Shown: positions 1 to 64,000 of the stretch, in pieces
Layout of the letters: every line of letters starts with the position of its first letter
How positions within the stretch are numbered: the stretch's first letter is position 1
DNA from: Cognatundibacterium oligocarboniphilum
GTDB taxonomy: Bacteria > Pseudomonadota > Gammaproteobacteria > Burkholderiales > Burkholderiaceae_D
NCBI RefSeq assembly: GCF_013377855.1
Contig: NZ_JABXYJ010000006.1
Coordinates: 40,377 to 104,376, forward strand
Direction of reading: 5' to 3'
Length of the DNA: 64,000 nucleotides
Position numbers and translations under genes: made by a program
Notes under the pieces: model-generated
The model's database searches: none
What the model was told of the DNA's origin: nothing
Seen by the model: the letters and a program-made list of their open reading frames with translations, nothing else

Positions 1-142
1 CACATAACGCTGCTTCAAATTTCTGATGAAATTCACCACCATTCGTCAAAACCCTGGTTTCCCATATTTTTTCCAAATACGGGATCAGGTCGTTAAGTGG
101 TGGCAAAGTTGGTTTAGTAACAAAAATATTTTCTTTACTCAT
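1..142 (-). CDS. DegT/DnrJ/EryC1/StrS-family aminotransferase, N-terminal fragment (runs off window)
   Basis: Only the first 47 codons are visible, reading leftward from an ATG at 142-140. The translation starts MSKENIFVTKPTLPPL and continues through LNDLIPYLEKIWETRVLTNG. This is the typical beginning of PLP-dependent sugar aminotransferases of the DegT/DnrJ/EryC1/StrS family, which convert a keto-sugar nucleotide to an amino sugar for surface glycans. The catalytic lysine region lies outside the window. The start codon overlaps the last 8 bases of the upstream TPR-glycosyltransferase gene, so the two are probably translationally coupled. The family call is from the N-terminal pattern only; the exact sugar substrate cannot be told. 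Confidence 0.75.
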   Translation of the reverse strand, partial: MSKENIFVTKPTLPPLNDLIPYLEKIWETRVLTNGGEFHQKFEAALC

Positions 143-2153
143 AAGCACCAGCATCACCGGAAACTGGAAAAATAACCTGATTATTGGTCGTTACTTCTAT
201 TGCAGCCGGCGGTAATCCTTGACACCATCGTTCCCACATCGCACGAAACATATGTTCAAGATTCGCAGCAAATACATCTGTTTTTGAAAAAGGCGCATTT
301 AAAAAACGACTACGCAATGTTTGTCTTATGATGCTTAAACTCTCCAAATCGGACGCAACCTGCTTTCCCCGCGCAACGAAGTCAGCATGATCTTTTGCTC
401 CAAATTCCTGAATCAGGTTGACCTCAGACAAATTTGCGGAGGACTGCCGCCCAGCAGGAATCGCTCCGGTCAAAGTCAGAGTAGGAACACCCATCCATAA
501 CGCATGGTTAGTTGTCGTGCCGCCTGTATATGGGAATGTATCAAGGCAAATATCCACTTTGTGATGTAGCGCAAGATAGGTATGCATATTACTGCGATTA
601 TGAAATTCAAGCCGCGTTTTTGGTATGCCCTCCTGCTCAAACCAGTGCCATAAATGTTCATATCCACCATTAGCAGGCAAACCAGCAATCAGCATTTTCG
701 CTGTCGGTATTTCCCGTAGTAACTGCGCCCATAACGCAACGACTTCCCTGCCGATTTTATCAATCCGGTTAAAACTACCAAACGTCATATAGCCATTTTG
801 CAATGCTGGCAAAGTATTGACATCGGGTGAATCCGAAATGGGCAAGAAAGGAACTGTCAAAGGTAACCGGGCAATTTTCTCAGTGAATTGATCATCTAAT
901 TCAAAAACTGGCAGGAAATGTCTTCCTGCCAGATAGTAATCCATAGCCTGCAAGCCGGTAGTTCCCGGATAGCCAACCCAACTGACTTGTATTGGCGCGG
1001 GCTTACGGGCGAAAGTCAATAAGCGATGTTTTCCTGTGTGACCAGATAGATCAATCAATATGTCGATATTATCTGCCAGAATTTTTTGTGCAACCTGATG
1101 ATCGCTCAATCCAACAATTACCTGCCAACGTGGAATAAATTCTTTAATCCGCTGCGTGATCTCATCTTCTGTTTCATGGTTGTAATAGACGAATAAAGAC
1201 AGAGATGGGGAATGCTGCAAAACAGCCAGGACGGGCTCCAGAAAAAACGCAACAGCATGCGCACGTAAATCAGCCGAAACCAGTCCGATCCGGAGTTTTT
1301 TCTGCGGATCCTTCACATTATCGTGTACTGGCCACATAGCGCGGAATGGCGATTCAAACTGATCACCAAACCGTTTGTGCTCCTCGAATAACTGCTGTGC
1401 AGTGAGCTTGTTGCTATGGCTCAGACAAAACAATAATTGTGTATATGCCGGAACCAGGTCAGGTTGTTTACGCAATACGGTGCGGCAGACTTCCACTGCA
1501 TCATCAATCCGCCCGAGCTCTCTGTAGACATCAGCAAGATTGCCATATGCGTGCAAATAATCAGAATCAGCCTGAATTGCTATTTGATAATGCGCCATCG
1601 CTGACGTCAGATCACCAGAATCTTTCAGTGTGGCAGCCAGATTACCATATACCTGTGCATAGCCTGGCGCCAGCTTTAATGCTTGCTGATAACTGTCAAT
1701 TGCATCCTTAAAACGCTTCATATCCCCCAGCACGTTACCTCTGGCCACGTAGGCATCCACAAAATCAGGTTTTAATTGAATTGCCTTATCGTAAGAATGA
1801 AGTGCAGCATCGGGGTTGTTTTGAATAATTTGTACATTTCCCAAATTAAAATACGCTGCCGCATAATCAGGATTCAATTCAACTGCTTTACGATACATGG
1901 TGACTGCATCCGGAATTTTTTCCATCTGCAATAAAACATTACCCTTATTGAGATAAGCACGAGCTAAAGCTGGAGCCATTTCGATGGCACTCTCATACAA
2001 TTTTAGCGCCTCATTAATCTGACCGTTTTCTTCCAATTGATTACCGCGATCAATCAATTGCACAGCCTGCTCGCTTTGACTGATCTGCGTTATTTCCTTT
2101 GAGGATTTTTGCGTCACGCTGAATAAGGCTTGAATCCGGTTAAATATTGTCAT
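135..2153 (-). CDS. TPR-repeat protein with O-GlcNAc-transferase-like (SPINDLY/GT41) catalytic domain
   Basis: The 672-residue protein has two parts. Residues about 30-240 are tandem tetratricopeptide repeats, with recurring A-Y-N-L-G-N and A-I-Y-P type helix signatures. Residues about 285-640 match the C-terminal catalytic region of GT41 O-linked N-acetylglucosamine transferases: an LRIGLVSADLRAHAVAFF start, a DILIDLSGHTGKHRL block, a VSWVGYPGTTGL block and a GGTTTNHALWMGVPTLTL nucleotide-sugar loop. GT41 enzymes use UDP-sugars to modify Ser/Thr of proteins. No signal peptide is seen, so it is probably cytoplasmic. It overlaps a sugar aminotransferase and lies near a pilin glycosylation locus, so flagellin, pilin or another surface protein is a plausible target. 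The target is inference. Confidence 0.85.
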   Translation of the reverse strand: MTIFNRIQALFSVTQKSSKEITQISQSEQAVQLIDRGNQLEENGQINEALKLYESAIEMAPALARAYLNKGNVLLQMEKIPDAVTMYRKAVELNPDYAAAYFNLGNVQIIQNNPDAALHSYDKAIQLKPDFVDAYVARGNVLGDMKRFKDAIDSYQQALKLAPGYAQVYGNLAATLKDSGDLTSAMAHYQIAIQADSDYLHAYGNLADVYRELGRIDDAVEVCRTVLRKQPDLVPAYTQLLFCLSHSNKLTAQQLFEEHKRFGDQFESPFRAMWPVHDNVKDPQKKLRIGLVSADLRAHAVAFFLEPVLAVLQHSPSLSLFVYYNHETEDEITQRIKEFIPRWQVIVGLSDHQVAQKILADNIDILIDLSGHTGKHRLLTFARKPAPIQVSWVGYPGTTGLQAMDYYLAGRHFLPVFELDDQFTEKIARLPLTVPFLPISDSPDVNTLPALQNGYMTFGSFNRIDKIGREVVALWAQLLREIPTAKMLIAGLPANGGYEHLWHWFEQEGIPKTRLEFHNRSNMHTYLALHHKVDICLDTFPYTGGTTTNHALWMGVPTLTLTGAIPAGRQSSANLSEVNLIQEFGAKDHADFVARGKQVASDLESLSIIRQTLRSRFLNAPFSKTDVFAANLEHMFRAMWERWCQGLPPAAIEVTTNNQVIFPVSGDAGAYE

Positions 2154-2186
2154 ACCTGATCTTTGTCGGTGATGTTTTGAGTGAAT

Positions 2187-2486
2187 TTATAGTTGACGAG
2201 TAAGCCAACTGGTTAATTGATTCACCTGTTCTGCTGATAATCCTGATTCGATCAGACGCCATTTAAATGCATTACCTAATTGCGCCTTTTTATAAAAATT
2301 TAATTTATGTTTTGCTTTAAAACCTTCCAATTGCTGAAGCAGCTTCACAAACAACTCTTTTTGTTTTCTTTCGACATATTTATTGTTCTTATTAACAACT
2401 TCCGTCTTGTGTCTTTCCAGATAAAAATCTGCGAGGGAAGATCCAAATAATTTTTCATCTTTTGCATCAAACCAATTGAACACCAT
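2187..2486 (-). CDS. small conserved-looking hypothetical protein
   Basis: This 99-residue protein is rich in Lys and Glu, with no signal peptide or membrane segment. It begins MVFNWFDAKDEKLFGSSLADFYLERH and continues with a probable long helix (about residues 28-60). Its ATG is preceded by an AGGAGGA-type ribosome binding site (the plus strand reads tgtcctcctg beside the start). It ends 33 bp before the TPR-glycosyltransferase gene on the same strand, so the two probably form an operon with the downstream aminotransferase. I do not recognise a named domain. Function unknown. Confidence 0.7.
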   Translation of the reverse strand: MVFNWFDAKDEKLFGSSLADFYLERHKTEVVNKNNKYVERKQKELFVKLLQQLEGFKAKHKLNFYKKAQLGNAFKWRLIESGLSAEQVNQLTSWLTRQL

Positions 2487-2540
2487 GTCCTCCTGTTCTT
2501 CATATCATTTCAAACGTACAAGCAAAATTAATACCTGCAT

Positions 2541-4130
2541 TTACATGGTTAATTTATGTTTTCTCTCTCCCGCCAGTTCTTCTTTGTGCTTTTCTTTCCA
2601 TTCCCGTTCGAAGGCATCGATGACGGACTGTTCATAAAATCCCGCATCTTTTTCACGTCGGGCGATATCGAGCTGCTGTAAAGCAGGAGTCCAGGTGTTC
2701 TGAATTGCATACGCCTCTGCCAGCGCAATATGCTGCAAAGCTTGTTTTCCCTGCGCATCATATACCTTGGCCAGTAAATTCTGCAGCCTGGCATCCTGCC
2801 GGTATAAGCTGATCTGATCGCGGAGAAATACGCCTGCGGCTTCCGTCTTTTTTGCAGACAGCAGTGCCTCGACATACTGGTACACCAGTCCGCGCGACAA
2901 AGGTAGCAATTGCATCGCTTTCTCCGCTTCAGCGACCGCTTCGCCATCTCGTTTTTCTGCCATCAGAATATCAATCGCAACACTGACATAAGCGCTGCTG
3001 GTCGTCAGCACGCTCTTTTGTGAAGTCAGTTTTTCGGTTTTTGATTTTGCCGCATCCAGCCATCGATGTGCGGCGGCGAAATCAAACTGTTTGAGCGCAA
3101 CTAACGACAGACCATATTCTGCGGCAATCTTATCCTCATCTTTTTCCGATTTCAGCTGGCCTTCAAAGAATACCTTTGCATCCATCAGGCCTTGTATGGT
3201 TGCGTCCTGCAGTATACGAACTCTTGCCTTGGTTAAAAAAAACTCCAGACTGTCGGCATGTTGTTTGTAACGCTGGTCGAGCATACGGGCCTGAATATCG
3301 GCAATCCGTTCACTGGTCAGTGGATGACTACGCAGATAGGCGGGCGCATTGTCTGTGTAGTTGCGCATCGACGCCTGGAGACGCCCAAAAAAACTCACCA
3401 TGCCGGAAGTATCAAAGCCGCTGTCACGCAAAATCTGGAACCCGACGCGGTCAGCCTCCCGCTCCGCATCACGGCTGAAATTCAGTTGCCGCTGAATCGC
3501 CAGTCCCTGACCACCGGTCGCCAATGCAATGGCAGCATCCGGGCTGGTACGGGCCGCCAGCACCGCCAGTGCCAGCGCCGCCAGAGGAATCAGGGAATCA
3601 AATTTCTGGCTGGTCAGCATCCGCGCAATATGCCGTTGCGCCACATGACCAATCTCGTGCCCGATCACGGATGCCAGCTCAGATTCCGATTGCGCAGCCA
3701 GAATCAGCCCGGAATGCAGCCCGATAAACCCACCCGGAAAAGCAAACGCATTCAACACCGGATCACGCACAGCAAAAAATTCAAAATCATAGGCTGCCTC
3801 ACCCCGGGCATCCGGACGGGCATCCAGCATTTTATTACCGAGCCGGTTCAGATATTCCGAAACCGGGCCATCATCCATATAGTCTGGGTCTCGGCGCACG
3901 GCGTTCATGATCTGCTCACCCAGCCTGCGCTCCATCAGCGGAGACAATTCCTCTCTGGAAGTGTCCCCCAGAGTCGGCAGATTCTGGGCCGCGGCATTAA
4001 CTGTCAATATTTCCGGCACGACGAAACAGGTCGCCGCCAACAGTGATGCGCGCAGAACTTTTTTCGTCACCAGCCCGATCCGACCTTGCGCGGTGCTATC
4101 ATTCCCGCTGACTGGAAATACTTCTGACAT
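2541..4130 (-). CDS. M48-family periplasmic zinc metalloprotease with TPR-like C-terminus (BepA-like)
   Basis: The zinc-binding motif HEIGH is at residues 158-162 inside [15 protein letters not shown], and a third-ligand motif ExEAD lies near 223-227 ([16 protein letters not shown]). The C-terminal 200 residues are helical and repeat-like, as in BepA, the beta-barrel assembly-enhancing protease. BepA degrades stalled LptD and assists outer-membrane protein maturation in the periplasm. Residues about 25-48 form a hydrophobic export signal ending in NAAAQN. I start at the ATG at 4130 rather than the TTG six bases upstream, because an AGGGA Shine-Dalgarno lies 9 bases before it. It is divergent from moaC with only 27 bp between start codons. 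BepA orthology is inferred from architecture. Confidence 0.88.
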
Positions 4131-4157
4131 ATTCAACTATCCCTTCCGTACATCCAA

Positions 4158-4658
4158 ATGACTACTGAAACCCATCACGCAGGCCTGACGCATTTTAATC
4201 AGGCTGGTCAGGCACATATGGTCGATGTCGCTGATAAACAAGACACGCACCGTATTGCCATCGCAACCGGCCTTATCCGCATGCGCCCTGAAACGCTGTC
4301 CATTATCAGACAAGGCAATGCCAAAAAAGGAGACGTGCTTGGTATTGCCAGAATTGCTGCCATCATGGCGGCCAAAAAAACCAGTGATCTGATTCCTCTC
4401 TGCCATCCTCTGGCACTGACCAGAGTTGATGTTAATTTTAACATCACAGAAGAAGATGCTTCAGTGCAATGCAGAGCACAAGTAGAAACTGTCGGCAAGA
4501 CAGGGGTTGAAATGGAAGCACTGACTGCCGTTCAGGTCGGTCTGCTGACAATTTACGACATGTGCAAGGCAGTCGACCGGGGCATGGTCATGAGTGATAT
4601 CCGCGTGCTGGAAAAACACGGTGGAAAATCCGGTGACTGGGTAAGTCTGATCGACTGA
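4158..4658 (+). CDS. moaC: cyclic pyranopterin monophosphate synthase MoaC
   Basis: The 166-residue product has family length. It shows the MoaC hallmarks: [15 protein letters not shown] at the N-terminus, [20 protein letters not shown], the active-site stretch [40 protein letters not shown] and a final [11 protein letters not shown]. MoaC converts the MoaA product, (8S)-3',8-cyclo-7,8-dihydroGTP, to cyclic pyranopterin monophosphate in molybdenum-cofactor synthesis. It stands alone here, divergent from an M48 protease gene. No other moa or moe gene is in the window, although a tungstate/molybdate-type ABC pair lies at 40.6 kb. Confidence 0.97.
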
Positions 4659-4680
4659 TCGCAATCAGACAGTATACGGT

Positions 4681-6444
4681 TTATGGTGCATCACGTCGCG
4701 GCATGCTGAGGAAAACCTGCTGATAGCGCGCATCCAATACACCTTTCGCTTTCCAGTAATCGAAATACTCAGGATAGAGATCAGGGTGCAGACGCTGCAA
4801 AGTCTGCATCGCACGGACAGCCTGCTCCCGCTTGCCATTCAATGCAGACACTTCAGCCAGCTTATTCAGGATATGGACAAACCCGAAACGCGGCGTCCAA
4901 TGTTCGACGAATGCGATATCCTCGGCAGACATTCCTTCCGCTGGCGTGATTTTCATCAGATGAAAATAAGCAAAAAACTGAGGAAATAATGTCAGCCGCG
5001 GTTGCTCCAGCTGCTTCAGATCGACCAGATGACCGGTCTGTTCCCAGCGCAGGATATTAAAACCGCGTACCACGCGTTGATAATCCCAGGTGATTCCCAT
5101 CATGCAGAAAAGCGCAATTGCAGTAGCCGCGACCGCAACGTCCTTACGCAACCGGACTGTCGCCGCCGCAGGCCATCTGTACTGATGGAGCATTCCTGCC
5201 ATAATCAGAACCGGAAACAGCACATACCCGTACCATAACGGGAACTCCACCAGACTGTGCACACAGGCTGCGACCAGGCACATACCGGCAAACTGCATGG
5301 GCAAATCTTTTTTAGGCTTGATATAGACCTGATAAAACCACCAGAACAAACCTGCTACCATCAGGCCAGTCAACAACCATCCCGTTTCTGCCGCCAAGTT
5401 CAGCACAATATTGTGTGCATGCTCGGCATAGGTCGTGGAGGGAAAATCTGCCGCAATATGCACCTGCTCCGAACCAAAGCGAAACCATCCTGCCCCAGTC
5501 CAGAGATGATTTGCTGCTATGTCCCATGCCTGCCGCCATAATCCAATTCTCTCTGAGCGCCCTCCTACATGATCCGCTGCGGAACCACCATGCACGCCGG
5601 CCAGCCCGGCAATTTTAGGCAACAGAAAAACACCGGCTGCATACATGCAACCAAACCATGCTGCCGCTTGCCAACCGATTGACTGGCGTACAGGAGCATT
5701 CCAGACGAGGATGGCAATAAATAAAGGGATAATAATCCAGCCAATCCTGGATTGTGTCAGCACCAAGCCAGCCAACAGAAGAACAACCGAACATATTGCC
5801 ACCTGTATCCGTAACTTCTCTTGTTGAAACAGATAAGTTGTCGCCGCCAGAGAAAAGCAGAGCAATAAAGCCAGCTGGTTCGGCTGCGCCACATTCGCGT
5901 ATGGCCTTTGCAAAAATGAACCGGCAGGCATATACATGACCAATGGAGTGAAATCCAATCCCAGTAATTGCACAATCTGCATCAAAACCGACAACCAGCC
6001 AGAAATCATAAAGACGATTGCCAAAGTCTGGCTCAAAGAGTCACGTTTTATTACATTGCTTGCCAAGGTAGCGCCCAATATCAACGCCAGTACCGCATAC
6101 AGAAGATACATCACGGGGAAGAGCAGATCGTACCCATCATCACGAGCCTGGAAAATCCATTGCATACAGATAACCAGGATAAGCGCAATAGGAAGCAACA
6201 CGGCCGTGGGCAACACCCAGGCTAGACTAGGGTAGTGCACAGACTGAACACTGTTCGGACGCTCTGCACTGAACAACAGTGAAAGTGTCATTCCCCAAAA
6301 AATCGCAAGTTCATTAAAAAAGGTTCGGAAAGGATGCAGGTGAACCGGAATCAGATACGCTCCTGCAATCCCAAATCCGAGCCAGAATAAAGCCCAGACA
6401 TAGTTTTGTGCTTGTTTTTTTTGGGAAAAAAATGAAAATAACAT
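4681..6444 (-). CDS. PglL/Wzy_C-family O-oligosaccharyltransferase (pilin glycosylation ligase type)
   Basis: This large polytopic membrane protein (about 587 residues) has roughly a dozen hydrophobic segments and a periplasmic loop around residues 300-350. That loop carries WTGAGWFRFGSEQ and EHAHNIVLNLAAETGW, the pattern of the PglL/O-antigen-ligase superfamily. PglL enzymes transfer lipid-linked glycans to Ser/Thr of periplasmic proteins such as type IV pilin. The C-terminal 150 residues are soluble and helical, like the virulence-factor polymerase C-terminal domain. The gene sits next to tfpX/tfpZ and three pilin genes, a known arrangement for pilin O-glycosylation. The start is uncertain: ATG at 6444, or an in-frame GTG at 6453; neither has a clear ribosome binding site. 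Confidence 0.85.
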   Translation of the reverse strand: MLFSFFSQKKQAQNYVWALFWLGFGIAGAYLIPVHLHPFRTFFNELAIFWGMTLSLLFSAERPNSVQSVHYPSLAWVLPTAVLLPIALILVICMQWIFQARDDGYDLLFPVMYLLYAVLALILGATLASNVIKRDSLSQTLAIVFMISGWLSVLMQIVQLLGLDFTPLVMYMPAGSFLQRPYANVAQPNQLALLLCFSLAATTYLFQQEKLRIQVAICSVVLLLAGLVLTQSRIGWIIIPLFIAILVWNAPVRQSIGWQAAAWFGCMYAAGVFLLPKIAGLAGVHGGSAADHVGGRSERIGLWRQAWDIAANHLWTGAGWFRFGSEQVHIAADFPSTTYAEHAHNIVLNLAAETGWLLTGLMVAGLFWWFYQVYIKPKKDLPMQFAGMCLVAACVHSLVEFPLWYGYVLFPVLIMAGMLHQYRWPAAATVRLRKDVAVAATAIALFCMMGITWDYQRVVRGFNILRWEQTGHLVDLKQLEQPRLTLFPQFFAYFHLMKITPAEGMSAEDIAFVEHWTPRFGFVHILNKLAEVSALNGKREQAVRAMQTLQRLHPDLYPEYFDYWKAKGVLDARYQQVFLSMPRRDAP

Positions 6445-6634
6445 GGAAGTCACAGGACGGAAATAAGTGTTTGCTCATCTCTCCGTTAACACAATTTGGT
6501 TCCGGCGATAGAAGCACTGGTAGCGACTTTACACAAGCAGTGAACACACAGCAAGGCTTCGCTGTCGTGCTTTCATTCAACGTCACGCAAAGCGGTTATT
6601 AAAATAAGTTTAATTGAACGCAGCTGGAAAAATC

Positions 6635-7402
6635 TCAAAAAAAACCGTCTTTTTCAATGAAACCAACTGGTTGTGCAGAGATTGCATCAATCAATACCAG
6701 CCAGTCGCCACCGCCCTCTCTGGCAATCAAAGGTATAAATTTTAACTGGCTCTTGGGACGCCCAGTGGCTTTGATCCGCTCGTCAATCAGCTCCTGATCG
6801 GCCGGATATTTCTGGTAAAGAAGTTCCACAGGCTTTCCCGAACTCAATACCTGGGGTACAGACAAACTATAGTCTTGCCAGAAAATGGGGCGCAAACCAA
6901 TATCCACACCTGCCAGCGCCTTATCTGCAGCCTCCATTTTTTCCTGCTGACTCCTGAACGGTCGGGTTCCGGTTAATCGTGGCCCTGTCATTGACAAACT
7001 GCGAAAATCCGGTGACGCCTGGGACAAATCCTTTTCCTGCACTCCAGCTGCGGAAACCACACGGAACCGGCTTCCTTCAAACACCAGCGCAACGGGCCTC
7101 GCAAGATAAACAGTATGTGTGCCGTATAGCAACCCTGCCAATTGGACACAGCCAATAACTAAGATATCTTTGAATAAAACGGATCGGGATTTTCTGGAAT
7201 CAAATATGACCAGCGTCAGCATTGGCCCAAGGAACAGATCAACTGTAGCCACCAGAATCAACAAATTAAGACCACCAGCCATTCTGCTATAAGGCCAAGG
7301 ATACCAGAGCAACAATACTAGTCCGGCAACCAAGGAAACAACCAGCGCAGAAACCAGTAAATGAATCAGCGCAGCCTTGATGCGAATTTGAAATTCTGAC
7401 AT
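6635..7402 (-). CDS. TfpX/TfpZ-family type IV pilin accessory protein
   Basis: This 255-residue inner-membrane protein has three or four N-terminal transmembrane segments. They contain WYPWPYSRMAGG and the TVDLFLGPMLTLVIFD block, which is diagnostic for the TfpX/TfpZ family. A periplasmic domain of about 130 residues follows. In Pseudomonas aeruginosa, TfpY and TfpZ are encoded beside particular pilin alleles and are needed for full pilin assembly and twitching. Here it lies between the pilins and the PglL-type ligase on the same strand, consistent with a pilin-maturation role. Family assignment is by pattern; the biochemical role of the family is poorly defined. Confidence 0.85.
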   Translation of the reverse strand: MSEFQIRIKAALIHLLVSALVVSLVAGLVLLLWYPWPYSRMAGGLNLLILVATVDLFLGPMLTLVIFDSRKSRSVLFKDILVIGCVQLAGLLYGTHTVYLARPVALVFEGSRFRVVSAAGVQEKDLSQASPDFRSLSMTGPRLTGTRPFRSQQEKMEAADKALAGVDIGLRPIFWQDYSLSVPQVLSSGKPVELLYQKYPADQELIDERIKATGRPKSQLKFIPLIAREGGGDWLVLIDAISAQPVGFIEKDGFF

Positions 7403-7478
7403 AAATAAGAAATAAGAAATGACATGGGGAAACTATCGTCTACTTTAAATGCAATTCCCTTGCCTACATGATTGAATT

Positions 7479-7955
7479 TTATTTACAAGCCACTGGACGA
7501 TATTTAGCCGCCAGCGTTCCTCCTGTGCAACTCCAGGTATCACCACCATCTGTTGTTACTAACGTAATATTGGAGCCGTTTGCCTGCCCGTCAGTGAGTG
7601 TTCCAGTCAAGGTTCCATTAGGAAAAGTACCGGTCATCGTAGAGCTGACAGTTGCATATTTTCCTTGCAGAGTTGCAACAATTTCACTGGGCGCCGGATT
7701 GGATGTCGGGGCAACAAATCCCGTTGGCCAGGTATTTTTTTGATGAGCATATTCAGAAACCGTTACCTTCATCCCTCCAAGCAAATCAATAACCTCTGTC
7801 ACTTGGGCGCGAGTCGCATAATCATTATAAGCAGGTAAGGCAATTGAAGCGAGAATGCCGATAATTGCCACCACAATCATCAACTCAATCAGCGTGAATC
7901 CTTGTTGAAAATCTCGATTTCGGTGGTACAAAACTGCAGATAAATGGCATTTCAT
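7479..7955 (-). CDS. type IV pilin with unusually long leader (pilin 1)
   Basis: The protein has a class III (prepilin) signal with PilD cleavage expected at [17 protein letters not shown] and Glu at mature position 5. A disulphide-bounded C-terminus ends in [17 protein letters not shown]. The leader before the cleavage glycine is 19 residues, whereas the other two pilins here have 10 or fewer. A GGGGGA ribosome binding site 5 bases before the ATG supports this start; an in-frame TTG at codon 9 would give an 11-residue leader. It is the most divergent of the three neighbouring pilins, with a shared framework and many substitutions. A candidate sigma-54 promoter lies 42 bp upstream. It could be a major or an alternative pilin. 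Confidence 0.93.
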
Positions 7956-7996
7956 TATTTCCCCCAGAAAGTGATTGAAAATATTCTTTCTGGGGT

Positions 7997-8012
7997 AGCA
8001 AATTTCAAGCCT
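7997..8012 (-). promoter_or_regulatory. candidate sigma-54 (-24/-12) promoter of pilin 1
   Basis: Read on the minus strand this is AGGCTTGAAATTTGCT. It keeps the GG of the -24 element and the GC of the -12 element at the canonical 10-bp separation, against the consensus TGGCACG-N4-TTGCW. It lies 42 bp before the pilin 1 ATG. Pilin genes are classically transcribed by RNA polymerase-sigma-54 with PilR. The -24 element is imperfect, so this is a candidate. Confidence 0.6.
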
Positions 8013-8077
8013 GCCTTACCTATCTGTCAAGCAACAAAAAATAGTCTGACAAAAAATATTTTATGAAAACCAGAATA

Positions 8078-8530
8078 TTACTTGCAGGCAACTGGACGAT
8101 ATTTATTGGCAATAGTCCCGCCGGTGCAATCCCATGTATTGCCGCCATCAGAAGTGATGAATGTGATCGTGCCGGTATTCGCCTGACCTGCTGTCATCGT
8201 TCCTGTAATAGTACCGTTCGGGAAAGTGCCAGTCATAGGTGAAGTGACTGTCGAATACTTACCTGTCAAGGTAGCAGTCAACTCTGTTGCCGCCGGTGTC
8301 GCAGTAGAGACAACAAAAGCTGTTGGCCATGCATTTTTCTGATAGCCATACTCCGATACCGGAGCCTTCAAGCCTCCGATCAGTTCAATCACCTCGGAAA
8401 CTTGAGAGCGTGTTGTATAGTCATTGTATGCTGGCAAAGCAACCGATGCCAGAATACCGATAATTGCCACCACGATCATCAATTCAATCAGTGTAAAACC
8501 CTGTTGTATTTTCTTTTTTGCTACGCTCAT
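8078..8530 (-). CDS. type IV pilin (pilin 2), near-duplicate of pilin 3
   Basis: I choose the ATG at 8530, giving [17 protein letters not shown], because AGGGCA lies just upstream and the leader is normal; an open frame extends 16 codons further. The mature sequence differs from pilin 3 at only five positions: Ser/Ala after TTR, Ile/Val, Ser/Ala, Thr/Ala and Asp/Ser beside the first C-terminal cysteine. The conserved hydrophobic N-terminal helix and the C-terminal cysteine pair are intact, so the product should be pilus-competent. Its upstream -24/-12 element is damaged (see the site at 8576), so expression may be weaker or regulated differently than pilin 3. Confidence 0.94.
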
Positions 8531-8575
8531 TATATTGCCCTGAATAAATACTGAAGACCGCCAAATATTTAGTTT

Positions 8576-8591
8576 CACAAATCTGTTGCCA
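8576..8591 (-). promoter_or_regulatory. degenerate sigma-54-like promoter of pilin 2
   Basis: The minus strand reads TGGCAACAGATTTGTG. The -24 TGGCA is intact but the -12 element is TTGTG instead of TTGCT, losing the near-invariant C. It sits 46 bp before the pilin 2 start. This is the same place as the intact element of pilin 3 (47 bp), so it is probably a decayed copy. Confidence 0.5.
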
Positions 8592-8770
8592 GTATCAGGA
8601 TAGTAGCGTTAATCAAACATGACTCCAAGTTTTCCGTACGGAAAAAAAGAAACGTAATTTATCATTTGTGACAATTCTTTACGTAACCTGCAAAATCAAG
8701 ATTCATAGGCAAATCGGATGGGAAATTTTTCCGGGTTTCGATATCGACCATATTTTCAAAAAAATAAAAA

Positions 8771-8794
8771 AAAGACACTCAAAAGAGTGTCTTT
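8771..8794 (-). terminator. rho-independent terminator after pilin 3
   Basis: A 10-bp perfect stem (AAAGACACTC / GAGTGTCTTT) with loop AAAA is followed on the minus strand by a T-rich run (complement of 8761-8770). It begins 19 bp past the pilin 3 stop codon, so pilin 3 is mainly monocistronic and pilin 2 needs its own promoter. Confidence 0.85.
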
Positions 8795-8812
8795 TTCTTT
8801 AAATCGACTCAA

Positions 8813-9262
8813 TTACTTACAAGCAACTGGGCGATATTTGTTCGCAATCGTACCACCTGTACAAGACCAAGTATTGCCGCCGTCAGAAGTGATGAATGTA
8901 ATAGTGCCGGCATTCGCCTGACCTGCTGTCATCGTGCCAGTGATCGTTCCGTTAGGGAATGTACCTGTCATCGGCGAAGTCACAGTAGAATATTTACCAG
9001 TCAATGTTGCAGTCAATTCCGTTGCTGCCGGTGTCGCTGTAGAAACTACAAATGCAGTTGGCCAAGCATTTTTCTGATAACCATATTCAGCTACTGGCGC
9101 CTTCAAACCACCGATCAACTCCACTACTTCAGAAACCTGAGCGCGTGTTGTGTAATCATTATATGCAGGCAAAGCAACCGATGCCAAAATACCAATAATT
9201 GCCACCACGATCATCAATTCGATCAAGGTAAAACCTTGTTGTACTTTCTTTGCTACTTTCAT
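8813..9262 (-). CDS. pilA: type IV pilin (pilin 3), probable major pilin PilA
   Basis: The 149-residue prepilin starts [16 protein letters not shown], a normal 10-residue leader with the PilD site and Glu5. The C-terminal disulphide loop ends [24 protein letters not shown] ribosome binding site lies upstream of the ATG. Among the three pilins it alone combines a perfect sigma-54 promoter with a strong downstream terminator, which points to the highly expressed structural subunit. Pilin polymerises into type IV pili for twitching, adhesion and DNA uptake. Calling it the major pilin is inference from these signals. Confidence 0.95.
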
Positions 9263-9308
9263 ATTAAGACTCCAGAGAATTAATTTAAAAATGACCCACT
9301 ACAGACTC

Positions 9309-9324
9309 AGCAAACAGCGTGCCA
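9309..9324 (-). promoter_or_regulatory. sigma-54 (-24/-12) promoter of pilin 3
   Basis: The minus strand reads TGGCACGCTGTTTGCT, a full match to TGGCACG-N4-TTGCW. It lies 47 bp upstream of the pilin 3 ATG. Transcription is expected to need RpoN and an enhancer-binding activator such as PilR. Confidence 0.9.
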
Positions 9325-9448
9325 GAGAACAATGAAGTCATCAACCACTTACCGGGAAAGACAAAAATTGAAAACTTTGTTTAAAAATGACATTTTTTGT
9401 CAGTAAAATTCATTTTTTGTCACAAGCTACTTCAATGAAGTGAACAAA

Positions 9449-10051
9449 TCAGTACTTGAATGTAATCTGCATGTGTATGCCCGCGACATCAATCATGTCA
9501 CCGTGGCGCAGGATCTGTGCTGGATCGGAAATTGGCTTTCCGTTTACCTTAGGTGTTTCAGCACCCTCAACATGTTTCATCACATATTGATCGGCCTGTT
9601 TAGCGATCGCAACAACCTGAATACCAGGGTTGCCGATTGTGGTAACAGGCTTCGAAAGTATCAATTCTTTACCGGCATTTGCCCCATTAACCACGCGGAT
9701 TGTCGCAACCGCTGGCAAACCAGTTTGAACAATATTGCCAGAAATGACAGATCCTTGAGTATTTTTTTCTTGCTGATATCGCAACTTATATTTACCAATA
9801 TCAATCACGTCGTCATTTTGCAATAAATGCTTTTTGACTGGCTGATTATTCACCGTAGTACCGTTCGTACTTCCCAGATCCAGCACAAACGACCCGTTTG
9901 ATGTGGTGTCAATGGCTGCGTGCTGACCGCTCACGGTTAAATGATCAATCACGATATCATTTCCCGAGCGCCGGCCAATAGTAATACGCGATTTATTAAT
10001 GCTGACTTCCTGTTGAATCAGTCCATTAAAGGTGACGATAATTTTCGCCAT
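9449..10051 (-). CDS. FHA-domain protein with two FHA modules
   Basis: This 200-residue cytoplasmic protein has a canonical first FHA domain at residues about 18-80: TIGRRSGNDIVIDH, then VSGQHAAI, then LDLGSTNGTTVNN. A second, more degenerate FHA fold lies at about 115-195, with TTIGNPG and VNGKPI but lacking the phosphothreonine-binding Arg/Ser pair. FHA domains bind phosphothreonine peptides. A GAGAG ribosome binding site precedes the ATG. The gene lies 27 bp downstream of a PP2C phosphatase gene on the same strand, so both probably belong to one Ser/Thr phosphorylation circuit. No kinase gene is adjacent. Confidence 0.87.
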   Translation of the reverse strand: MAKIIVTFNGLIQQEVSINKSRITIGRRSGNDIVIDHLTVSGQHAAIDTTSNGSFVLDLGSTNGTTVNNQPVKKHLLQNDDVIDIGKYKLRYQQEKNTQGSVISGNIVQTGLPAVATIRVVNGANAGKELILSKPVTTIGNPGIQVVAIAKQADQYVMKHVEGAETPKVNGKPISDPAQILRHGDMIDVAGIHMQITFKY

Positions 10052-10078
10052 AATCTCTCATCAATGAAATTAAAGAAG

Positions 10079-10885
10079 CTATCTGGATAATATTTTTTTA
10101 AACCATGTCTGATCTGGAGATTTCTTTATTTTAAATAATACAACCGATGTATTATCAATTCCACCAGCATCATTTGCCTTCTCGACCAGTATTTTGCAGC
10201 AAGCCGTCAAGTCATAATAATGCTGGATGAATACAGTTTGAATTTCATCATGCGTCAGCATGTCGGTCAAGCCATCTGAGCATAGCATGTATACGTCGCC
10301 CTCTTCCGTAGGATAAGTGGCGACATCGATTTCCACTTCTTCCTGGGTACCGACTGCCCGTGTAATCAGATTTCTGATAGATGAAAATCTGGCTTGCTCT
10401 TCCGTGATCTGTCCGGAATTAATTTGCTCCTGCAACACGGAGTGATCCCGGGTTAACCTGGTTAATGTCTCCCCCCGGTAACGGTAGGCTCTGGAGTCTC
10501 CGACATGCGCCAATAATAGCCGCTCATTGGCGCAACATGCGACGATAACAGTTGTTCCCATTCCAAAGCAGTCCACGTTGGTTTGGGATGTTTGAAATAC
10601 TTTCTGATTGGCAAGTTGGATCGCCTCGTTCATCCAATGCGACAATGGAATAAACTGCAAGCCCAGTTTTGACAGCCACGCCGAATCAAGTTTTGCGCAT
10701 AAATATTCGGCAATAATACGGGTACTCATCGCACTTGCGACTTCTCCAGCCTTATAGCCTCCCATTCCATCCGCCAACACTGCACATCCGTAATCGGCAC
10801 AAACAATAATTGCATCCTCGTTTTGATCCCGGATTCTCCCCGGATCAGATAACGCGGCAAACTCTAGTGCATACTGATATGACAT
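10079..10885 (-). CDS. PP2C-family serine/threonine protein phosphatase
   Basis: The 268-residue protein shows PP2C motifs in order: RIRDQNEDAI, CAVLADGMGGYKAGEVAS, GTTVIVACC, LLLAHVGDSRAYRYR, LTRDHS, YMLCSDGLTDM and GGIDNTSVVLF. The aspartates of DGMGG, CSDG and DN coordinate the two metal ions. PP2C enzymes remove phosphate from Ser/Thr of target proteins. The ATG at 10885 is preferred to a TTG six bases upstream. It is followed by an FHA-domain gene. The usual partner kinase is not in the window, so the substrate is unknown. Confidence 0.92.
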   Translation of the reverse strand: MSYQYALEFAALSDPGRIRDQNEDAIIVCADYGCAVLADGMGGYKAGEVASAMSTRIIAEYLCAKLDSAWLSKLGLQFIPLSHWMNEAIQLANQKVFQTSQTNVDCFGMGTTVIVACCANERLLLAHVGDSRAYRYRGETLTRLTRDHSVLQEQINSGQITEEQARFSSIRNLITRAVGTQEEVEIDVATYPTEEGDVYMLCSDGLTDMLTHDEIQTVFIQHYYDLTACCKILVEKANDAGGIDNTSVVLFKIKKSPDQTWFKKILSR

Positions 10886-11184
10886 TGTCAAATTGCTAAA
10901 TAATGAATTTTAATTATTATATAAATGTAAATTATAAAATGTTTTTCTGAAAAACATTCCAATGCACTTTGCACTGCTGCGCCCTAATAAAGTCAACTCA
11001 TAATTGGCCAGCTAAAAAACTGAGATTCTGGTCCCGACATGTCACTCACTGATTTTTGATCGAAGTGGGTACCATATGACACGGCATTACCACGCACAGC
11101 GTGGTTCATTTTCTACATTAACCAAGCTTAACATTAAGAAATTTAGTTTGCACTGTAAATACTCAGACACAAAGCGAAGAAATG
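10886..11184. other. intergenic region, AT-rich, no gene recognised
   Basis: This stretch lies between the phosphatase start and the sucD terminator. It contains a short perfect hairpin at 11089-11105 (ACCACGC, loop ACA, GCGTGGT) without a clear T-run. I see no ORF with a convincing start or similarity, and no RNA gene. The promoter of the phosphatase operon must lie near 10890-10960. Confidence 0.4.
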
Positions 11185-11211
11185 AAAAAGCCGCGACAAG
11201 CGCGGCTTTTT
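11185..11211 (-). terminator. rho-independent terminator after sucD
   Basis: An 11-bp stem (AAAAAGCCGCG / CGCGGCTTTTT) with loop ACAAG starts 29 bp beyond the sucD stop. The A/T flanks make it usable in both directions, but only sucCD converges on it. Confidence 0.85.
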
Positions 11212-11239
11212 CTGACAACAAATTCGAATTTGGCGACGA

Positions 11240-12121
11240 TTACAGCATTGCCTTCAGCAAGCGCGCCATTTCAGATGGATTCTTTGTTGTTTTGATACCG
11301 CAAGCTTCCATGATGTCCAGTTTTGCCTGAGCAGTGTCAGCACCGCCAGAAATCAAAGCGCCTGCATGACCCATACGTTTCCCTGGAGGTGCAGTCACAC
11401 CAGCGATAAAACCAACCACTGGTTTTTTCATATTGTCTTTGATCCAATAAGCAGCATTCGCTTCGTCCGGACCGCCGATTTCACCGATCATGATGACAGC
11501 ATCGGTATCAGGATCATCATTGAACATCTTCATGATGTCGATATGCTTCAAACCATTGATCGGGTCACCACCGATACCAACAGCAGAAGACTGACCCAGA
11601 CCCAGCGCGGTCAATTGACCTACTGCTTCATAAGTCAGTGTACCGGAACGAGAAACTACGCCGATACGGCCTTTGCGGTGAATATGGCCCGGCATGATGC
11701 CGATTTTGATTTCGTCAGGAGTGATCAGGCCGGGGCAGTTAGGGCCGAGTAATTTAGTTTTACTACCGGCTTTTGCCATGCGGTCTTTCAACATCATCAT
11801 GTCACGGACAGGAATACCTTCAGTGATACAAATTGCCAGATCCAACTCTGCCTCAACGGCCTCCCAGATCGCAGCAGCTGCACCTGCTGGTGGAACGTAG
11901 ATAACAGAAACGGTTGCACCAGTGGCTGCTTTGGCTTCGGTTACGTTAGCAAAAATTGGAATGCCTTCGAAATCTTCACCGGCTTTCTTTGGATTTACAC
12001 CGGCAACGAAGCAGTTTTTACCGTTTGCGTAATCGCGGCACATGCGTGTATGGAACTGGCCAGTTTTACCAGTGATACCTTGGGTAATGACTTTAGTGTC
12101 TTTATTAATCAGGATGGACAT
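11240..12121 (-). CDS. sucD: succinyl-CoA synthetase (ADP-forming) alpha subunit
   Basis: The 293-residue product has family length. It shows the CoA-binding Rossmann start (LINKDTKVITQGITGKTGQFHT), the GPNCPG block, GRIGVVSRSGTLTYEAV and the phosphohistidine region GHAGALISGG near residue 250. With SucC it interconverts succinyl-CoA and succinate with substrate-level ATP formation in the TCA cycle. It lies 18 bp downstream of sucC in one operon, which ends at the terminator at 11185. Confidence 0.98.
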   Translation of the reverse strand: MSILINKDTKVITQGITGKTGQFHTRMCRDYANGKNCFVAGVNPKKAGEDFEGIPIFANVTEAKAATGATVSVIYVPPAGAAAAIWEAVEAELDLAICITEGIPVRDMMMLKDRMAKAGSKTKLLGPNCPGLITPDEIKIGIMPGHIHRKGRIGVVSRSGTLTYEAVGQLTALGLGQSSAVGIGGDPINGLKHIDIMKMFNDDPDTDAVIMIGEIGGPDEANAAYWIKDNMKKPVVGFIAGVTAPPGKRMGHAGALISGGADTAQAKLDIMEACGIKTTKNPSEMARLLKAML

Positions 12122-12139
12122 AGTGATTCCTTGCGATAA

Positions 12140-13309
12140 TTAAGCGTGAGCAGCAGCAGCGACAACAACCTTCTGAGCTGCTTCTTCCATCGTGTCAGCA
12201 GAAATGATAGGCAGACCGGAATCCGCCAGCATTTTCTTACCGATGTCTTCATTCGTACCCTTCATGCGTACAACCAGAGGTACTTGCAGGGAAACGGCTT
12301 TAGACGCAGTAATCACGCCTTCTGCGATCACGTCGCAACGCATAATACCGCCGAAGATGTTGACCAGGATGGCTTTCAGACCTGGGTTTTTCAGCATGAT
12401 CTTGAATGCTTCAGTCACTTTCTCTGCTGTTGCGCCACCGCCTACGTCGAGGAAGTTGGCTGGTTCACCGCCGAACAATTTGATGGTATCCATCGTTGCC
12501 ATCGCCAGGCCGGCACCGTTCACCAGGCAACCGATGTTACCGTCGAGAGAGATATAGGCGAGGTCAAATTTGGATGCTTCGATTTCAGCTGGATCTTCTT
12601 CATCCAGATCGCGGTAAGCAACGATTTCTGGCTGACGGAACAGCGAGTTCGCGTCGAAGTTGAATTTCGCATCCAGTGCGATCACTTTACCGGAGCCGGT
12701 CAGGATCAGCGGGTTGATTTCTGCCAGAGAGCAGTCTGTTTCCATGAATGCTTTGTACAAACCTTGCAACTGTACGCGCGCATCAGCGATAGAGCCTTCA
12801 GGAACACCGATCTTACGGGAGATATCATCAGCTTCTGCATCTTTCAGACCAGTACCCGGATCAATCGCGATAGAGTGGATCAGCTCCGGATGTTTTTCCG
12901 CCACTTCTTCAATGTCCATACCGCCTTCGGAGGAAGCCATCAAAACAACGCGCTGGCTGATACGGTCAGTCACCATACTGACGTACAGTTCTTTCTTGAT
13001 GTCCGCACCTTCTTCGATCAGCAGACGGCGCACCTTCTGACCTTCAGGACCAGTCTGGTGCGTGACCAGCTGCATGCCCATAATGGCATCAGCGTATTCA
13101 CGCACTTGCTCCAAAGATTTCGCAACTTTAACGCCGCCGCCTTTACCACGGCCACCGGCATGGATCTGTGCTTTAACGACCCAGACTGGTCCGCCCAGGG
13201 TTTCAGCCGCTTTGACTGCTTCTTCAACGGACATGCATGGGATACCGCGCGGTACGGTCACTCCGTATTTGCGGAGGATTTCTTTACCCTGATACTCATG
13301 GATTTTCAT
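12140..13309 (-). CDS. sucC: succinyl-CoA synthetase (ADP-forming) beta subunit
   Basis: The 389-residue product starts [17 protein letters not shown], the standard SucC N-terminus, and carries an ATP-grasp domain with [18 protein letters not shown] at residues about 44-61. The succinate-binding loop [12 protein letters not shown] is near residue 320. SucC binds nucleotide and succinate and pairs with SucD. It is the first gene of the sucCD operon on the minus strand, a short distance downstream of a DUF2889 gene. Confidence 0.98.
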
Positions 13310-13354
13310 ACGACTTCCCTTCAGACACTGAGGTATAAATAATAATTAAACAAA

Positions 13355-13936
13355 CTAGCTGGGTGATTTTGCGTCAGGCGAAGGTTTCGCCCAGCGCGGG
13401 TAATACTGAACAACGGCTGGTCCATCCAAACGCAATGCGTGGCAACGGTCTAGCTGGAAAGGCTGGTTGGAATCAGTGGAATTGCTGGCGGCGTCACGCG
13501 TATCGATCACGTCGCCGGCGAAAGCTTGAATTGCTGCAGTAGGCAATATCTGCGCTAACTCGGTCAGATGGGTGCACCCCTGAATGCCGGACATCCGGTC
13601 TTTAACGCCCTGGCGAAACTGGCGCATCAGATTTAAACCAATGAGTTTTTTATAATCAGGGTCGATGGACTCGCAATATCCGGGGTATGGAACCGCATCT
13701 GAACAAGCAGCCACGCCAACAACATTCATTTGCAAATCAACCGTCACGCGCAAAGTCAGGTCGTGCAGAGCCACGCCTTGCGGGCGAGTGCCGGAAGCGA
13801 GCTGGATATCACGTTCTTTGTGATCTGTTATGCGAGCGTCAAAATCCCACAAACCATCATCACGGGAAAACGCTTCGATAGTGATCGCACGCGTATGTTT
13901 CAACGTGCGGGCAGTGGTGGACTGAGATAGTGGCAT
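13355..13936 (-). CDS. DUF2889-domain protein
   Basis: The protein (about 193 residues from the chosen start, MPLSQSTTARTLKHTRAITIEAF) shows the DUF2889 pattern: FDARITDHKERD, HDLTLRVTVD, CSDAVPYPGYCESIDPDY and IQGCTHLTELAQILPTAAIQAF. Its function is not established. It is commonly found between recX and sucC in Burkholderiales. I prefer the ATG at 13936, or the adjacent one at 13939, with AAAGG just upstream, over a GTG at 13975. No signal peptide or membrane segment is seen. Confidence 0.88.
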   Translation of the reverse strand: MPLSQSTTARTLKHTRAITIEAFSRDDGLWDFDARITDHKERDIQLASGTRPQGVALHDLTLRVTVDLQMNVVGVAACSDAVPYPGYCESIDPDYKKLIGLNLMRQFRQGVKDRMSGIQGCTHLTELAQILPTAAIQAFAGDVIDTRDAASNSTDSNQPFQLDRCHALRLDGPAVVQYYPRWAKPSPDAKSPS

Positions 13937-14112
13937 CATGCCTTTTTTAGCGGCTATTCTGGATAAAAGAGCCACAATTGCGTGTCGTTACCGCAGCTTC
14001 TACGATAACAGCCGCTCCTGCGGCGCTGCAAAAAACCTGCGAATTCTAACACAGCTGAATCACAACTCATAACAGTGCCAGATTTTTTATCGATTCCTTA
14101 AAAGAACACTAT

Positions 14113-14571
14113 TCATTCTGCCCCGTCATCCTGACTGGATGTTTTCACAGCCACCTGAATTACCTGCGCCGAAAACCCGCGTTGTTGCAAAAAACGGCTC
14201 CGCTTCATTCTTTCAACAGAATCGCCCGGCGGATAAGGAAATTTTTTATGCAAAACATCAATCGCCCGTTTCAACTCAGTCGCTTTCAATTGCTCACGAG
14301 CCAAAATCATTTCAGCTTCGCCAAGCTGGTGATTCTGCAATTCAGCCAAAATACGGTAATTACCGAACCGGGCAGCCCGCCGGTTGATTAAAGATTCAGA
14401 AAAGCGTTCCGCAGATAAAAACCCCGAAGATTCCAACCAGTTCAAAACTGTTTCGAGATCATCTTCTTCCTGCACATATACGGACAACTTCCTCGCCAGT
14501 TCAATGCGACTGTGTTCACGCGACGACAAATAGCGCAGCGCACGCGCTTTCAGACTCAGTTTCTGTTTCAT
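14113..14571 (-). CDS. recX: recombination regulatory protein RecX
   Basis: The 152-residue product is Arg/Lys-rich and helical: LSLKARALRYLSSREHSRIELARKL, then VLNWLESSGFLSAERFSESLINRRAARFGNYRI and KRSRFLQQRGFS, as in RecX. RecX caps RecA filaments and inhibits RecA activity. It follows recA on the same strand, separated by a strong terminator whose T-run ends only a few bases before the recX ATG. Its synthesis therefore probably depends on read-through, as described for recA-recX of Escherichia coli. Confidence 0.95.
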   Translation of the reverse strand: MKQKLSLKARALRYLSSREHSRIELARKLSVYVQEEDDLETVLNWLESSGFLSAERFSESLINRRAARFGNYRILAELQNHQLGEAEMILAREQLKATELKRAIDVLHKKFPYPPGDSVERMKRSRFLQQRGFSAQVIQVAVKTSSQDDGAE

Positions 14572-14574
14572 ATA

Positions 14575-14612
14575 TTAAAAAGCCGGCACTCCCAGTTCTC
14601 GGAAGCGCCGGC
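14575..14612 (-). terminator. recA terminator / attenuator ahead of recX
   Basis: On the minus strand, GCCGGC-GCTTCC pairs with GGGAGT-GCCGGC (12 pairs including two G-T) around loop GAGAACT, followed by TTTTT. It lies between the recA stop and the recX ATG and leaves recX to read-through transcription. Confidence 0.88.
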
Positions 14613-14630
14613 CAAAAAGTCGGAATTCAC

Positions 14631-15677
14631 TTACTCGACCACTTGTGTATTCAGGGCAGGCAAGGTCGGTACACCCAGGTGGGCGCGCACTTTATTTTCA
14701 ATCTCATGTGCCAATTCAGGACGCTCTTTCAGGTAGCTGCGTGCATTGTCCTTGCCCTGGCCGATACGTTCGCCGTTATAGCTGTACCATGCTCCTGCTT
14801 TTTCAATAATCTTGGCGTCCGCCCCCAAATCCAGAATTTCACCTTCACGGGACGTGCCTTCTCCGTACAAAATATCAAAATGGGCTTCCTTAAACGGCGG
14901 GGCAACTTTATTTTTGACAACCTTGACCTTGGTTTCGTTGCCAATGACTTCGTCACCGGATTTGATGGATCCGGTACGACGGATATCCAGACGGACAGAT
15001 GCATAAAATTTGAGCGCATTACCACCTGTCGTGGTTTCAGGGCTACCGAACATCACACCGATCTTCATACGGATCTGGTTAATGAAAATGACCAGTGTAT
15101 TCGTGCGCTTGATACTGCCAGTCAGTTTGCGCAAAGCCTGGGACATCAGACGTGCCTGGAGGCCAGGTAAAGAATCCCCCATATCGCCTTCGATTTCAGC
15201 CTTAGGTGTCAGAGCCGCTACCGAGTCCACCACGACCAGATCAACACTGCCGGAACGCACCAGTGCATCGGTAATTTCCAACGCCTGCTCCCCGGTATCC
15301 GGTTGTGAAATCAGCAAATCTGCCAGATTGACCCCCAATTTCTGCGCATAACCGACATCCAGCGCATGCTCCGCATCGATAAAGGCACAGGTTCCACCCA
15401 ATTTTTGCATTTCAGCAATGGCCTGCAATGTCAGCGTCGTTTTACCTGAAGACTCCGGTCCATAAATCTCCACCACGCGGCCACGCGGCAATCCGCCGAC
15501 ACCAAGCGCGATATCCAGTCCGAGAGAGCCAGTAGACACGACCTGTACTTCTTCCACCACTTCGCCGTCAGCCATGCGCATGACTGACCCCTTACCAAAT
15601 TGTTTCTCAATCTGTGCCAGGGCGGCAGCAAGCGCTTTACTCTTTTCTGAGCTATTGTCGGGTTTCTTGTCGTCCAT
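14631..15677 (-). CDS. recA: recombinase RecA
   Basis: The product (348 residues from [20 protein letters not shown]) has the Walker A motif [13 protein letters not shown] near residue 70, the Walker B stretch [19 protein letters not shown], loop L1 [16 protein letters not shown] and loop L2 [22 protein letters not shown]. RecA forms ATP-dependent filaments on single-stranded DNA for homologous recombination and LexA cleavage. An in-frame ATG four codons upstream (15689) is possible, but its GAAG is too close to be a good ribosome binding site. A LexA box lies about 70 bp upstream. Confidence 0.99.
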
Positions 15678-15746
15678 AGATTCTTTCATTCTTCATTAAG
15701 TGGCCGATTGGATATCGGATTTCGTAAATATCACTGCACCGGACAA

Positions 15747-15766
15747 TACTGTATAAAAAAACAGTG
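15747..15766. promoter_or_regulatory. LexA (SOS) box upstream of recA
   Basis: TACTGTATAAAAAAACAGTG matches the CTGT-N8-ACAG operator with the AT-rich core of proteobacterial LexA boxes. It is 70 bp upstream of the chosen recA start, the usual place for damage-inducible repression. Confidence 0.92.
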
Positions 15767-15990
15767 ATTTATGCAAGCAGGATTTTTGACTTTCTTTTTT
15801 ATGACTAGCTTGCTATGAAATTTCTGTCGATTTTTATTTTAAGGCAGTAATATTGATTTCAGACTCCAAAACCATTTGCTGTTGAACAAAAGGCGAAAAT
15901 CAGTATTTTTCCAATGACGCGTTACCAAGAAAATACAGGAAAACAACCAGGCAATAAAAATACATACGATCAAAAATAACAGGAGACAAA
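15767..15990. other. intergenic region between recA control region and an exported CMD-family gene
   Basis: This AT-rich stretch has no convincing ORF or RNA. The last 20 bases contain an AACAGGAG ribosome binding site for the gene starting at 15991. Its promoter is expected here but no clear hexamer pair stands out. Confidence 0.4.
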
Positions 15991-16611
15991 ATGAAAAAAC
16001 AGTTATCAGGTATAGCCATCGCTATGTTGACATGTAGCATAGGCGCGCAAGCCGCAGAGCGGCTGCCAAGCATCCCACCGGATCAGTACAATAGCGAACA
16101 AAAACAGGTTGCAGCCGAGTTTGAAACACATCGCAAGGTCGCTGTATTCGGCCCGTTCGAGCCATTGATGCATAGTCCGCAAATGATGAGTCAGGCTCGG
16201 GCCATGGGTGACTACCTGCGTTATAAATCTGCCATTGGCAACACCCTGAGCGAGCTCGCGATTCTGGTCACTGCCCGCGAATGGAGCCAGGATTATGAAT
16301 GGTATGTACATCAGCCGATTGCTGTTAAAGCTGGTATCAAAAAGGAGATGACCGATGCGATCGCAGATGGACGCCGGCCAACAGGCATGTCTGATGATGA
16401 AGAAATGGTTTACGACTTTTGCATTGAATTGCAAAAAAATAAGCGTGTTTCCGATATCACATTTAACCGGGTGGAGCAGCGTTTCGGAAAAGAAGGTGTC
16501 GTTGATTTAACCGGCATTGTGGCTTACTACACATTGCTGGCAATGGAAATGAATGTAGCAGAATATGCAGTGCCAAATGATGCAAAAAAACTCAAACGTT
16601 TCCCGGATTAA
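15991..16611 (+). CDS. exported carboxymuconolactone-decarboxylase (CMD/AhpD) family protein
   Basis: The 206-residue protein has a signal peptide (MKKQLSGIAIAMLTCSIGAQA, cleavage after AQA). A CMD-like helical domain follows: LSELAILVTAREWSQDYEWYVHQPIAVKAGI, then GMSDDEEMVYDFCIELQKNKRVSD and VVDLTGIVAYYTLLAMEMN. The E-W-x5-W-x2-H arrangement matches CMD family proteins. The CxxC redox pair of AhpD is absent; only one Cys remains in the mature part, so peroxidase-type chemistry is unlikely. Periplasmic members are of unknown function. It stands alone with a good AGGAG ribosome binding site. Confidence 0.82.
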   Translation: MKKQLSGIAIAMLTCSIGAQAAERLPSIPPDQYNSEQKQVAAEFETHRKVAVFGPFEPLMHSPQMMSQARAMGDYLRYKSAIGNTLSELAILVTAREWSQDYEWYVHQPIAVKAGIKKEMTDAIADGRRPTGMSDDEEMVYDFCIELQKNKRVSDITFNRVEQRFGKEGVVDLTGIVAYYTLLAMEMNVAEYAVPNDAKKLKRFPD

Positions 16612-16846
16612 AATATTTTCCCTAAAAGAAAATATTTGTTTAATGCAAAAGCATTCAACGAAATAAAGACCAGATAATCAAACGTTTAATCAAACATTTG
16701 AATTAAATTTTTCAAATCGCCGCGAATTCTCGCAGACACGCTGCATTAAAAATAGTTACACATGATCTTGATTGAGCCAAGACACATATCTGCGAACAGT
16801 TCCAAAAACAGACTGGCCTCCTCTGCTGCCAACCAAAGGAAAAACG

Positions 16847-17260
16847 ATGACCATCAGAATTACCGTCGAAACACATATCAATGCGCCGATCGCGAGGGTC
16901 TGGGGCGCTTACACTACGCCGGACGATATCAAACAGTGGAACGCCGCTTCTGAAGACTGGCACACCACCCGATCGACGGTTGATCTGCGGATCGGTGGTC
17001 TGTTTTCATCCCGGATGGAAGCAAAAGACGGCAGTTTCGGTTTTGACTTTGAAGGAACCTACACCAAGGTAGTACCAAATCAATTGCTGGAATTTTCATT
17101 CGGCGGGCGTACGGCATCAGTCGAATTCATTGAGAAAGGCGACGGTGTGACCGTGCGCATTACGTTTGACGCCGAAGCTGAACATTCCGTTGAACAGCAA
17201 CAGCAAGGGTGGCAATCGATCCTGAATAATTTTGCAAAGTTCACTCAGGAAGCGCACTAA
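16847..17260 (+). CDS. SRPBCC/AHSA1-family (START-like) protein
   Basis: The 137-residue product reads MTIRITVETHINAPIARVWGAYTTPDDIKQWNAAS, then GLFSSRMEAKDGSFGFDFEGTYTKV and ends GWQSILNNFAKF, the Activator-of-Hsp90-homologue-1/polyketide-cyclase-like SRPBCC fold. Such proteins bind hydrophobic ligands; the specific role here is unknown. I place the start at the ATG at 16847, behind AAAGGA, although the open frame extends 25 codons upstream. It lies between the CMD gene and a two-component system with 200-bp gaps on both sides, so it is probably monocistronic. Confidence 0.88.
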   Translation: MTIRITVETHINAPIARVWGAYTTPDDIKQWNAASEDWHTTRSTVDLRIGGLFSSRMEAKDGSFGFDFEGTYTKVVPNQLLEFSFGGRTASVEFIEKGDGVTVRITFDAEAEHSVEQQQQGWQSILNNFAKFTQEAH

Positions 17261-17473
17261 ACTGCATTTATCAAAATAGATATCCCCGCTGCACCACGAT
17301 GAACTGTGCACCTGTGTCCCTGTGCCAGACAATGATAAACATCGTTGACAGATCATTGCCAAATCGCAACCGGATATTTCCTGACTGTGTCAGGTTTGCT
17401 TTCCTGTTCTATAACGTTCAGAATTCGATGCCGGAAATTCTCCGGCATTCTGATCGTGCAGGCAAATTGACTT

Positions 17474-18142
17474 ATGCATATATTACTCGTCGAAGATGAC
17501 AAAATTCTGGCAGAAGGTTTGTCGCAGATGCTGCGGGGAAACGGTATGCTGGTAGATGTGGTACACACTGGCAGCGATGCCGGTTTTGTGCTTCAACATC
17601 AGCAGCTCTCGGCGATGGTGCTGGATATCGGTTTGCCGGATACCGATGGTCTGGAAGTTTTGAGAAAACTGCGTGCCGGAGGCAGCAATCTGCCTGTTCT
17701 GTTACTGATCGCACGGGATGCGATTTCTGACCGTGTCCGTGGATTCGATCTTGGTGCCGACGATTATCTGGTAAAACCTTTTTCCACTCTGGAATTAGTC
17801 GCCCGCCTCAAAGCATTGGTTAGAAGAACGGCTCCGCGCACCAGTGAGACCCGGCTTGGCCTGCTGGTTCTGGATTCCCATACCAAACGCCTGATGATCA
17901 ACGGGCATCTGGTCGATCTGTCCGTCAGGGAATGGAATATTCTTGAGTATCTGCTGCAGCAGGAATCCCGCGTGGTTTCCAAACAGCAGATCATTGATGC
18001 GATCCTGCCGCATGGGGAAGACCTGACGTTGAATGCAATTGAGGTTTATGTTTCCCGTCTGCGCCTGAAACTGGCCGATGCGCAAGTCGCCATCAAAACT
18101 ATACGCGGTTTCGGCTATATGCTGGAAGAACAAAAAGTCTGA
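17474..18142 (+). CDS. OmpR/QseB-family response regulator with Ile at the switch position
   Basis: The 222-residue protein has a receiver domain at 1-117, with acidic pocket E7-D8-D9, phosphoacceptor D51 (VLDIGLPDTDG) and K101 (DYLVKPF). A winged-helix DNA-binding domain follows at 125-220 (SVREWNILEYLL, NAIEVYVSRLRLKL, IRGFGYML). The conserved switch Thr of the LLTARD motif is Ile79 here (LLLIARDA), whereas the second regulator in this window keeps Thr79. That Thr normally contacts the phosphoryl group, so signalling may be altered. It is followed by a cognate kinase and an RND efflux operon, which it probably controls. Confidence 0.93.
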   Translation: MHILLVEDDKILAEGLSQMLRGNGMLVDVVHTGSDAGFVLQHQQLSAMVLDIGLPDTDGLEVLRKLRAGGSNLPVLLLIARDAISDRVRGFDLGADDYLVKPFSTLELVARLKALVRRTAPRTSETRLGLLVLDSHTKRLMINGHLVDLSVREWNILEYLLQQESRVVSKQQIIDAILPHGEDLTLNAIEVYVSRLRLKLADAQVAIKTIRGFGYMLEEQKV

Positions 18143-18157
18143 TTCCTCACCAATCAT

Positions 18158-19558
18158 ATGCCAGCACACCAACCGAGCATACGTCGCAGTTTATTGAAAT
18201 GGCTGATCGCGCCATTACTGGTCGTGAATTTTATTGGCGCGGCATTGGTGTACTGGCTTGCCTGGACGCCGGCGCAAACCGCATTTGACCAGAGCCTTGC
18301 CGACACGTGCTGGGCGCTCAGTACCCGGCTGCACAAGGTAGCAAACCATATCGGCGTGGATCTGCCTTCTTCCGTGGAACAGGTTTTACGGGTAGATCAT
18401 GTCAATGTCGTCTATTTCGTGATCCGCAGTCAGGCTGGCGATATCCTGGCGGGCGATAAGGATTTTCCAGCAGTGTCCATGCCAGTCACTTACAACGACA
18501 GCATCTTTGCCGATGGCCGGATGCGTGGTGAGGCAATCCGCATCGTCAGTATCAAATTTCTTATCGGCGATGAACCGGTGGTGATTCATGCAGCAGAAAC
18601 CCTTAGCAAACGCAAGGCGATTCAGTCACGTATTTTCATTACCCTGATCACGCTCGAAATCATCCTCACAGTATTACTGATCAGCGTAGTCTGGATCGCG
18701 GTAACACGCGGTCTCACACCATTACAGAATTTGCAGCAAGAACTGAACCGGCGCAATTTTGACGAATTATCCCCGCTTCCGGAAATGGCGCAAACATCAG
18801 AACTGCATCCGGTCACCCAGGCCATCAATCGCCTGCTGCATAAAATCGAAATCGGCAGCACCAACCAGCAGGACTTCCTGGCAAATATCGCGCATCAGTT
18901 GCGCACGCCACTGGCTGGTCTGAAAGCCCAGATCGAATGGATACAGGAACGTTACAAGAGCGATCAGGAAACCTCGCGTTCGGCATCGTTAATGATGATT
19001 TCCACCGAGAGAATGATACGGCAGACCAATCAGCTGCTGGCACTGGCGCGTGCTGAACCCGGTAAGTTTGAGCGGAAAAGACTGGAACCTCTTTCACTGA
19101 ATCAAATCATTGCAGAGAGCATCCATGTCTTTTTTAACGCTGCTGACAGGAAGCACATCGACCTCGGTTTTGATCTGCAGCCGGTGATGATTCTGGGTGA
19201 TGCGTTTCTCCTGCGCGACCTGATTGAAAACATCATTGACAATGCCATCAGCTATACACCCGAAAATGGTATCGTGACAGTCCGTTGCCATTCCAATGCA
19301 GACGGTACCGGCGTCTTTTCGGTGGAAGATAACGGTCCCGGGATTCCAGCCGCAGAACGGAAACATATCTTCGAGCGCCGTTACCGGATTAACGAACGGC
19401 CTGCCATCACCAGTCAGGTGTCAGGTAATGGCCTGGGTTTGTCCATCGTTTCCGATATTGCCAAAGATCATGATGCCCGCATCGAACTACAGGATGCCCG
19501 TTATGGCGGTACGGTCTTTCTGGTCGAATTTCCTCCAGTTCCTCATGAATCTCTTTGA
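18158..19558 (+). CDS. sensor histidine kinase (QseC/TctE type), cognate to the preceding regulator
   Basis: The 466-residue protein has two transmembrane segments (about 13-35 and 160-185) around a periplasmic 2CSK_N-type sensor. A short HAMP-like linker follows (RGLTPLQNLQQELNRRNFDELSP). The phosphoacceptor H246 is in NIAHQLRTPLAGL, and a HATPase domain carries IENIIDNAISYTP, VEDNGPGIP and GNGLGLSIV. It starts 15 bp after the regulator stop and was presumably acquired with it as one unit. The downstream efflux genes suggest a metal or envelope stress signal; the ligand is not evident from sequence. Confidence 0.93.
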   Translation: MPAHQPSIRRSLLKWLIAPLLVVNFIGAALVYWLAWTPAQTAFDQSLADTCWALSTRLHKVANHIGVDLPSSVEQVLRVDHVNVVYFVIRSQAGDILAGDKDFPAVSMPVTYNDSIFADGRMRGEAIRIVSIKFLIGDEPVVIHAAETLSKRKAIQSRIFITLITLEIILTVLLISVVWIAVTRGLTPLQNLQQELNRRNFDELSPLPEMAQTSELHPVTQAINRLLHKIEIGSTNQQDFLANIAHQLRTPLAGLKAQIEWIQERYKSDQETSRSASLMMISTERMIRQTNQLLALARAEPGKFERKRLEPLSLNQIIAESIHVFFNAADRKHIDLGFDLQPVMILGDAFLLRDLIENIIDNAISYTPENGIVTVRCHSNADGTGVFSVEDNGPGIPAAERKHIFERRYRINERPAITSQVSGNGLGLSIVSDIAKDHDARIELQDARYGGTVFLVEFPPVPHESL

Positions 19559-19592
19559 GTTCCGGCAGATATTCTGTTGATTTTTCGACGCT

Positions 19593-19629
19593 GTCAGCAA
19601 TTTGTCAGCTTAATGTCACACTGATGACA
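19593..19629 (+). promoter_or_regulatory. three TGTCA half-sites at 11-bp spacing (probable OmpR-family operator)
   Basis: TGTCA occurs at 19593, 19604 and 19615, exactly one helical turn apart, within larger repeats of the form nnTGTCAGCnn. An inverted TGACA follows at 19625. Direct half-sites with 10-11-bp periodicity are typical for OmpR/PhoB-family regulators. The array is 53-90 bp before the efflux operon start, just after the kinase gene. Confidence 0.6.
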
Positions 19630-19682
19630 GCTTGGTTTTACATACTACGAAGGTTAATCATTACGCTATTTGTAAGAACACC

Positions 19683-21065
19683 ATGATGTTTGCACTGACT
19701 ATTGGAAATATCCGCCATTGCCTGATGGGCATGGCCTCCGGCGGCGCGCTGGCAATGCTGGCGCTTGGCGCTGACGCGACGCCAGCACAAATCAACACAG
19801 ATCTGCCGAAAATGCTACCGGCAAACGCTGCTGAAAATGCTTCGTCAACAGCGGTATCGCTCAGCCTGCAACAGGCCTTGCAGATTGCCGTGACAGACAA
19901 CCGCGATATCCGGCTCAGCCGTCTTGCGCTTGATACTGCCGGAGCGATGAGAACCGCAGCAGAAGCCGCACCGAATCCCACCCTGACCATACAAACCGTC
20001 AATATCAATCCGAAATTGGGTATCGGTAGCGGAAAATTACGCGACAAAACTGTCGACAGCACATGGCGCATTGATCAGCTGATCGAACGCGGCGGCAAGC
20101 GGGAATACCGTTCGGAAAATGCCCGTTATCTGGAGCTGGCAGCGCGACACGATGCAATGGATACAGAGCGTCAGACCCGCATCACAGTCAGTGCCGCATA
20201 TTTTGATCTGCTGGCAGCACAGCAAAGACTGCGTCTGTTGCAGGAAACCAGAAAACTGTTCGGTCAGACACAGGCCGCAGCAGATCAGCGCAAAAAAGCT
20301 GGCGACATTGCTGGCGCCGATGCAGCCCGTATCCGGGTTGACGCATTACGTTCAGAGAACGACATGCGGCAGGCGCAAAACGATTTACTTCATGCGCAAA
20401 GCCATCTGATCAATCTGCTGTCGCTGCGTATTTCTCCCACAGCGATCACTGCTGCTGACAGCTGGCCTGCAGCCACTTTACCGGCAACACCGGAATTGGA
20501 AAACAAGTTGCAGCAAGCCATAGAATCGCGTCCGGACGTGCAATCCGCACAGGCGAAGCTGGATGCAGCGCTGGCAGCAAAGAAACTGGCACTGGCGGCC
20601 AGAACGCGCGATGTTTCTGTTGGTGTGCAATTCGAACACTATCCGACCAGCGCCACCAACACACAAGGATCAGGTAATAGTTACGGCGTCTCGGTCCAGA
20701 TCCCATTATTCGTCCGGTATGAATACCAGGGTGAAATCCGGGCAGCAGAGATCGCCGTCGACAGCGCCAGAGAAATGCTGGGAAAAACAAGGGAAGCCGC
20801 AGCACAGGAGCTGCGCGGCTTGTGGGAATCCGCCAGCAGTGCGCAGGACATTCTGCAACGGCTGACCAGCCAGGTTCAACCCGCTGCCCGTCAATCTGCC
20901 GACGCAGCAGAATTTGCGTTTAAAAACGGTGCGCTTGGTGTGATGGATGTGCTGGATGCCCGGCGCGTTTTCCGCGCCACAGAAATCGATACCATCAATG
21001 CCCAATCCGACTTCGCCAAGGCACAAACCGCCTGGCAAATCAGTACACAGGAATCCAAACCATGA
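19683..21065 (+). CDS. TolC/CzcC-family outer-membrane efflux protein
   Basis: The protein (about 460 residues from MMFALTIGN) has an N-terminal signal ending around GADATPAQ. Two OEP repeats follow: SLQQALQIAVTDNRDIRLSRLALDTAGAMRTAAEAAPNP and the later SRPDVQSAQAKLDAALAAKKLALAARTRDVS. Long coiled-coil helices form the periplasmic tunnel. As CzcC or CusC it would form the outer-membrane duct of a tripartite RND pump. An open frame reaches 17 codons upstream to a TTG, but the ATG pair at 19683/19686 fits the signal peptide better. It overlaps the next gene by 4 bp. Confidence 0.92.
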   Translation: MMFALTIGNIRHCLMGMASGGALAMLALGADATPAQINTDLPKMLPANAAENASSTAVSLSLQQALQIAVTDNRDIRLSRLALDTAGAMRTAAEAAPNPTLTIQTVNINPKLGIGSGKLRDKTVDSTWRIDQLIERGGKREYRSENARYLELAARHDAMDTERQTRITVSAAYFDLLAAQQRLRLLQETRKLFGQTQAAADQRKKAGDIAGADAARIRVDALRSENDMRQAQNDLLHAQSHLINLLSLRISPTAITAADSWPAATLPATPELENKLQQAIESRPDVQSAQAKLDAALAAKKLALAARTRDVSVGVQFEHYPTSATNTQGSGNSYGVSVQIPLFVRYEYQGEIRAAEIAVDSAREMLGKTREAAAQELRGLWESASSAQDILQRLTSQVQPAARQSADAAEFAFKNGALGVMDVLDARRVFRATEIDTINAQSDFAKAQTAWQISTQESKP

Positions 21066-22213
21066 AATTTACCCGTTCTCTTTCGCTTGTCACCGGTCTG
21101 CTCTGCTGCGCGGGTATTGCCATTTACTCCATGCGAACCGTCACCGCAAACGAAGCAAGTACCGGAGCTGTGGCCGTAAAAAAACAGGCTCCCGGCAGCA
21201 TCAGCTATCCGGTTAATGCGCCACAACTTGCTTCTATCAAGGTAGCGCCGGTCAAAGAGGTCAATCTGCCGATTGCCGATGCAATGAACGGCAAACTGGC
21301 ATTTGATGAAAACATCACGGCACGCGTCAGTTCGCCTGTGCTCGGCAGAATTACGTCTGCTCCCGTTCAAATCGGTGACGTGGTGACTAAAAATATGACG
21401 CTGGCGCAGCTGGACTCTCCGGATCTGGCCACCGCAGATGCAGACTGGACAAAAGCCAAAGCCGATGAATATAAAAAGAAGCTCGCCTTTGACCGTGCCA
21501 GAGGTTTATTCGAACATGAAGTCATTGCCCGTAAAGATTATGAATCTGCCGAAGCCGACTACGTGCAGGCACAGGCAGAAACCCGGCGCAGTAATCTGCG
21601 TATGCACAATCTGAACGCCAGCGGTAAGGAAAATGGTCAGTTTGCACTGAAAGCACCGATTGCCGGCATCCTGGTGGATAAACAGGTCAATCCGGGTATG
21701 GAAGCGCGCCCCGACGCACCGGGGCCGCTGTTCACCATTTCGAATCTGAGTCGCCTATGGCTTTTGATTGATGTCCCTGAACGTCTTATCGGCCAGATTC
21801 AGCCGGGCCAGAAAATCGGCATGGAACTGGACGCCTATCCAGATCAGATTTTCCCTGCCACAGTTGACCGTGTCGGTCTGGTACTGGATCCGAACACGCG
21901 ACGGATTCAGGTACGTGCCAGCGTTCCGAATGAAGATAAAAAACTGCGGCCAGAAATGTTTGCACGGGTTTCGTTCTTATCGGAAGACAATAAAAAAGCG
22001 TTACGTGTTCCGAATGCCAGTCTGATTGTGGAAGGCCTGCATAACTACGTCTTCATTGAGAAACGCGAGGGTGAATACCAAAAGCAACGGGTGAATCTGG
22101 TTCGTAAAAGCAAAGACGTCAGCTTTGTTGATCAGGGACTGGCCGCCGGTCAGAAAATTGTGACTGAAGGTGCACTGCTGTTGAATTCCGAGGTGGCTTC
22201 CCATGCTCAATAA
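21062..22213 (+). CDS. RND efflux periplasmic adaptor (CzcB-like membrane fusion protein)
   Basis: The 383-residue protein has an N-terminal hydrophobic segment (residues 5-28), a barrel-sandwich/lipoyl half (VSSPVLGRITSAPVQIGDVV), an alpha-hairpin (about 110-190, KAKADEYKKKLAFDRARGLFE), the second lipoyl half (FALKAPIAGILVDKQVNPG), and a beta-barrel with PERLIGQIQPGQKI and VPNASLIV. It bridges pump and outer-membrane duct. It lacks the His-rich N-terminal metal-binding extension found in several CzcB proteins. It overlaps both neighbours (ATGA with the upstream gene, 11 bp with the pump gene). Confidence 0.93.
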   Translation: MKFTRSLSLVTGLLCCAGIAIYSMRTVTANEASTGAVAVKKQAPGSISYPVNAPQLASIKVAPVKEVNLPIADAMNGKLAFDENITARVSSPVLGRITSAPVQIGDVVTKNMTLAQLDSPDLATADADWTKAKADEYKKKLAFDRARGLFEHEVIARKDYESAEADYVQAQAETRRSNLRMHNLNASGKENGQFALKAPIAGILVDKQVNPGMEARPDAPGPLFTISNLSRLWLLIDVPERLIGQIQPGQKIGMELDAYPDQIFPATVDRVGLVLDPNTRRIQVRASVPNEDKKLRPEMFARVSFLSEDNKKALRVPNASLIVEGLHNYVFIEKREGEYQKQRVNLVRKSKDVSFVDQGLAAGQKIVTEGALLLNSEVASHAQ

Positions 22214-25200
22214 GTTTGTTGATTTTGTTCTGACCCAGCGCGTGTTCGTGCTGGTGCTGACATTTGCGTTAATTGTTTTCGGTTACCGCTCACTAACGAA
22301 TCTGCCCATCGAAGCATTTCCAGATGTGCAAGACGTGCAGGTGCAGGTTGTCACGCAGTTTCCGGGTCAGGCGGCAGAGGAAGTAGAACGTACTGTCACC
22401 TTACCGATTGAGCGTGAGATGAGCGGCGTACCAAATCAGACCCAGGTACGTTCAGTCTCCATCACCGGCCTGTCGGTGATTACGCTGACCTTTAAAGATG
22501 GCACGGATGATTATTTTGCGCGGCAACAGGTGTTGGAAAAACTGCAGGGCGTAAATTTACCACCCGGAATTCAGCCTAGTCTCGCCCCGCTGACTACTGC
22601 GGTAGGTGAAATTTATCGCTATATCATCGAAGCGCCCGCCACGATGTCTGAAAACGATGTACGCGCACTGCAGGACTGGGTCGTCCGTCCGGAGTTGCGC
22701 ATCGTTCCCGGCGTGGCAGACGTCGTCAGCTTTGGTGGCACCGTCAAGGAATACCAGGTACAGGTGAATCCAAATCTGCTGAAGCGTTTCGGCATTACAC
22801 TGGATCAGGTCAATCTGGCGCTCGCCAGCAATAGCAATAACGTCGGTGGCGGTACCGTGAAACGCGGAGACGAAGGTCTGGTCGTACGCGGCGTTGGACT
22901 GTTTAAGGATAAAGACGATATCGGCCGGGTGATTATCAGCGCGAAAAACGGTAAAACCGTGCTGGTATCTGATGTTGCCGACGTGGTCATTGGCAACCGT
23001 CCACGCTCAGGTATTGTCTCTTACAACCAGGGTGACAGTTATGTACTGGGTATCGTACAGATGACCAAGGGGGGTAATGCTGCCAAAATCATTGGGGAAC
23101 TGAAGAAAAAAATTGAATCGGTGAATGCCAAACTGCCGGCCGGCGTCAAGTTGAAACAGATTTATGACCGTACCGATCTGCTGCATCACACCGTGATGAC
23201 TGTTGCAGAAAATCTGATTGTCGGCGCACTGCTGGTGGCAACGATACTGATTGCGTTCCTGCGTAACTGGCGGACTGCGCTGATTGTGGTGACCGTCATT
23301 CCACTGTCGTTGCTGTGCGCATTTATCATGCTGGATCTGAAAGGTATTCCTGCCAATCTGATTTCGCTAGGCGCGGTTGATTTCGGCATCATTATCGACA
23401 GTGCCGTGGTGCTGGTGGAAGCGCTGATGGTGAAACTGGCGCTGAAACAACATGACGGCCACGAAAGCCTGTTTCTGTGGCGCAAACATGTATTGAAAGA
23501 TACCGTCGTTGAGATGGGGCATCCTATCCTGTTTGCGAAAGCCATCATCATTCTGGCGTTCATTCCGATCTTTACTTTTCAACGCGTCGAAGGAAAAATT
23601 TTCTCGCCAGTGGCATTGACACTGAGCTTCGCCATGCTGGGAGCACTGATCCTGACGATGACACTCATTCCGACCTTGCTGACGCTGACGATGAAGCATC
23701 ACAGCCTGGCGGAAAAACACAGTGCATGGATGGTGCGTCTGCAAAACAGTTATCGCGCCCTGCTGGAAAAAACGGAACAGAAAAAACGCCAGGTGATGAT
23801 TGCATCCTCCATCCTGCTGGCCATCACACTGGCGCTGGCGCCCCGCCTCGGCAGCGAATTTCTGCCGAAGCTAGATGAGGGCAACATCTGGCTTGCCATC
23901 AGCCTGCCGCCATCGACTGCGATCGAAAAAACCAAGGAAATCGAAAAACAGATCCGCGCAATCCTGCTGAGCTACCCCGAAGTAAAAACCGTCGTTTCCG
24001 ATGTGGGCCGCCCCGATGATGGCACCGATCCGAAGGGCCCGAACAGCATGGAAATTCTGGCCGATCTGAAACCGCGTTCAGATTGGAAATTTGCCGACAA
24101 GGAAAGCCTGATTGAAAACATGACGGCAAAGATTAATTCCATTCCCGGGGTACCAACCAATTTCTCTCAGGTCATTCAGGATAACGTGGAAGAATCGCTG
24201 TCCGGTGTCAAAGGTGAAATCGCAATCAAGGTATTCGGCCCTGATCTCGATATCCTGACGCAGAAAAGCGAACAGATTGCCAGTATCCTCAAAGGCATAC
24301 AGGGCGCGGCCGACGTTGATACGGTTAAGATCGGCGGTCAGAGTCAGCTGAATATCGTGATCGACCGGGAAAAAATTGCACGCCTGGGTATCAATGTGTC
24401 AGATGTAAATAATGTAATTCAGTCTGCACTGGCAGATACGCCTGTTTCTACTTTCTATGAAGGTGACAAGCGCTTTGACATCACCCTGCGTCTGAAAGCA
24501 GATTACCGCGAGTCCATCGACAATATCAGCGCCTTGCAGGTGAATCTGCCGAATGGTGCCGGCACTGTTGATCTGGCTGATGTGGCAAAAATCGAACTGA
24601 AACAGGGTGCCAGCCGGATCAGCCGCGAGGCAGGTGGCCGCAATGCCTCGGTCAAAGCCAATCTGATCGGCCGCGATCAGGGCAGTTTCGTTGCCGAAGC
24701 CCAGAAAAAAGTCGCCGAGCAAGTCAGCCTGCCAGCCGGTTATTACATCGTCTGGGGAGGTCAGTTTGAGAATCAGCAGCGGGCCGTGAAACGACTGGAA
24801 ATCATTATCCCCATCACGATCTTCCTGATTTTTGCTTTGCTGTTCTGGGCATTTCGCTCGGTACGACTGTCGTTGTTGATCCTGCTCATGGTGCCATTCA
24901 CCATGATAGGCGGCATCGCCGGACTGGCGCTGGCAGGTCTGCACTTCTCCGTTTCTGCCGCCGTCGGTTTCATCGCGGTTGCGGGCATCTCTGTGCAAAA
25001 CGGTGTGATCATGCTGGAACAGATTCTGGATCTGGAAAAGAAACAGCTTTCGGTATCAAGTGCCATCGAAGGCGCCGTTACCCGTCTGCGTCCGATTCTG
25101 ATGACGGCGCTGATGGCCGGGCTGGGTCTGTTGCCTGCCGCACTGTCGCATGGCATCGGCTCGGAAACCCAGCGTCCGTTTGCCGTCGTCATTGTCGGCG

Positions 25201-25283
25201 GCATTGTTTCTGCAACGATTTTCACGTTATTACTGCTGCCTCTGAGCTACACCATCTTCAAAGATAAAAACAAAGAGGAGTAA
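22203..25283 (+). CDS. CzcA/CusA-family heavy-metal-type RND efflux pump
   Basis: The 1026-residue protein has the HME-RND architecture: TM1 near residue 12-30, two large periplasmic loops and 12 TM segments. The N-terminal part has NLPIEAFPDVQDVQVQVVTQFPG and the typical GVPNQTQVRSVS. TM4 carries DFGIIIDSAVVLVEA, similar to but not identical with the DFG-x3-DGA-x3-VEN signature of Zn/Co/Cd pumps: Ser replaces Gly and Ala replaces Asn. It probably exports divalent cations from periplasm or cytoplasm using the proton gradient. The metal cannot be assigned from sequence. Confidence 0.94.
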   Translation: MLNKFVDFVLTQRVFVLVLTFALIVFGYRSLTNLPIEAFPDVQDVQVQVVTQFPGQAAEEVERTVTLPIEREMSGVPNQTQVRSVSITGLSVITLTFKDGTDDYFARQQVLEKLQGVNLPPGIQPSLAPLTTAVGEIYRYIIEAPATMSENDVRALQDWVVRPELRIVPGVADVVSFGGTVKEYQVQVNPNLLKRFGITLDQVNLALASNSNNVGGGTVKRGDEGLVVRGVGLFKDKDDIGRVIISAKNGKTVLVSDVADVVIGNRPRSGIVSYNQGDSYVLGIVQMTKGGNAAKIIGELKKKIESVNAKLPAGVKLKQIYDRTDLLHHTVMTVAENLIVGALLVATILIAFLRNWRTALIVVTVIPLSLLCAFIMLDLKGIPANLISLGAVDFGIIIDSAVVLVEALMVKLALKQHDGHESLFLWRKHVLKDTVVEMGHPILFAKAIIILAFIPIFTFQRVEGKIFSPVALTLSFAMLGALILTMTLIPTLLTLTMKHHSLAEKHSAWMVRLQNSYRALLEKTEQKKRQVMIASSILLAITLALAPRLGSEFLPKLDEGNIWLAISLPPSTAIEKTKEIEKQIRAILLSYPEVKTVVSDVGRPDDGTDPKGPNSMEILADLKPRSDWKFADKESLIENMTAKINSIPGVPTNFSQVIQDNVEESLSGVKGEIAIKVFGPDLDILTQKSEQIASILKGIQGAADVDTVKIGGQSQLNIVIDREKIARLGINVSDVNNVIQSALADTPVSTFYEGDKRFDITLRLKADYRESIDNISALQVNLPNGAGTVDLADVAKIELKQGASRISREAGGRNASVKANLIGRDQGSFVAEAQKKVAEQVSLPAGYYIVWGGQFENQQRAVKRLEIIIPITIFLIFALLFWAFRSVRLSLLILLMVPFTMIGGIAGLALAGLHFSVSAAVGFIAVAGISVQNGVIMLEQILDLEKKQLSVSSAIEGAVTRLRPILMTALMAGLGLLPAALSHGIGSETQRPFAVVIVGGIVSATIFTLLLLPLSYTIFKDKNKEE

Positions 25284-25823
25284 ATGAGAAAGTCAGTGGT
25301 TCAGTTATTCCGATGTCTGTGTTTCGGGCTGACAGCATGGTATCTGCCGTCAGCTTACGCCGAAGAGAATATGACTCCCTGCAAAATCAGCGGCCAGTGG
25401 CACGACTGTGTGAAAGTTCCTATGGCCAAAGATGAGGAAGACAATGAACAGAAAAAATTTATTCCTCCTCACACAGGATTTGCGAAGGTCTATCTGGTTC
25501 GTTCGAAAGCCAATGAATTAAAAAGCAAAAGTCAGATTTACATCGATGAACGACTGGTCGCCATACTAGGACCAGAAACCTACATGGCCGTTGAACTGAC
25601 GCCGGGTGAACATCACCTGACGGCAAAAACAGATCATGGCAATGACATGATCTGGTCTTTGAAGGAAGGCCGAACCTATTTTCTGAGCCTGGATCTGGAA
25701 CGCTCTTTCTGGAACAATAACGAACAAATTCACTTCAAACACGCGCCTGAAGCCAAGGATAAAATTGCTCAGACCAGACTGGTCAGGTTGCAGTCAACAA
25801 AAATAAACGCTGTCGAAAAGTAA
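25284..25823 (+). CDS. exported DUF2846-like protein, last gene of the RND operon
   Basis: The 179-residue protein has a signal peptide (about residues 1-26, cleavage near AYAEEN). A beta-sandwich pattern follows: GFAKVYLVRSKANELKSK, then SQIYIDERLVAILGPETYMAVELTPGEHHLTA, characteristic of DUF2846-type periplasmic or lipid-anchored proteins. Two cysteines (TPCKISGQWHDC) lie near the mature N-terminus. Its ATG directly follows the pump stop codon, so it is co-transcribed with the efflux genes. Its role in efflux is unknown. The DUF assignment is from pattern only. Confidence 0.72.
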   Translation: MRKSVVQLFRCLCFGLTAWYLPSAYAEENMTPCKISGQWHDCVKVPMAKDEEDNEQKKFIPPHTGFAKVYLVRSKANELKSKSQIYIDERLVAILGPETYMAVELTPGEHHLTAKTDHGNDMIWSLKEGRTYFLSLDLERSFWNNNEQIHFKHAPEAKDKIAQTRLVRLQSTKINAVEK

Positions 25824-26225
25824 TAGCAAAACATATTGCCGCGTTATAGCGGTAATCCTGACTGACGTGAGTCTGCCCGCCGCATCAGGTCAGGCACAGG
25901 CAGCAGGCATTCATTGTGAGGGTGCCAGCCACAAAAAATATTCGTGCGGTCTTCAATACTGAGCCATACATCAGCGACACGCTGGAGGTTAATCCTTGTC
26001 ATTGTCAATCAACAGATGAGAACAAGTAAAGAATTTGTAATTCATCATAAAAATATTTTCTATCTTATCAATCATTCGCTGCGAACCTTAAATGTTCGAC
26101 ACGAAAATCTGCCACGCTGCAGGTGCTTGCGCCGTTTTACAAGGAATTGATTGCCCAGCGGGCTGCACAAGTTGCATAATCTGTCAAAATAAATTCAGAG
26201 ACAACTCCTCACTTAGATATTCATC
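25824..26225. other. 402-bp intergenic region between efflux operon and second two-component system
   Basis: I see no ORF with credible start and codon use, no RNA gene and no strong hairpin followed by T residues. Base composition shifts from GC-rich (25860-25930) to AT-rich (26000-26080). The promoter of the regulator gene at 26226 should be here. Confidence 0.4.
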
Positions 26226-26939
26226 ATGCGAATTTTGTTAGCAGAAGATGACAGCGTTCTGGCGGACGGACTGACCCGCTCATTGCGCCAGTCCGGTTAT
26301 GCCACCGATTGTGTCGGTAATGGACAAGAAGCAGACTCGGCGCTATCAACACAGGATTTTGATTTGCTGATACTGGACTTGGGTCTGCCTAAAATGAGCG
26401 GCCTCGAAGTGTTGCGGCGCTTGCGGGCACGCAACTCTCATTTACCGGTATTGATTCTGACTGCGGCAGATTCCGTGGAGCAGCGTGTGAAGGGGCTTGA
26501 TCTGGGAGCAGATGACTACATGGCAAAACCATTTGCCCTGTCGGAGCTGGAGGCGCGTGTGCGCGCCCTGACCCGGCGCGGGGCTGGCGGCGGTCCCACC
26601 GTCATCCGTCACGGCCCGCTGAGTTACGATCAGGTTGGCCGCATCGCCTATATCCATGATCAGATGCTGGATCTGTCGGCGCGTGAACTGGGTTTGCTGG
26701 AAGTGTTACTGCAAAGGACGGGTCGTCTCGTTTCCAAAGAACAGCTGGTGGATCATCTGTGCGAATGGGGCGAGGAAGTCAGCAATAATGCCATCGAAGT
26801 CTATGTACACCGTTTGCGCAAGAAAATAGAAATCGATGGCGTTCGTATCGCCACGGTTCGCGGTCTGGGCTATTGCCTGGAAAAATTCTTTGTTGCTCCC
26901 ACGACCAAGGCTGCGCCTGCAGATTCCGGCACACCATGA
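26226..26939 (+). CDS. OmpR-family response regulator (TctD-like)
   Basis: The 237-residue protein has a receiver domain with E7-D8-D9, phosphoacceptor D51 (LILDLGLPKMSG), switch T79 (LILTAAD) and K101 (DYMAKPF). A winged-helix output domain follows (SARELGLLEVLL, NAIEVYVHRLRKKI, VRGLGYCLE). A Pro/Ala-rich tail of about 17 residues follows the DNA-binding domain. The stop overlaps the kinase start by ATGA. It probably regulates the downstream symporter genes, as TctD-type and related regulators do for transport of organic acids; this is inferred from position. Confidence 0.94.
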   Translation: MRILLAEDDSVLADGLTRSLRQSGYATDCVGNGQEADSALSTQDFDLLILDLGLPKMSGLEVLRRLRARNSHLPVLILTAADSVEQRVKGLDLGADDYMAKPFALSELEARVRALTRRGAGGGPTVIRHGPLSYDQVGRIAYIHDQMLDLSARELGLLEVLLQRTGRLVSKEQLVDHLCEWGEEVSNNAIEVYVHRLRKKIEIDGVRIATVRGLGYCLEKFFVAPTTKAAPADSGTP

Positions 26940-28468
26940 CAGAAGACCGTCGCCAGCCTCAGGAAGCGAGTGCCGGAGCGCCGGAAAATTCATTGCTGAG
27001 CCAGCCCGAAGAAAAAGTACAGCGTTCACTGTTCGGAGAAATTCTGGACTGGATGCTGGCACCACTGCTTCTGTTATGGCCGATGAGTATTGCGATCACC
27101 TATCTGGTCGCCAAGTCCATCGCCAATCAACCGTTTGACCGGGCGTTGGAGGATAAGGTGCTGGTGCTGGCGCAACAGGTGAAAGAATTTGATGGCCAGG
27201 CAATTACCCAGCTGTCCAAACCGGCTCGGGATATCCTGCGGGCAGATGACCTGGACCATGTGCATTTTCAGGTGAAAAATGCGCGTGGGGAAGTCATTGA
27301 CGGAGATGCGGATCTGCCGCTGCCGCCGGACGATGATAAAACACTGTCAGGCAATATTCAGTTCCGTAATCTGACCCTGCGTGGTATTGATTTCCGCATT
27401 GCTTACAGCTATGTCGATGTTATCCGGCCCACGTTCAATCAGCCTGCCGGGGATAACCGGCTGGTTCTGATACAGGTCGCGGAAACGCTGGAAAAACGCG
27501 CGGTACTGGCGAATGAAATTATTAAAGGCGTCGTCCTGCCGCAATTCATTATCCTGCCGATTGCGCTGGCGCTGGTCTGGTTTGCACTGAGCCGCGGACT
27601 ATCGCCGCTGGCGGAATTACAACAACGTATCCGTGCTCGCAGACCGGATGATCTGAGCCCGATTGATTCGCGCCAGGTGCCGGAAGAAATCACACCGCTG
27701 GTCAATTCGCTCAACGACATGCTGGCCCGGCTGGCGCAAACGATAGAAATACAAAAGCGCTTTATTGCCGACGCCGCGCATCAGATGAAAACTCCGCTGG
27801 CCGGTATGCGCATGCAGTCTGAGCTAGCTCTGCGCCAGCAAGATCAGGAAGAAATCCGGCGCTCGCTGCTGCAACTGTCCACCAGCTCTGAAGCGGCCAC
27901 CCGGCTGGTCAATCAGCTGCTGGCACTGGCAAAAGCCGAAAACCAGACACCGGCAACCAAGCCTTTTGAACCAGTCAATCTGAATGAACTGGCGATGCAG
28001 GTAGTGCGGGACTGGATTCCGGCCTCGTTTACTAAAAAAATCGATCTGGGATTTGAGCAACCCGAGTATGCCGTCACGATTTTTGCTGATCCGGTCATGC
28101 TGCGGGAAATGCTAAGCAATCTGGTGGATAACGCGCTGCGTTATACGCCGTCAGGACATAGTGTCACCGTGCGGGTCAGCGTGAGCGTTCCGCAGGAATT
28201 GGCACTGATTGAGGTCGAGGATAACGGTCCCGGCATTCCCGAAGCCGAGCGGGAGCATGTGTTTGAACGTTTCTACCGGATATTGGGCAGTAACGTTCAG
28301 GGCAGCGGGCTGGGGCTGGCCATCGTCCGGGAAATCGTCCAGAAACATGGTGCGCAGATTGATATCCTGGACAATCCGCATCCCCAGGACCCGCAGTTTC
28401 CCGGCTGCGTATTCCGGATTGCATTTCGGCTCAACCCCTACGATGAATTTGTGAACGAGACCGCATGA
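26936..28468 (+). CDS. sensor histidine kinase (TctE-like)
   Basis: The 510-residue protein starts MTEDRRQPQEAS at the ATGA overlap; an open frame extends 21 codons further upstream but inside the regulator gene. TM1 is near 41-63 and TM2 near 198-220, flanking a 2CSK_N-type periplasmic sensor. The phosphoacceptor H282 is in DAAHQMKTPLAGM, and the ATPase domain has LVDNALRYTPSGH, VEDNGPGIPEAE and GSGLGLAIV. It is the cognate kinase of the preceding regulator. The following gene starts 1 bp after its stop, so kinase and transporter are one transcription unit. Confidence 0.94.
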   Translation: MTEDRRQPQEASAGAPENSLLSQPEEKVQRSLFGEILDWMLAPLLLLWPMSIAITYLVAKSIANQPFDRALEDKVLVLAQQVKEFDGQAITQLSKPARDILRADDLDHVHFQVKNARGEVIDGDADLPLPPDDDKTLSGNIQFRNLTLRGIDFRIAYSYVDVIRPTFNQPAGDNRLVLIQVAETLEKRAVLANEIIKGVVLPQFIILPIALALVWFALSRGLSPLAELQQRIRARRPDDLSPIDSRQVPEEITPLVNSLNDMLARLAQTIEIQKRFIADAAHQMKTPLAGMRMQSELALRQQDQEEIRRSLLQLSTSSEAATRLVNQLLALAKAENQTPATKPFEPVNLNELAMQVVRDWIPASFTKKIDLGFEQPEYAVTIFADPVMLREMLSNLVDNALRYTPSGHSVTVRVSVSVPQELALIEVEDNGPGIPEAEREHVFERFYRILGSNVQGSGLGLAIVREIVQKHGAQIDILDNPHPQDPQFPGCVFRIAFRLNPYDEFVNETA

Positions 28469-28469
28469 T

Positions 28470-28754
28470 ATGAATTCACCACCAAAGAATTCACCACCGA
28501 ATCTGCCATCAGTGCCGGCACCCACGCCATCCCGCTACTGGAGACGCACCCGGCATCTGACAATTTTACTGTTGCTTTGCTGGGGGATGCTGGGATTTGG
28601 CAGTCTGTATTTTGCCCGTGAATTATCAGCCCTGACGATCTTCGGCTGGCCGGTCTCCTTTTATCTGGCGGCGCAAGGGCTGACCCTGAGCTATGTCCTG
28701 ATCCTGGCGGTTTATTCAGTCTGCATGCGCTGGATACAGCGCTCAACATCATAA
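28470..28754 (+). CDS. DUF4212 small membrane subunit of sodium/solute symporter
   Basis: The 94-residue protein has a Pro-rich cytoplasmic N-terminus and two transmembrane segments (about 31-50 and 60-85), with WRRTRHLTILLLLCWGMLGF and GWPVSFYLAAQGLTLSYVLIL, the DUF4212 pattern. This family is encoded directly before VC_2705-type sodium/solute symporters and is thought to be their small subunit. It is 8 bp upstream of the symporter gene and 1 bp after the kinase gene. Confidence 0.9.
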   Translation: MNSPPKNSPPNLPSVPAPTPSRYWRRTRHLTILLLLCWGMLGFGSLYFARELSALTIFGWPVSFYLAAQGLTLSYVLILAVYSVCMRWIQRSTS

Positions 28755-28762
28755 GGTTCAGC

Positions 28763-30802
28763 ATGACTCCGCAACAGCGCTTTACGCAAAGACTGACCAG
28801 TTATTATCTTTGGTACACCCTGCTGTTTTTTATTTTTCTGATCGTACTGACGATTCTGGAAAAAGAAGGTGTGCCGCGGGCATGGATCGGTTATCTGTTC
28901 ATGTTTGCCACGATTGTGATTTACGCCGGCATCGGGCTGGTCAGCCGGACGTCCGACATCACCGAATACTATGTGGCCGGCAGACGGGTGCCGGCGGTGT
29001 TCAACGGCATGGCAACGGCTGCCGACTGGATGTCAGCAGCCAGTTTTCTGAGCCTCGCCGGAGGACTATATTTGCAGGGCTTTGACGGACTTGCTTACAT
29101 CATCGGCTGGACTGGCGGTTTTTGCCTGGTGGCGATGCTGATCGCACCGTATATCCGGAAATTCGGTCAGTACACGATTGCAGACTTTTTAGGAACCCGC
29201 TTTTCCGATACACAGGATAAAAATCAGGTGCGTATTCTGGCTGTGCTGGCAACGGTTTTTATTTCATTTATTTATGTCGTAGCGCAGATTTACGGTGTTG
29301 GCCTCATCACTTCGCGCTTCACCGGGGTGGATTTCTCCGTCGGTATTTTTCTTGGTCTGGCAAGTATTCTGGTCTGCTCTTTTCTCGGTGGTATGCGGGC
29401 CGTCACCTGGACTCAGGTGTCACAATACATCATCATCATCATTGCCTTCATGATTCCGGTGGGCTGGCTGTCGGCCAAGCACAGCGATAATCCGGTGCCA
29501 CAGATATCGTATGGCGCATTTTTGCCAGAACTGGTAAAGAAAGAAAAACAGTTCAGCAACGACCCGAAAGAACAACAGGTCCGTGCCATCTACAAAGCGC
29601 GGGCCGGTGAATTTGAAAGAAAAATCCAGCAACTGCCTGCCTCATGGGAGAGCGGGCGCAATGAACTGCAAAACAATCTGGATCAACTGAAAGCCGGCAA
29701 TGGTTCGCTGATTGATATCAAAAGCGCGAGCCGCGATCTTGCCGGCTATCCGGTTTCGCCGGACGAAGCGCGCGTACACTGGGGCGAAATCCGCAATATG
29801 TATCTGCAAAAATCCCAGCCGAATTTTGCACAATACACCCCGTATGCCGCGAAGGATAAAACTGAAGCGGATAACAAGCGAAATAATTTCATGGCACTGG
29901 TGTTGTGTCTCATGATGGGGACCGCGGCGCTGCCCCATTTATTGACCCGTTATTACACCACGCCGTCTGTGACCGAAAGCCGGGATTCCGTCTTCTGGTC
30001 GCTGTTCTTCATCATGCTGCTGTACATCACCATACCGGCACTGGCGATTATCGTGAAATACGATATTTACACGTCTCTGGTCGGCAGCGAATTCTCCAAA
30101 CTTCCTTCCTGGGTCACCTACTGGGCGAACGTCGATAAAATTAATCCATTAGTCAGCATTATCGACATCAATCATGACGGTATCGTCCAGTTATCTGAAA
30201 TTACGATCGATGGCGATATCATCGTGCTGGCGACACCGGAAATTGCCGGCCTGCCGTATGTTGTGGCGGGGCTGGTGGCGGCTGGCGGTCTGGCGGCGGC
30301 ACTGTCGACGGCGGACGGATTACTACTCACAATCTCGAATTCGCTGTCTCACGACATTTATTACAAAATCGTCGATCCGACCGCGTCCACGCAGAAACGG
30401 GTCACTATTTCCAAACTGTTTCTGCTGGTGGTCGCTCTGATTGCTGCCTATGTGGCATCATTGAAACCGGCAGATATCCTGTCGCTGGTCGGCGCGGCAT
30501 TTTCGGTGGCGGCATCAACGCTGTTCCCGGCACTGGTATTGGGCATTTTCTGGAAGCGTGCGAACCGCCAGGGTGCCATTGCGGGCATGATTGCCGGCTT
30601 TGTGGTCTGCGTGTTCTATATGGTGCACACGCATCCTTTGTTCGGCGGCAGTAGCCTGAATCAGTGGTGGAATATTGCGCCCATCTCGGCCGGGGTATTC
30701 GGCGTTCCGGCGGGCTTTTTGTCCATCTGCCTCGTCAGCCTGCTGACACCCAGACCGGATCAGCAGGTGCAGGAGCTGATTGATTATATCCGTGCCCCCT
30801 GA
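28763..30802 (+). CDS. sodium/solute symporter, VC_2705/ActP-like, with EF-hand-like loop
   Basis: The 679-residue protein has about 13 transmembrane segments of the SSS family: SDITEYYVAGRRVPAVFNGMATAADWMSAASFL, then GFCLVAMLIAPYIRKFGQYTIADFLGTRF, and AAGGLAAALSTADGLLLTISNSLSHD. Acetate-permease-like carriers take up small monocarboxylates with Na+. A hydrophilic insertion (about residues 250-375) is Lys/Glu-rich. A second soluble loop contains DINHDGIVQLSE at residues 468-479, a perfect 12-residue EF-hand calcium loop. Substrate is not known; the local two-component system probably controls it. Confidence 0.92.
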   Translation: MTPQQRFTQRLTSYYLWYTLLFFIFLIVLTILEKEGVPRAWIGYLFMFATIVIYAGIGLVSRTSDITEYYVAGRRVPAVFNGMATAADWMSAASFLSLAGGLYLQGFDGLAYIIGWTGGFCLVAMLIAPYIRKFGQYTIADFLGTRFSDTQDKNQVRILAVLATVFISFIYVVAQIYGVGLITSRFTGVDFSVGIFLGLASILVCSFLGGMRAVTWTQVSQYIIIIIAFMIPVGWLSAKHSDNPVPQISYGAFLPELVKKEKQFSNDPKEQQVRAIYKARAGEFERKIQQLPASWESGRNELQNNLDQLKAGNGSLIDIKSASRDLAGYPVSPDEARVHWGEIRNMYLQKSQPNFAQYTPYAAKDKTEADNKRNNFMALVLCLMMGTAALPHLLTRYYTTPSVTESRDSVFWSLFFIMLLYITIPALAIIVKYDIYTSLVGSEFSKLPSWVTYWANVDKINPLVSIIDINHDGIVQLSEITIDGDIIVLATPEIAGLPYVVAGLVAAGGLAAALSTADGLLLTISNSLSHDIYYKIVDPTASTQKRVTISKLFLLVVALIAAYVASLKPADILSLVGAAFSVAASTLFPALVLGIFWKRANRQGAIAGMIAGFVVCVFYMVHTHPLFGGSSLNQWWNIAPISAGVFGVPAGFLSICLVSLLTPRPDQQVQELIDYIRAP

Positions 30803-30876
30803 GCGGCAGACAATTCCGGTTACAGCCCGTCAGCGCAGATCAACGCGATCGGCCGTTATGCAGGACTGAGAACTGC

Positions 30877-31428
30877 TCAGATCCTGCGCCAGTCACAATC
30901 TGCCGCATGATCCTGCACCATGCCGATTGCCTGCATGTAGGCATAGATAATGGTGGAGCCGACAAATTTAAAACCGCGTTTTTTCAGATCTTTGGATATC
31001 TGATCGGATAGCGCTGTTGTGACAATCCGCTCACCGTTATTCCGTACCGGTTGTCCATCCACATGCCGCCACAAATAAGCATCCAGCCCGCCCTCATCCC
31101 TGCATAGTTGAAGATAAGCACGAGCATTCTGGATGGCAGCGGCGACTTTGAGGCGATTACGCACGATGCCCGGATTAGCAAGTAATTCCGCCACTTTCAC
31201 ATCGTCATAGGCAGCGATTTTGTCAGCATCCCATCCATCAAACGCTTGCCGGTAATGTTCGCGCTTGTTCAGGATCGTTTCCCAGCTCAGACCAGCCTGT
31301 GCGCCCTCCAGGTTCAACATTTCAAACAAACGCCGTTCGTCATGGCAGGGAACGCCCCACTCATGATCATGATAATCAAGATATAAAGGATTGGCGGGGT
31401 TGGCCCAGGCGCAACGTCTGACTGTCAT
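30877..31428 (-). CDS. tag: DNA-3-methyladenine glycosylase I
   Basis: The product (about 183 residues from MTVRRCAWAN) has the Tag signature: RRCAWANPANPLYLDYHDHEWGVP, FEMLNLEGAQAGLSWETILNKRE, GFKFVGSTIIYAYMQAIGMVQDH. It carries the zinc ligands: Cys in RRCAW, His in YHDHEW, and His and Cys in DHAADC. It excises 3-methyladenine from alkylated DNA. I prefer this ATG over one eight codons upstream because the family starts here. It is convergent with the symporter gene. Confidence 0.97.
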   Translation of the reverse strand: MTVRRCAWANPANPLYLDYHDHEWGVPCHDERRLFEMLNLEGAQAGLSWETILNKREHYRQAFDGWDADKIAAYDDVKVAELLANPGIVRNRLKVAAAIQNARAYLQLCRDEGGLDAYLWRHVDGQPVRNNGERIVTTALSDQISKDLKKRGFKFVGSTIIYAYMQAIGMVQDHAADCDWRRI

Positions 31429-31510
31429 GGTTATCTCGCTACTGTGGATCATTCAGGCACCGTCTATTTTCAGATCAGACATACTGAATCAGCACCAGGT
31501 ATTTAAAAAA

Positions 31511-31541
31511 AACCCTCTGTATTTCTGGAATACAGAGGGTT
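31511..31541 (-). terminator. rho-independent terminator after the small lipoprotein gene
   Basis: A 13-bp perfect stem (AACCCTCTGTATT / AATACAGAGGGTT) with a 5-base loop is followed on the minus strand by a T-run (complement of 31504-31510). It ends the S41-protease/lipoprotein transcript before tag. Confidence 0.9.
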
Positions 31542-31563
31542 TGCTGAAGAAGGAATACGTGAT

Positions 31564-31932
31564 TTATTGTACGCGACATTTCGCCCTGGCCAATAAACGC
31601 TGCTCGCCTGAATTCAGATGCACCAGCCAGCACTGACCATCACGCGCCAGCAAACGGAAACGATGCGGCATTTCCAGATTTCGTCCCTGCAGCAAGTCAC
31701 CCTCTGGAGTGGCCTGCTGCCGGCGCTCAATGAGCAGTTCGCTGCTCTGCACCAGATCATTTTCAGACAGCAGTACATGACTGAATCCGCTCATTGTCTG
31801 TATGTGCTGCTGCAACTCCTGCCGCGCGTCTGCATCAGGCATCGTCAGAACTGCCGCCTGCCCGGATGCCGGTTGCGGCATCTGGCAGGCGGATAACAGC
31901 AACATCATGCTGAATATCGATCCAGTTTTCAT
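31564..31932 (-). CDS. small predicted lipoprotein of unknown function
   Basis: The 122-residue protein has a lipoprotein signal (MKTGSIFSMMLLLSAC, lipobox LLSAC) with Gln at +2, which favours outer-membrane sorting. The mature part is mostly beta and polar, with a C-terminal Cys pair (QCWLVHLNSGEQRLLARAKC). Its ATG overlaps the stop of the S41 protease gene by ATGA, so it is translated with it. I do not recognise a domain. It may assist the protease in the envelope. Confidence 0.75.
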   Translation of the reverse strand: MKTGSIFSMMLLLSACQMPQPASGQAAVLTMPDADARQELQQHIQTMSGFSHVLLSENDLVQSSELLIERRQQATPEGDLLQGRNLEMPHRFRLLARDGQCWLVHLNSGEQRLLARAKCRVQ

Positions 31933-33368
31933 GAACGTGGCATCGGTGTGACGATACGCATTTCCTGCGTTGCCGGACGTACCAGTTCATAGCGTGCTTC
32001 ATTGCCCAGGATGCTGGCGCCGGCTGTATTACCCGGACAGATACCTGTCTGGCGATAACTCAGCGCTGTCTTGAGCATGGTTTCTGATGTATCACCACGC
32101 AAATGCGTGTAGTCATCCGCGGCTTTGCAGGTCGGCGTGAAACCATCTGCATAATCTCCGAAACCTTTGTCATTCACACCCTTGAACTGAATGCTGAAAT
32201 AGGTATAGCCGCAATTATCCTGAGGCACAAAGCCATACGGTTTGCCGCGTGTCACGTCGCCAATCAGATCCACTGTCACATCAACCCCGCGCAGACTGTT
32301 GATGATGGATTCGCTGGCGGATGCTGTGCCATGCGTCACCAGCAGACTCACATGCTTCAACCCCAGCGATGGCAAACTCTGATTGATGGTACCGGAAGAG
32401 TAAAAAGGATACGTCGTATTTTTGGAAGTCAGCTTGTCGTTGTACGTCAGCTTTTCAAAAATCCGGCCATTCGTTGTCACGGGACCAGCAACCATATACG
32501 CCAATTCGCTGGCGATATACAGCAGACCTCCACCGTTATACCGCAGGTCAATTACCAGATCCGTGACATTGGCGGCCTTGAGCTGGTTGATTGCTGCAAT
32601 CAACTCAGCTTCCGATTTGGCGATATGGGTGTCAAAGGTAAAGTAGCCGACCGTTCCGCTGGCTGTTGGAATCGTTTTGACATTCTGTACAGTCACGGTA
32701 TTGATCAGCGCCGGAGTCAGACTGATGGCGGCCTGTCCGTTAAAGGCGAAGCGATGTGCTGCCAGAACAGTGGGAAATAACCCTTCATTCAAGATAGCCA
32801 CACCTGCTTTGGTGGCGTCATTCACAAAATCCACACCGTCAACAGAAGTGATTTTGTCGCCGCGCTTGACTCCTGCCTGAGCCGCCGGAGAGCCGGGAGC
32901 CACTTCAGCCACAATCCAGTTGCGCGGCGGCGAGCTGGCCTGCGCCGCCCATTGAATGCCATAGTCCTGCGAAATACCGGAAGAAGCGGCATTCCATGAT
33001 TCTGTTGTCTGAGACCAGTGGAACTGATCTACCGGTAAGCCGGACGCTGTTTTTGCCGTCGTTTTCAGATCGTTGAAATAAGCCTGTGGAGTCGCATAGT
33101 TCGCAGCAATCAATGTTGGCACATCCTTATACCAGAGGTAGGTTTCGTCAACAAAAGAGCGCAGATAGGCTTTTTCGTTTTCCACCGTGCCCTGGCGATC
33201 AGCGGTATTACTTCTCGGCTGGGCGCACAAATTCGCCAACGTGGCGGATGGCGGGAAGACGGTACCCGTCTGCGGAGTATCGCCGGGAGTGCTGACCGAA
33301 ACGTTGCCGCCACCGCCGCCGCAAGCGGTAAGAATACTGAGTAAGCTGAGAGTAAGGATTTTTTTCAT
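31929..33368 (-). CDS. S41-family (CtpA-like) peptidase lipoprotein with PDZ domain
   Basis: The 479-residue protein starts with a lipobox (ILTAC) and a Gly run. Residues about 150-230 form a PDZ domain (VAPGSPAAQAGVKRGDKITSVDG). The S41 catalytic region has VGYFTFDTHI, TDLVIDLRYNGGGLLY and the nucleophile-containing GTASASESIINSL. S41 peptidases use a Ser/Lys pair to process C-termini of envelope proteins. The Lys is expected about 25 residues after the Ser, where GDVTRGKPYGF sits. The lipidation and small lipoprotein partner suggest an outer-membrane periplasmic protease. Substrate unknown. Confidence 0.92.
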   Translation of the reverse strand: MKKILTLSLLSILTACGGGGGNVSVSTPGDTPQTGTVFPPSATLANLCAQPRSNTADRQGTVENEKAYLRSFVDETYLWYKDVPTLIAANYATPQAYFNDLKTTAKTASGLPVDQFHWSQTTESWNAASSGISQDYGIQWAAQASSPPRNWIVAEVAPGSPAAQAGVKRGDKITSVDGVDFVNDATKAGVAILNEGLFPTVLAAHRFAFNGQAAISLTPALINTVTVQNVKTIPTASGTVGYFTFDTHIAKSEAELIAAINQLKAANVTDLVIDLRYNGGGLLYIASELAYMVAGPVTTNGRIFEKLTYNDKLTSKNTTYPFYSSGTINQSLPSLGLKHVSLLVTHGTASASESIINSLRGVDVTVDLIGDVTRGKPYGFVPQDNCGYTYFSIQFKGVNDKGFGDYADGFTPTCKAADDYTHLRGDTSETMLKTALSYRQTGICPGNTAGASILGNEARYELVRPATQEMRIVTPMPRS

Positions 33369-33567
33369 TATAATAAAATTACTACAATATTAATTTAACA
33401 AGACCCTTGCGGATCTCCCCAAAAGAATATTGATTGTAGAGCAAAAAGAATAACTTATTACTATTTAGTAAGTATTTTTTATAAATATTTTTTGATAATT
33501 ACATATTCATGCAATATCTTCAGTATGAACTGTTTTCTCATCACTTAATCTCCTGGTGACTCAATGA
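33369..33567. other. AT-rich intergenic region, no gene seen
   Basis: This very AT-rich stretch lies between the S41 protease start and the purM terminator; together with the terminator it makes a 303-bp gene-free span. No ORF or RNA gene is recognised. The promoter of the protease operon should be within it. Confidence 0.4.
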
Positions 33568-33612
33568 AAAACCGGGCGACAATGACAGTATCAGTCATTG
33601 TCGCCCGGTTTT
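33568..33612 (-). terminator. strong terminator after purM (bidirectional shape)
   Basis: A 19-bp perfect stem (AAAACCGGGCGACAATGAC paired with its reverse complement at 33594-33612) with a 7-base loop. A-tracts and T-tracts are at the stem ends. It lies 60 bp past the purM stop codon. Confidence 0.88.
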
Positions 33613-33671
33613 CGGGTGTCAGCAGACGGTATCAAAGACCAGCCGATATCATGCCATACGGTGTGCCGTAA

Positions 33672-34715
33672 TCAGACCACCTGGGCAGGATGTTCATTCC
33701 CTTCACGATTGCGGATATAGCCGATACGATAAACCGACTCCCCGGCCTGCGCCAGTTGGTCCATCGCCGCATCAGCCTGATCCTGCGCCACAATCACCAC
33801 CATGCCGATGCCGCAGTTGAACACACGGTGCATTTCAGCATCTGCCACGCCGCCATGTTGCTGTAACCAGCTGAACAAAGGTGGCATTTGCCATGCGTCT
33901 TTATGCAATATCGCGGTCAGCGTGTCGCCCAGCACACGTGGTACGTTTTCGACCAGACCGCCACCAGTGATGTGTGCCATGCCCTTGACTTCCATGCTGT
34001 CCATCAGCGCCAGCAAAGGTTTGACGTAAATACGGGTTGGTGCCATCAGCGCCTCGCCCAGAGTGCGTCCATCAAAATCGGCATTCAGATCAGGATTGGC
34101 GACTTCGATAATTTTGCGCACCAGAGAAAAGCCATTGGAATGAATTCCGGAAGAAGCGAGACCCAGAATCACGTCGCCCGGCTGAATCTTGCTACCGTCG
34201 ATAATTTTTGATTTTTCGACGGCGCCGACTGCAAAACCGGCCAGATCATATTCGCCGTCGGGGTACATCGAAGGCATCTCCGCTGTTTCACCACCGATCA
34301 GTGCGCAACCCGCCTGCTCGCAGCCGTAAGCAATCCCTTTGATCACATCCGTCGCTGCCGCGACGTCCAGTTTGCCGCAAGCGAAATAGTCGAGGAAAAA
34401 CAGGGGTTCTGCACCCTGCACCAGAATATCGTTCACACTCATGGCCACCAGGTCAATACCAACGGTATCGTGCTTGTTCAGATGAAATGCCAGCTTCAGC
34501 TTGGTGCCGACACCATCCGTGCCGGATACCAGTACCGGCTCCTTGAATTTCTTACTGACTTCAAACATGGCGCCAAAACCACCGATACCGGCCATGACGC
34601 CTTCGCGCATCGTGCGTTTGGCAAAAGGCTTGATTGCATCGACCAACGCGTCGCCAGCAACCATATCGACACCGGCGTCGGCATAAGAAAGAGAAACAGG
34701 GGTAGAAGTGCTCAT
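33672..34715 (-). CDS. purM: phosphoribosylformylglycinamidine cyclo-ligase (AIR synthetase)
   Basis: The 347-residue product has PurM motifs: [99 protein letters not shown] and [16 protein letters not shown]. It closes the imidazole ring of AIR with ATP in step five of purine synthesis. It is monocistronic here, divergent from the AI-2E-family permease gene. Confidence 0.98.
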
Positions 34716-34904
34716 GATATTCGTCAGTAGGGGGCTTGAGGCGGTAAAATAGAGAAATTGCCAGAAAACACCGGCAAAACCGGTATTTTAACAAAATGAC
34801 CGCGGGTTAACCTGTTTTTGGACAATTCCGGGCAAAATCAGCATGGATGTACATTAACGGACTTTCCGTCCCCGACGGACGCTGATATTGAATAACGAGA
34901 AAAA

Positions 34905-35990
34905 ATGCCTTTTTCTTTGACGACTGAACAAAAACAATCAATGCTCTGGATCGCCGTCGCATTAGCGCTGCTCATGCTGCTGTCGCTGCTCGGCCCGGTC
35001 CTGATGCCATTCGTCGTGGCGGCTATTCTGGCTTACGTACTCAATCCCTGGGTCGATAAGCTGTGCGCCTGGCGTTTCAGGAAACTGCATGTGCCGCGCG
35101 CCATCGCAGCAACATTTTTGATTGTGATCGTTTTTGCCGCAGCACTGGCGATGGTGCTGATCATCGTCCCTATTCTGCAAAAAGAAGGTCCGCAGCTGCA
35201 GGATCAGATTCCGCGGCTGTTTGACAAGTTCGACGAAATTGTCTCCCCGCTCATGGCCAATTACGGTCTGAACGTCCGTCTTGACAGCGCTGGCATCAAA
35301 TCCCTGCTGACCGAGCATGTCGCCGGTAGCGGCGATGTGATTGGCAAGGCTGTGCTGTCTTCGATCCGGGTGGGCGGCACCGCACTGTTAGGCATGTTTG
35401 CCAATCTATTGCTGATTCCTATCGTTTTGTTTTATCTGCTGCTGGACTGGCACACACTGATTCACCGGCTGGCACATTTCATTCCGCGTCGCTGGCCGCA
35501 TGCCACCATCAGCGCTGCTGATGAAGTCGATGATATTCTGGCCCAGTATCTGCGCGGCCAGATTCTGGTCATGATCGTACTGGCGGCCTATTATTCAATT
35601 GCACTCAGCATTGCCCGGTTTGATCTGGCATTACCGGTCGGGATCATTACCGGTTTTCTGGTGTTTATTCCTTACCTCGGCTATGGTCTCGGACTGGTGC
35701 TGGCGCTGATCGGTGCAATACTGCAATTCAATGGCTTCAGCGGCCTGATTTCAGTCGCGATTATTTATGGTTTCGGGCAAGTGCTGGAATCATTTTTCCT
35801 GACGCCGCGGCTGGTCGGCGAGCGCATCGGCCTACATCCGCTGACCGTGATCTTTGCCCTGATGGCATTCGGCCAGTTGTTTGGTTTTATCGGTATCCTG
35901 GTTGCACTCCCTACATCGGCGATTATTTCCGTGGCCGTCAAACATTTACGCCACTCTTACCTGAACAGTCATTTTTATCGTCGGCCATGA
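34905..35990 (+). CDS. AI-2E-family (PerM) membrane permease
   Basis: The 361-residue protein has about eight transmembrane segments and the family pattern GPVLMPFVVAAILAYVLNPWVDKL, LLIPIVLFYLLLDW, QYLRGQILVMIVLAAYYS and GQVLESFFLTPRLVGERIGLHPLTVIFALMAFGQLFGFIGILVALP. The family includes AI-2 exporters and Na+/H+ antiporters, so the substrate is unknown. In Burkholderiales this gene usually precedes hda, as here with an ATGA overlap; the combined transcript continues through pcnB and folK. Confidence 0.93.
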   Translation: MPFSLTTEQKQSMLWIAVALALLMLLSLLGPVLMPFVVAAILAYVLNPWVDKLCAWRFRKLHVPRAIAATFLIVIVFAAALAMVLIIVPILQKEGPQLQDQIPRLFDKFDEIVSPLMANYGLNVRLDSAGIKSLLTEHVAGSGDVIGKAVLSSIRVGGTALLGMFANLLLIPIVLFYLLLDWHTLIHRLAHFIPRRWPHATISAADEVDDILAQYLRGQILVMIVLAAYYSIALSIARFDLALPVGIITGFLVFIPYLGYGLGLVLALIGAILQFNGFSGLISVAIIYGFGQVLESFFLTPRLVGERIGLHPLTVIFALMAFGQLFGFIGILVALPTSAIISVAVKHLRHSYLNSHFYRRP

Positions 35991-36661
35991 GGCAGCTTTT
36001 ATTAGATCTTGATGCGCAGATACTGCCATCGCTGGCAACTTTCGTGGTTGGACAAAATGCAGAACTGGCGCAGTTGCTGGGCTTATTTTCGCAGCGGATT
36101 CCAAGCCAGTACGGCGAGCACTCCGTCTATATCTGGGGGGAAGCCGGTGCCGGCAAGACGCATCTGCTGCACGCTTTGGCAGACTACCCTGCAGCACGTT
36201 ATATTCCGGCCAGCGCACCGGAAAATGCCTTTGATCACGACGAACGTGTCAGTCTGTATCTGTTGGATGACTGTGAACAGCTGCCGCCGCTGAATCAGAT
36301 CGCGGCATTTAATCTGTTCAATGAAACAAGGGCGCACGGCGGCTTTCTGGTAGCCGCCGGCAATCATCCGCCCATGATCCTGAATGTGCGGGACGACCTG
36401 CGGACCCGCTTTGGCTGGGGGTTGATTTACCAGTTGCACGGGCTCACCGACGAAGACAAGATCGATGCGCTGGAACGCGCCGCCCATGCGCGTGGCATAC
36501 AGATTTCTGCCGGCGTGTTACCCTATCTGATTACCCATTACCGACGTGATATGAGTTCTTTATCGCAAATGCTGGAGCAGCTGGATCATTATTCGCTGGT
36601 GACCAAGCGTCCGATCACACTACCGCTGTTGCGGGAACTGATGCTGCAGCAGCAATCCTGA
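35987..36661 (+). CDS. hda: DnaA regulatory inactivator Hda
   Basis: The 224-residue protein is DnaA-like AAA+ without the DNA-binding domain. It has an N-terminal clamp-binding motif (QLLLDL, residues 3-8), Walker A GEAGAGKTHLL near 48-58, a Walker B region SLYLLDDCEQL and an arginine finger region DDLRTRFGWGLIYQL. Hda with the DNA-bound sliding clamp stimulates ATP hydrolysis by DnaA to limit re-initiation of replication. It overlaps the permease gene by ATGA. Confidence 0.94.
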   Translation: MRQLLLDLDAQILPSLATFVVGQNAELAQLLGLFSQRIPSQYGEHSVYIWGEAGAGKTHLLHALADYPAARYIPASAPENAFDHDERVSLYLLDDCEQLPPLNQIAAFNLFNETRAHGGFLVAAGNHPPMILNVRDDLRTRFGWGLIYQLHGLTDEDKIDALERAAHARGIQISAGVLPYLITHYRRDMSSLSQMLEQLDHYSLVTKRPITLPLLRELMLQQQS

Positions 36662-36677
36662 ACCTGGAAACCGATTC

Positions 36678-37355
36678 ATGCGCAACATCGCTTTATTTGA
36701 TCTTGATCACACACTGATTCCCATTGACTCTGATTATGAATGGGGACAATTCCTCTGCCGCGTCGGCGCTGTCGATGCCGAAGAATTCGCCCGGCGCAAT
36801 GCTGCATTTTTTGCCCAATATCAGGCTGGCACGCTGGATCCGGTAGAGTATCTGGAATTTGCGCTGGGTACGCTGGCCCGTTTTCCGCGCGCCAGACTGG
36901 ATGAATTGCATATGCAGTTCATGCAGGAAGTGATTCAGCCCGCCTTGCTACCGGCAGCCTACGATCTGCTGAAAAAACACCAGGATCAGGAAGACCTGAT
37001 CGCCATCATTACAGCAACCAACCGTTTCGTCACGGCACCGATTGCGACAGCGCTCGGTGTCCAACATCTGCTTGCGGCAGAGCCGGAACTGGATGCAGAA
37101 AGCAACATCACCGGCAAGCTGCTCGGTGTACCCACTTCGGGGCAAGGTAAAGTGATTCACTTGCATAACTGGCTGGCGCAGCAGCAAAAACAGCTCACTG
37201 ATTTTACCAGCAGCCATTTTTACAGCGATTCTCACAACGATATTCCATTACTCGAAGTGGTCACCCATCCGGTTGCCACCAATCCGAATGCCCGGCTCAG
37301 CGCACATGCTGCGGCACGCGGATGGCCTCAAATTAAGCTGTTTGAAAAACAATGA
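36678..37355 (+). CDS. HAD-superfamily IB phosphatase (SerB-like)
   Basis: The 225-residue protein has HAD motif I DLDHTLIP (nucleophile Asp8, general acid Asp10), motif II in IITATNRF, a conserved Lys in GQGKVIHL and motif III-IV FYSDSHNDIPLLE. The subfamily IB helical cap fits small phosphomonoesters such as phosphoserine or histidinol phosphate. It is located between hda and pcnB and overlaps pcnB by 4 bp, a conserved arrangement in Burkholderiales. Substrate not assigned. Confidence 0.9.
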   Translation: MRNIALFDLDHTLIPIDSDYEWGQFLCRVGAVDAEEFARRNAAFFAQYQAGTLDPVEYLEFALGTLARFPRARLDELHMQFMQEVIQPALLPAAYDLLKKHQDQEDLIAIITATNRFVTAPIATALGVQHLLAAEPELDAESNITGKLLGVPTSGQGKVIHLHNWLAQQQKQLTDFTSSHFYSDSHNDIPLLEVVTHPVATNPNARLSAHAAARGWPQIKLFEKQ

Positions 37356-38719
37356 TTAAGAAACTGATTCGTAAAATTCTGGGCGTCAAAAAAACTGCCG
37401 CTTCCGGCAAATCCGGCAAGCCAGTGGCGCCGACCGTACTGCAAGCAAGGGAGCACGGCATCAATCCGCAACTGGTGTCTGCCAATGCCATCCGCGTTAC
37501 CCAGACGCTGCAGGACAATGGCTATCAGGCATTCATCGTCGGCGGCGCAGTGCGCGACTTGCTGACCGGTGTCAAACCCAAAGATTTTGATATCGCCACC
37601 AATGCCACACCAGAACAGGTCAAACGTTTGTTCCGGCGCGCCTTCATCATCGGTCGTCGTTTTCAGATCGTGCATGTGATGTTTGGCCAGGACTTGCTGG
37701 AGGTCACCACCTTCCGTGGTTCGTCCAATGACGAAGCCCCGAAAGATGAGCATGGTCGCGTATTGCGCGACAACACCTTCGGCGAACAGCATGAAGATGC
37801 TGCGCGGCGTGACTTCACCGTGAACGCGATGTACTACGATCCAGCCAGCCAGACCGTGTTGGACTATCACGGCGGAATGCAGGATATCCGCAAAAAAACC
37901 CTGCGGATTATCGGCGTGCCGGAAACACGCTATCGCGAAGACCCGGTGCGCATGTTGCGAGTGGTAAGGTTTGCCGCCAAACTGGGATTCAAAATCGATG
38001 CGGCAACCCGGGCGCCGATCGCGGTGATGGCGCCCCTGATCAACAATGTACCGGCGGCACGGGTATTTGATGAAATGCTGAAACTGCTGATGAGCGGACA
38101 TGCCATGGCCTGCCTGCAACAATTACGCAGCGAGGGCCTGCATCATGGCCTCATGCCCTTGCTCGACGTCGTGCTGGAACAACCGTTAGGCGAAAAATTT
38201 ATAGCACTGGCGCTGTCCAACACCGATGAGCGGATACAGCAAGGCAAACCGGTGTCACCGAGCTTTCTGTTTGCTTCACTGCTATGGCATCAGGTACTGG
38301 AAAAATGGGAAGCCTATAAAGCAACCGGTGAATTCCCGATCCCGGCCTTGCATCTGGCCGCCGATGATGTACTGATGCGGCAGACCGATGCCCTCGCCAT
38401 CCAGCGCAAGATCGCATCGGATATGCGCGACATCTGGGCCATGCAGCCGCGCTTTGAAAAGCGGGCAGGAAAAACGCCTTACAAAATGCTGGAGCACCAG
38501 CGCCTGCGCGCCGGTTACGATTTCCTGCTGCTGCGTTGCGCCTCCGGTGAAATCGACGCCGAAATCGGTGACTGGTGGACAGGCTTCATCAATGGTGACG
38601 CCACCCAGCGCGAGCAGCTCATCAACAGCAAACCGAAACTCAGTACCGGCGCGCAAACCGCCAAAAAGCGCAAACCGCGCCGCCGCGCGCCGCGTAAGGC
38701 AGCGGCAGCACAAGAATGA
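37352..38719 (+). CDS. pcnB: poly(A) polymerase I (polynucleotide adenylyltransferase)
   Basis: The 455-residue protein has the class II nucleotidyltransferase core: FIVGGAVRDLLTGVKPKDFDIATNATPEQVKRLFRRAFIIGRRFQIVHV, then RDFTVNAMYYDP and TRYREDPVRMLRVVRFAAKLGFKID. A basic tail of Lys/Arg repeats ends it (KKRKPRRRAPRKAAAA). PcnB adds poly(A) to RNA 3' ends and promotes their decay. The basic tail and the following folK distinguish it from CCA-adding enzyme. Confidence 0.96.
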   Translation: MIKKLIRKILGVKKTAASGKSGKPVAPTVLQAREHGINPQLVSANAIRVTQTLQDNGYQAFIVGGAVRDLLTGVKPKDFDIATNATPEQVKRLFRRAFIIGRRFQIVHVMFGQDLLEVTTFRGSSNDEAPKDEHGRVLRDNTFGEQHEDAARRDFTVNAMYYDPASQTVLDYHGGMQDIRKKTLRIIGVPETRYREDPVRMLRVVRFAAKLGFKIDAATRAPIAVMAPLINNVPAARVFDEMLKLLMSGHAMACLQQLRSEGLHHGLMPLLDVVLEQPLGEKFIALALSNTDERIQQGKPVSPSFLFASLLWHQVLEKWEAYKATGEFPIPALHLAADDVLMRQTDALAIQRKIASDMRDIWAMQPRFEKRAGKTPYKMLEHQRLRAGYDFLLLRCASGEIDAEIGDWWTGFINGDATQREQLINSKPKLSTGAQTAKKRKPRRRAPRKAAAAQE

Positions 38720-39198
38720 CGGTGATCGCGTATATCGGCATCGGCGCCAACCTCGGTGCGGCGGCAGATACGGTACGTCATGCGATCCGACAGATGGCAA
38801 CGCTGCCGGGCACTTCGCTGCAGCAATCATCCGCGCTCTACAGCAGCGCACCGGTCGATGCCGGCGGCGACGATTATGTGAATGCTGTGGTTGCACTGGA
38901 AACCGATATGATGCCGGAGGTTCTGCTCTCGGCGCTGCAGACACTGGAACTGGCGCATGGCCGCGAACGCCCTTACCGCAACGCGCCGCGCACCCTCGAT
39001 CTCGATCTGCTGCTGTACGCGGATCAGACGATACAAACACCACTGCTGAGCGTTCCGCATCCGCGGATGACGCAGCGGGCCTTCGTGTTGCTGCCCTTAC
39101 TGGAAATCGCGCCGGACATCCGGATTCCGGGTCACGGGGAAGCCAGGCAGTATTTGCCGGCAGTCAGCGGACAGGAAATTTTCCGGCTGGCGGAGTAA
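38716..39198 (+). CDS. folK: 2-amino-4-hydroxy-6-hydroxymethyldihydropteridine pyrophosphokinase
   Basis: The 160-residue protein shows IAYIGIGANLGAAADTVRHAI, SSALYSSAPVDAGGDDYVNAVVALETDM, ELAHGRERPYRNAPRTLDLDLLLYADQTI and VPHPRMTQRAFVLLPLLEIAPD, the HPPK signature. It transfers pyrophosphate from ATP to 6-hydroxymethyl-7,8-dihydropterin in folate synthesis. It overlaps pcnB by 4 bp. Confidence 0.97.
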   Translation: MTVIAYIGIGANLGAAADTVRHAIRQMATLPGTSLQQSSALYSSAPVDAGGDDYVNAVVALETDMMPEVLLSALQTLELAHGRERPYRNAPRTLDLDLLLYADQTIQTPLLSVPHPRMTQRAFVLLPLLEIAPDIRIPGHGEARQYLPAVSGQEIFRLAE

Positions 39199-39279
39199 TA
39201 AGGCTTACATACTCCCCCTAGTATTTTTAAAGCCCCAAGAAAATCCACAACAATCAGCTCATTTTGACCGATACTCCCC

Positions 39280-39627
39280 ATGCAGATACCTGTTATCGCC
39301 CAAACTGCCGGACTCCTGATCCTGTCGAATGTATTCATGACAATCGCCTGGTATGGTCATCTGAAAAATCTGGCAGGCAAAGCGTGGTGGATCGCTGCGT
39401 TAGTCAGCTGGGGAATCGCGCTGTTTGAATATCTGCTGCAGGTGCCGGCCAACCGTATCGGTTACACTGCGTACAGTCTGGCGCAACTGAAAATCCTGCA
39501 GGAAGTCATTACCCTGAGTGTCTTCGTGCCGTTTGCCATGTTGTACATGGGGCAGCCGTTCAGGCTCGACTACCTGTGGGCAGGCATTTGCCTGATCGGG
39601 GCAGTTTATTTTATTTTCAGAAACTGA
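39280..39627 (+). CDS. DUF486 / small DMT-type membrane protein
   Basis: The 115-residue protein has four transmembrane segments. It contains NVFMTIAWYGHLKNLAGKAWWIAALVSWGIALFEYLLQVPANRIGY and QLKILQEVITLSVFVPFAMLYMGQPFRLDYLWAG, which is the DUF486 family pattern. Function is unknown; members resemble half-size drug/metabolite transporters. It is monocistronic between folK and panB. Confidence 0.9.
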   Translation: MQIPVIAQTAGLLILSNVFMTIAWYGHLKNLAGKAWWIAALVSWGIALFEYLLQVPANRIGYTAYSLAQLKILQEVITLSVFVPFAMLYMGQPFRLDYLWAGICLIGAVYFIFRN

Positions 39628-39748
39628 TTGGATTCAACCGCAGATTTGATTCAAGAACAGGTGTGGCGGAGACCTAACCCGCTGCCACAAAACACGATCA
39701 AAACTGACTATATAAAAACGTGCGGCAGCATCACCATTGGAGAAAAGT

Positions 39749-40561
39749 ATGGCTGGATATTTACAAGACCGTAAGGCCGTCAGCATTCCTGGCCTTGCCG
39801 CCATGTGCGAGCAGGGCGAAAAAATCACGATGCTGACCTGTTATGACGCCAGTTTTGCGGCTTTGATGGATCGCTGTGGCGTTGAAATGCTGCTGATTGG
39901 CGATTCGCTCGGCATGGTCTGTCAGGGACACACTTCGACCCTGCCTGTGACAGTGACCGATATTGCTTATCACACTGCTTCAGTAGCACGCGGCAACCAG
40001 AAAGCGCTGGTCGTAGCCGACATGCCTTTCGGCAGCTATGCAACGCCGGAAGCCGCCTTCAACAACGCCGTACAGCTGATTCAGGCCGGCGCGCACATGG
40101 TCAAGCTCGAAGGCGGTCACTGGCTGGCGCCGACGATCCAGTTCCTGACCGAACGCGCCATCCCGGTGTGCGCCCATCTTGGGCTGACACCGCAATCAGT
40201 ACATCAGCTGGGCGGCTATAAAGTGCAGGGAAAAACCACGGCAGCAGCCGATCTGCTGAAAGCCGAAGCGCTGGCCGTGCAGGCGGCCGGTGCCAGCGTT
40301 CTGGTGCTCGAAGCGATTCCGGCGGCACTCGGCAAAGAAGTGACAGAAGCATTGCGGATTCCAACCATCGGCATCGGCGCCGGTGTCGACTGTTCGGGGC
40401 AAGTGTTGGTGATGCACGATCTGCTGGGTGTTTTCCCCGGCCGTAAGGCGCGTTTCGTAAAAAATTTCATGGAAGGTCAGACCAGTATTGACGCTGCCGT
40501 TTCGGCCTACGTGGCGGCGGTCAAGGACCAGTCGTTTCCGGCTCCCGAACACTGCTTCTGA
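39749..40561 (+). CDS. panB: 3-methyl-2-oxobutanoate hydroxymethyltransferase
   Basis: The 270-residue product (from [15 protein letters not shown] behind GGAGAAAAG; a TTG four codons earlier is less likely) has PanB motifs: [103 protein letters not shown] and [24 protein letters not shown]. It makes ketopantoate for pantothenate synthesis. No panC or panD is beside it; ABC transporter genes follow after 15 bp. Confidence 0.97.
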
Positions 40562-40576
40562 AGCCGCCCGCCCCCC

Positions 40577-41284
40577 GTGGATATCCGCACCGCCATTCAG
40601 TCCGCCTTCGCGCTGTTGTTATCCGGTGACACCGCACTCTGGACGATTATCCGGATCTCGCTGGTGACTTCGGTCGCCGGTCTGGCGATTGCCACGCCAC
40701 CGGCAGTTCTGGGCGGCTATCTGATTGCCAGTCATGCCTTTCGGGGACGGCGTATTGTCATCTGGCTGGTGCAGGCGGCATTGTCGTTGCCGACCGTCCT
40801 GATCGGGCTGTTGCTGTATCTGCTGCTGAGTCGCCAGGGTTTGTTCGGCGCCTGGCACTGGCTGTTCACGCAAAGCGGCATCATCGCCGGTCAGGCGTTC
40901 ATCGCATTTCCGGTACTGACCGCGTTTACCCTGAGCGCCGTGCAATCCGCCGACCCGCGTCTGGCCGAAACGGCAATCACACTGGGGGCAAACCGCTGGC
41001 AAGTCATGCGCACTGTGTTGTATGAAGTGCGTTTCGGCGTCATGGCGGCACTGATCAGCGGCTTCGGCAGAGTCTTATCCGAAGTCGGTTGCGCCATGAT
41101 GGTCGGTGGCAACATTGCCGGCGTCACCCGCACCATCACCACAGCAATAGCACTGGAAACCAGCAAAGGCGAATTTGCACAGGGTATCGCGCTTGGCGTG
41201 GTGTTGATTGTACTGGCATTGCTGATGAATGCCGCGCTGCTGCTGTTGCAAGGCGACACCCGGAATGCAGGGCAGCTGCAATGA
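40577..41284 (+). CDS. tupB: tungstate-type ABC transporter permease (TupB-like)
   Basis: The 235-residue protein has five or six transmembrane segments. The distinctive region is GRVLSEVGCAMMVGGNIAGVTRTITTAIALETSKGEFAQGIALG; this EVG..MMVGGNI..TR...TTAI.LETSKG pattern is typical of the TupB permease of tungstate importers. It begins with GTG. It overlaps the ATPase gene by 4 bp. No tupA-type binding-protein gene is adjacent. Substrate (tungstate versus molybdate) is inference from family. Confidence 0.85.
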   Translation: MDIRTAIQSAFALLLSGDTALWTIIRISLVTSVAGLAIATPPAVLGGYLIASHAFRGRRIVIWLVQAALSLPTVLIGLLLYLLLSRQGLFGAWHWLFTQSGIIAGQAFIAFPVLTAFTLSAVQSADPRLAETAITLGANRWQVMRTVLYEVRFGVMAALISGFGRVLSEVGCAMMVGGNIAGVTRTITTAIALETSKGEFAQGIALGVVLIVLALLMNAALLLLQGDTRNAGQLQ

Positions 41285-41928
41285 GCGCTTTATTGCATAT
41301 TCAGGGTTTGCGTAAGTCGTTTGGCAGCCGGCAACTGCTGGATATTCAGGAACTGCATCTTGAACAAGCGCAGGCCTATGTCCTGACCGGAATGAATGGC
41401 AGCGGGAAAAGCACGCTGCTGCGGATACTGGCCGGTCTGGAACACGCGTATATCCAGCAGGTCCGCTATCTGGGTCAGTCACTGATGCTGCAACCGTATC
41501 CGCGCCATCTGCGCCAGAATATCGTGTATGTGCATCAGCATCCGGTGATGTTTTCCGGCACTGTCGCTGACAACATTGCTTATGGATTGCGGTTGCAGCG
41601 TGAGCCGGATTGCAGGGAGAAAATCCGGCACGCGCTGGATTGGGCTGGCGTGAGTCACTTGCAAAGCCAACAAGCACGCAGCCTGTCCGGCGGCGAAAAG
41701 CAACGGGTCGCGCTGGCGCGCGCCAAAGTGCTGGAGCCACGCCTGCTGCTGCTGGATGAGCCGACCTCAAATCTCGACGGAGAAGCGCGTGAGCAGGTGA
41801 TCGCCCTGATTCCGACGTTGATTCAGACAGGCAGCAGTGTGATGCTGGTCTGCCATGATCGCGAACTGATCGCCCTGCCCGGCATGCAAAGACTGAAATT
41901 ACGGGATGGGCAATTGGAATATCGCTGA
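41281..41928 (+). CDS. tupC: ABC transporter ATP-binding protein (TupC-like)
   Basis: The 215-residue ATPase has Walker A GMNGSGKSTLLRI, Q-loop VHQHPVMF, signature LSGGEKQRVALARA, Walker B RLLLLDEPTSNLD and switch H in LVCHDRE. The true start is the ATG overlapping the permease stop (ATGA); the frame is open for 192 bases upstream, but that would overlap the permease gene and gives no family sequence. It is the energy-coupling subunit of the permease. Confidence 0.9.
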   Translation: MSALLHIQGLRKSFGSRQLLDIQELHLEQAQAYVLTGMNGSGKSTLLRILAGLEHAYIQQVRYLGQSLMLQPYPRHLRQNIVYVHQHPVMFSGTVADNIAYGLRLQREPDCREKIRHALDWAGVSHLQSQQARSLSGGEKQRVALARAKVLEPRLLLLDEPTSNLDGEAREQVIALIPTLIQTGSSVMLVCHDRELIALPGMQRLKLRDGQLEYR

Positions 41929-42009
41929 TAACCACTCGTGCCTCAACTCCTCTCTAAAAGCCAGTTACATACGCGGCTTTATACAATCTAAACACGATAC
42001 CCATCGATC

Positions 42010-42031
42010 TTTACGATATTTTTACGGCCCC
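42010..42031 (+). promoter_or_regulatory. KdpE-like operator before the TorF porin gene
   Basis: Two TTTAC-type half-sites with a T-run between them (TTTAC-N4-ATTTTTAC) are followed by a C-run. The 22-bp segment agrees at 16 positions with the site at 43039 before the kdp operon. It is 62 bp upstream of the porin start, close to the 70 bp seen at kdp. Confidence 0.5.
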
Positions 42032-42093
42032 ATATTTATGCTTCCGTATCAGATTCTCTCCCTGTCGAATCTGTCAAAACGAAGGATAAATCC

Positions 42094-42861
42094 ATGAAAA
42101 AAACCATCATGTTCGTCTGCCTCGCCACACTGCTGGCTAGCGGTGCCGCCGGTGCAGAAGAAGTGAAACCGGATAATGAAGTCAGCTACAACCTGAGCCT
42201 GGCCAGCGATTACCGTTATCGAGGCATTTCCCAGACCCGCCTCGATCCGGCCCTGCAAGGCGGCGCCGATTACACCAACAACCCGACCGGCCTGTACGCA
42301 GGTATCTGGATGTCCACCATCCAGTGGATCAAGGACACGCCCGGCGCCGGCAGCACGCCGCTGGAAATCGACCTGTATGCCGGCAAACGCGGCCAACTGA
42401 CTGCCGATATCGCGTATGACGTCGGCGTGCTCGGTTACGTTTATGCCGCCAACCATCTCGATCAGGCCGGCATGAAAGACGGCAATACGCTGGAGCTGTA
42501 CGGCCAGTTGAGCAAAGGTCCCGCCTACATCAAATATTCGCACGCCGTCACCACGCTGTTCGGTATCGTTGACAGCCGCAACAGCGGTTATCTGGATGCC
42601 GGCGCCAACATTGAAATCCACGAAGGCCTGACGCTGAACCTGCATGCCGGTTACCAAAAAGTTCAGGGCATCAATTCCAGCGGCGCGACTTACAGCGATT
42701 ACAAAATCGGCGTCAGCAAGGAATTCAAGGATTTCGGCGGCGTAGTCGTCAGCCTTGCAGCGGTCGGCACCAATGCCGATAAAAATTATTACGCAACGCC
42801 CGCCAACGGTAAATTCCTCGGAAAAAACAGCCTGGTACTGATCGCTACCAAAACTTTCTGA
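42094..42861 (+). CDS. TorF-family outer-membrane porin
   Basis: The 255-residue protein has a signal peptide (MKKTIMFVCLATLLASGAAGA). A beta-barrel pattern follows: SYNLSLASDYRYRGISQTRLDPALQGGADY, then GLYAGIWMSTIQWIKD, alternating aromatic/small residues, and a final FLGKNSLVLIATKTF strand ending in Phe. This matches the TorF (Gcw_chp) family, annotated as putative porins. Its operator and position before the kdp locus suggest induction under potassium limitation, perhaps to pass K+ across the outer membrane. That role is inference. Confidence 0.9.
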   Translation: MKKTIMFVCLATLLASGAAGAEEVKPDNEVSYNLSLASDYRYRGISQTRLDPALQGGADYTNNPTGLYAGIWMSTIQWIKDTPGAGSTPLEIDLYAGKRGQLTADIAYDVGVLGYVYAANHLDQAGMKDGNTLELYGQLSKGPAYIKYSHAVTTLFGIVDSRNSGYLDAGANIEIHEGLTLNLHAGYQKVQGINSSGATYSDYKIGVSKEFKDFGGVVVSLAAVGTNADKNYYATPANGKFLGKNSLVLIATKTF

Positions 42862-42890
42862 TCAGAGAACCCGCCATAGTTCCCCTCGCC

Positions 42891-42925
42891 AAAAAGGGCA
42901 GACAGCACGCCTGTCTGCCCTTTTT
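42891..42925 (+). terminator. rho-independent terminator after the porin gene
   Basis: A 15-bp perfect stem (AAAAAGGGCAGACAG / CTGTCTGCCCTTTTT) with a 5-base loop and a T-run follows the porin stop by 30 bp. The porin transcript therefore ends before the kdp promoter. Confidence 0.92.
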
Positions 42926-43038
42926 TATTCGAACCCGCTTTATCGATAGCCACGATTTCCGGATACATCATGAATGTAAATGAAATGCGTTCCGGCTTGC
43001 CGTACCCGGATAAAACGTTGCCCCCCTTCCTGCCGGCG

Positions 43039-43060
43039 TTTACACAATTTTTACACCCCG
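43039..43060 (+). promoter_or_regulatory. KdpE operator / kdp promoter region
   Basis: TTTACACAATTTTTACACC (start of the site) is a direct repeat of TTTACAC-type half-sites. It resembles, from memory, the T-rich KdpE operator of E. coli kdpFABC that ends TTTTTACACCCCG. A -10-like TATACA lies at 43071-43076. The distance to the first ATG is 70 bp. Confidence 0.7.
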
Positions 43061-43130
43061 GCAGACAAGCTATACAACATCTTTATCCGTATTTTTCTAT
43101 CGTAGAAGCTCACCACTGTAAGGAGATCGT

Positions 43131-43223
43131 ATGGACTTTTTATATCTGGGGTGTCTGCTGATTTTCTCAGTATTCACCTTTGCCCTGATTGAGGGTTGCA
43201 GCCGTCTCGGAGGTAAGGAATGA
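43131..43223 (+). CDS. 30-residue single-span membrane protein preceding kdpF
   Basis: The predicted peptide starts MDFLYLGCLLIFSVF and continues TFALIEGCSRLGGKE: one transmembrane helix (about residues 3-21) followed by a polar tail with GCSRL. AAGGAG lies 5 bases before the ATG, a strong ribosome binding site. Its stop overlaps the kdpF ATG (ATGA), so translation of kdpF is coupled to it. It is the first gene after the kdp promoter. The function is not known to me; it could be an extra small Kdp subunit or a translational leader. Confidence 0.65.
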   Translation: MDFLYLGCLLIFSVFTFALIEGCSRLGGKE

Positions 43224-43309
43224 CTCTGTTCCAGATCATCGCTGCCGTCGCGGCGGCCTTATTAATGATTTACCTGATCTATGCCCTGTTGAAACCGGAG
43301 GCATTCTGA
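43220..43309 (+). CDS. kdpF: potassium-transporting ATPase small subunit KdpF
   Basis: The 29-residue single-span peptide (MTLFQIIAAVAAALLMIYLI plus YALLKPEAF) has the KdpF pattern of a hydrophobic helix ending Y-L-x-x-A-L-x-x-P-E-x-F. KdpF stabilises the KdpFABC complex in the inner membrane. Its ATG overlaps the preceding small ORF and an AAGG site; its stop is 1 bp before kdpA. Confidence 0.9.
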   Translation: MTLFQIIAAVAAALLMIYLIYALLKPEAF

Positions 43310-43310
43310 C

Positions 43311-45128
43311 ATGAACCACTCTGCTTTTTTTCAGATCGCTTTTTACATGATTGTGCTGGTAGCGATCGCCATTCCGCTTGGCCTGTATATGTACAAGGTC
43401 ATGAATGGCGAAGCCCATTTCCTGTTACGCGTGTTGAAACCGGTCGAGAACCTGATCTATAAAATCGGGGGCATCAATCCCGATGAAGAAATGAACTGGA
43501 AGCGTTATGCCATTGCGCTGATCGCTTTCAATGTACTTGGCTGCCTCGTTCTGTATGCTCAACAACGTCTGCAAGGCGCGCTGCCGCTGAATCCCCAGGA
43601 TTTTCCTGCAGTTTCGCCCGACTCCTCGCTCAATACCGCCGTCAGCTTTGTAGCCAATACCAACTGGCAGGGCTATACCGGCGAATCCACCATGAGCTAC
43701 CTGACCCAGATGCTGGGCTTAAGCGTGCAGAACTTCGTATCCGCCGCCACCGGTATTACCGTCGTCATCGCACTGATCCGCGGCTTTATCCGTCACAGCG
43801 CCAAAGGCGTGGGTAATTTCTGGGCAGACCTGGTACGCAGCACGCTGTATATCCTGATGCCGTTGGCACTGGTGTTCGCAATCGGCCTGATGAGCCAGGG
43901 CGTGATCCAAAATTTCGACGGCTACAAAACAGCGCAGCTGATGGAAAAACTGGACTACACCGTCCCTAAAAACGACGCCAACGGTGCACCTCTCATGGAT
44001 GCAGCTGGCAAACCCGTGATGGAAGCACAAAGCACCATCACGCAGACGCTGCCTATGGGCCCGGTCGCTTCTCAGGAAGCGATCAAAATGGTCGGCACCA
44101 ACGGCGGCGGCTTCTTCAATGCCAACTCCGCCCATCCTTATGAAAATCCGACACCGTTTTCGAATTTCCTGCAAATGCTGGCAATTTTCGTGATCCCGGC
44201 CGGGCTATGCATCACCTTCGGCAAAATGGTCTCCGACAAACGTCAGGGCTGGGTGCTGTATGCGGTGATGAGCATCCTGTTCGTCAGCTTCGCCTCGCTG
44301 GCCATTTACTCCGAACAGCAGGGTAATCCGCTGTTCAGCAAACTGGCGGTGAATCAGGCTGCAGTCGATACACCGGTGCTGGCTCAGGCCGGCGGCAATA
44401 TGGAAGGCAAGGAAGCCCGTTTCGGTATCGCCGCTTCCGGCCTGTTCGCCACCATCACTACCGCGGCATCCTGCGGCGCAGTGAACTCCATGCACGACTC
44501 CTTTACGCCTATCGGCGGTCTGGTTCCGCTGGTGCTGATGAAACTCGGCGAAGTAGTGTTCGGCGGCGTGGGTGCCGGTTTGTACGGCATGCTGATGTTC
44601 GCTATTCTGGCCGTCTTCATTGCCGGCCTGATGATAGGCCGCACACCGGAATATCTGGGCAAGAAAATCGAAGCCTATGAAATGAAAATGGTGTCCATCA
44701 CCATTCTGGTCGGCCCGCTGCTGGTGCTGGTGGGAACCGCCATGTCGGTCTTGCTGGCCGATGGCAAAGCCGGTATTGCCAATCCGGGTGCGCACGGCTT
44801 CACGGAAATTCTGTATGCCTTCGTATCGGCCACCAATAACAACGGCAGTGCGTTTGCCGGTCTCTCCGCCAATACGCCGTATTACAACCTCATGCTGGCG
44901 ATTGCCATGTGGTTCGGCCGCTTCGGGATGATCATCCCTATCCTGGCGATTGCCGGTTCGCTGGCTGCCAAAAAACGTCTGGCACCAACCTCGGGCACTC
45001 TGCCAACACACGGCCCGCTGTTCGTCTGGCTGCTGCTGGGTACCGTCATCATCGTTGGTGCGCTGACTTATATTCCGGCACTTGCTCTGGGTCCTATCGT
45101 TGAGCATCTGGTTATGATCGCTCAGTAA
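43311..45128 (+). CDS. kdpA: potassium-transporting ATPase subunit A (KdpA)
   Basis: The 605-residue protein has ten transmembrane segments and four selectivity-filter-like repeats of the SKT channel family: [64 protein letters not shown] and [20 protein letters not shown]. KdpA is the K+-selective subunit of the high-affinity KdpFABC pump. It follows kdpF by 1 bp and precedes kdpB by 11 bp. Confidence 0.99.
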
Positions 45129-45139
45129 GAAAGAAGAAA

Positions 45140-47221
45140 ATGAGTCATAAAACCGATCAATCATTATTTACCGTCAAGCTGGTAAAACCCGCGATAGCCG
45201 ATGCTTTCCGCAAACTGCAGCCGCAGATTCAGATGAAAAATCCGGTGATGTTTGTGGTGTATGTCGGCAGTATCCTGACTTCCGCTCTGACGGTTCAGGC
45301 CTTTATGGGCCAGGGCGAGGCGCCTGCCGGATTCATTCTGGCCGTCTCACTGTGGTTATGGTTCACCGTTCTGTTCGCCAACTTCGCCGAAGCGCTGGCG
45401 GAAGGCCGCAGCAAAGCGCAGGCGGAAGCACTGCGCGGCGCCAAACAGGATGTGCGCGCCAAAAAACTGCAGACACCGAACCGTAGCGCCACGCGGATTC
45501 TGGTCAACGGCTCTTCGCTGCGCAAGGGCGATTTCGTGCTGGTGGAAGCCAACGACGTCATCCCTGCCGACGGCGAAGTGGTGGAAGGCGTGGCCTCTGT
45601 CGATGAATCGGCCATTACCGGCGAATCGGCTCCGGTGATCCGTGAATCGGGCGGCGATTTCAGCGCCGTCACCGGCGGCACCCGCGTGCTGTCCGACTGG
45701 ATCATCATGAAGGTGACCGTGAATCCGGGCGAGGCCTTCCTCGACCGCATGATCGCCATGGTGGAGGGCGCCAAACGTCAGAAAACACCAAACGAAATCG
45801 CACTGACGATTTTGCTGGTTGCGTTGACCATCGTCTTCCTGCTCGCGACCGTCACGCTGCTGCCGTTCTCCGTTTTCAGCGTGGAAGCCTCCGGCGCCGG
45901 CCATGCCGTCACCATCACCGTACTGGTGGCATTGCTGGTTTGCCTGATTCCGACCACCATCGGCGGCTTGCTGTCGGCGATCGGTGTGGCAGGCATGAGC
46001 CGCATGATGCAGGCTAACGTCATCGCCACCTCCGGCCGTGCCGTAGAAGCCGCCGGCGACGTCGATGTGCTGCTGCTCGATAAAACCGGCACCATCACGC
46101 TCGGTAATCGTCAGGCATCCGCTTTTTATCCTGCTCCCGGCATCACAGCAGCCCAGCTGGCCGATGCAGCGCAGTTGTCTTCGCTGGCCGATGAAACGCC
46201 GGAAGGCCGCAGTATCGTCATCCTCGCCAAGCAGGAGTTCCAGCTGCGCGAGCGCGATATCGCCGCACTCGGTGCCCAGTTCATTCCTTTCACTGCGCAA
46301 ACCAGAATGAGCGGCGTCGATCTCGAACACAACGGCGTGGTGCGCCAGATCCGCAAGGGTTCGGTCGATGCGATTCGCAAATACTTCACCGCTCAGGGTC
46401 ACAGCTTCCCGCAAGCCGTCACCGATACTGTCGATCAGGTTGCGCGTCAGGGCAGTACACCGCTGGTAGTCATCGACGATCAGCGCGTGATGGGTGTGAT
46501 CGAACTGAAAGACATCGTGAAGGGCGGCATCAAGGAACGTTTTGCCGAATTGCGCAGAATGGGCATCAAAACCGTGATGATCACCGGCGACAACCGGCTG
46601 ACCGCTGCTGCAATTGCCGCAGAAGCCGGCGTGGACGATTTTCTGGCGGAAGCAACGCCGGAAGATAAACTGCGCCTGATCCGTTCGCACCAGGCCGAAG
46701 GCAAGCTGGTAGCGATGACAGGCGACGGTACCAACGATGCGCCGGCACTGGCCCAGGCTGACGTGGCGGTGGCGATGAACAGCGGTACGCAGGCAGCGAA
46801 AGAAGCCGGCAACATGGTCGATCTCGATTCAAATCCGACCAAGCTGATCGAAATCGTGGAAATCGGCAAACAAATGCTGATGACGCGCGGCTCGCTGACC
46901 ACCTTCAGTATCGCCAACGACGTTGCGAAATATTTTGCGATCATTCCGGCTGCATTCGCCACCACGTATCCGCAGCTCGATGCGCTGAATCTGATGCGCC
47001 TGACCAGCCCGTCCAGCGCAATCATGTCGGCAGTGATTTTCAATGCGCTGATCATCGTGTTCCTGATTCCGCTGGCATTGAAAGGCGTTAAATACCGCGC
47101 CCTCGGCGCAGACATCCTGCTGCGCAGGAACCTGCTGATCTACGGCCTCGGCGGTCTGATCATACCGTTCATCGGCATCAAGCTGATCGACATGATCCTT
47201 GCCGTCTGCGGACTGGCATAA
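45140..47221 (+). CDS. kdpB: potassium-transporting ATPase subunit B (KdpB)
   Basis: The 693-residue P-type ATPase has an actuator TGES motif ([12 protein letters not shown]), the phosphorylated aspartate at residue 314 in [14 protein letters not shown], a nucleotide-binding domain, and the hinge [25 protein letters not shown]. KdpB hydrolyses ATP to drive uptake through KdpA. Length and motifs are standard for the family. Confidence 0.99.
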
Positions 47222-47244
47222 AGCTGTCATCTGGGAGAAAGAAA

Positions 47245-47814
47245 ATGAAAACCCTGCGACCCTTAATCGCATCCTTTGTTCTGCTGAGTGCGCTGACCGG
47301 CGTGATTTATCCGCTGGCTGTCACCGGCATCGGCAAAGTCGCCTTTCCGAATCAGGCTGGCGGCAGCCTGATCGAGAAAAACGGCAAACTGCTCGGCTCT
47401 GATCTGATCGGCCAGAACTTCAGCGCACCGAAATACTTCTGGAGCCGCCCTTCGGCTGCCGGCACCTTCGCCTACAACGGCCTGGCTTCCGGTGGTTCGA
47501 ACAGCGGACCGACCAATCCGGCACTGAAAGCAGCTGTGGAAGACCGTATCAAGGCTTTGAAAGAAGCCGATCCGGCCAATACCAAGGCGATTCCGGTGGA
47601 TCTGGTAACGGCATCCGGCAGCGGTCTCGATCCGCATATCAGCCCGGCCGCCGCCGATTACCAGCTGGAGCGCGTGGCGCGTGTGCGCGGCATTGCACCG
47701 GAGCGTGTGCGTGCGCTGGTCAGCCAATATACAGAAGACCCGCAATTCGGTATTCTGGGCGAATCCCGTGTGAATGTTTTACGTCTGAACCTTGCATTAG
47801 ATGAGCTGAAATGA
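47245..47814 (+). CDS. kdpC: potassium-transporting ATPase subunit C (KdpC)
   Basis: The 189-residue protein has one N-terminal transmembrane segment (about 8-30, [25 protein letters not shown]). KdpC motifs follow: [65 protein letters not shown]. It stabilises the complex and increases nucleotide affinity of KdpB. A GGGAGAAAG ribosome binding site precedes it; its stop overlaps the kdpD start. Confidence 0.98.
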
Positions 47815-50528
47815 TGAGTGTTTCCCGCCCCGATCCCGACGCCTTACTCGATAAGATTCAACGCGAGGATGCGCGCCAGCAGCGCGGTCACCTGAAAATT
47901 TTCTTCGGTGCCTGCGCCGGGGTGGGAAAGACCTATGCCATGCTCAGCGCTGCCCACGCGCAGCGCGAACAGGGCGTGGACGTGGTGGTCGGCATCGTGG
48001 AAACCCACGGCCGCCAGGACACCATGAAAATGCTGACGGGACTGGAAGTTCTGCCGCAAAAGCAAGTGTCGTATAAAGACAAGACACTGACAGAATTCGA
48101 TCTGGATGCCGCCGTTGAGCGGCATCCGCAATTGATACTGGTCGATGAACTGGCGCATTCCAACGTCACCGGCTCGCGCCATGCCAAGCGCTGGCAGGAC
48201 GTGGAAGAACTGCTGATCGCCGGGATCAACGTGCATACCACCGTTAACGTTCAGCATCTGGAAACGCTGAACGATGTGGTCGGCCAGATCACCGGCATCC
48301 GCGTCTGGGAAACCGTTCCCGACAAGGTGTTCGACATGGCCAACGAAATCACGCTGGTGGATTTGCCTCCCGACGAATTACTGCGTCGCTTAAAGGAAGG
48401 CAAGGTCTATTTCGAACAGCAAGCACAGCGCGCTGCCAAGAATTTTTTCCGCAAAGGGAATCTGATCGCCTTGCGCGAACTGGCTTTGCGTCGTACGGCC
48501 GACCAGGTCGATGTGGAGATGCGCGATTACCGCGCCGATCAATCCATTCATCAGGTCTGGCAGGCCAAGGAAAGACTGCTGGTATGCGTGGGTCCCGATG
48601 CTTCCGCCACCAAGCTGATACGCGGCGCTGCCCGTCTGGCCGCCAGCCTGCGCGCCGACTGGATAGCGGTGTACGTGGAAACGCCGGCGCTGCATCAGCT
48701 CAGTACCGAACGGCGCGAGATGATGCGCAGAGCGATGCAACTGGCCTCCGAACTCGGCGGTGAAACGACCTCACTGGCCGGAGAAAACATTCCCGACCTG
48801 CTGCTGAGTTATGCACGCAGCCGCAATGTCTCCAGGCTGGTCATCGGCCGCTCGCGGCGCCCGACCTGGCTGCGCCTGTTCCGACGCAGTCTGGCCGACG
48901 AACTGGCGAACCGCACCACCGATATGGATGTGGTGATGGTGGGTCACGATGCCGAACAAAGCACTGCCACAGAAAACCGCGGGCCGGCCAGCAGTCATAT
49001 CGCTTTGGAAGAAAACGCTTTCAAGCCTTCTATTGCCTATCTGTGGACTTGTGCTGTCTGCTTCAGCGTAACGCTGGCCAGTGCAGGGCTGTTGCAATTC
49101 TTCGATCTGGCCAACGTGGTTATGCTGTATCTGCTCGGCGTCGTGATCGTTGCGATCCGTTTCGGCAGAGGGCCATCGATACTGGCCTCCTTTCTGAGTG
49201 TGGCCAGTTTCGACTATTTTTTCGTCCCGCCGCGTTTTTCCTTCAGCGTCAGCGACAGCCAGTATCTGTTCACTTTTATGATATTGCTGGCGGTGTCGCT
49301 GATTATCAGTAACCTGATGTCGAATCTGCGTTTTCAGGCCAGAATCGCGCACTATCGCGAGCGGCGCGCCGATGCCCTGTACACCATGAGCAAATCGTTG
49401 TCCGGTGCGCTGATGGTGGAGCAGATTATTGAGATCTCCGTCGATCATCTGGCGCCGGTTTTTCAGGCGCATGTCGCGGTGCTGCTGCCGGACAGTCATG
49501 AAAAAATCCGGCAACCCTTAAGCGGCGATCCGCGTCCCGGCCAGCTGACGGAAATGGATACCAGCGTGGCGCAGTGGGTATACGAACATCATCAGCCCGC
49601 CGGACTCGGCACCAATACGCTGCCCTCGAATGCCGTGCTGTACCTGCCGCTGCGCGCACCGATGCGCACGCGCGGCGTGCTGGCGATTGCGCCCAACGAA
49701 GGCAGTCAGCTTTTTCAGCCCGAGCAGCAGCAATTGCTGGAGACCTTCGCCGCCCAGATCGCACTGGCGCTGGAGCGTGTGCACTATGTCGAGGTGGCGC
49801 AGGATGCCCTGATCAACATGGAAGCGGAGCGCCTGCGCAATTCGCTGCTATCGGCGATTTCTCACGATCTGCGCACACCGCTGACCGCCATCGTCGGCCT
49901 GGCCAGCACGCTGCACGAAAAAAACGATCTCAGCATCGACAAACGCCACGAACTCAGTCTGGCGATACACGACGAAGCGCTGCGCATGAGCGGCCTGGTC
50001 ATGAATCTGCTTGATATGGCCAGACTGCAATCGGGTAAAGTGAATCTGAACCGCCAGTGGCAACCGCTGGAAGAAGTGGTCGGCAGCGCCCTGCGTGCCA
50101 GCGCACACGCCTTGCAGGGGCATCAGTTGATGACCCAGATTCCGTCCGATCTGCCGCTGCTGTCCTTCGATGCGGTATTGCTCGAAAGAGTTTTGTGCAA
50201 TCTGCTGGAAAATGCCGCCAAATATGGTAAAAACAAAATTGATATCAGCGCGGAGCATATTGCCGGTCAGGTGTATCTGCACATCAGCGACGACGGCCCC
50301 GGCATACCGGCCGGTATCAATATTTTTGAAAAATTCACCCGCGGCGACGTCGAGGCCGCCAGCCCCGGTGTGGGTCTCGGCCTGGCGATATGTGAAAACA
50401 TTATGCATGCGCACGGCGGCAATGTGACCGCGGAAAACCTGCCGGAAGGCGGTGCCCGCCTGACCATCAGCCTGCCGGTCGGTGACGCTCCTGCCCTGCC
50501 GGCACTGACTGAGAACGAATTGCAATGA
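47811..50528 (+). CDS. kdpD: sensor histidine kinase KdpD
   Basis: The 905-residue protein has the KdpD N-terminal domain with Walker A-like [15 protein letters not shown] and [27 protein letters not shown] Usp-like domain (about 250-375) and four transmembrane segments (about 400-510, DUF4118) follow, then a GAF domain, the phosphoacceptor H685 in [13 protein letters not shown] and an ATPase domain with [11 protein letters not shown] and GVGLGLAI. It senses potassium limitation and phosphorylates KdpE. Two adjacent ATGs are possible (47811 and 47814). Confidence 0.98.
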
Positions 50529-51220
50529 GCGACAGTAAAATTCACATCGTCCTGATCGAGGATGAAAAACAAATCCGGCGCTTCCTGAACGCTTCGCTGG
50601 AAGCAGAAGGCATGGAAGTCTTTGAAAGCGAAACCGGTAAACAGGGCATGATCAGCGCCGCTACCCGCAAGCCGGACCTGGTGATCGTCGATCTCGGGTT
50701 GCCTGATATGAGCGGGCTGGATGTCATCCGCGATATCCGCAGCTGGAGCGAAGTGCCCATCATCGTTTTGTCGGCCAGAACGCAGGAACAGGAAAAGGTG
50801 GCGGCGCTCGATGCCGGTGCCGATGATTACCTCAGCAAACCTTTCGGCGCGGCCGAACTGCTGGCGCGCATACGCGCTCACTTGCGCCGCCGCCAGCCCG
50901 CCAGTGCGCAAACCGAATCGGCTTTCGAGTTCGGCGATGTCAGCGTGAATTTTTCACTGCGCACTGTGACCAAGAGCGGCAACGCGATTCATCTGAGTCC
51001 CATCGAATACCGCCTGCTGTCGGTTCTCGCCCGCCATGCCGGCAAGGTGATGACGCATCAGCAGCTGCTCAAAGAAGTGTGGGGGCCGAATCATTCGGAA
51101 AGCAGCCACTACCTGCGTATCTACATGGCAAATCTGCGCCAGAAGCTGGAAGATCAACCGGCGCAACCGCAGTATTTTCTGACTGAAACAGGTGTTGGCT
51201 ATCGCTTAATTGCGCACTAA
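50525..51220 (+). CDS. kdpE: response regulator KdpE
   Basis: The 231-residue OmpR-family regulator has phosphoacceptor D56 (VIVDLGLPDMSG), a Ser in the switch position (IVLSAR, a normal variant) and DYLSKPF. Its winged-helix domain has LSPIEYRLLSVLARHAGKVMTHQQLLKEVWG and ETGVGYRLI. It activates the kdp promoter under low K+. It overlaps kdpD by ATGA. It may also bind the site before the porin gene. Confidence 0.98.
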   Translation: MSDSKIHIVLIEDEKQIRRFLNASLEAEGMEVFESETGKQGMISAATRKPDLVIVDLGLPDMSGLDVIRDIRSWSEVPIIVLSARTQEQEKVAALDAGADDYLSKPFGAAELLARIRAHLRRRQPASAQTESAFEFGDVSVNFSLRTVTKSGNAIHLSPIEYRLLSVLARHAGKVMTHQQLLKEVWGPNHSESSHYLRIYMANLRQKLEDQPAQPQYFLTETGVGYRLIAH

Positions 51221-51402
51221 GAGAAACTTCCTCCTGAAACAATCTACTGACCTGATTCTCATAAAGATCAGAGCGGAGAAATTGATATTCGCTGGAAATG
51301 TCTGAACTCATATCTTCACCTTCCTCTGGGGGCAATTGAACAGTTGGCGACCGTTCTTCCTTGCGTTAATCTGCAGTATGAATTGTATAAATATGAACGA
51401 TA

Positions 51403-53544
51403 GTGAATACTCTCAAAACCCTGTTTTCCAACATCACCGCCATCTTGTTACTCCTCTTTAGCTTGATAGTTGGTATCACTTTTTATCTCTTCCAACATGC
51501 TCATAATGATCAACAACCGGATGTGGCTGATATGTCATTTGGCTGGCAGCCACATTTACGCAGATTCGCAGGTGACGGCAACACCGGCAAGCGCGATGGA
51601 ACAGCCTTGCAGGCACGTTTCGACGATCCGTTTGGCATCGTGCAGGACGCACGGGGGAATTTTTACCTGACCGATGCCGGGCAGAATAATCTGATACGCA
51701 AAATCACCCCGGACGGGCAGGTCAGCACATTTGCCGGCAGCACGGAAGGCTTCGCCGACGGTGAACGGCAGCAGGCGGCATTCCATACACCGTCCGGTAT
51801 CGCCATTGATGCGAATGGCAATCTGTATGTGGCAGATACCGGCAACCATGCCATCCGTAAAATTTCCACGCAAGGGCATGTCAGCACGCTGGCTGGCAAC
51901 GGACAACCGGGCGACCGCGATGGCACGGCGCAGCAGGCGCAATTCCGGAGCCCGGTGGCGCTGGCGGTAGATAGCCGGGGAAATGTGTACGTTGCCGACA
52001 CGTATAACGACAAGATACGCCGGATCAGCCGCGACGGCATCGTCACGACCGTGGCAGGCGGCCAGCATCATGGCTACCGCGATGGCCGGGGGACAGATGC
52101 TTTATTCGATACGCCCGGCGGTATCGCCATCAACGCACAGGGAGAGTTACTGATCGCAGATACCCGTAATCACGCCATCCGTCAAATTTCGGCTAACGGC
52201 GATGTCTGCACTCTGTATCAATCCGCGAAAGAAGACCATCAATCGCTACTGCGGCGCCCGGTCGGGATTGCAGTCACGCCGGGAGGCCTGATTTATGTCG
52301 GCGATACCGGACATGGGGCAATTTTGCAGCTTCAGCCGGATGGGGAACTGCGGGATATCACAGGTTCTGACGCAGATTTAACCACTGTAACGGAGCAGAC
52401 GTTGCGCATTGGTGTGCCTGCCGGGCTCTGCATCAGCGCTGCCGGTGAGCTGATTGTGGCAGATTCCCAGATCAGCGTGATCTACCGACTCAGTACCGCA
52501 ACGGCAGAAAATCCACAGGAAGATCGGTTACCGTCACCGGTTACCGATATCAAAACGGTTTTCCCAGAAAAAAACTTACCATGGCCGCTGAAGCCATTTC
52601 AGGCAGCCCATGAAATCGTGGGAACGATGGGTGAAGTCCGTGGCAAGACCGGTGCAGATGCGCGTGACCATTTTCATAGCGGCATCGACATTCAGGGTAA
52701 TCTGGGCAGCGGTATCTACGCAGTGCATGACGAGAAAATCCGGGAGTTGGTCAGTGCCTGGGGCTATAACACGTTGAATGAGGGAATGAAGATCGATCAG
52801 TTTTCCTACATTCATATGAAAGTCGGCCGCGACAGCCAGAACCAGTTACTGGACAGCCAGCGTTTCCAGATTTTATCGGATGAGCAGGGAAAGCCCGATG
52901 CAGTCAGAATCCCGCGTGGCACCCGCTTCCGGACCGGTGATCCGTTGGGCAGCATCAACCGCATGTATCACGTCCATCTGAATTACAGCCTGAACGGACG
53001 TCAGTTAAATCCGCTGGCACTGCCATTTCCCGGGATCAAGGACAATATGCCGCCTGTTATTGAGCAGATTCAGGTATCCGGCGCGCACGGTGAAGTCTAC
53101 AAAAAACAGGCAGGACGCATCCTGTTACCCTCCGCCACTAATCCGCTCAAACTGATGGTGGAAGCCTATGACCAGAGTGACAGTAATCTGGCACGGCGGC
53201 GATTGGGAATATACCGGCTGGGTTATCAGCTGTTGCAAGTCAATGGACAGCCTTTACCGGGGTATGCGGAACCGGTTATCAATATTGAATTCAATCAACT
53301 GCCGCCGGATAGTGAATCGGTCAAAGTGGCCTACGCAGAAGGTAGCGGCATCACCGTGCACGGCAACGCCACGACCCGGTTTCTGTATAAGCTAAATAAT
53401 ATCGTGAAAGACGGCTATGCCAAGGAGGCACAGCTGGTCTTACCTGCACTTCCTGCCGGGAACTACATCATTCGCATCATGGCGGAAGACTTTTACGGCA
53501 ATCGCGCCAGCCATCAGCGCGATCTGGCCATCCGGATTCCGTAG
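51403..53544 (+). CDS. NHL-repeat beta-propeller fused to an M23 (LytM)-like peptidase domain
   Basis: The 713-residue protein has an N-terminal transmembrane or signal segment (about 8-30). At least five NHL repeats (about 50-370) follow: DPFGIVQDARGNFYLTDAGQNN, PSGIAIDANGNLYVADTGNHAIRK, SPVALAVDSRGNVYVADTYNDKIRRI and others. The next domain has HSGID (H425, D429), YIHM (H471) and HVHL (H523, H525), matching the M23 HxxxD, catalytic His and HxH positions. A beta-rich tail follows. M23 enzymes cut peptidoglycan peptides; whether this one is active is inference. The GTG at 51403 is the first start after an in-frame stop, and no clear ribosome binding site is seen. Confidence 0.82.
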   Translation: MNTLKTLFSNITAILLLLFSLIVGITFYLFQHAHNDQQPDVADMSFGWQPHLRRFAGDGNTGKRDGTALQARFDDPFGIVQDARGNFYLTDAGQNNLIRKITPDGQVSTFAGSTEGFADGERQQAAFHTPSGIAIDANGNLYVADTGNHAIRKISTQGHVSTLAGNGQPGDRDGTAQQAQFRSPVALAVDSRGNVYVADTYNDKIRRISRDGIVTTVAGGQHHGYRDGRGTDALFDTPGGIAINAQGELLIADTRNHAIRQISANGDVCTLYQSAKEDHQSLLRRPVGIAVTPGGLIYVGDTGHGAILQLQPDGELRDITGSDADLTTVTEQTLRIGVPAGLCISAAGELIVADSQISVIYRLSTATAENPQEDRLPSPVTDIKTVFPEKNLPWPLKPFQAAHEIVGTMGEVRGKTGADARDHFHSGIDIQGNLGSGIYAVHDEKIRELVSAWGYNTLNEGMKIDQFSYIHMKVGRDSQNQLLDSQRFQILSDEQGKPDAVRIPRGTRFRTGDPLGSINRMYHVHLNYSLNGRQLNPLALPFPGIKDNMPPVIEQIQVSGAHGEVYKKQAGRILLPSATNPLKLMVEAYDQSDSNLARRRLGIYRLGYQLLQVNGQPLPGYAEPVINIEFNQLPPDSESVKVAYAEGSGITVHGNATTRFLYKLNNIVKDGYAKEAQLVLPALPAGNYIIRIMAEDFYGNRASHQRDLAIRIP

Positions 53545-53554
53545 TCCTGGCCGT

Positions 53555-54226
53555 TTATTCCTGATATCGGGCCAGGCTGGCCGCCAGCTGGTCTGCCAGC
53601 ATTTCCTGAGAACTGATAGTCATGCCCAGTGCATTCAGTAATCCGTCCTGCAGACCATAGACCCAGCCATGCACCGTGACAGATTGTCCGCGTTCCCAGG
53701 CATCCTGGATAATCGTGGTCTGGCACAGATTGACGACCTGCTCGATCACATTGAGTTCGCACAAACGATCCGTGCGCTGCTTCATGTTCAACGTTTCGCC
53801 AAGATAGCGTTCATGCTTCTGATGCACATCCTGCACATGGCGCAGCCAGTTGTCCGCGAGGCCAACACGGCGTCCCGTCATCGCTGCATGCACGCCGGAG
53901 CAGCCGTAATGGCCGCAGATGATGATGTGCTTGACCCCCAGCACATCGACCGCAAACTGCAATACCGAAAGACAGTTCAGATCGGAATGCACGACCACAT
54001 TGGCAATATTCCGGTGCACGAATAACTCGCCTGGCAGCATCCCCAGCAGTTCATTGGCGGGAACGCGGCTGTCAGAACAGCCTATCCATAAATATTCGGG
54101 GGTTTGCTGTGCAGCCAGTTTTTTGAAAAAATCAGCGTCTTTACTACGAATGGACTGTGCCCATTGACGATTATTTTCAAACAACTGTTCTGGTGTTAAG
54201 TCAGTGCGGTTCTGATTAGTCATCAT
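53555..54226 (-). CDS. can: beta-class carbonic anhydrase
   Basis: The 223-residue protein has zinc-site motifs YLWIGCSDSRVPANELLG (Cys and the Asp/Arg pair) and VVHSDLNCLSVLQFAVDVLGVKHIIICGHYGCSGV (His and Cys ligands). It interconverts CO2 and bicarbonate in the cytoplasm to supply carboxylases. Two ATGs in tandem could start it (54226 or 54223). It converges with the NHL-M23 gene with only 10 bp between stops. Confidence 0.97.
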   Translation of the reverse strand: MMTNQNRTDLTPEQLFENNRQWAQSIRSKDADFFKKLAAQQTPEYLWIGCSDSRVPANELLGMLPGELFVHRNIANVVVHSDLNCLSVLQFAVDVLGVKHIIICGHYGCSGVHAAMTGRRVGLADNWLRHVQDVHQKHERYLGETLNMKQRTDRLCELNVIEQVVNLCQTTIIQDAWERGQSVTVHGWVYGLQDGLLNALGMTISSQEMLADQLAASLARYQE

Positions 54227-54287
54227 CGGTTCCTAGTATGAAAACAGGCGTGATTCTAACCTTTTTGCCGTGAGTCTGCATAAACGG

Positions 54288-54318
54288 AAAACGCAGCGCC
54301 TGAAGGCTGCTGCGTTTG
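54288..54318 (-). terminator. probable terminator after the chalcone-isomerase-like gene
   Basis: A stem with AAACGCAG / CTGCGTTT arms and an inner GCC / GGC pair around TGAA; the minus-strand continuation is moderately T-rich. It lies 33 bp past that gene's stop and before can. Confidence 0.6.
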
Positions 54319-54350
54319 TCGGTTGCATCGTTCAGTGTTAAGAAAATAAA

Positions 54351-54959
54351 TCAGTGATAGCTGTTTCTGCTCTCTGTTTCTGCCAACATGGCTTTTTTCA
54401 GACCACGATCTACCGGGTTTTCACCCAGCCAGATGCGCAGCAGCGCGTTGTAAAAAGCGATATCCGGATAAGGTTCGCCCATTTTTTTCCCATTCAGTGA
54501 AACGATGGTGCCGACACCAGGAATCCAGTCATTGGTCATGACATCGCCCTTTTTAAGTTCAGGGACCGACGCGAATAATTCGCCGAACCGCAGAAACTGG
54601 GAAGTCAGTTTTGCTTTTTCCGCCTTATCCGTATTCTGCTGGATGCCTTGCATAAAACCGCGGCCAAAATCTTCATTACTGAGGTCGCGCAACATCACGA
54701 GCGTGACGCGGCGTGGTCCGGCAGATGCCAGCACATCCGGCACAGTCGTTTTTTTCTCTTTCAGATACAGTCCGGCCGCATACACCTTGAAAATCGCCTT
54801 GTAGCGAATGCCTGCCCCATTCAGATGCAGATCGGTATTGGCTACCTGCACGGATTCCTCGAATTTCACACCTGCCACATCGGTGGTGGCAGCCTGCGCG
54901 CTCATACCTATCAACAATCCCAAACCTACCAACCAGCATTTATATCGATTCCAACGCAT
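54351..54959 (-). CDS. periplasmic chalcone-isomerase-like domain protein
   Basis: The 202-residue protein has a signal peptide (residues 1-23, cleavage after QAA). The chalcone_isomerase-like domain follows: TDVAGVKFEESVQVANTDLHLNGAGIRYKAIFKVYAAGLYL, VTLVMLRDLSNEDFGRGFMQGI and GTIVSLNGKKMGEPYPDIAFYNALLRIWLGENPVDRGLKKAML. Bacterial members are exported and their ligand or activity is mostly unknown. It is monocistronic between dnaJ and can. Confidence 0.9.
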   Translation of the reverse strand: MRWNRYKCWLVGLGLLIGMSAQAATTDVAGVKFEESVQVANTDLHLNGAGIRYKAIFKVYAAGLYLKEKKTTVPDVLASAGPRRVTLVMLRDLSNEDFGRGFMQGIQQNTDKAEKAKLTSQFLRFGELFASVPELKKGDVMTNDWIPGVGTIVSLNGKKMGEPYPDIAFYNALLRIWLGENPVDRGLKKAMLAETESRNSYH

Positions 54960-55139
54960 ATTGTCTCCTGTGAATATTTTTCATCAGCGTGATGTTCGCC
55001 GTCTGATGGCCATGATCGTGATGTAATTGTTTGCATGGCGCTTTAGCTTAACCGATTCCGGCTGAAAAATCCGTCTGTTTTTTCGAGCACGCCACCTAAT
55101 CCGGTCCCATCGCCGCTTTCCGGTAAATCCTCTAAAAGA

Positions 55140-55164
55140 AAAGCCCCGCACATGGCAGGGCTTT
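55140..55164 (-). terminator. rho-independent terminator after dnaJ
   Basis: On the minus strand, AAAGCCCTGC pairs with GCGGGGCTTT (one G-T) around a 5-base loop, followed by TCTTTTA. It lies 24 bp past the dnaJ stop. Confidence 0.8.
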
Positions 55165-55187
55165 GCTTACTCATGATGAACCAACGT

Positions 55188-56306
55188 TCATTCAAAGAAC
55201 TTCTTGACCTTATCCATCCAGCTCTTACTCTGTGGACTGTGTTTAGAACCGCCTTCTACCGTCAGCTTTTCAAAATCACGCAGCAACTCTTTTTGCTTTT
55301 CGGTCAGCTTCACTGGCGTCTCGATGACAACATGGCAGAACAGATCACCAGCATAACCGGAACGCACCCCTTTGACACCTTTACTGCGCAGACGGAATGT
55401 CTTACCGGATTGGGTTCCTTCCGGCACGGTGAACGATGCCTTGCCACTCAGCGTCGGCACTTCGATCTCACCACCCAGAGCTGCCTTCACAAAAGAAATC
55501 GGAATCTCGCAATGCAAATCATCGCCTTCGCGCTGGAATACCGGATGCTGCTTGATATGGATTTCAACATACAGATCACCCGGCGGTCCGCCATTCACAC
55601 CCGGCTCACCGTTACCGGATGAGCGGATCCGCATGCCATCATCAATCCCGGCAGGAATCTTGACTTCGAGAGTCTTATTCCGTTTGATCCGACCAACACC
55701 GGAACACGTGGTGCAAGGTTCAGGAATCATTTTTCCGGTACCGTGACATTTCGGACAAGCCTGCTGAATGCTGAATAATCCCTGCTGCATGCGCACCTGG
55801 CCATGACCACCGCACGTGGTGCAGGTTACCGGAGAGGTGCCGGGTTTGGCACCGGAACCATGACAGGTATCGCACTCATCCCAGCTCGGCACACGAATCG
55901 TGGTGTCAAATCCGTTCGCCGCCTGTTCCAGTGTAATTTCAAGGTTATAACGCAGATCAGCGCCACGATAAACCTGTGGACCGGCATTGCGACGGCCGCC
56001 GCCAAAAATATCTCCGAAAATATCGCCAAAGGCATCTGCGAAACCACCTGCCCCCGGGCCACCGCCGCCACCCATATTCGGATCGACGCCGGCATGACCA
56101 TAGCGGTCGTAAGCATCACGCTTCTGGCTATCGGATAACATCTCGTACGCTTCTTTGGCTTCCTTAAACTTGTCTTCCGCGACTTTGTTATCCGGATTAC
56201 GGTCCGGATGATATTTCATCGCCAGTTTGCGATAAGCCTTTTTGATTTCGTCTTCAGAGGCGTTTTTACCGACCCCGAGAATTTCATAAAAATCACGCTT
56301 CGCCAT
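55188..56306 (-). CDS. dnaJ: chaperone DnaJ (Hsp40)
   Basis: The 372-residue protein has a J-domain with the HPD motif ([10 protein letters not shown] near residue 33), a Gly/Phe-rich linker and four CxxCxGxG zinc repeats: [24 protein letters not shown] and CTTCSGVG. C-terminal substrate-binding domains follow. It delivers unfolded proteins to DnaK and stimulates its ATPase. It follows dnaK on the same strand. Confidence 0.99.
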
Positions 56307-56357
56307 CTTTAGTAACCTTTGTATTCATTGTCCGCTCTGGGGCAGACTAAGCGCAAA

Positions 56358-56393
56358 CGCCGGGCGACATCGCAAAGCGCGAGCGACCCGGCG
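56358..56393 (-). terminator. hairpin between dnaK and dnaJ, possible attenuator
   Basis: A 7-bp outer stem CGCCGGG / CCCGGCG encloses further pairing (CGC / GCG). The minus-strand T-run after it is weak, so it may attenuate rather than fully terminate dnaK-dnaJ transcription. Confidence 0.5.
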
Positions 56394-56426
56394 CATCATG
56401 ACGGATCACCCCGTCAGGCTGAAGAT

Positions 56427-58361
56427 TTATTTACCGTCTTTCACTTCTTTAAAGTCGGCATCGACCACATCATCGTCATGCGGTTTGGCTTCAGCACCGG
56501 CAGCACCACCTGCTGCGCCTGCAGCAGCCTGCTGCGCCTGCATATCCGCATACACTTTTTCACCCAGTTTCTGGGATGCCGTCGACAAAGCACCCAGCTT
56601 GGTGTCGATCTCAGCTTTGTCACCGGACTTCAGCACGTCTTCCAGTTCTTTGATTGCAGCTTCGATCTTTTCTTTTTCACCAGCGTCCAGCTTGTCCCCG
56701 TGTTCAGCCAATGCCTTTTTGGTGGAATGCACCAGCGCATCGCCCTGATTACGGGATTCAGCCAGTTCTTTCACGCGCTTGTCTTCTTCCGCGTTCAGCT
56801 CGGCATCTTTCACCATTTTCTGAATTTCATCTTCAGTCAGACCGGAGTTAGCTTTGATCGTGATCTTGTTTTCCTTGCCGGTTGCCTTATCTTTCGCGCC
56901 GACATGCAAAATACCATTCGCATCAATATCAAAGGTGACTTCAATCTGTGGTGTCCCGCGTGGTGCTGGCGGAATGCCTTCGAGGTTGAATTCACCCAGT
57001 CCTTTGTTACCGGCAGCGATTTCACGCTCCCCCTGGAACACCTTGATCGTGACTGCGGGCTGATTATCATCGGCAGTCGAAAATACCTGGCTGAACTTAG
57101 TCGGGATGGTCGTGTTCTTCTGGATCATCTTGGTCATGACACCGCCCAGTGTTTCGATACCGAGGGACAACGGTGTCACGTCCAGCAGCAGCACGTCTTT
57201 ACGGTCGCCCGACAATACGGAACCCTGGATCGCTGCACCAACAGCCACGGCCTCGTCAGGATTAACGTCTTTACGCGGCTCCTTGCCAAAGAATTCCTTG
57301 ACCAGCTCCTGCACCTTAGGCATACGGGTCATACCGCCAACCAGAATCACGTCATCGATATCAGATGTCTTGACACCGGCATCCTTGATCGCCAGACGGC
57401 ATGGCTCCATGGTCTTCTGGATTAACTCTTCCACCAGTGCTTCCAGCTTAGCTCGGGTGATCTTCAGGTTCAGATGCACTGGTGCGCCATTGGCCATCGC
57501 GATGTAAGGCTCATTGATTTCCGTCTGCTGAGAGCTGGACAATTCAATCTTCGCACGCTCAGCAGAAGCTTTAATACGCTGCAAAGCGATAGGATCTTTG
57601 GACAAATCCAGGCCATTGATTTTCTTGAATTCATCGATGATGTAGTCGATCACACGCTGATCGAAGTCTTCGCCGCCCAAGAAAGTATCGCCATTGGTAG
57701 ACAACACTTCAAACTGCATTTCACCATCAACGTCTGCAATCTCAATAATAGAAACGTCAAAGGTACCACCGCCCAGATCGTAGACGGCAATCTTGCGATC
57801 GCCTTTTTCTTTTTTATCCAGACCGAAAGCCAGCGCCGCAGCGGTTGGTTCGTTGATGATGCGCTTGACGTCCAGACCAGCGATACGGCCGGCATCTTTG
57901 GTTGCCTGACGTTGTGCATCGTTAAAATAAGCCGGTACGGTAATGACGGCTTCTGTCACTTCTTCACCGAGGTAATCTTCGGCAGTTTTTTTCATTTTAC
58001 GCAGAACTTCAGCGGAAATCTGTGGCGGCGCCAGTTTTTTGTCGCGCACGGAAACCCAGGCGTCGCCATTATCGGCTTTGGAAATGGTGTAAGGCATCAG
58101 ACCGATGTCTTTCTGGACTTCTTTTTCTTCGAATTTACGGCCGATCAGACGCTTGACTGCAAACAGTGTATTTTTTGGATTGGTGACAGCCTGGCGCTTC
58201 GCCGATGCGCCGACCAAAATTTCGCCGTCTTCCTGATAAGCGATGATAGAAGGCGTGGTACGCGCGCCCTCTGCATTTTCAATCACTTTTGGTTGGCCGC
58301 CCTCCATAACTGCAACGCAAGAATTGGTTGTACCCAAATCAATACCGATCATTTTTCCCAT
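56427..58361 (-). CDS. dnaK: chaperone DnaK (Hsp70)
   Basis: The 644-residue protein has the Hsp70 signatures [32 protein letters not shown] and [15 protein letters not shown] substrate-binding domain and an Ala/Gly-rich tail ([14 protein letters not shown], ending [14 protein letters not shown]) follow. DnaK folds nascent and stress-damaged proteins with DnaJ and GrpE. It has its own sigma-32-like promoter about 95-120 bp upstream. Confidence 0.99.
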
Positions 58362-58454
58362 GATATTCCCTCAATATATAGATTTTTTTGTGATGTTGGT
58401 GAGCTGCTGAGACTGATGGTACTGCAATCAGGCCGCTCAGCTCGTCTGTTTCGG

Positions 58455-58482
58455 ATATAAGGTAAAAAACACGGTTTTCAAG
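58455..58482 (-). promoter_or_regulatory. sigma-32-like heat-shock promoter of dnaK
   Basis: The minus strand reads CTTGAAA at 58482-58476, a 13-bp spacer, then CCTTATAT at 58462-58455. This approximates the RpoH consensus CTTGAAA-N11-16-CCCCATNT. It lies just inside the grpE-dnaK intergenic region. Confidence 0.75.
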
Positions 58483-58495
58483 GAATTCTTACGTG

Positions 58496-58528
58496 TTTTT
58501 TACGTTTTTTATGTTTTTTGACGTTTTT
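58496..58528 (-). repeat. phased A-tracts upstream of the dnaK promoter
   Basis: Four runs of five or six A (minus strand) start at 58496, 58505, 58514 and 58524, spaced 9, 9 and 10 bp, each separated by a short ACG- or CAT-like unit. Phased A-tracts bend DNA and can act as UP-type elements. The last run overlaps the grpE stop codon. Confidence 0.55.
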
Positions 58529-59117
58529 ACTTGCCTTGTGCCACTGTCACTAGCGCGGGACGCAACAAGCGGTCAGCGATGGTATAACCTTTTTGCAATA
58601 CGGATACTACGGTATTAGACTCCTGCTCAGCGGGCACCATCGAGATTGCCTGGTGTTTCATCGGATCGAGCTTGTCACCCTGCGCCGGATTCACTTCCTG
58701 CAGGCGGTTTTTTTCAAAAGCGGCAGTTAATTGCTTTAATGTAATTTCTACACCTTCTTTTAATGACTCAACAGATGGCGTTTCGACTTTCAGTGCCATT
58801 TCGAGACTATCCTTGACGGGCACCATGGCTTCGGCAAAACCTTCGATAGCAAATTTATGCGCCTTGGCAATATCGTCCTGAGCGCGGCGGCGGATATTTT
58901 CACCATCGGCTTTGGCACGCATAAAAGCATCGTGCAGCTCCGCAACTTTCGCTTCCAGCTCAGCAATGCGCTTGGCGCTGTCTTCAATCACCTCATGCGC
59001 TGCATCAACGGCGACTATTGTTTCTGTTGCTCCGGCAGCATCTTTTCCAGCGGCAGCCTGTGTCGCTGCATTATCCGGCGCAGCCTGTTCTGTCTGTTGA
59101 TTTTCTTGCTCTTGCAT
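58527..59117 (-). CDS. grpE: nucleotide exchange factor GrpE
   Basis: The 196-residue protein has an acidic, Gln/Ala-rich N-terminus and a long coiled coil (about 50-100, [40 protein letters not shown]). The C-terminal beta domain contains [51 protein letters not shown], the GrpE signature. It releases ADP from DnaK. A sigma-32 promoter lies 34 bp upstream. Confidence 0.98.
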
Positions 59118-59150
59118 CTGTTTCTCCGGTCAATAACATATTGAAGCGGC

Positions 59151-59178
59151 AATTGGGGATGATCCGCATTTTTTCAAG
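59151..59178 (-). promoter_or_regulatory. sigma-32 heat-shock promoter of grpE
   Basis: The minus strand reads CTTGAAA at 59178-59172, a 13-bp spacer, then CCCCAATT at 59158-59151, a close match to the RpoH consensus. It is 34 bp before the grpE ATG. Confidence 0.85.
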
Positions 59179-59389
59179 TCCGCGATTTTGAGATAGAGAG
59201 ATTTTGATTGCAACTTATTTTTCATACATTCAGTAACAAAAAATAAACATTTTTTTACGGACAAGGCCGCAGCGCAGCCCTATGCTGGAATCAGCACTTT
59301 TGGCGCACTTTACAGACTCAGGTCAATACATCGTCCCTCTGGTAAACACGCTGCGTATTTTTCGCTTTCCGACTGATCAGGGGCAGATA

Positions 59390-59494
59390 ATGAAAACAGC
59401 CATTATCTCTTTACTATTATTCATCTATACGATTGCAGCCGTGGTCTGGATCTGCATTTCATCCTCGGCACCTGCGCAGATCAGTTTTTTCTGA
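59390..59494 (+). CDS. possible 34-residue membrane peptide
   Basis: The ORF encodes MKTAIISLLLFIYTIAAVVW, then ICISSSAPAQISFF: one hydrophobic helix and a short polar tail. AGGGG lies 6 bases before the ATG. The frame stays open to an ATG at 59282, but that start has no ribosome binding site. It is alone between grpE and the rhamnose genes. It could be a real small protein or a chance ORF. Confidence 0.35.
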   Translation: MKTAIISLLLFIYTIAAVVWICISSSAPAQISFF

Positions 59495-59610
59495 GCCTCC
59501 CGCTGCCTATTGACTGCTGGAAAGTCTGACAAAATCCGTGGTATTCCCTGTTATCTCAAGTAAAATCGCAGCTTTACCATTTCAACAAGCGGTTCTGACA
59601 GGGGTTATTT

Positions 59611-60678
59611 ATGATTTTTGTTACAGGCGGCGCCGGATTCATCGGCGCCAATTTCGTCTTAAACTGGCTCGCACAATCCGATGAAGCTGTACTGAACTAT
59701 GACAAACTCACCTATGCCGGCAATCTGAATAATCTGCTCAGCCTGCGCGACGACCCGCGCCATCTGTTTGTCCAGGGCGATATCTGTGATACCGCCACCT
59801 TGCAGTCCCTGTTTGCACAGCACCGTCCACGTGCCATTGTGCATTTTGCCGCCGAAAGCCATGTCGACCGATCGATTCACGGTCCCGCTGCCTTCGTAAC
59901 GACCAATGTCAATGGCACCTTCAGTCTGCTGGAGGCCGCTCGCGCTTACTGGAATACCCTGGAAGGGGAAGCCAGAACCGGATTCCGTTTCCTGCATGTG
60001 TCCACCGATGAAGTCTACGGCACACTGGGGCCGGACGATGCGCCATTCAGCGAGACGACACCGTATGCGCCGAACAGCCCTTATTCCGCTTCCAAGGCGG
60101 CATCCGATCATCTGGTGCGCGCGTATCACCATACCTATGGTCTGCCGGTGCTGACAACCAATTGTTCAAATAATTATGGTCCGTATCATTTCCCGGAGAA
60201 ACTGATTCCGCTGATCATCACCAATGCCCGTGCCGGCAAGGATCTGCCGGTCTACGGCGACGGTCAGCAGGTGCGCGACTGGTTGTTTGTGACAGATCAT
60301 TGCGCGGCGATCCGCCGGGTGCTGGAAGCTGGCCGCTGCGGTGAAACCTATAACGTCGGTGGCTGGAATGAACAGACCAACCTGAGTGTGGTACATGCGA
60401 TCTGTGATCTGCTCGACGAACTCTCCCCGAAGGCGAGCGGCAGTTACCGGGACCAGATCCGTCATATCACGGATCGTCCTGGTCATGACCGTCGTTATGC
60501 GATTAATGCCCGCAAGATTGAGCGGGAGCTGGGCTGGAAGCCTGCAGAAACGTTTGCCACTGGATTGCGCCAGACCGTGCAATGGTATCTGGCCAATGAT
60601 TCATGGGTCAGCCAGGTACATTCGGGGGATTACATGAAATGGGTTGATCTGCAATATAGCAACAAGGATGCATCATGA
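59611..60678 (+). CDS. rfbB: dTDP-glucose 4,6-dehydratase
   Basis: The 355-residue short-chain dehydrogenase has [10 protein letters not shown] (NAD+ binding), [65 protein letters not shown] (the Y-x3-K catalytic motif) and [17 protein letters not shown]. It makes dTDP-4-keto-6-deoxyglucose, the second step of dTDP-L-rhamnose synthesis. It is the first gene of rfbBACD and overlaps rfbA by 4 bp. Confidence 0.98.
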
Positions 60679-61571
60679 CTTTTCATTCATCCCAACGCAA
60701 AGGCATTATTCTGGCGGGCGGTTCCGGCACCCGTCTGTATCCGGTAACACAGGCGATTTCCAAGCAATTGCTGCCGGTGTACGACAAACCGATGATTTAC
60801 TACCCGCTGACTTCGCTGATGCTGGCCGGAATACGTGACATTCTGATCATTTCCACGCCTCAGGATACGCCCCGCTTTGCGGAATTGCTGGGCGACGGCT
60901 CCCAATGGGGGATCAACCTGCAATATGCCGTCCAGCCATCTCCGGATGGACTGGCTCAGGCATTTATCATCGGCAGAGAATTCATCGGCAATGCGCCCTC
61001 AGCGCTGATTTTGGGCGACAACATTTATTACGGCCATGATTTTGAGCCACAGTTGCGCCATGCCGATGCCCTGGATCAGGGTGCCACAGTATTTGCTTAT
61101 CATGTGCATGATCCGGAGCGTTACGGAGTAGTCGCGTTTGATGGCAACCGGCAGGCGATCAGTATCGAAGAAAAGCCGGTGCAGCCGAAGTCCAACTATG
61201 CGGTGACCGGTCTGTATTTTTACGACCAGCAAGTCTGTGACATCGCGGCACAGATTCAGCCATCAGCCCGGGGCGAGCTGGAAATTACCGATGTGAATAA
61301 CGTGTATCTGAAACAAGGTCAGCTGAATGTGGAGTTGATGGGACGCGGTATGGCCTGGCTCGATACCGGCACGCATGAGTCTCTGCTGGAAGCCGGACAG
61401 TTTGTGGCGACGATTGAAAAACGCCAGGGACTGAAGATTGCCTGTCCGGAGGAAATTGCGTTCCGCCGGCAGTACATCAGTGCGGAGCAGCTTGAGAAGC
61501 TGGCTCAGCCGCTGAAGAAAAATGAATATGGGCGTTATTTGTTGCAACTTTTACAGAAAAAATCGTTTTAA
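60675..61571 (+). CDS. rfbA: glucose-1-phosphate thymidylyltransferase
   Basis: The 298-residue enzyme has [81 protein letters not shown] and [18 protein letters not shown], all RfbA/RmlA hallmarks. It condenses dTTP and glucose-1-phosphate in the first step of dTDP-rhamnose synthesis. Its start overlaps rfbB and rfbC follows after 2 bp. Confidence 0.98.
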
Positions 61572-61573
61572 GT

Positions 61574-62119
61574 ATGAAAGTCATTCCTACCAGTCTGCCT
61601 GAAGTCCTGATCATCGAACCCAAAGTATTCGGTGATGAACGTGGTTTTTTCTTTGAAAGTTTCAATGCACGGAAATTTGCCGAGCTGACCGGCATTGATC
61701 TGCCATTCGTACAGGACAATCACTCGATGTCGGCCAAAAATATTTTACGCGGCCTGCATTATCAGATTCAGCAGGCCCAGGGCAAATTGGTGCGGGTCGT
61801 GGCTGGCGAGGTATTCGATGTTGCGGTGGACCTGCGCAAGAGTTCCCCGCGTTTTGGTCAGTGGACCGGTGTCGTCTTGTCTGCAGAAAACCAGCGCCAG
61901 CTGTGGATACCTCCCGGTTTTGCCCACGGTTTTGTGGTTACCAGCGACAAGGCAGAGTTTCTGTACAAAACCACTGATTACTGGGCACCGGAATACGAAC
62001 GCAGCCTGCAGTGGAATGATCCGGCAATCGGCATTCAATGGCCGATTCAGAATGCCCCAACCTTATCCGCCAAAGACCAGCAGGGAAAATTGCTGGCTGA
62101 TGCCGAGGTATTTACATGA
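61574..62119 (+). CDS. rfbC: dTDP-4-dehydrorhamnose 3,5-epimerase
   Basis: The 181-residue RmlC cupin has EPKVFGDERGFFFESFNARKF, FVQDNHSMSAKNILRGLHYQIQQAQGKLVRVVAGEVFDVAVDLRKSSP (catalytic His in LHYQ), and LWIPPGFAHGFVVTSDKAEFLYKTTDYWAPEYERSLQWNDPAIGI. It epimerises the keto-sugar at C3 and C5. It overlaps rfbD by ATGA. Confidence 0.98.
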   Translation: MKVIPTSLPEVLIIEPKVFGDERGFFFESFNARKFAELTGIDLPFVQDNHSMSAKNILRGLHYQIQQAQGKLVRVVAGEVFDVAVDLRKSSPRFGQWTGVVLSAENQRQLWIPPGFAHGFVVTSDKAEFLYKTTDYWAPEYERSLQWNDPAIGIQWPIQNAPTLSAKDQQGKLLADAEVFT

Positions 62120-63021
62120 AAATTCTGATTACCGGTGTCAGCGGACAGGTCGGCCATGCCTTGCAGCAGCAACTGGGGCACTCGTATCAGCTGACCACCC
62201 CGGGCAGGACCGATCTCGACCTGAGCCGTCCCGATCAGATCCGCGATTATGTGTTCGCCACACGTCCTGACCTGATCATCAATCCCGCTGCCTATACAGC
62301 GGTCGACAAGGCTGAAAGCGAACCTGAAATTGCTCATGCGGTCAATGCCCTGGCACCGGCAGCATTGGCAGCGACAGCCAGAGAACTCGGCATTGGCCTG
62401 ATCCACTACTCCACCGACTATGTATTCGACGGCAGCCTGCGCAATGCAGAAGGCGGATTGCAGGCATATCAGGAAAACCATGCGACCAACCCTCTGAATG
62501 TGTACGGCAGAACCAAGCTGGCCGGTGAGCAGGCTATCATTACCAGCGGCTGCCAATACCTGATTTTCCGCACCAGCTGGGTTTATTCCCGTTTTGGTAA
62601 AAACTTCCTGCTGACTATGTTGAGACTGGCCAATGAAAGGGATGAACTGCGCGTCGTCAACGACCAGTGGGGCGCACCGACCTCTTCCCAAACCATCAGC
62701 GATGCAACGACAGCTATCGTCGATCAGCTGGCACTGGCAAGTAACCCGCAGGTATGGTGGCAACAGCACCAGGGCATCTATCACCTGACCACCACCGGCC
62801 ATACCAGTTGGCATGGTTTTACCGGTGAAATCCTGCACCAGGCTGCACTGCACGGTTTGCTCAGCAAAACAGCTCCTGTCTTGCACGGTATACCGGCAAC
62901 AGAATATCCGACACCGGCAATCCGGCCCGTGAACTCCTGCCTGGATACAACGAACATCCGTCAGCGATTTGGGATTACATTGCCAAATTGGCAACATGCA
63001 CTCGCGACCTGCCTGAGCTGA
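62116..63021 (+). CDS. rfbD: dTDP-4-dehydrorhamnose reductase
   Basis: The 301-residue reductase has ILITGVSGQVGHALQQQL, PDLIINPAAYTAVDKAESEPEIAHAVNALAPAALAATARELG, HYSTDYVFDG, NPLNVYGRTKLAGEQAI (YxxxK) and IFRTSWVYSRFGKNFLLTMLRL. It finishes dTDP-L-rhamnose with NAD(P)H. The nucleotide sugar feeds O-antigen or other surface polysaccharide, consistent with the glycosyltransferase that follows. Confidence 0.97.
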   Translation: MKILITGVSGQVGHALQQQLGHSYQLTTPGRTDLDLSRPDQIRDYVFATRPDLIINPAAYTAVDKAESEPEIAHAVNALAPAALAATARELGIGLIHYSTDYVFDGSLRNAEGGLQAYQENHATNPLNVYGRTKLAGEQAIITSGCQYLIFRTSWVYSRFGKNFLLTMLRLANERDELRVVNDQWGAPTSSQTISDATTAIVDQLALASNPQVWWQQHQGIYHLTTTGHTSWHGFTGEILHQAALHGLLSKTAPVLHGIPATEYPTPAIRPVNSCLDTTNIRQRFGITLPNWQHALATCLS

Positions 63022-63228
63022 GACCAACAGCGCACTGCTCTGAGGCGGCGCGCTGTCGATCTCGGGAGTTCACCGGAGGTTGAATGACGATAACGCACAC
63101 AATGCAGCTCTCCGCGCTTACAATGCGATAACCTGATCCGGTGCCTCACAGCAAGTCAGCTACATCCATGCCGCAACGAATGCCCGGAAAGAATAATTTC
63201 ATCATAAAACCACACAGGATTTTGTCTC

Positions 63229-64000
63229 ATGATTCATGTCGCTATCATCAGCCACGGCCATGAAGATCTGCTGATCTCCAGTCAATTGGGCGGGCTGCTG
63301 GATGCGCAGGACGATCTGCACTTATGGATCAAGGATAATCAACCCTCCGCCAAGCTGAAAGCTTATTGCCTGCAGCACGGCATTTCCTATACCAATGCCT
63401 CGCCGGGACTCGGTTTTGGCGCCAATAACAATTTCCTGTTCCGGCAAATTCAGAACAGTGTCGGCTTAAAGGCGAAAGATGTGTTTGTCGTCATGAATCC
63501 GGATATCGCGATTGAACCTGCCGTGCTGCGGCAACTGGTTCACGACATGCAACGGGATGCCTTTCCGCTGGCAACACTGAATCTGTACAAAGACCATGAG
63601 TTCACCACACCGGATGCCAACGTGCGGCTGTTTCCGGACTGGCTGTCGCCGCTCCGGATGGCGATTGTCAAATCACTGACCCAGCCATACGACAAAAACC
63701 GGTTACCGGCAACCACCCATATCGACTGGGCCTCCGGCGCATTTCTGGCGTTCGATGCTGCACATTACGAACAGCTGCAGGGTTTTGACGACCGTTATTT
63801 CATGTATTTTGAAGATGTCGATATCTGCTATCGCTCCTATCTGAAACTGGGAAAAGGAGTGCGCTATTACCCGCATCTGAAAGCCGTACATTTTGCAGCA
63901 CATAAAAACCGCAGCGTCCTGTCGCCGCATGCCAATTGGTTTATCCGCAGCTTCCTGAAATTCCTGTCGCGTAAGTATTTTGTTTATTCGCGTCCGGTGC
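63229..64000 (+). CDS. family 2 glycosyltransferase (rhamnosyltransferase-like), truncated by window end
   Basis: The visible 257 codons start MIHVAIISHGHEDLLI. They contain GLGFGANNNFLFRQI, a DxD-like region in VVMNPDIAIEP and HIDWASGAFLAFDAAHYEQLQGFDDRYFMYFEDVDICYRSYLKLGKGVRYYP, the WbbL-type GT2 acceptor and catalytic pattern. WbbL-type enzymes add rhamnose to lipid-linked precursors. It is 207 bp downstream of rfbD and probably uses dTDP-rhamnose. The C-terminus lies beyond the window, so the exact donor and acceptor are unknown. Confidence 0.85.
   Translation, partial: MIHVAIISHGHEDLLISSQLGGLLDAQDDLHLWIKDNQPSAKLKAYCLQHGISYTNASPGLGFGANNNFLFRQIQNSVGLKAKDVFVVMNPDIAIEPAVLRQLVHDMQRDAFPLATLNLYKDHEFTTPDANVRLFPDWLSPLRMAIVKSLTQPYDKNRLPATTHIDWASGAFLAFDAAHYEQLQGFDDRYFMYFEDVDICYRSYLKLGKGVRYYPHLKAVHFAAHKNRSVLSPHANWFIRSFLKFLSRKYFVYSRPV

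Follow-up and report, generated by a model that had tools for sequence, protein, structure and literature searches.

The KdpDE two-component system is mainly known as the switch of one inner-membrane pump, and in E. coli the sensor KdpD phosphorylates the response regulator KdpE when external K+ falls. Activator boxes of the PhoB/OmpR type, which are direct repeats, replace the -35 element. The E. coli kdpFABC site for KdpE consists of the half-sites TTTATA and TTTACA with a 5-bp spacer, and its footprint runs from -72 to -50 (PMC3264566). On the porin side, the gene torF of Shewanella (SO4694) is listed as the outer-membrane porin of the trimethylamine N-oxide (TMAO) reductase system (PMC5955497), and the TorF family name, as we infer, probably comes from it. 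Pfam lists the TorF family (PF09694) as being of unknown function, and no open-access literature was found for Gcw_chp. In the open-access texts searched, as far as they could be accessed and with subscription journals outside the scope, no report of a KdpE-controlled porin was found; the accessible text of PMC7657598 links no porin to KdpE, and a narrow open-access search returned no porin together with amtB and glnK.

The window, that is, the whole stretch of 64,000 nucleotides that was analysed, carries an ABC-transporter pair followed, on the + strand, by torF, a strong terminator, a 30-aa ORF, and kdpF, kdpA, kdpB, kdpC, kdpD and kdpE. The torF gene (42094–42861) encodes a TorF-family putative porin of 255 aa that lies above the curated cut-offs of both TIGR02001 (174 bits, cut-off 47.15) and PF09694 (165.2 bits, cut-off 24). 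With regard to the kdp genes, KdpA (43311–45128; TIGR00680, 788.5 bits, cut-off 387.7) and the response regulator KdpE (50525–51220; NF007820, 329.3 bits, cut-off 325; nearest solved chain KdpE 4kny) exceed NCBIfam cut-offs, and KdpF (43220–43309; PF09604, 33.4 bits, cut-off 21.2) and the sensor kinase KdpD (47811–50528; PF02702, PF13493, HisKA and HATPase_c) are recognized by Pfam, the NCBIfam equivalog NF007793 being missed for KdpD at 1078.7 bits, below its cut-off of 1123. Two further ORFs, 45140–47221 and 47245–47814, are presumably kdpB and kdpC, identified by position and recognition; homologues are similarly placed in relatives, for kdpC where the fetched stretch extends that far.

The 30-aa ORF ahead of kdpF (43131–43223, MDFLYLGCLLIFSVFTFALIEGCSRLGGKE) matches no Pfam family above cut-off, and the start codon at 43131 belongs to it and not to kdpF. 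By eye, a hydrophobic ORF resembling it, often ending near GC.KLG, sits at this position in almost all of the 57 kdp loci compared, and it is possibly an unannotated small Kdp-associated protein. Between torF and kdp, an intrinsic terminator at 42891–42930 combines a 15-pair stem (42891–42925) with a T-run, and the 50 bases from 42886 to 42935 fold at -24.9 kcal/mol in RNAfold, which bears out the earlier claim that a terminator parts the two transcripts. This terminator is not on the + strand list of a simple terminator scan, and a generic sigma-70 scan gives no + strand promoter before torF or kdp.

Before both transcripts lies an operator in which two KdpE-type boxes (TTTAC-N4-TNTTTAC) start at a 32-bp interval and a -10 element follows at a fixed offset. 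In the kdp promoter, the distal box 1 (43039–43054, TTTACACAATTTTTAC; TTTACA-CAATT-TTTACA) is placed by a profile match of 46.6 bits with a genome-wide E of 1e-11, the proximal box 2 (43071–43086, TATACAACATCTTTAT), 32 bp further on, by an unforced listing together with the profile, and the inferred -10 (TATCGT, 43098–43103) by its alignment column. The torF promoter has a degenerate distal box 1 (41978–41993, TTTATACAATCTAAAC; TTTATA-CAATC-TAAACA), which the original prediction had missed and which is the best placement of a two-box position weight matrix (PWM) upstream of torF, with a score of 37.2 against -25.2 for the best of 100 shuffles. Its proximal box 2 (42010–42025, TTTACGATATTTTTAC; TTTACG-ATATT-TTTACG) stands at the -35 position and is matched in register, the profile match at 41992–42043 corresponding to model positions 15–66; its final G is also seen in kdp boxes of several relatives, in their first half-site. 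The -10 assigned by alignment column (TATGCT, 42037–42042) begins 27 bp after box 2 does, the same offset as in kdp. Two AT-rich 6-bp direct half-sites of the TTTATA/TTTACA type, 5 bp apart, are present at 43039, at 42010 and in torF box 1. If the -10 elements are as inferred, box 1 would lie at about -71 to -56 in both promoters and box 2 at about -39 to -24, covering the -35 position, both being counted from inferred starts.

The 32-bp step was first seen in unforced best-box listings before kdpA of relatives and was afterwards imposed in the PWM. With the step imposed, two boxes with at most four mismatches in total occur in 50 of 56 relatives' kdp upstream regions, and these 50 box pairs are followed by a -10 resembling CTATNCTT, its hexamer starting 27 bp after the start of box 2. 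The six upstream regions with more than four mismatches were dropped from training, which favours a clean profile.

The two segments from which the proposal of a common operator had started, 42010–42031 (TTTACGATATTTTTACGGCCCC) and 43039–43060 (TTTACACAATTTTTACACCCCG), are exact in sequence and coordinates and identical at 16 of 22 positions. When the 165 bp before torF were compared with the 204 bp from the terminator to 43131, a best 22-mer match of at least 16 was also reached in 72 of 1000 dinucleotide shuffles; the pairwise similarity is thus not significant alone and was rejected as evidence by itself. The 12-base pattern TTTACNNNNTTTTTAC has exactly three copies in the 3.67-Mb genome, namely the two operator sites and one inside a long ORF (C1:182139), the last of which was rejected as a target for that position. 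With up to two mismatches it occurs at 457 places, against 718 for the reversed control, so a single box carries little specificity, and because the pattern had been taken from the pair itself, relatives were used for testing. Moreover, the earlier pairing was out of register, setting the promoter-proximal box of torF (42010) beside the distal box of kdp (43039). The spacing given to the start codons, 62 bp to 42094 and 70 bp to 43131, is right; the near equality of the two values was rejected as meaningful since different boxes had been paired. The in-register partners are 43039 for 41978 and 43071 for 42010, and 35 of 66 positions are then identical: 12/16 and 11/16 in the boxes, 12/34 outside them. 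That the resemblance reflects chance, base composition or a recent copy of the kdp promoter could be argued from the shuffled 16/22 matches and from how common single boxes with two mismatches are, yet this reading is very improbable, because the genome-wide rank and the class-wise conservation described below oppose chance, the latter already contradicting it, and a recent duplication was rejected on the low agreement outside the boxes. At the level of sequence, what argues for more than chance is the two-box profile and not the 22-bp pair.

The profile used in the genome-wide search was made from the sequences alone of 50 kdp promoters of other genomes, the own genome and every torF promoter being excluded. 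In the ranking of the whole 3.67-Mb genome, the kdp promoter came first (E 1.0e-11) and the torF promoter second (E 0.0072), followed by a third match at C31:379894 (E 0.52), which was taken as chance. Within the window alone, the unfiltered profile gave 46.6 bits for kdp, 20.8 for torF and 6.3 for the third match. The genome-wide E of 0.007 for torF is modest. Across 98 genomes searched with stricter filters, 51 had a match at E 0.05, the best matches being kdp promoters; torF promoters reached this level in 4 of 11 upstream-type genomes (G000, G024, G038, G045), and so did other genomic places in several genomes. The 4/11 result leaves the odds of regulation unmoved, as the class test is the stronger one. 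The median PWM score was 30.4 for upstream-class torF against 68.5 for the training kdp promoters, and from these lower scores the torF operators appear to be weaker than those of kdp. Two further kdp-type operator matches stand before other genes, one (L212, G056:C25:101594-101635) before a 930-aa Mg2+ P-type ATPase-like protein and one (L198, G039:C45:194673-194737) before a beta-lactamase-like protein, both proteins being named by eye.

In the class test, the PWM of two boxes plus the -10 was run over 350 bp before torF in four classes, and scores above 10 were counted. Of the 14 torF genes that precede kdp on its own strand, 12 exceeded 10, or 13 once a longer upstream stretch was read for G081; the remaining one, in G060, combines a fair box 2 with a decayed box 1 and scored -10.6. 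Both torF genes on the opposite strand near kdp also scored above 10. No such score was obtained for torF downstream of kdpC or kdpE on the same strand (0/22) or for other torF genes (0/40), GlnK adjoining 37 of the latter, and the highest score among 7800 shuffles was 10.4. The 40 were those fetched and scored among 82 unlinked torF genes in genus and family, order-level ones not being counted; one of them (L174, G040) in truth follows kdpE, on a contig that is split, and no GlnK was seen at two others, L157 and L168. Held-out kdp stretches exceeded 10 anywhere in the stretch in 9 of 15 cases and did not in 6, at least one of the six (L224) being cut by a contig end. Genomes of one genus are non-independent observations. 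With torF ahead of kdp or on the other strand, its transcription has to start from a separate promoter, and the predicted operator tracks those kdp-linked torF genes that the kdp promoter cannot serve.

These counts also bear on what the original prediction had said of relatives. TorF does stand beside kdp with the same repeat, the operator being found in 15 of 16 genomes (own included) with torF upstream or opposite and in no control class, so the sharing holds, whereas the single 22-bp segment has to give way to a tandem of two boxes. Absence of the repeat before orthologous porins, which was to count against the proposal, is seen where torF lies behind kdp and not in those 15.

A further set of named-genome loci comprised the best 80 of 558, and at least 6 of its 30 upstream cases repeat already-used genomes. 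Among these best 80, 26 of the 30 upstream cases have the operator before torF. It lies no more than 450 bp away in 15 of them and up to 1.2 kb away in the other 11, several of which carry a small-protein or ParA-like gene between site and torF. Of the four misses, three are at contig starts with less than 490 bp upstream, and the fourth (L283) has no kdp site either. Cultured relatives that share the layout of the window are Undibacterium griseum FT31W (L233) and U. curvum CY22W (L234). Still among the best 80, none of the 24 downstream cases has a site within 450 bp of torF, none of the 20 glnK-linked ones has a site, on either strand, across their 311 kb, and at one (L257) of the four loci that have neither kdpA nor GlnK, a site stands roughly 1 kb ahead of torF.

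Several other genes near such operators were observed in these loci, in relatives that include Duganella and Janthinobacterium. A ParA/MipZ-like ATPase lies between operator and torF at L261:8350-8970, where alone the family was tested, and similar ORFs occur in L303, L291, L268 and L301. In other Oxalobacteraceae, kdp-type operators also precede a protein of 100-150 aa (L303:8017-8319; L241 at ~11.4-11.8 kb on the minus strand; L244, L279 and L304) with the conserved C-terminal part MRITVD..ELRHLI..CG...FMRV...DH..KMKVWLCL; the two members tested gave no Pfam family, and the own genome is without a clear homologue (best E 0.65). In addition, an aldolase-like gene divergent from or upstream of kdp has its own kdp-type operator (L303 at ~10.9-12.0 kb; L297, L309, L278 and L296, on the minus strand), the DHDPS family being assigned from the partial sequence of one homologue.

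It has to be considered whether the torF operator serves not KdpE but a different member of the OmpR/PhoB family that recognizes a comparable direct-repeat site. Direct repeats spaced by 11 bp are, as general knowledge, common to that family, and KdpE binding here is a prediction; nevertheless, the profile was trained on kdp promoters alone, the 32-bp step and the -10 offset are identical in the two promoters, and the operator occurs almost only before kdp-linked torF, with the exception of L257, a stretch without kdpA, so that such a regulator seems unlikely. In an alignment to 4kny, the KdpE DNA-contact residues R193, R200 and T215 are kept as R198, R205 and T220 (chain position minus 2). 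It is therefore KdpE that we favour: phosphorylated KdpE very probably activates torF and kdp jointly under K+ limitation, which, judging from the promoter sequences, would place torF in the KdpE regulon.

The physical association of torF with kdp was examined across 147 genomes. Of these, 76 have kdpA, and in 38 of the 76 the distance from kdpA to torF is at most 15 kb, the own genome included in all counts. By hand count from two listings, linkage was found in 28 of 33 kdpA genomes in the genus, in 10 of 24 from other genera of the family, and in none of the 19 that come from the order's remaining families; weak TorF matches are not all listed, so linked cases may be missed. A class-wide draw of 185 genomes, own included, had kdpA in 19 and torF in 93, and linkage in one (G159) of the 18 other kdpA genomes, with torF about 9 kb away on the same contig. 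In linked genomes torF stands before kdp, between kdpC and kdpD, after kdpE, or on the opposite strand, and this variety suggests that an association has been kept rather than one frozen gene order. Among genus-linked genomes the downstream class (18) is larger than the upstream class (10). KdpE control of torF, as predicted, does not appear to be universal: the downstream class has no torF operator, and 12 of 20 kdpE-torF gaps have a terminator-like stem before torF.

In the TorF tree, which omits L118 and L127 (no usable TorF protein), three clades stand out in the genus, one of 36 rows that is glnK-linked and two, of 10 and 17 rows, that are kdp-linked; those from other genera are in part mixed or poorly placed, and L108 sits on a very long branch. 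The own genome has a second torF (L002, G000:C29:314556-315299), 64% identical and directly upstream of glnK and amtB, at which the whole-genome search with the kdp-trained profile gave no site.

No sequence relative of TorF was found in the PDB at E up to 1. Its AlphaFold model is a 12-stranded barrel (mean pLDDT 82.6, pTM 0.78) with a low-confidence N-terminal helix ahead, and the structural neighbours of the model in VIA-align are KdgM (Z 13.9), NanC (13.5) and OmpG (13.3). TorF is thus predicted to be an outer-membrane beta-barrel, although sharing a barrel with these proteins does not show which solute passes. In net charge the kdp-linked TorFs are like the glnK-linked ones, and consequently nothing in the protein yet indicates K+ selectivity. 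On the basis of repeated linkage and the predicted barrel, we regard it as about an even question, leaning slightly to the negative, whether TorF is the outer-membrane K+ entry partner of Kdp. General porins pass K+, which leaves the need for a dedicated TorF porin unproven.

A possible, if somewhat doubtful, alternative is co-regulation for a purpose other than K+, in which KdpE activates torF and TorF meets some other demand of cells under K+ starvation or osmotic stress, for instance by taking up ammonium, amines or compatible solutes, or in envelope remodelling. The same-family paralogue adjoining glnK-amtB, the equal charge of the two classes, and the listing of SO4694 with TMAO reductase (PMC5955497) all lean this way, while the kdp-linked TorFs stay with K+ pump genes in several arrangements and, in the genus, form clades separate from the glnK-linked ones.

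The favoured reading, with KdpE acting on both promoters, implies the following sequence of events. A drop in external K+ would lead KdpD to phosphorylate KdpE, and the phosphorylated regulator would bind two direct-repeat boxes offset by 32 bp, or three helical turns, from start to start. The first of them, at about -71 to -56, would take the position of the E. coli KdpE footprint, and box 2, at about -39 to -24, would replace the -35 element beside a TATNCT-like -10. With one such module before torF (41978–42042) and another before kdpFABCDE (43039–43103), the terminator-separated transcripts would be induced together, the likely purpose being to place an extra small outer-membrane channel, presumed to pass K+, in series with the high-affinity inner-membrane K+ pump. 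More broadly, and tentatively, TorF-family porins could be interchangeable outer-membrane ports for small cations or amines, each tied to a single scavenging system, under KdpE to Kdp for K+ and elsewhere to GlnK-AmtB for ammonium or to Tor for TMAO, so that in K+-starved Oxalobacteraceae KdpDE would retune the outer membrane too and Kdp would be a two-membrane uptake system.

A conserved operator for KdpE in front of an outer-membrane channel would carry the K+ response beyond the inner membrane and point to a specific function of the TorF family. It would also allow a single deletion strain to show whether, when K+ is very scarce, its uptake is limited by the outer membrane. Moreover, the motif of two boxes, a 32-bp step and a fixed -10 may be used to map KdpE regulons in betaproteobacteria.

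Compared with the known systems, the module resembles the E. coli KdpE site in half-site type, in the 11-bp repeat, in the inferred place of box 1 and in the conserved KdpE contact residues, and differs from it in having a second box 32 bp on, over the -35, and in standing also before a porin gene. With PhoB/OmpR-type boxes it shares tandem 11-bp repeats and a proximal box over the -35 region; unlike those contiguous repeats, it has another half-site sequence and two 16-bp boxes with 16 bp between them. In the torF-glnK-amtB locus, too, a TorF-family porin gene precedes the genes of an inner-membrane uptake system, whereas the inner-membrane partner is another and no KdpE operator was found there. 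Finally, Shewanella TorF (SO4694), likened here by name and description and not by sequence, shares the family name and is listed as an outer-membrane porin for one small-solute system (PMC5955497); that system is a different one from Kdp, presumably under another regulator.
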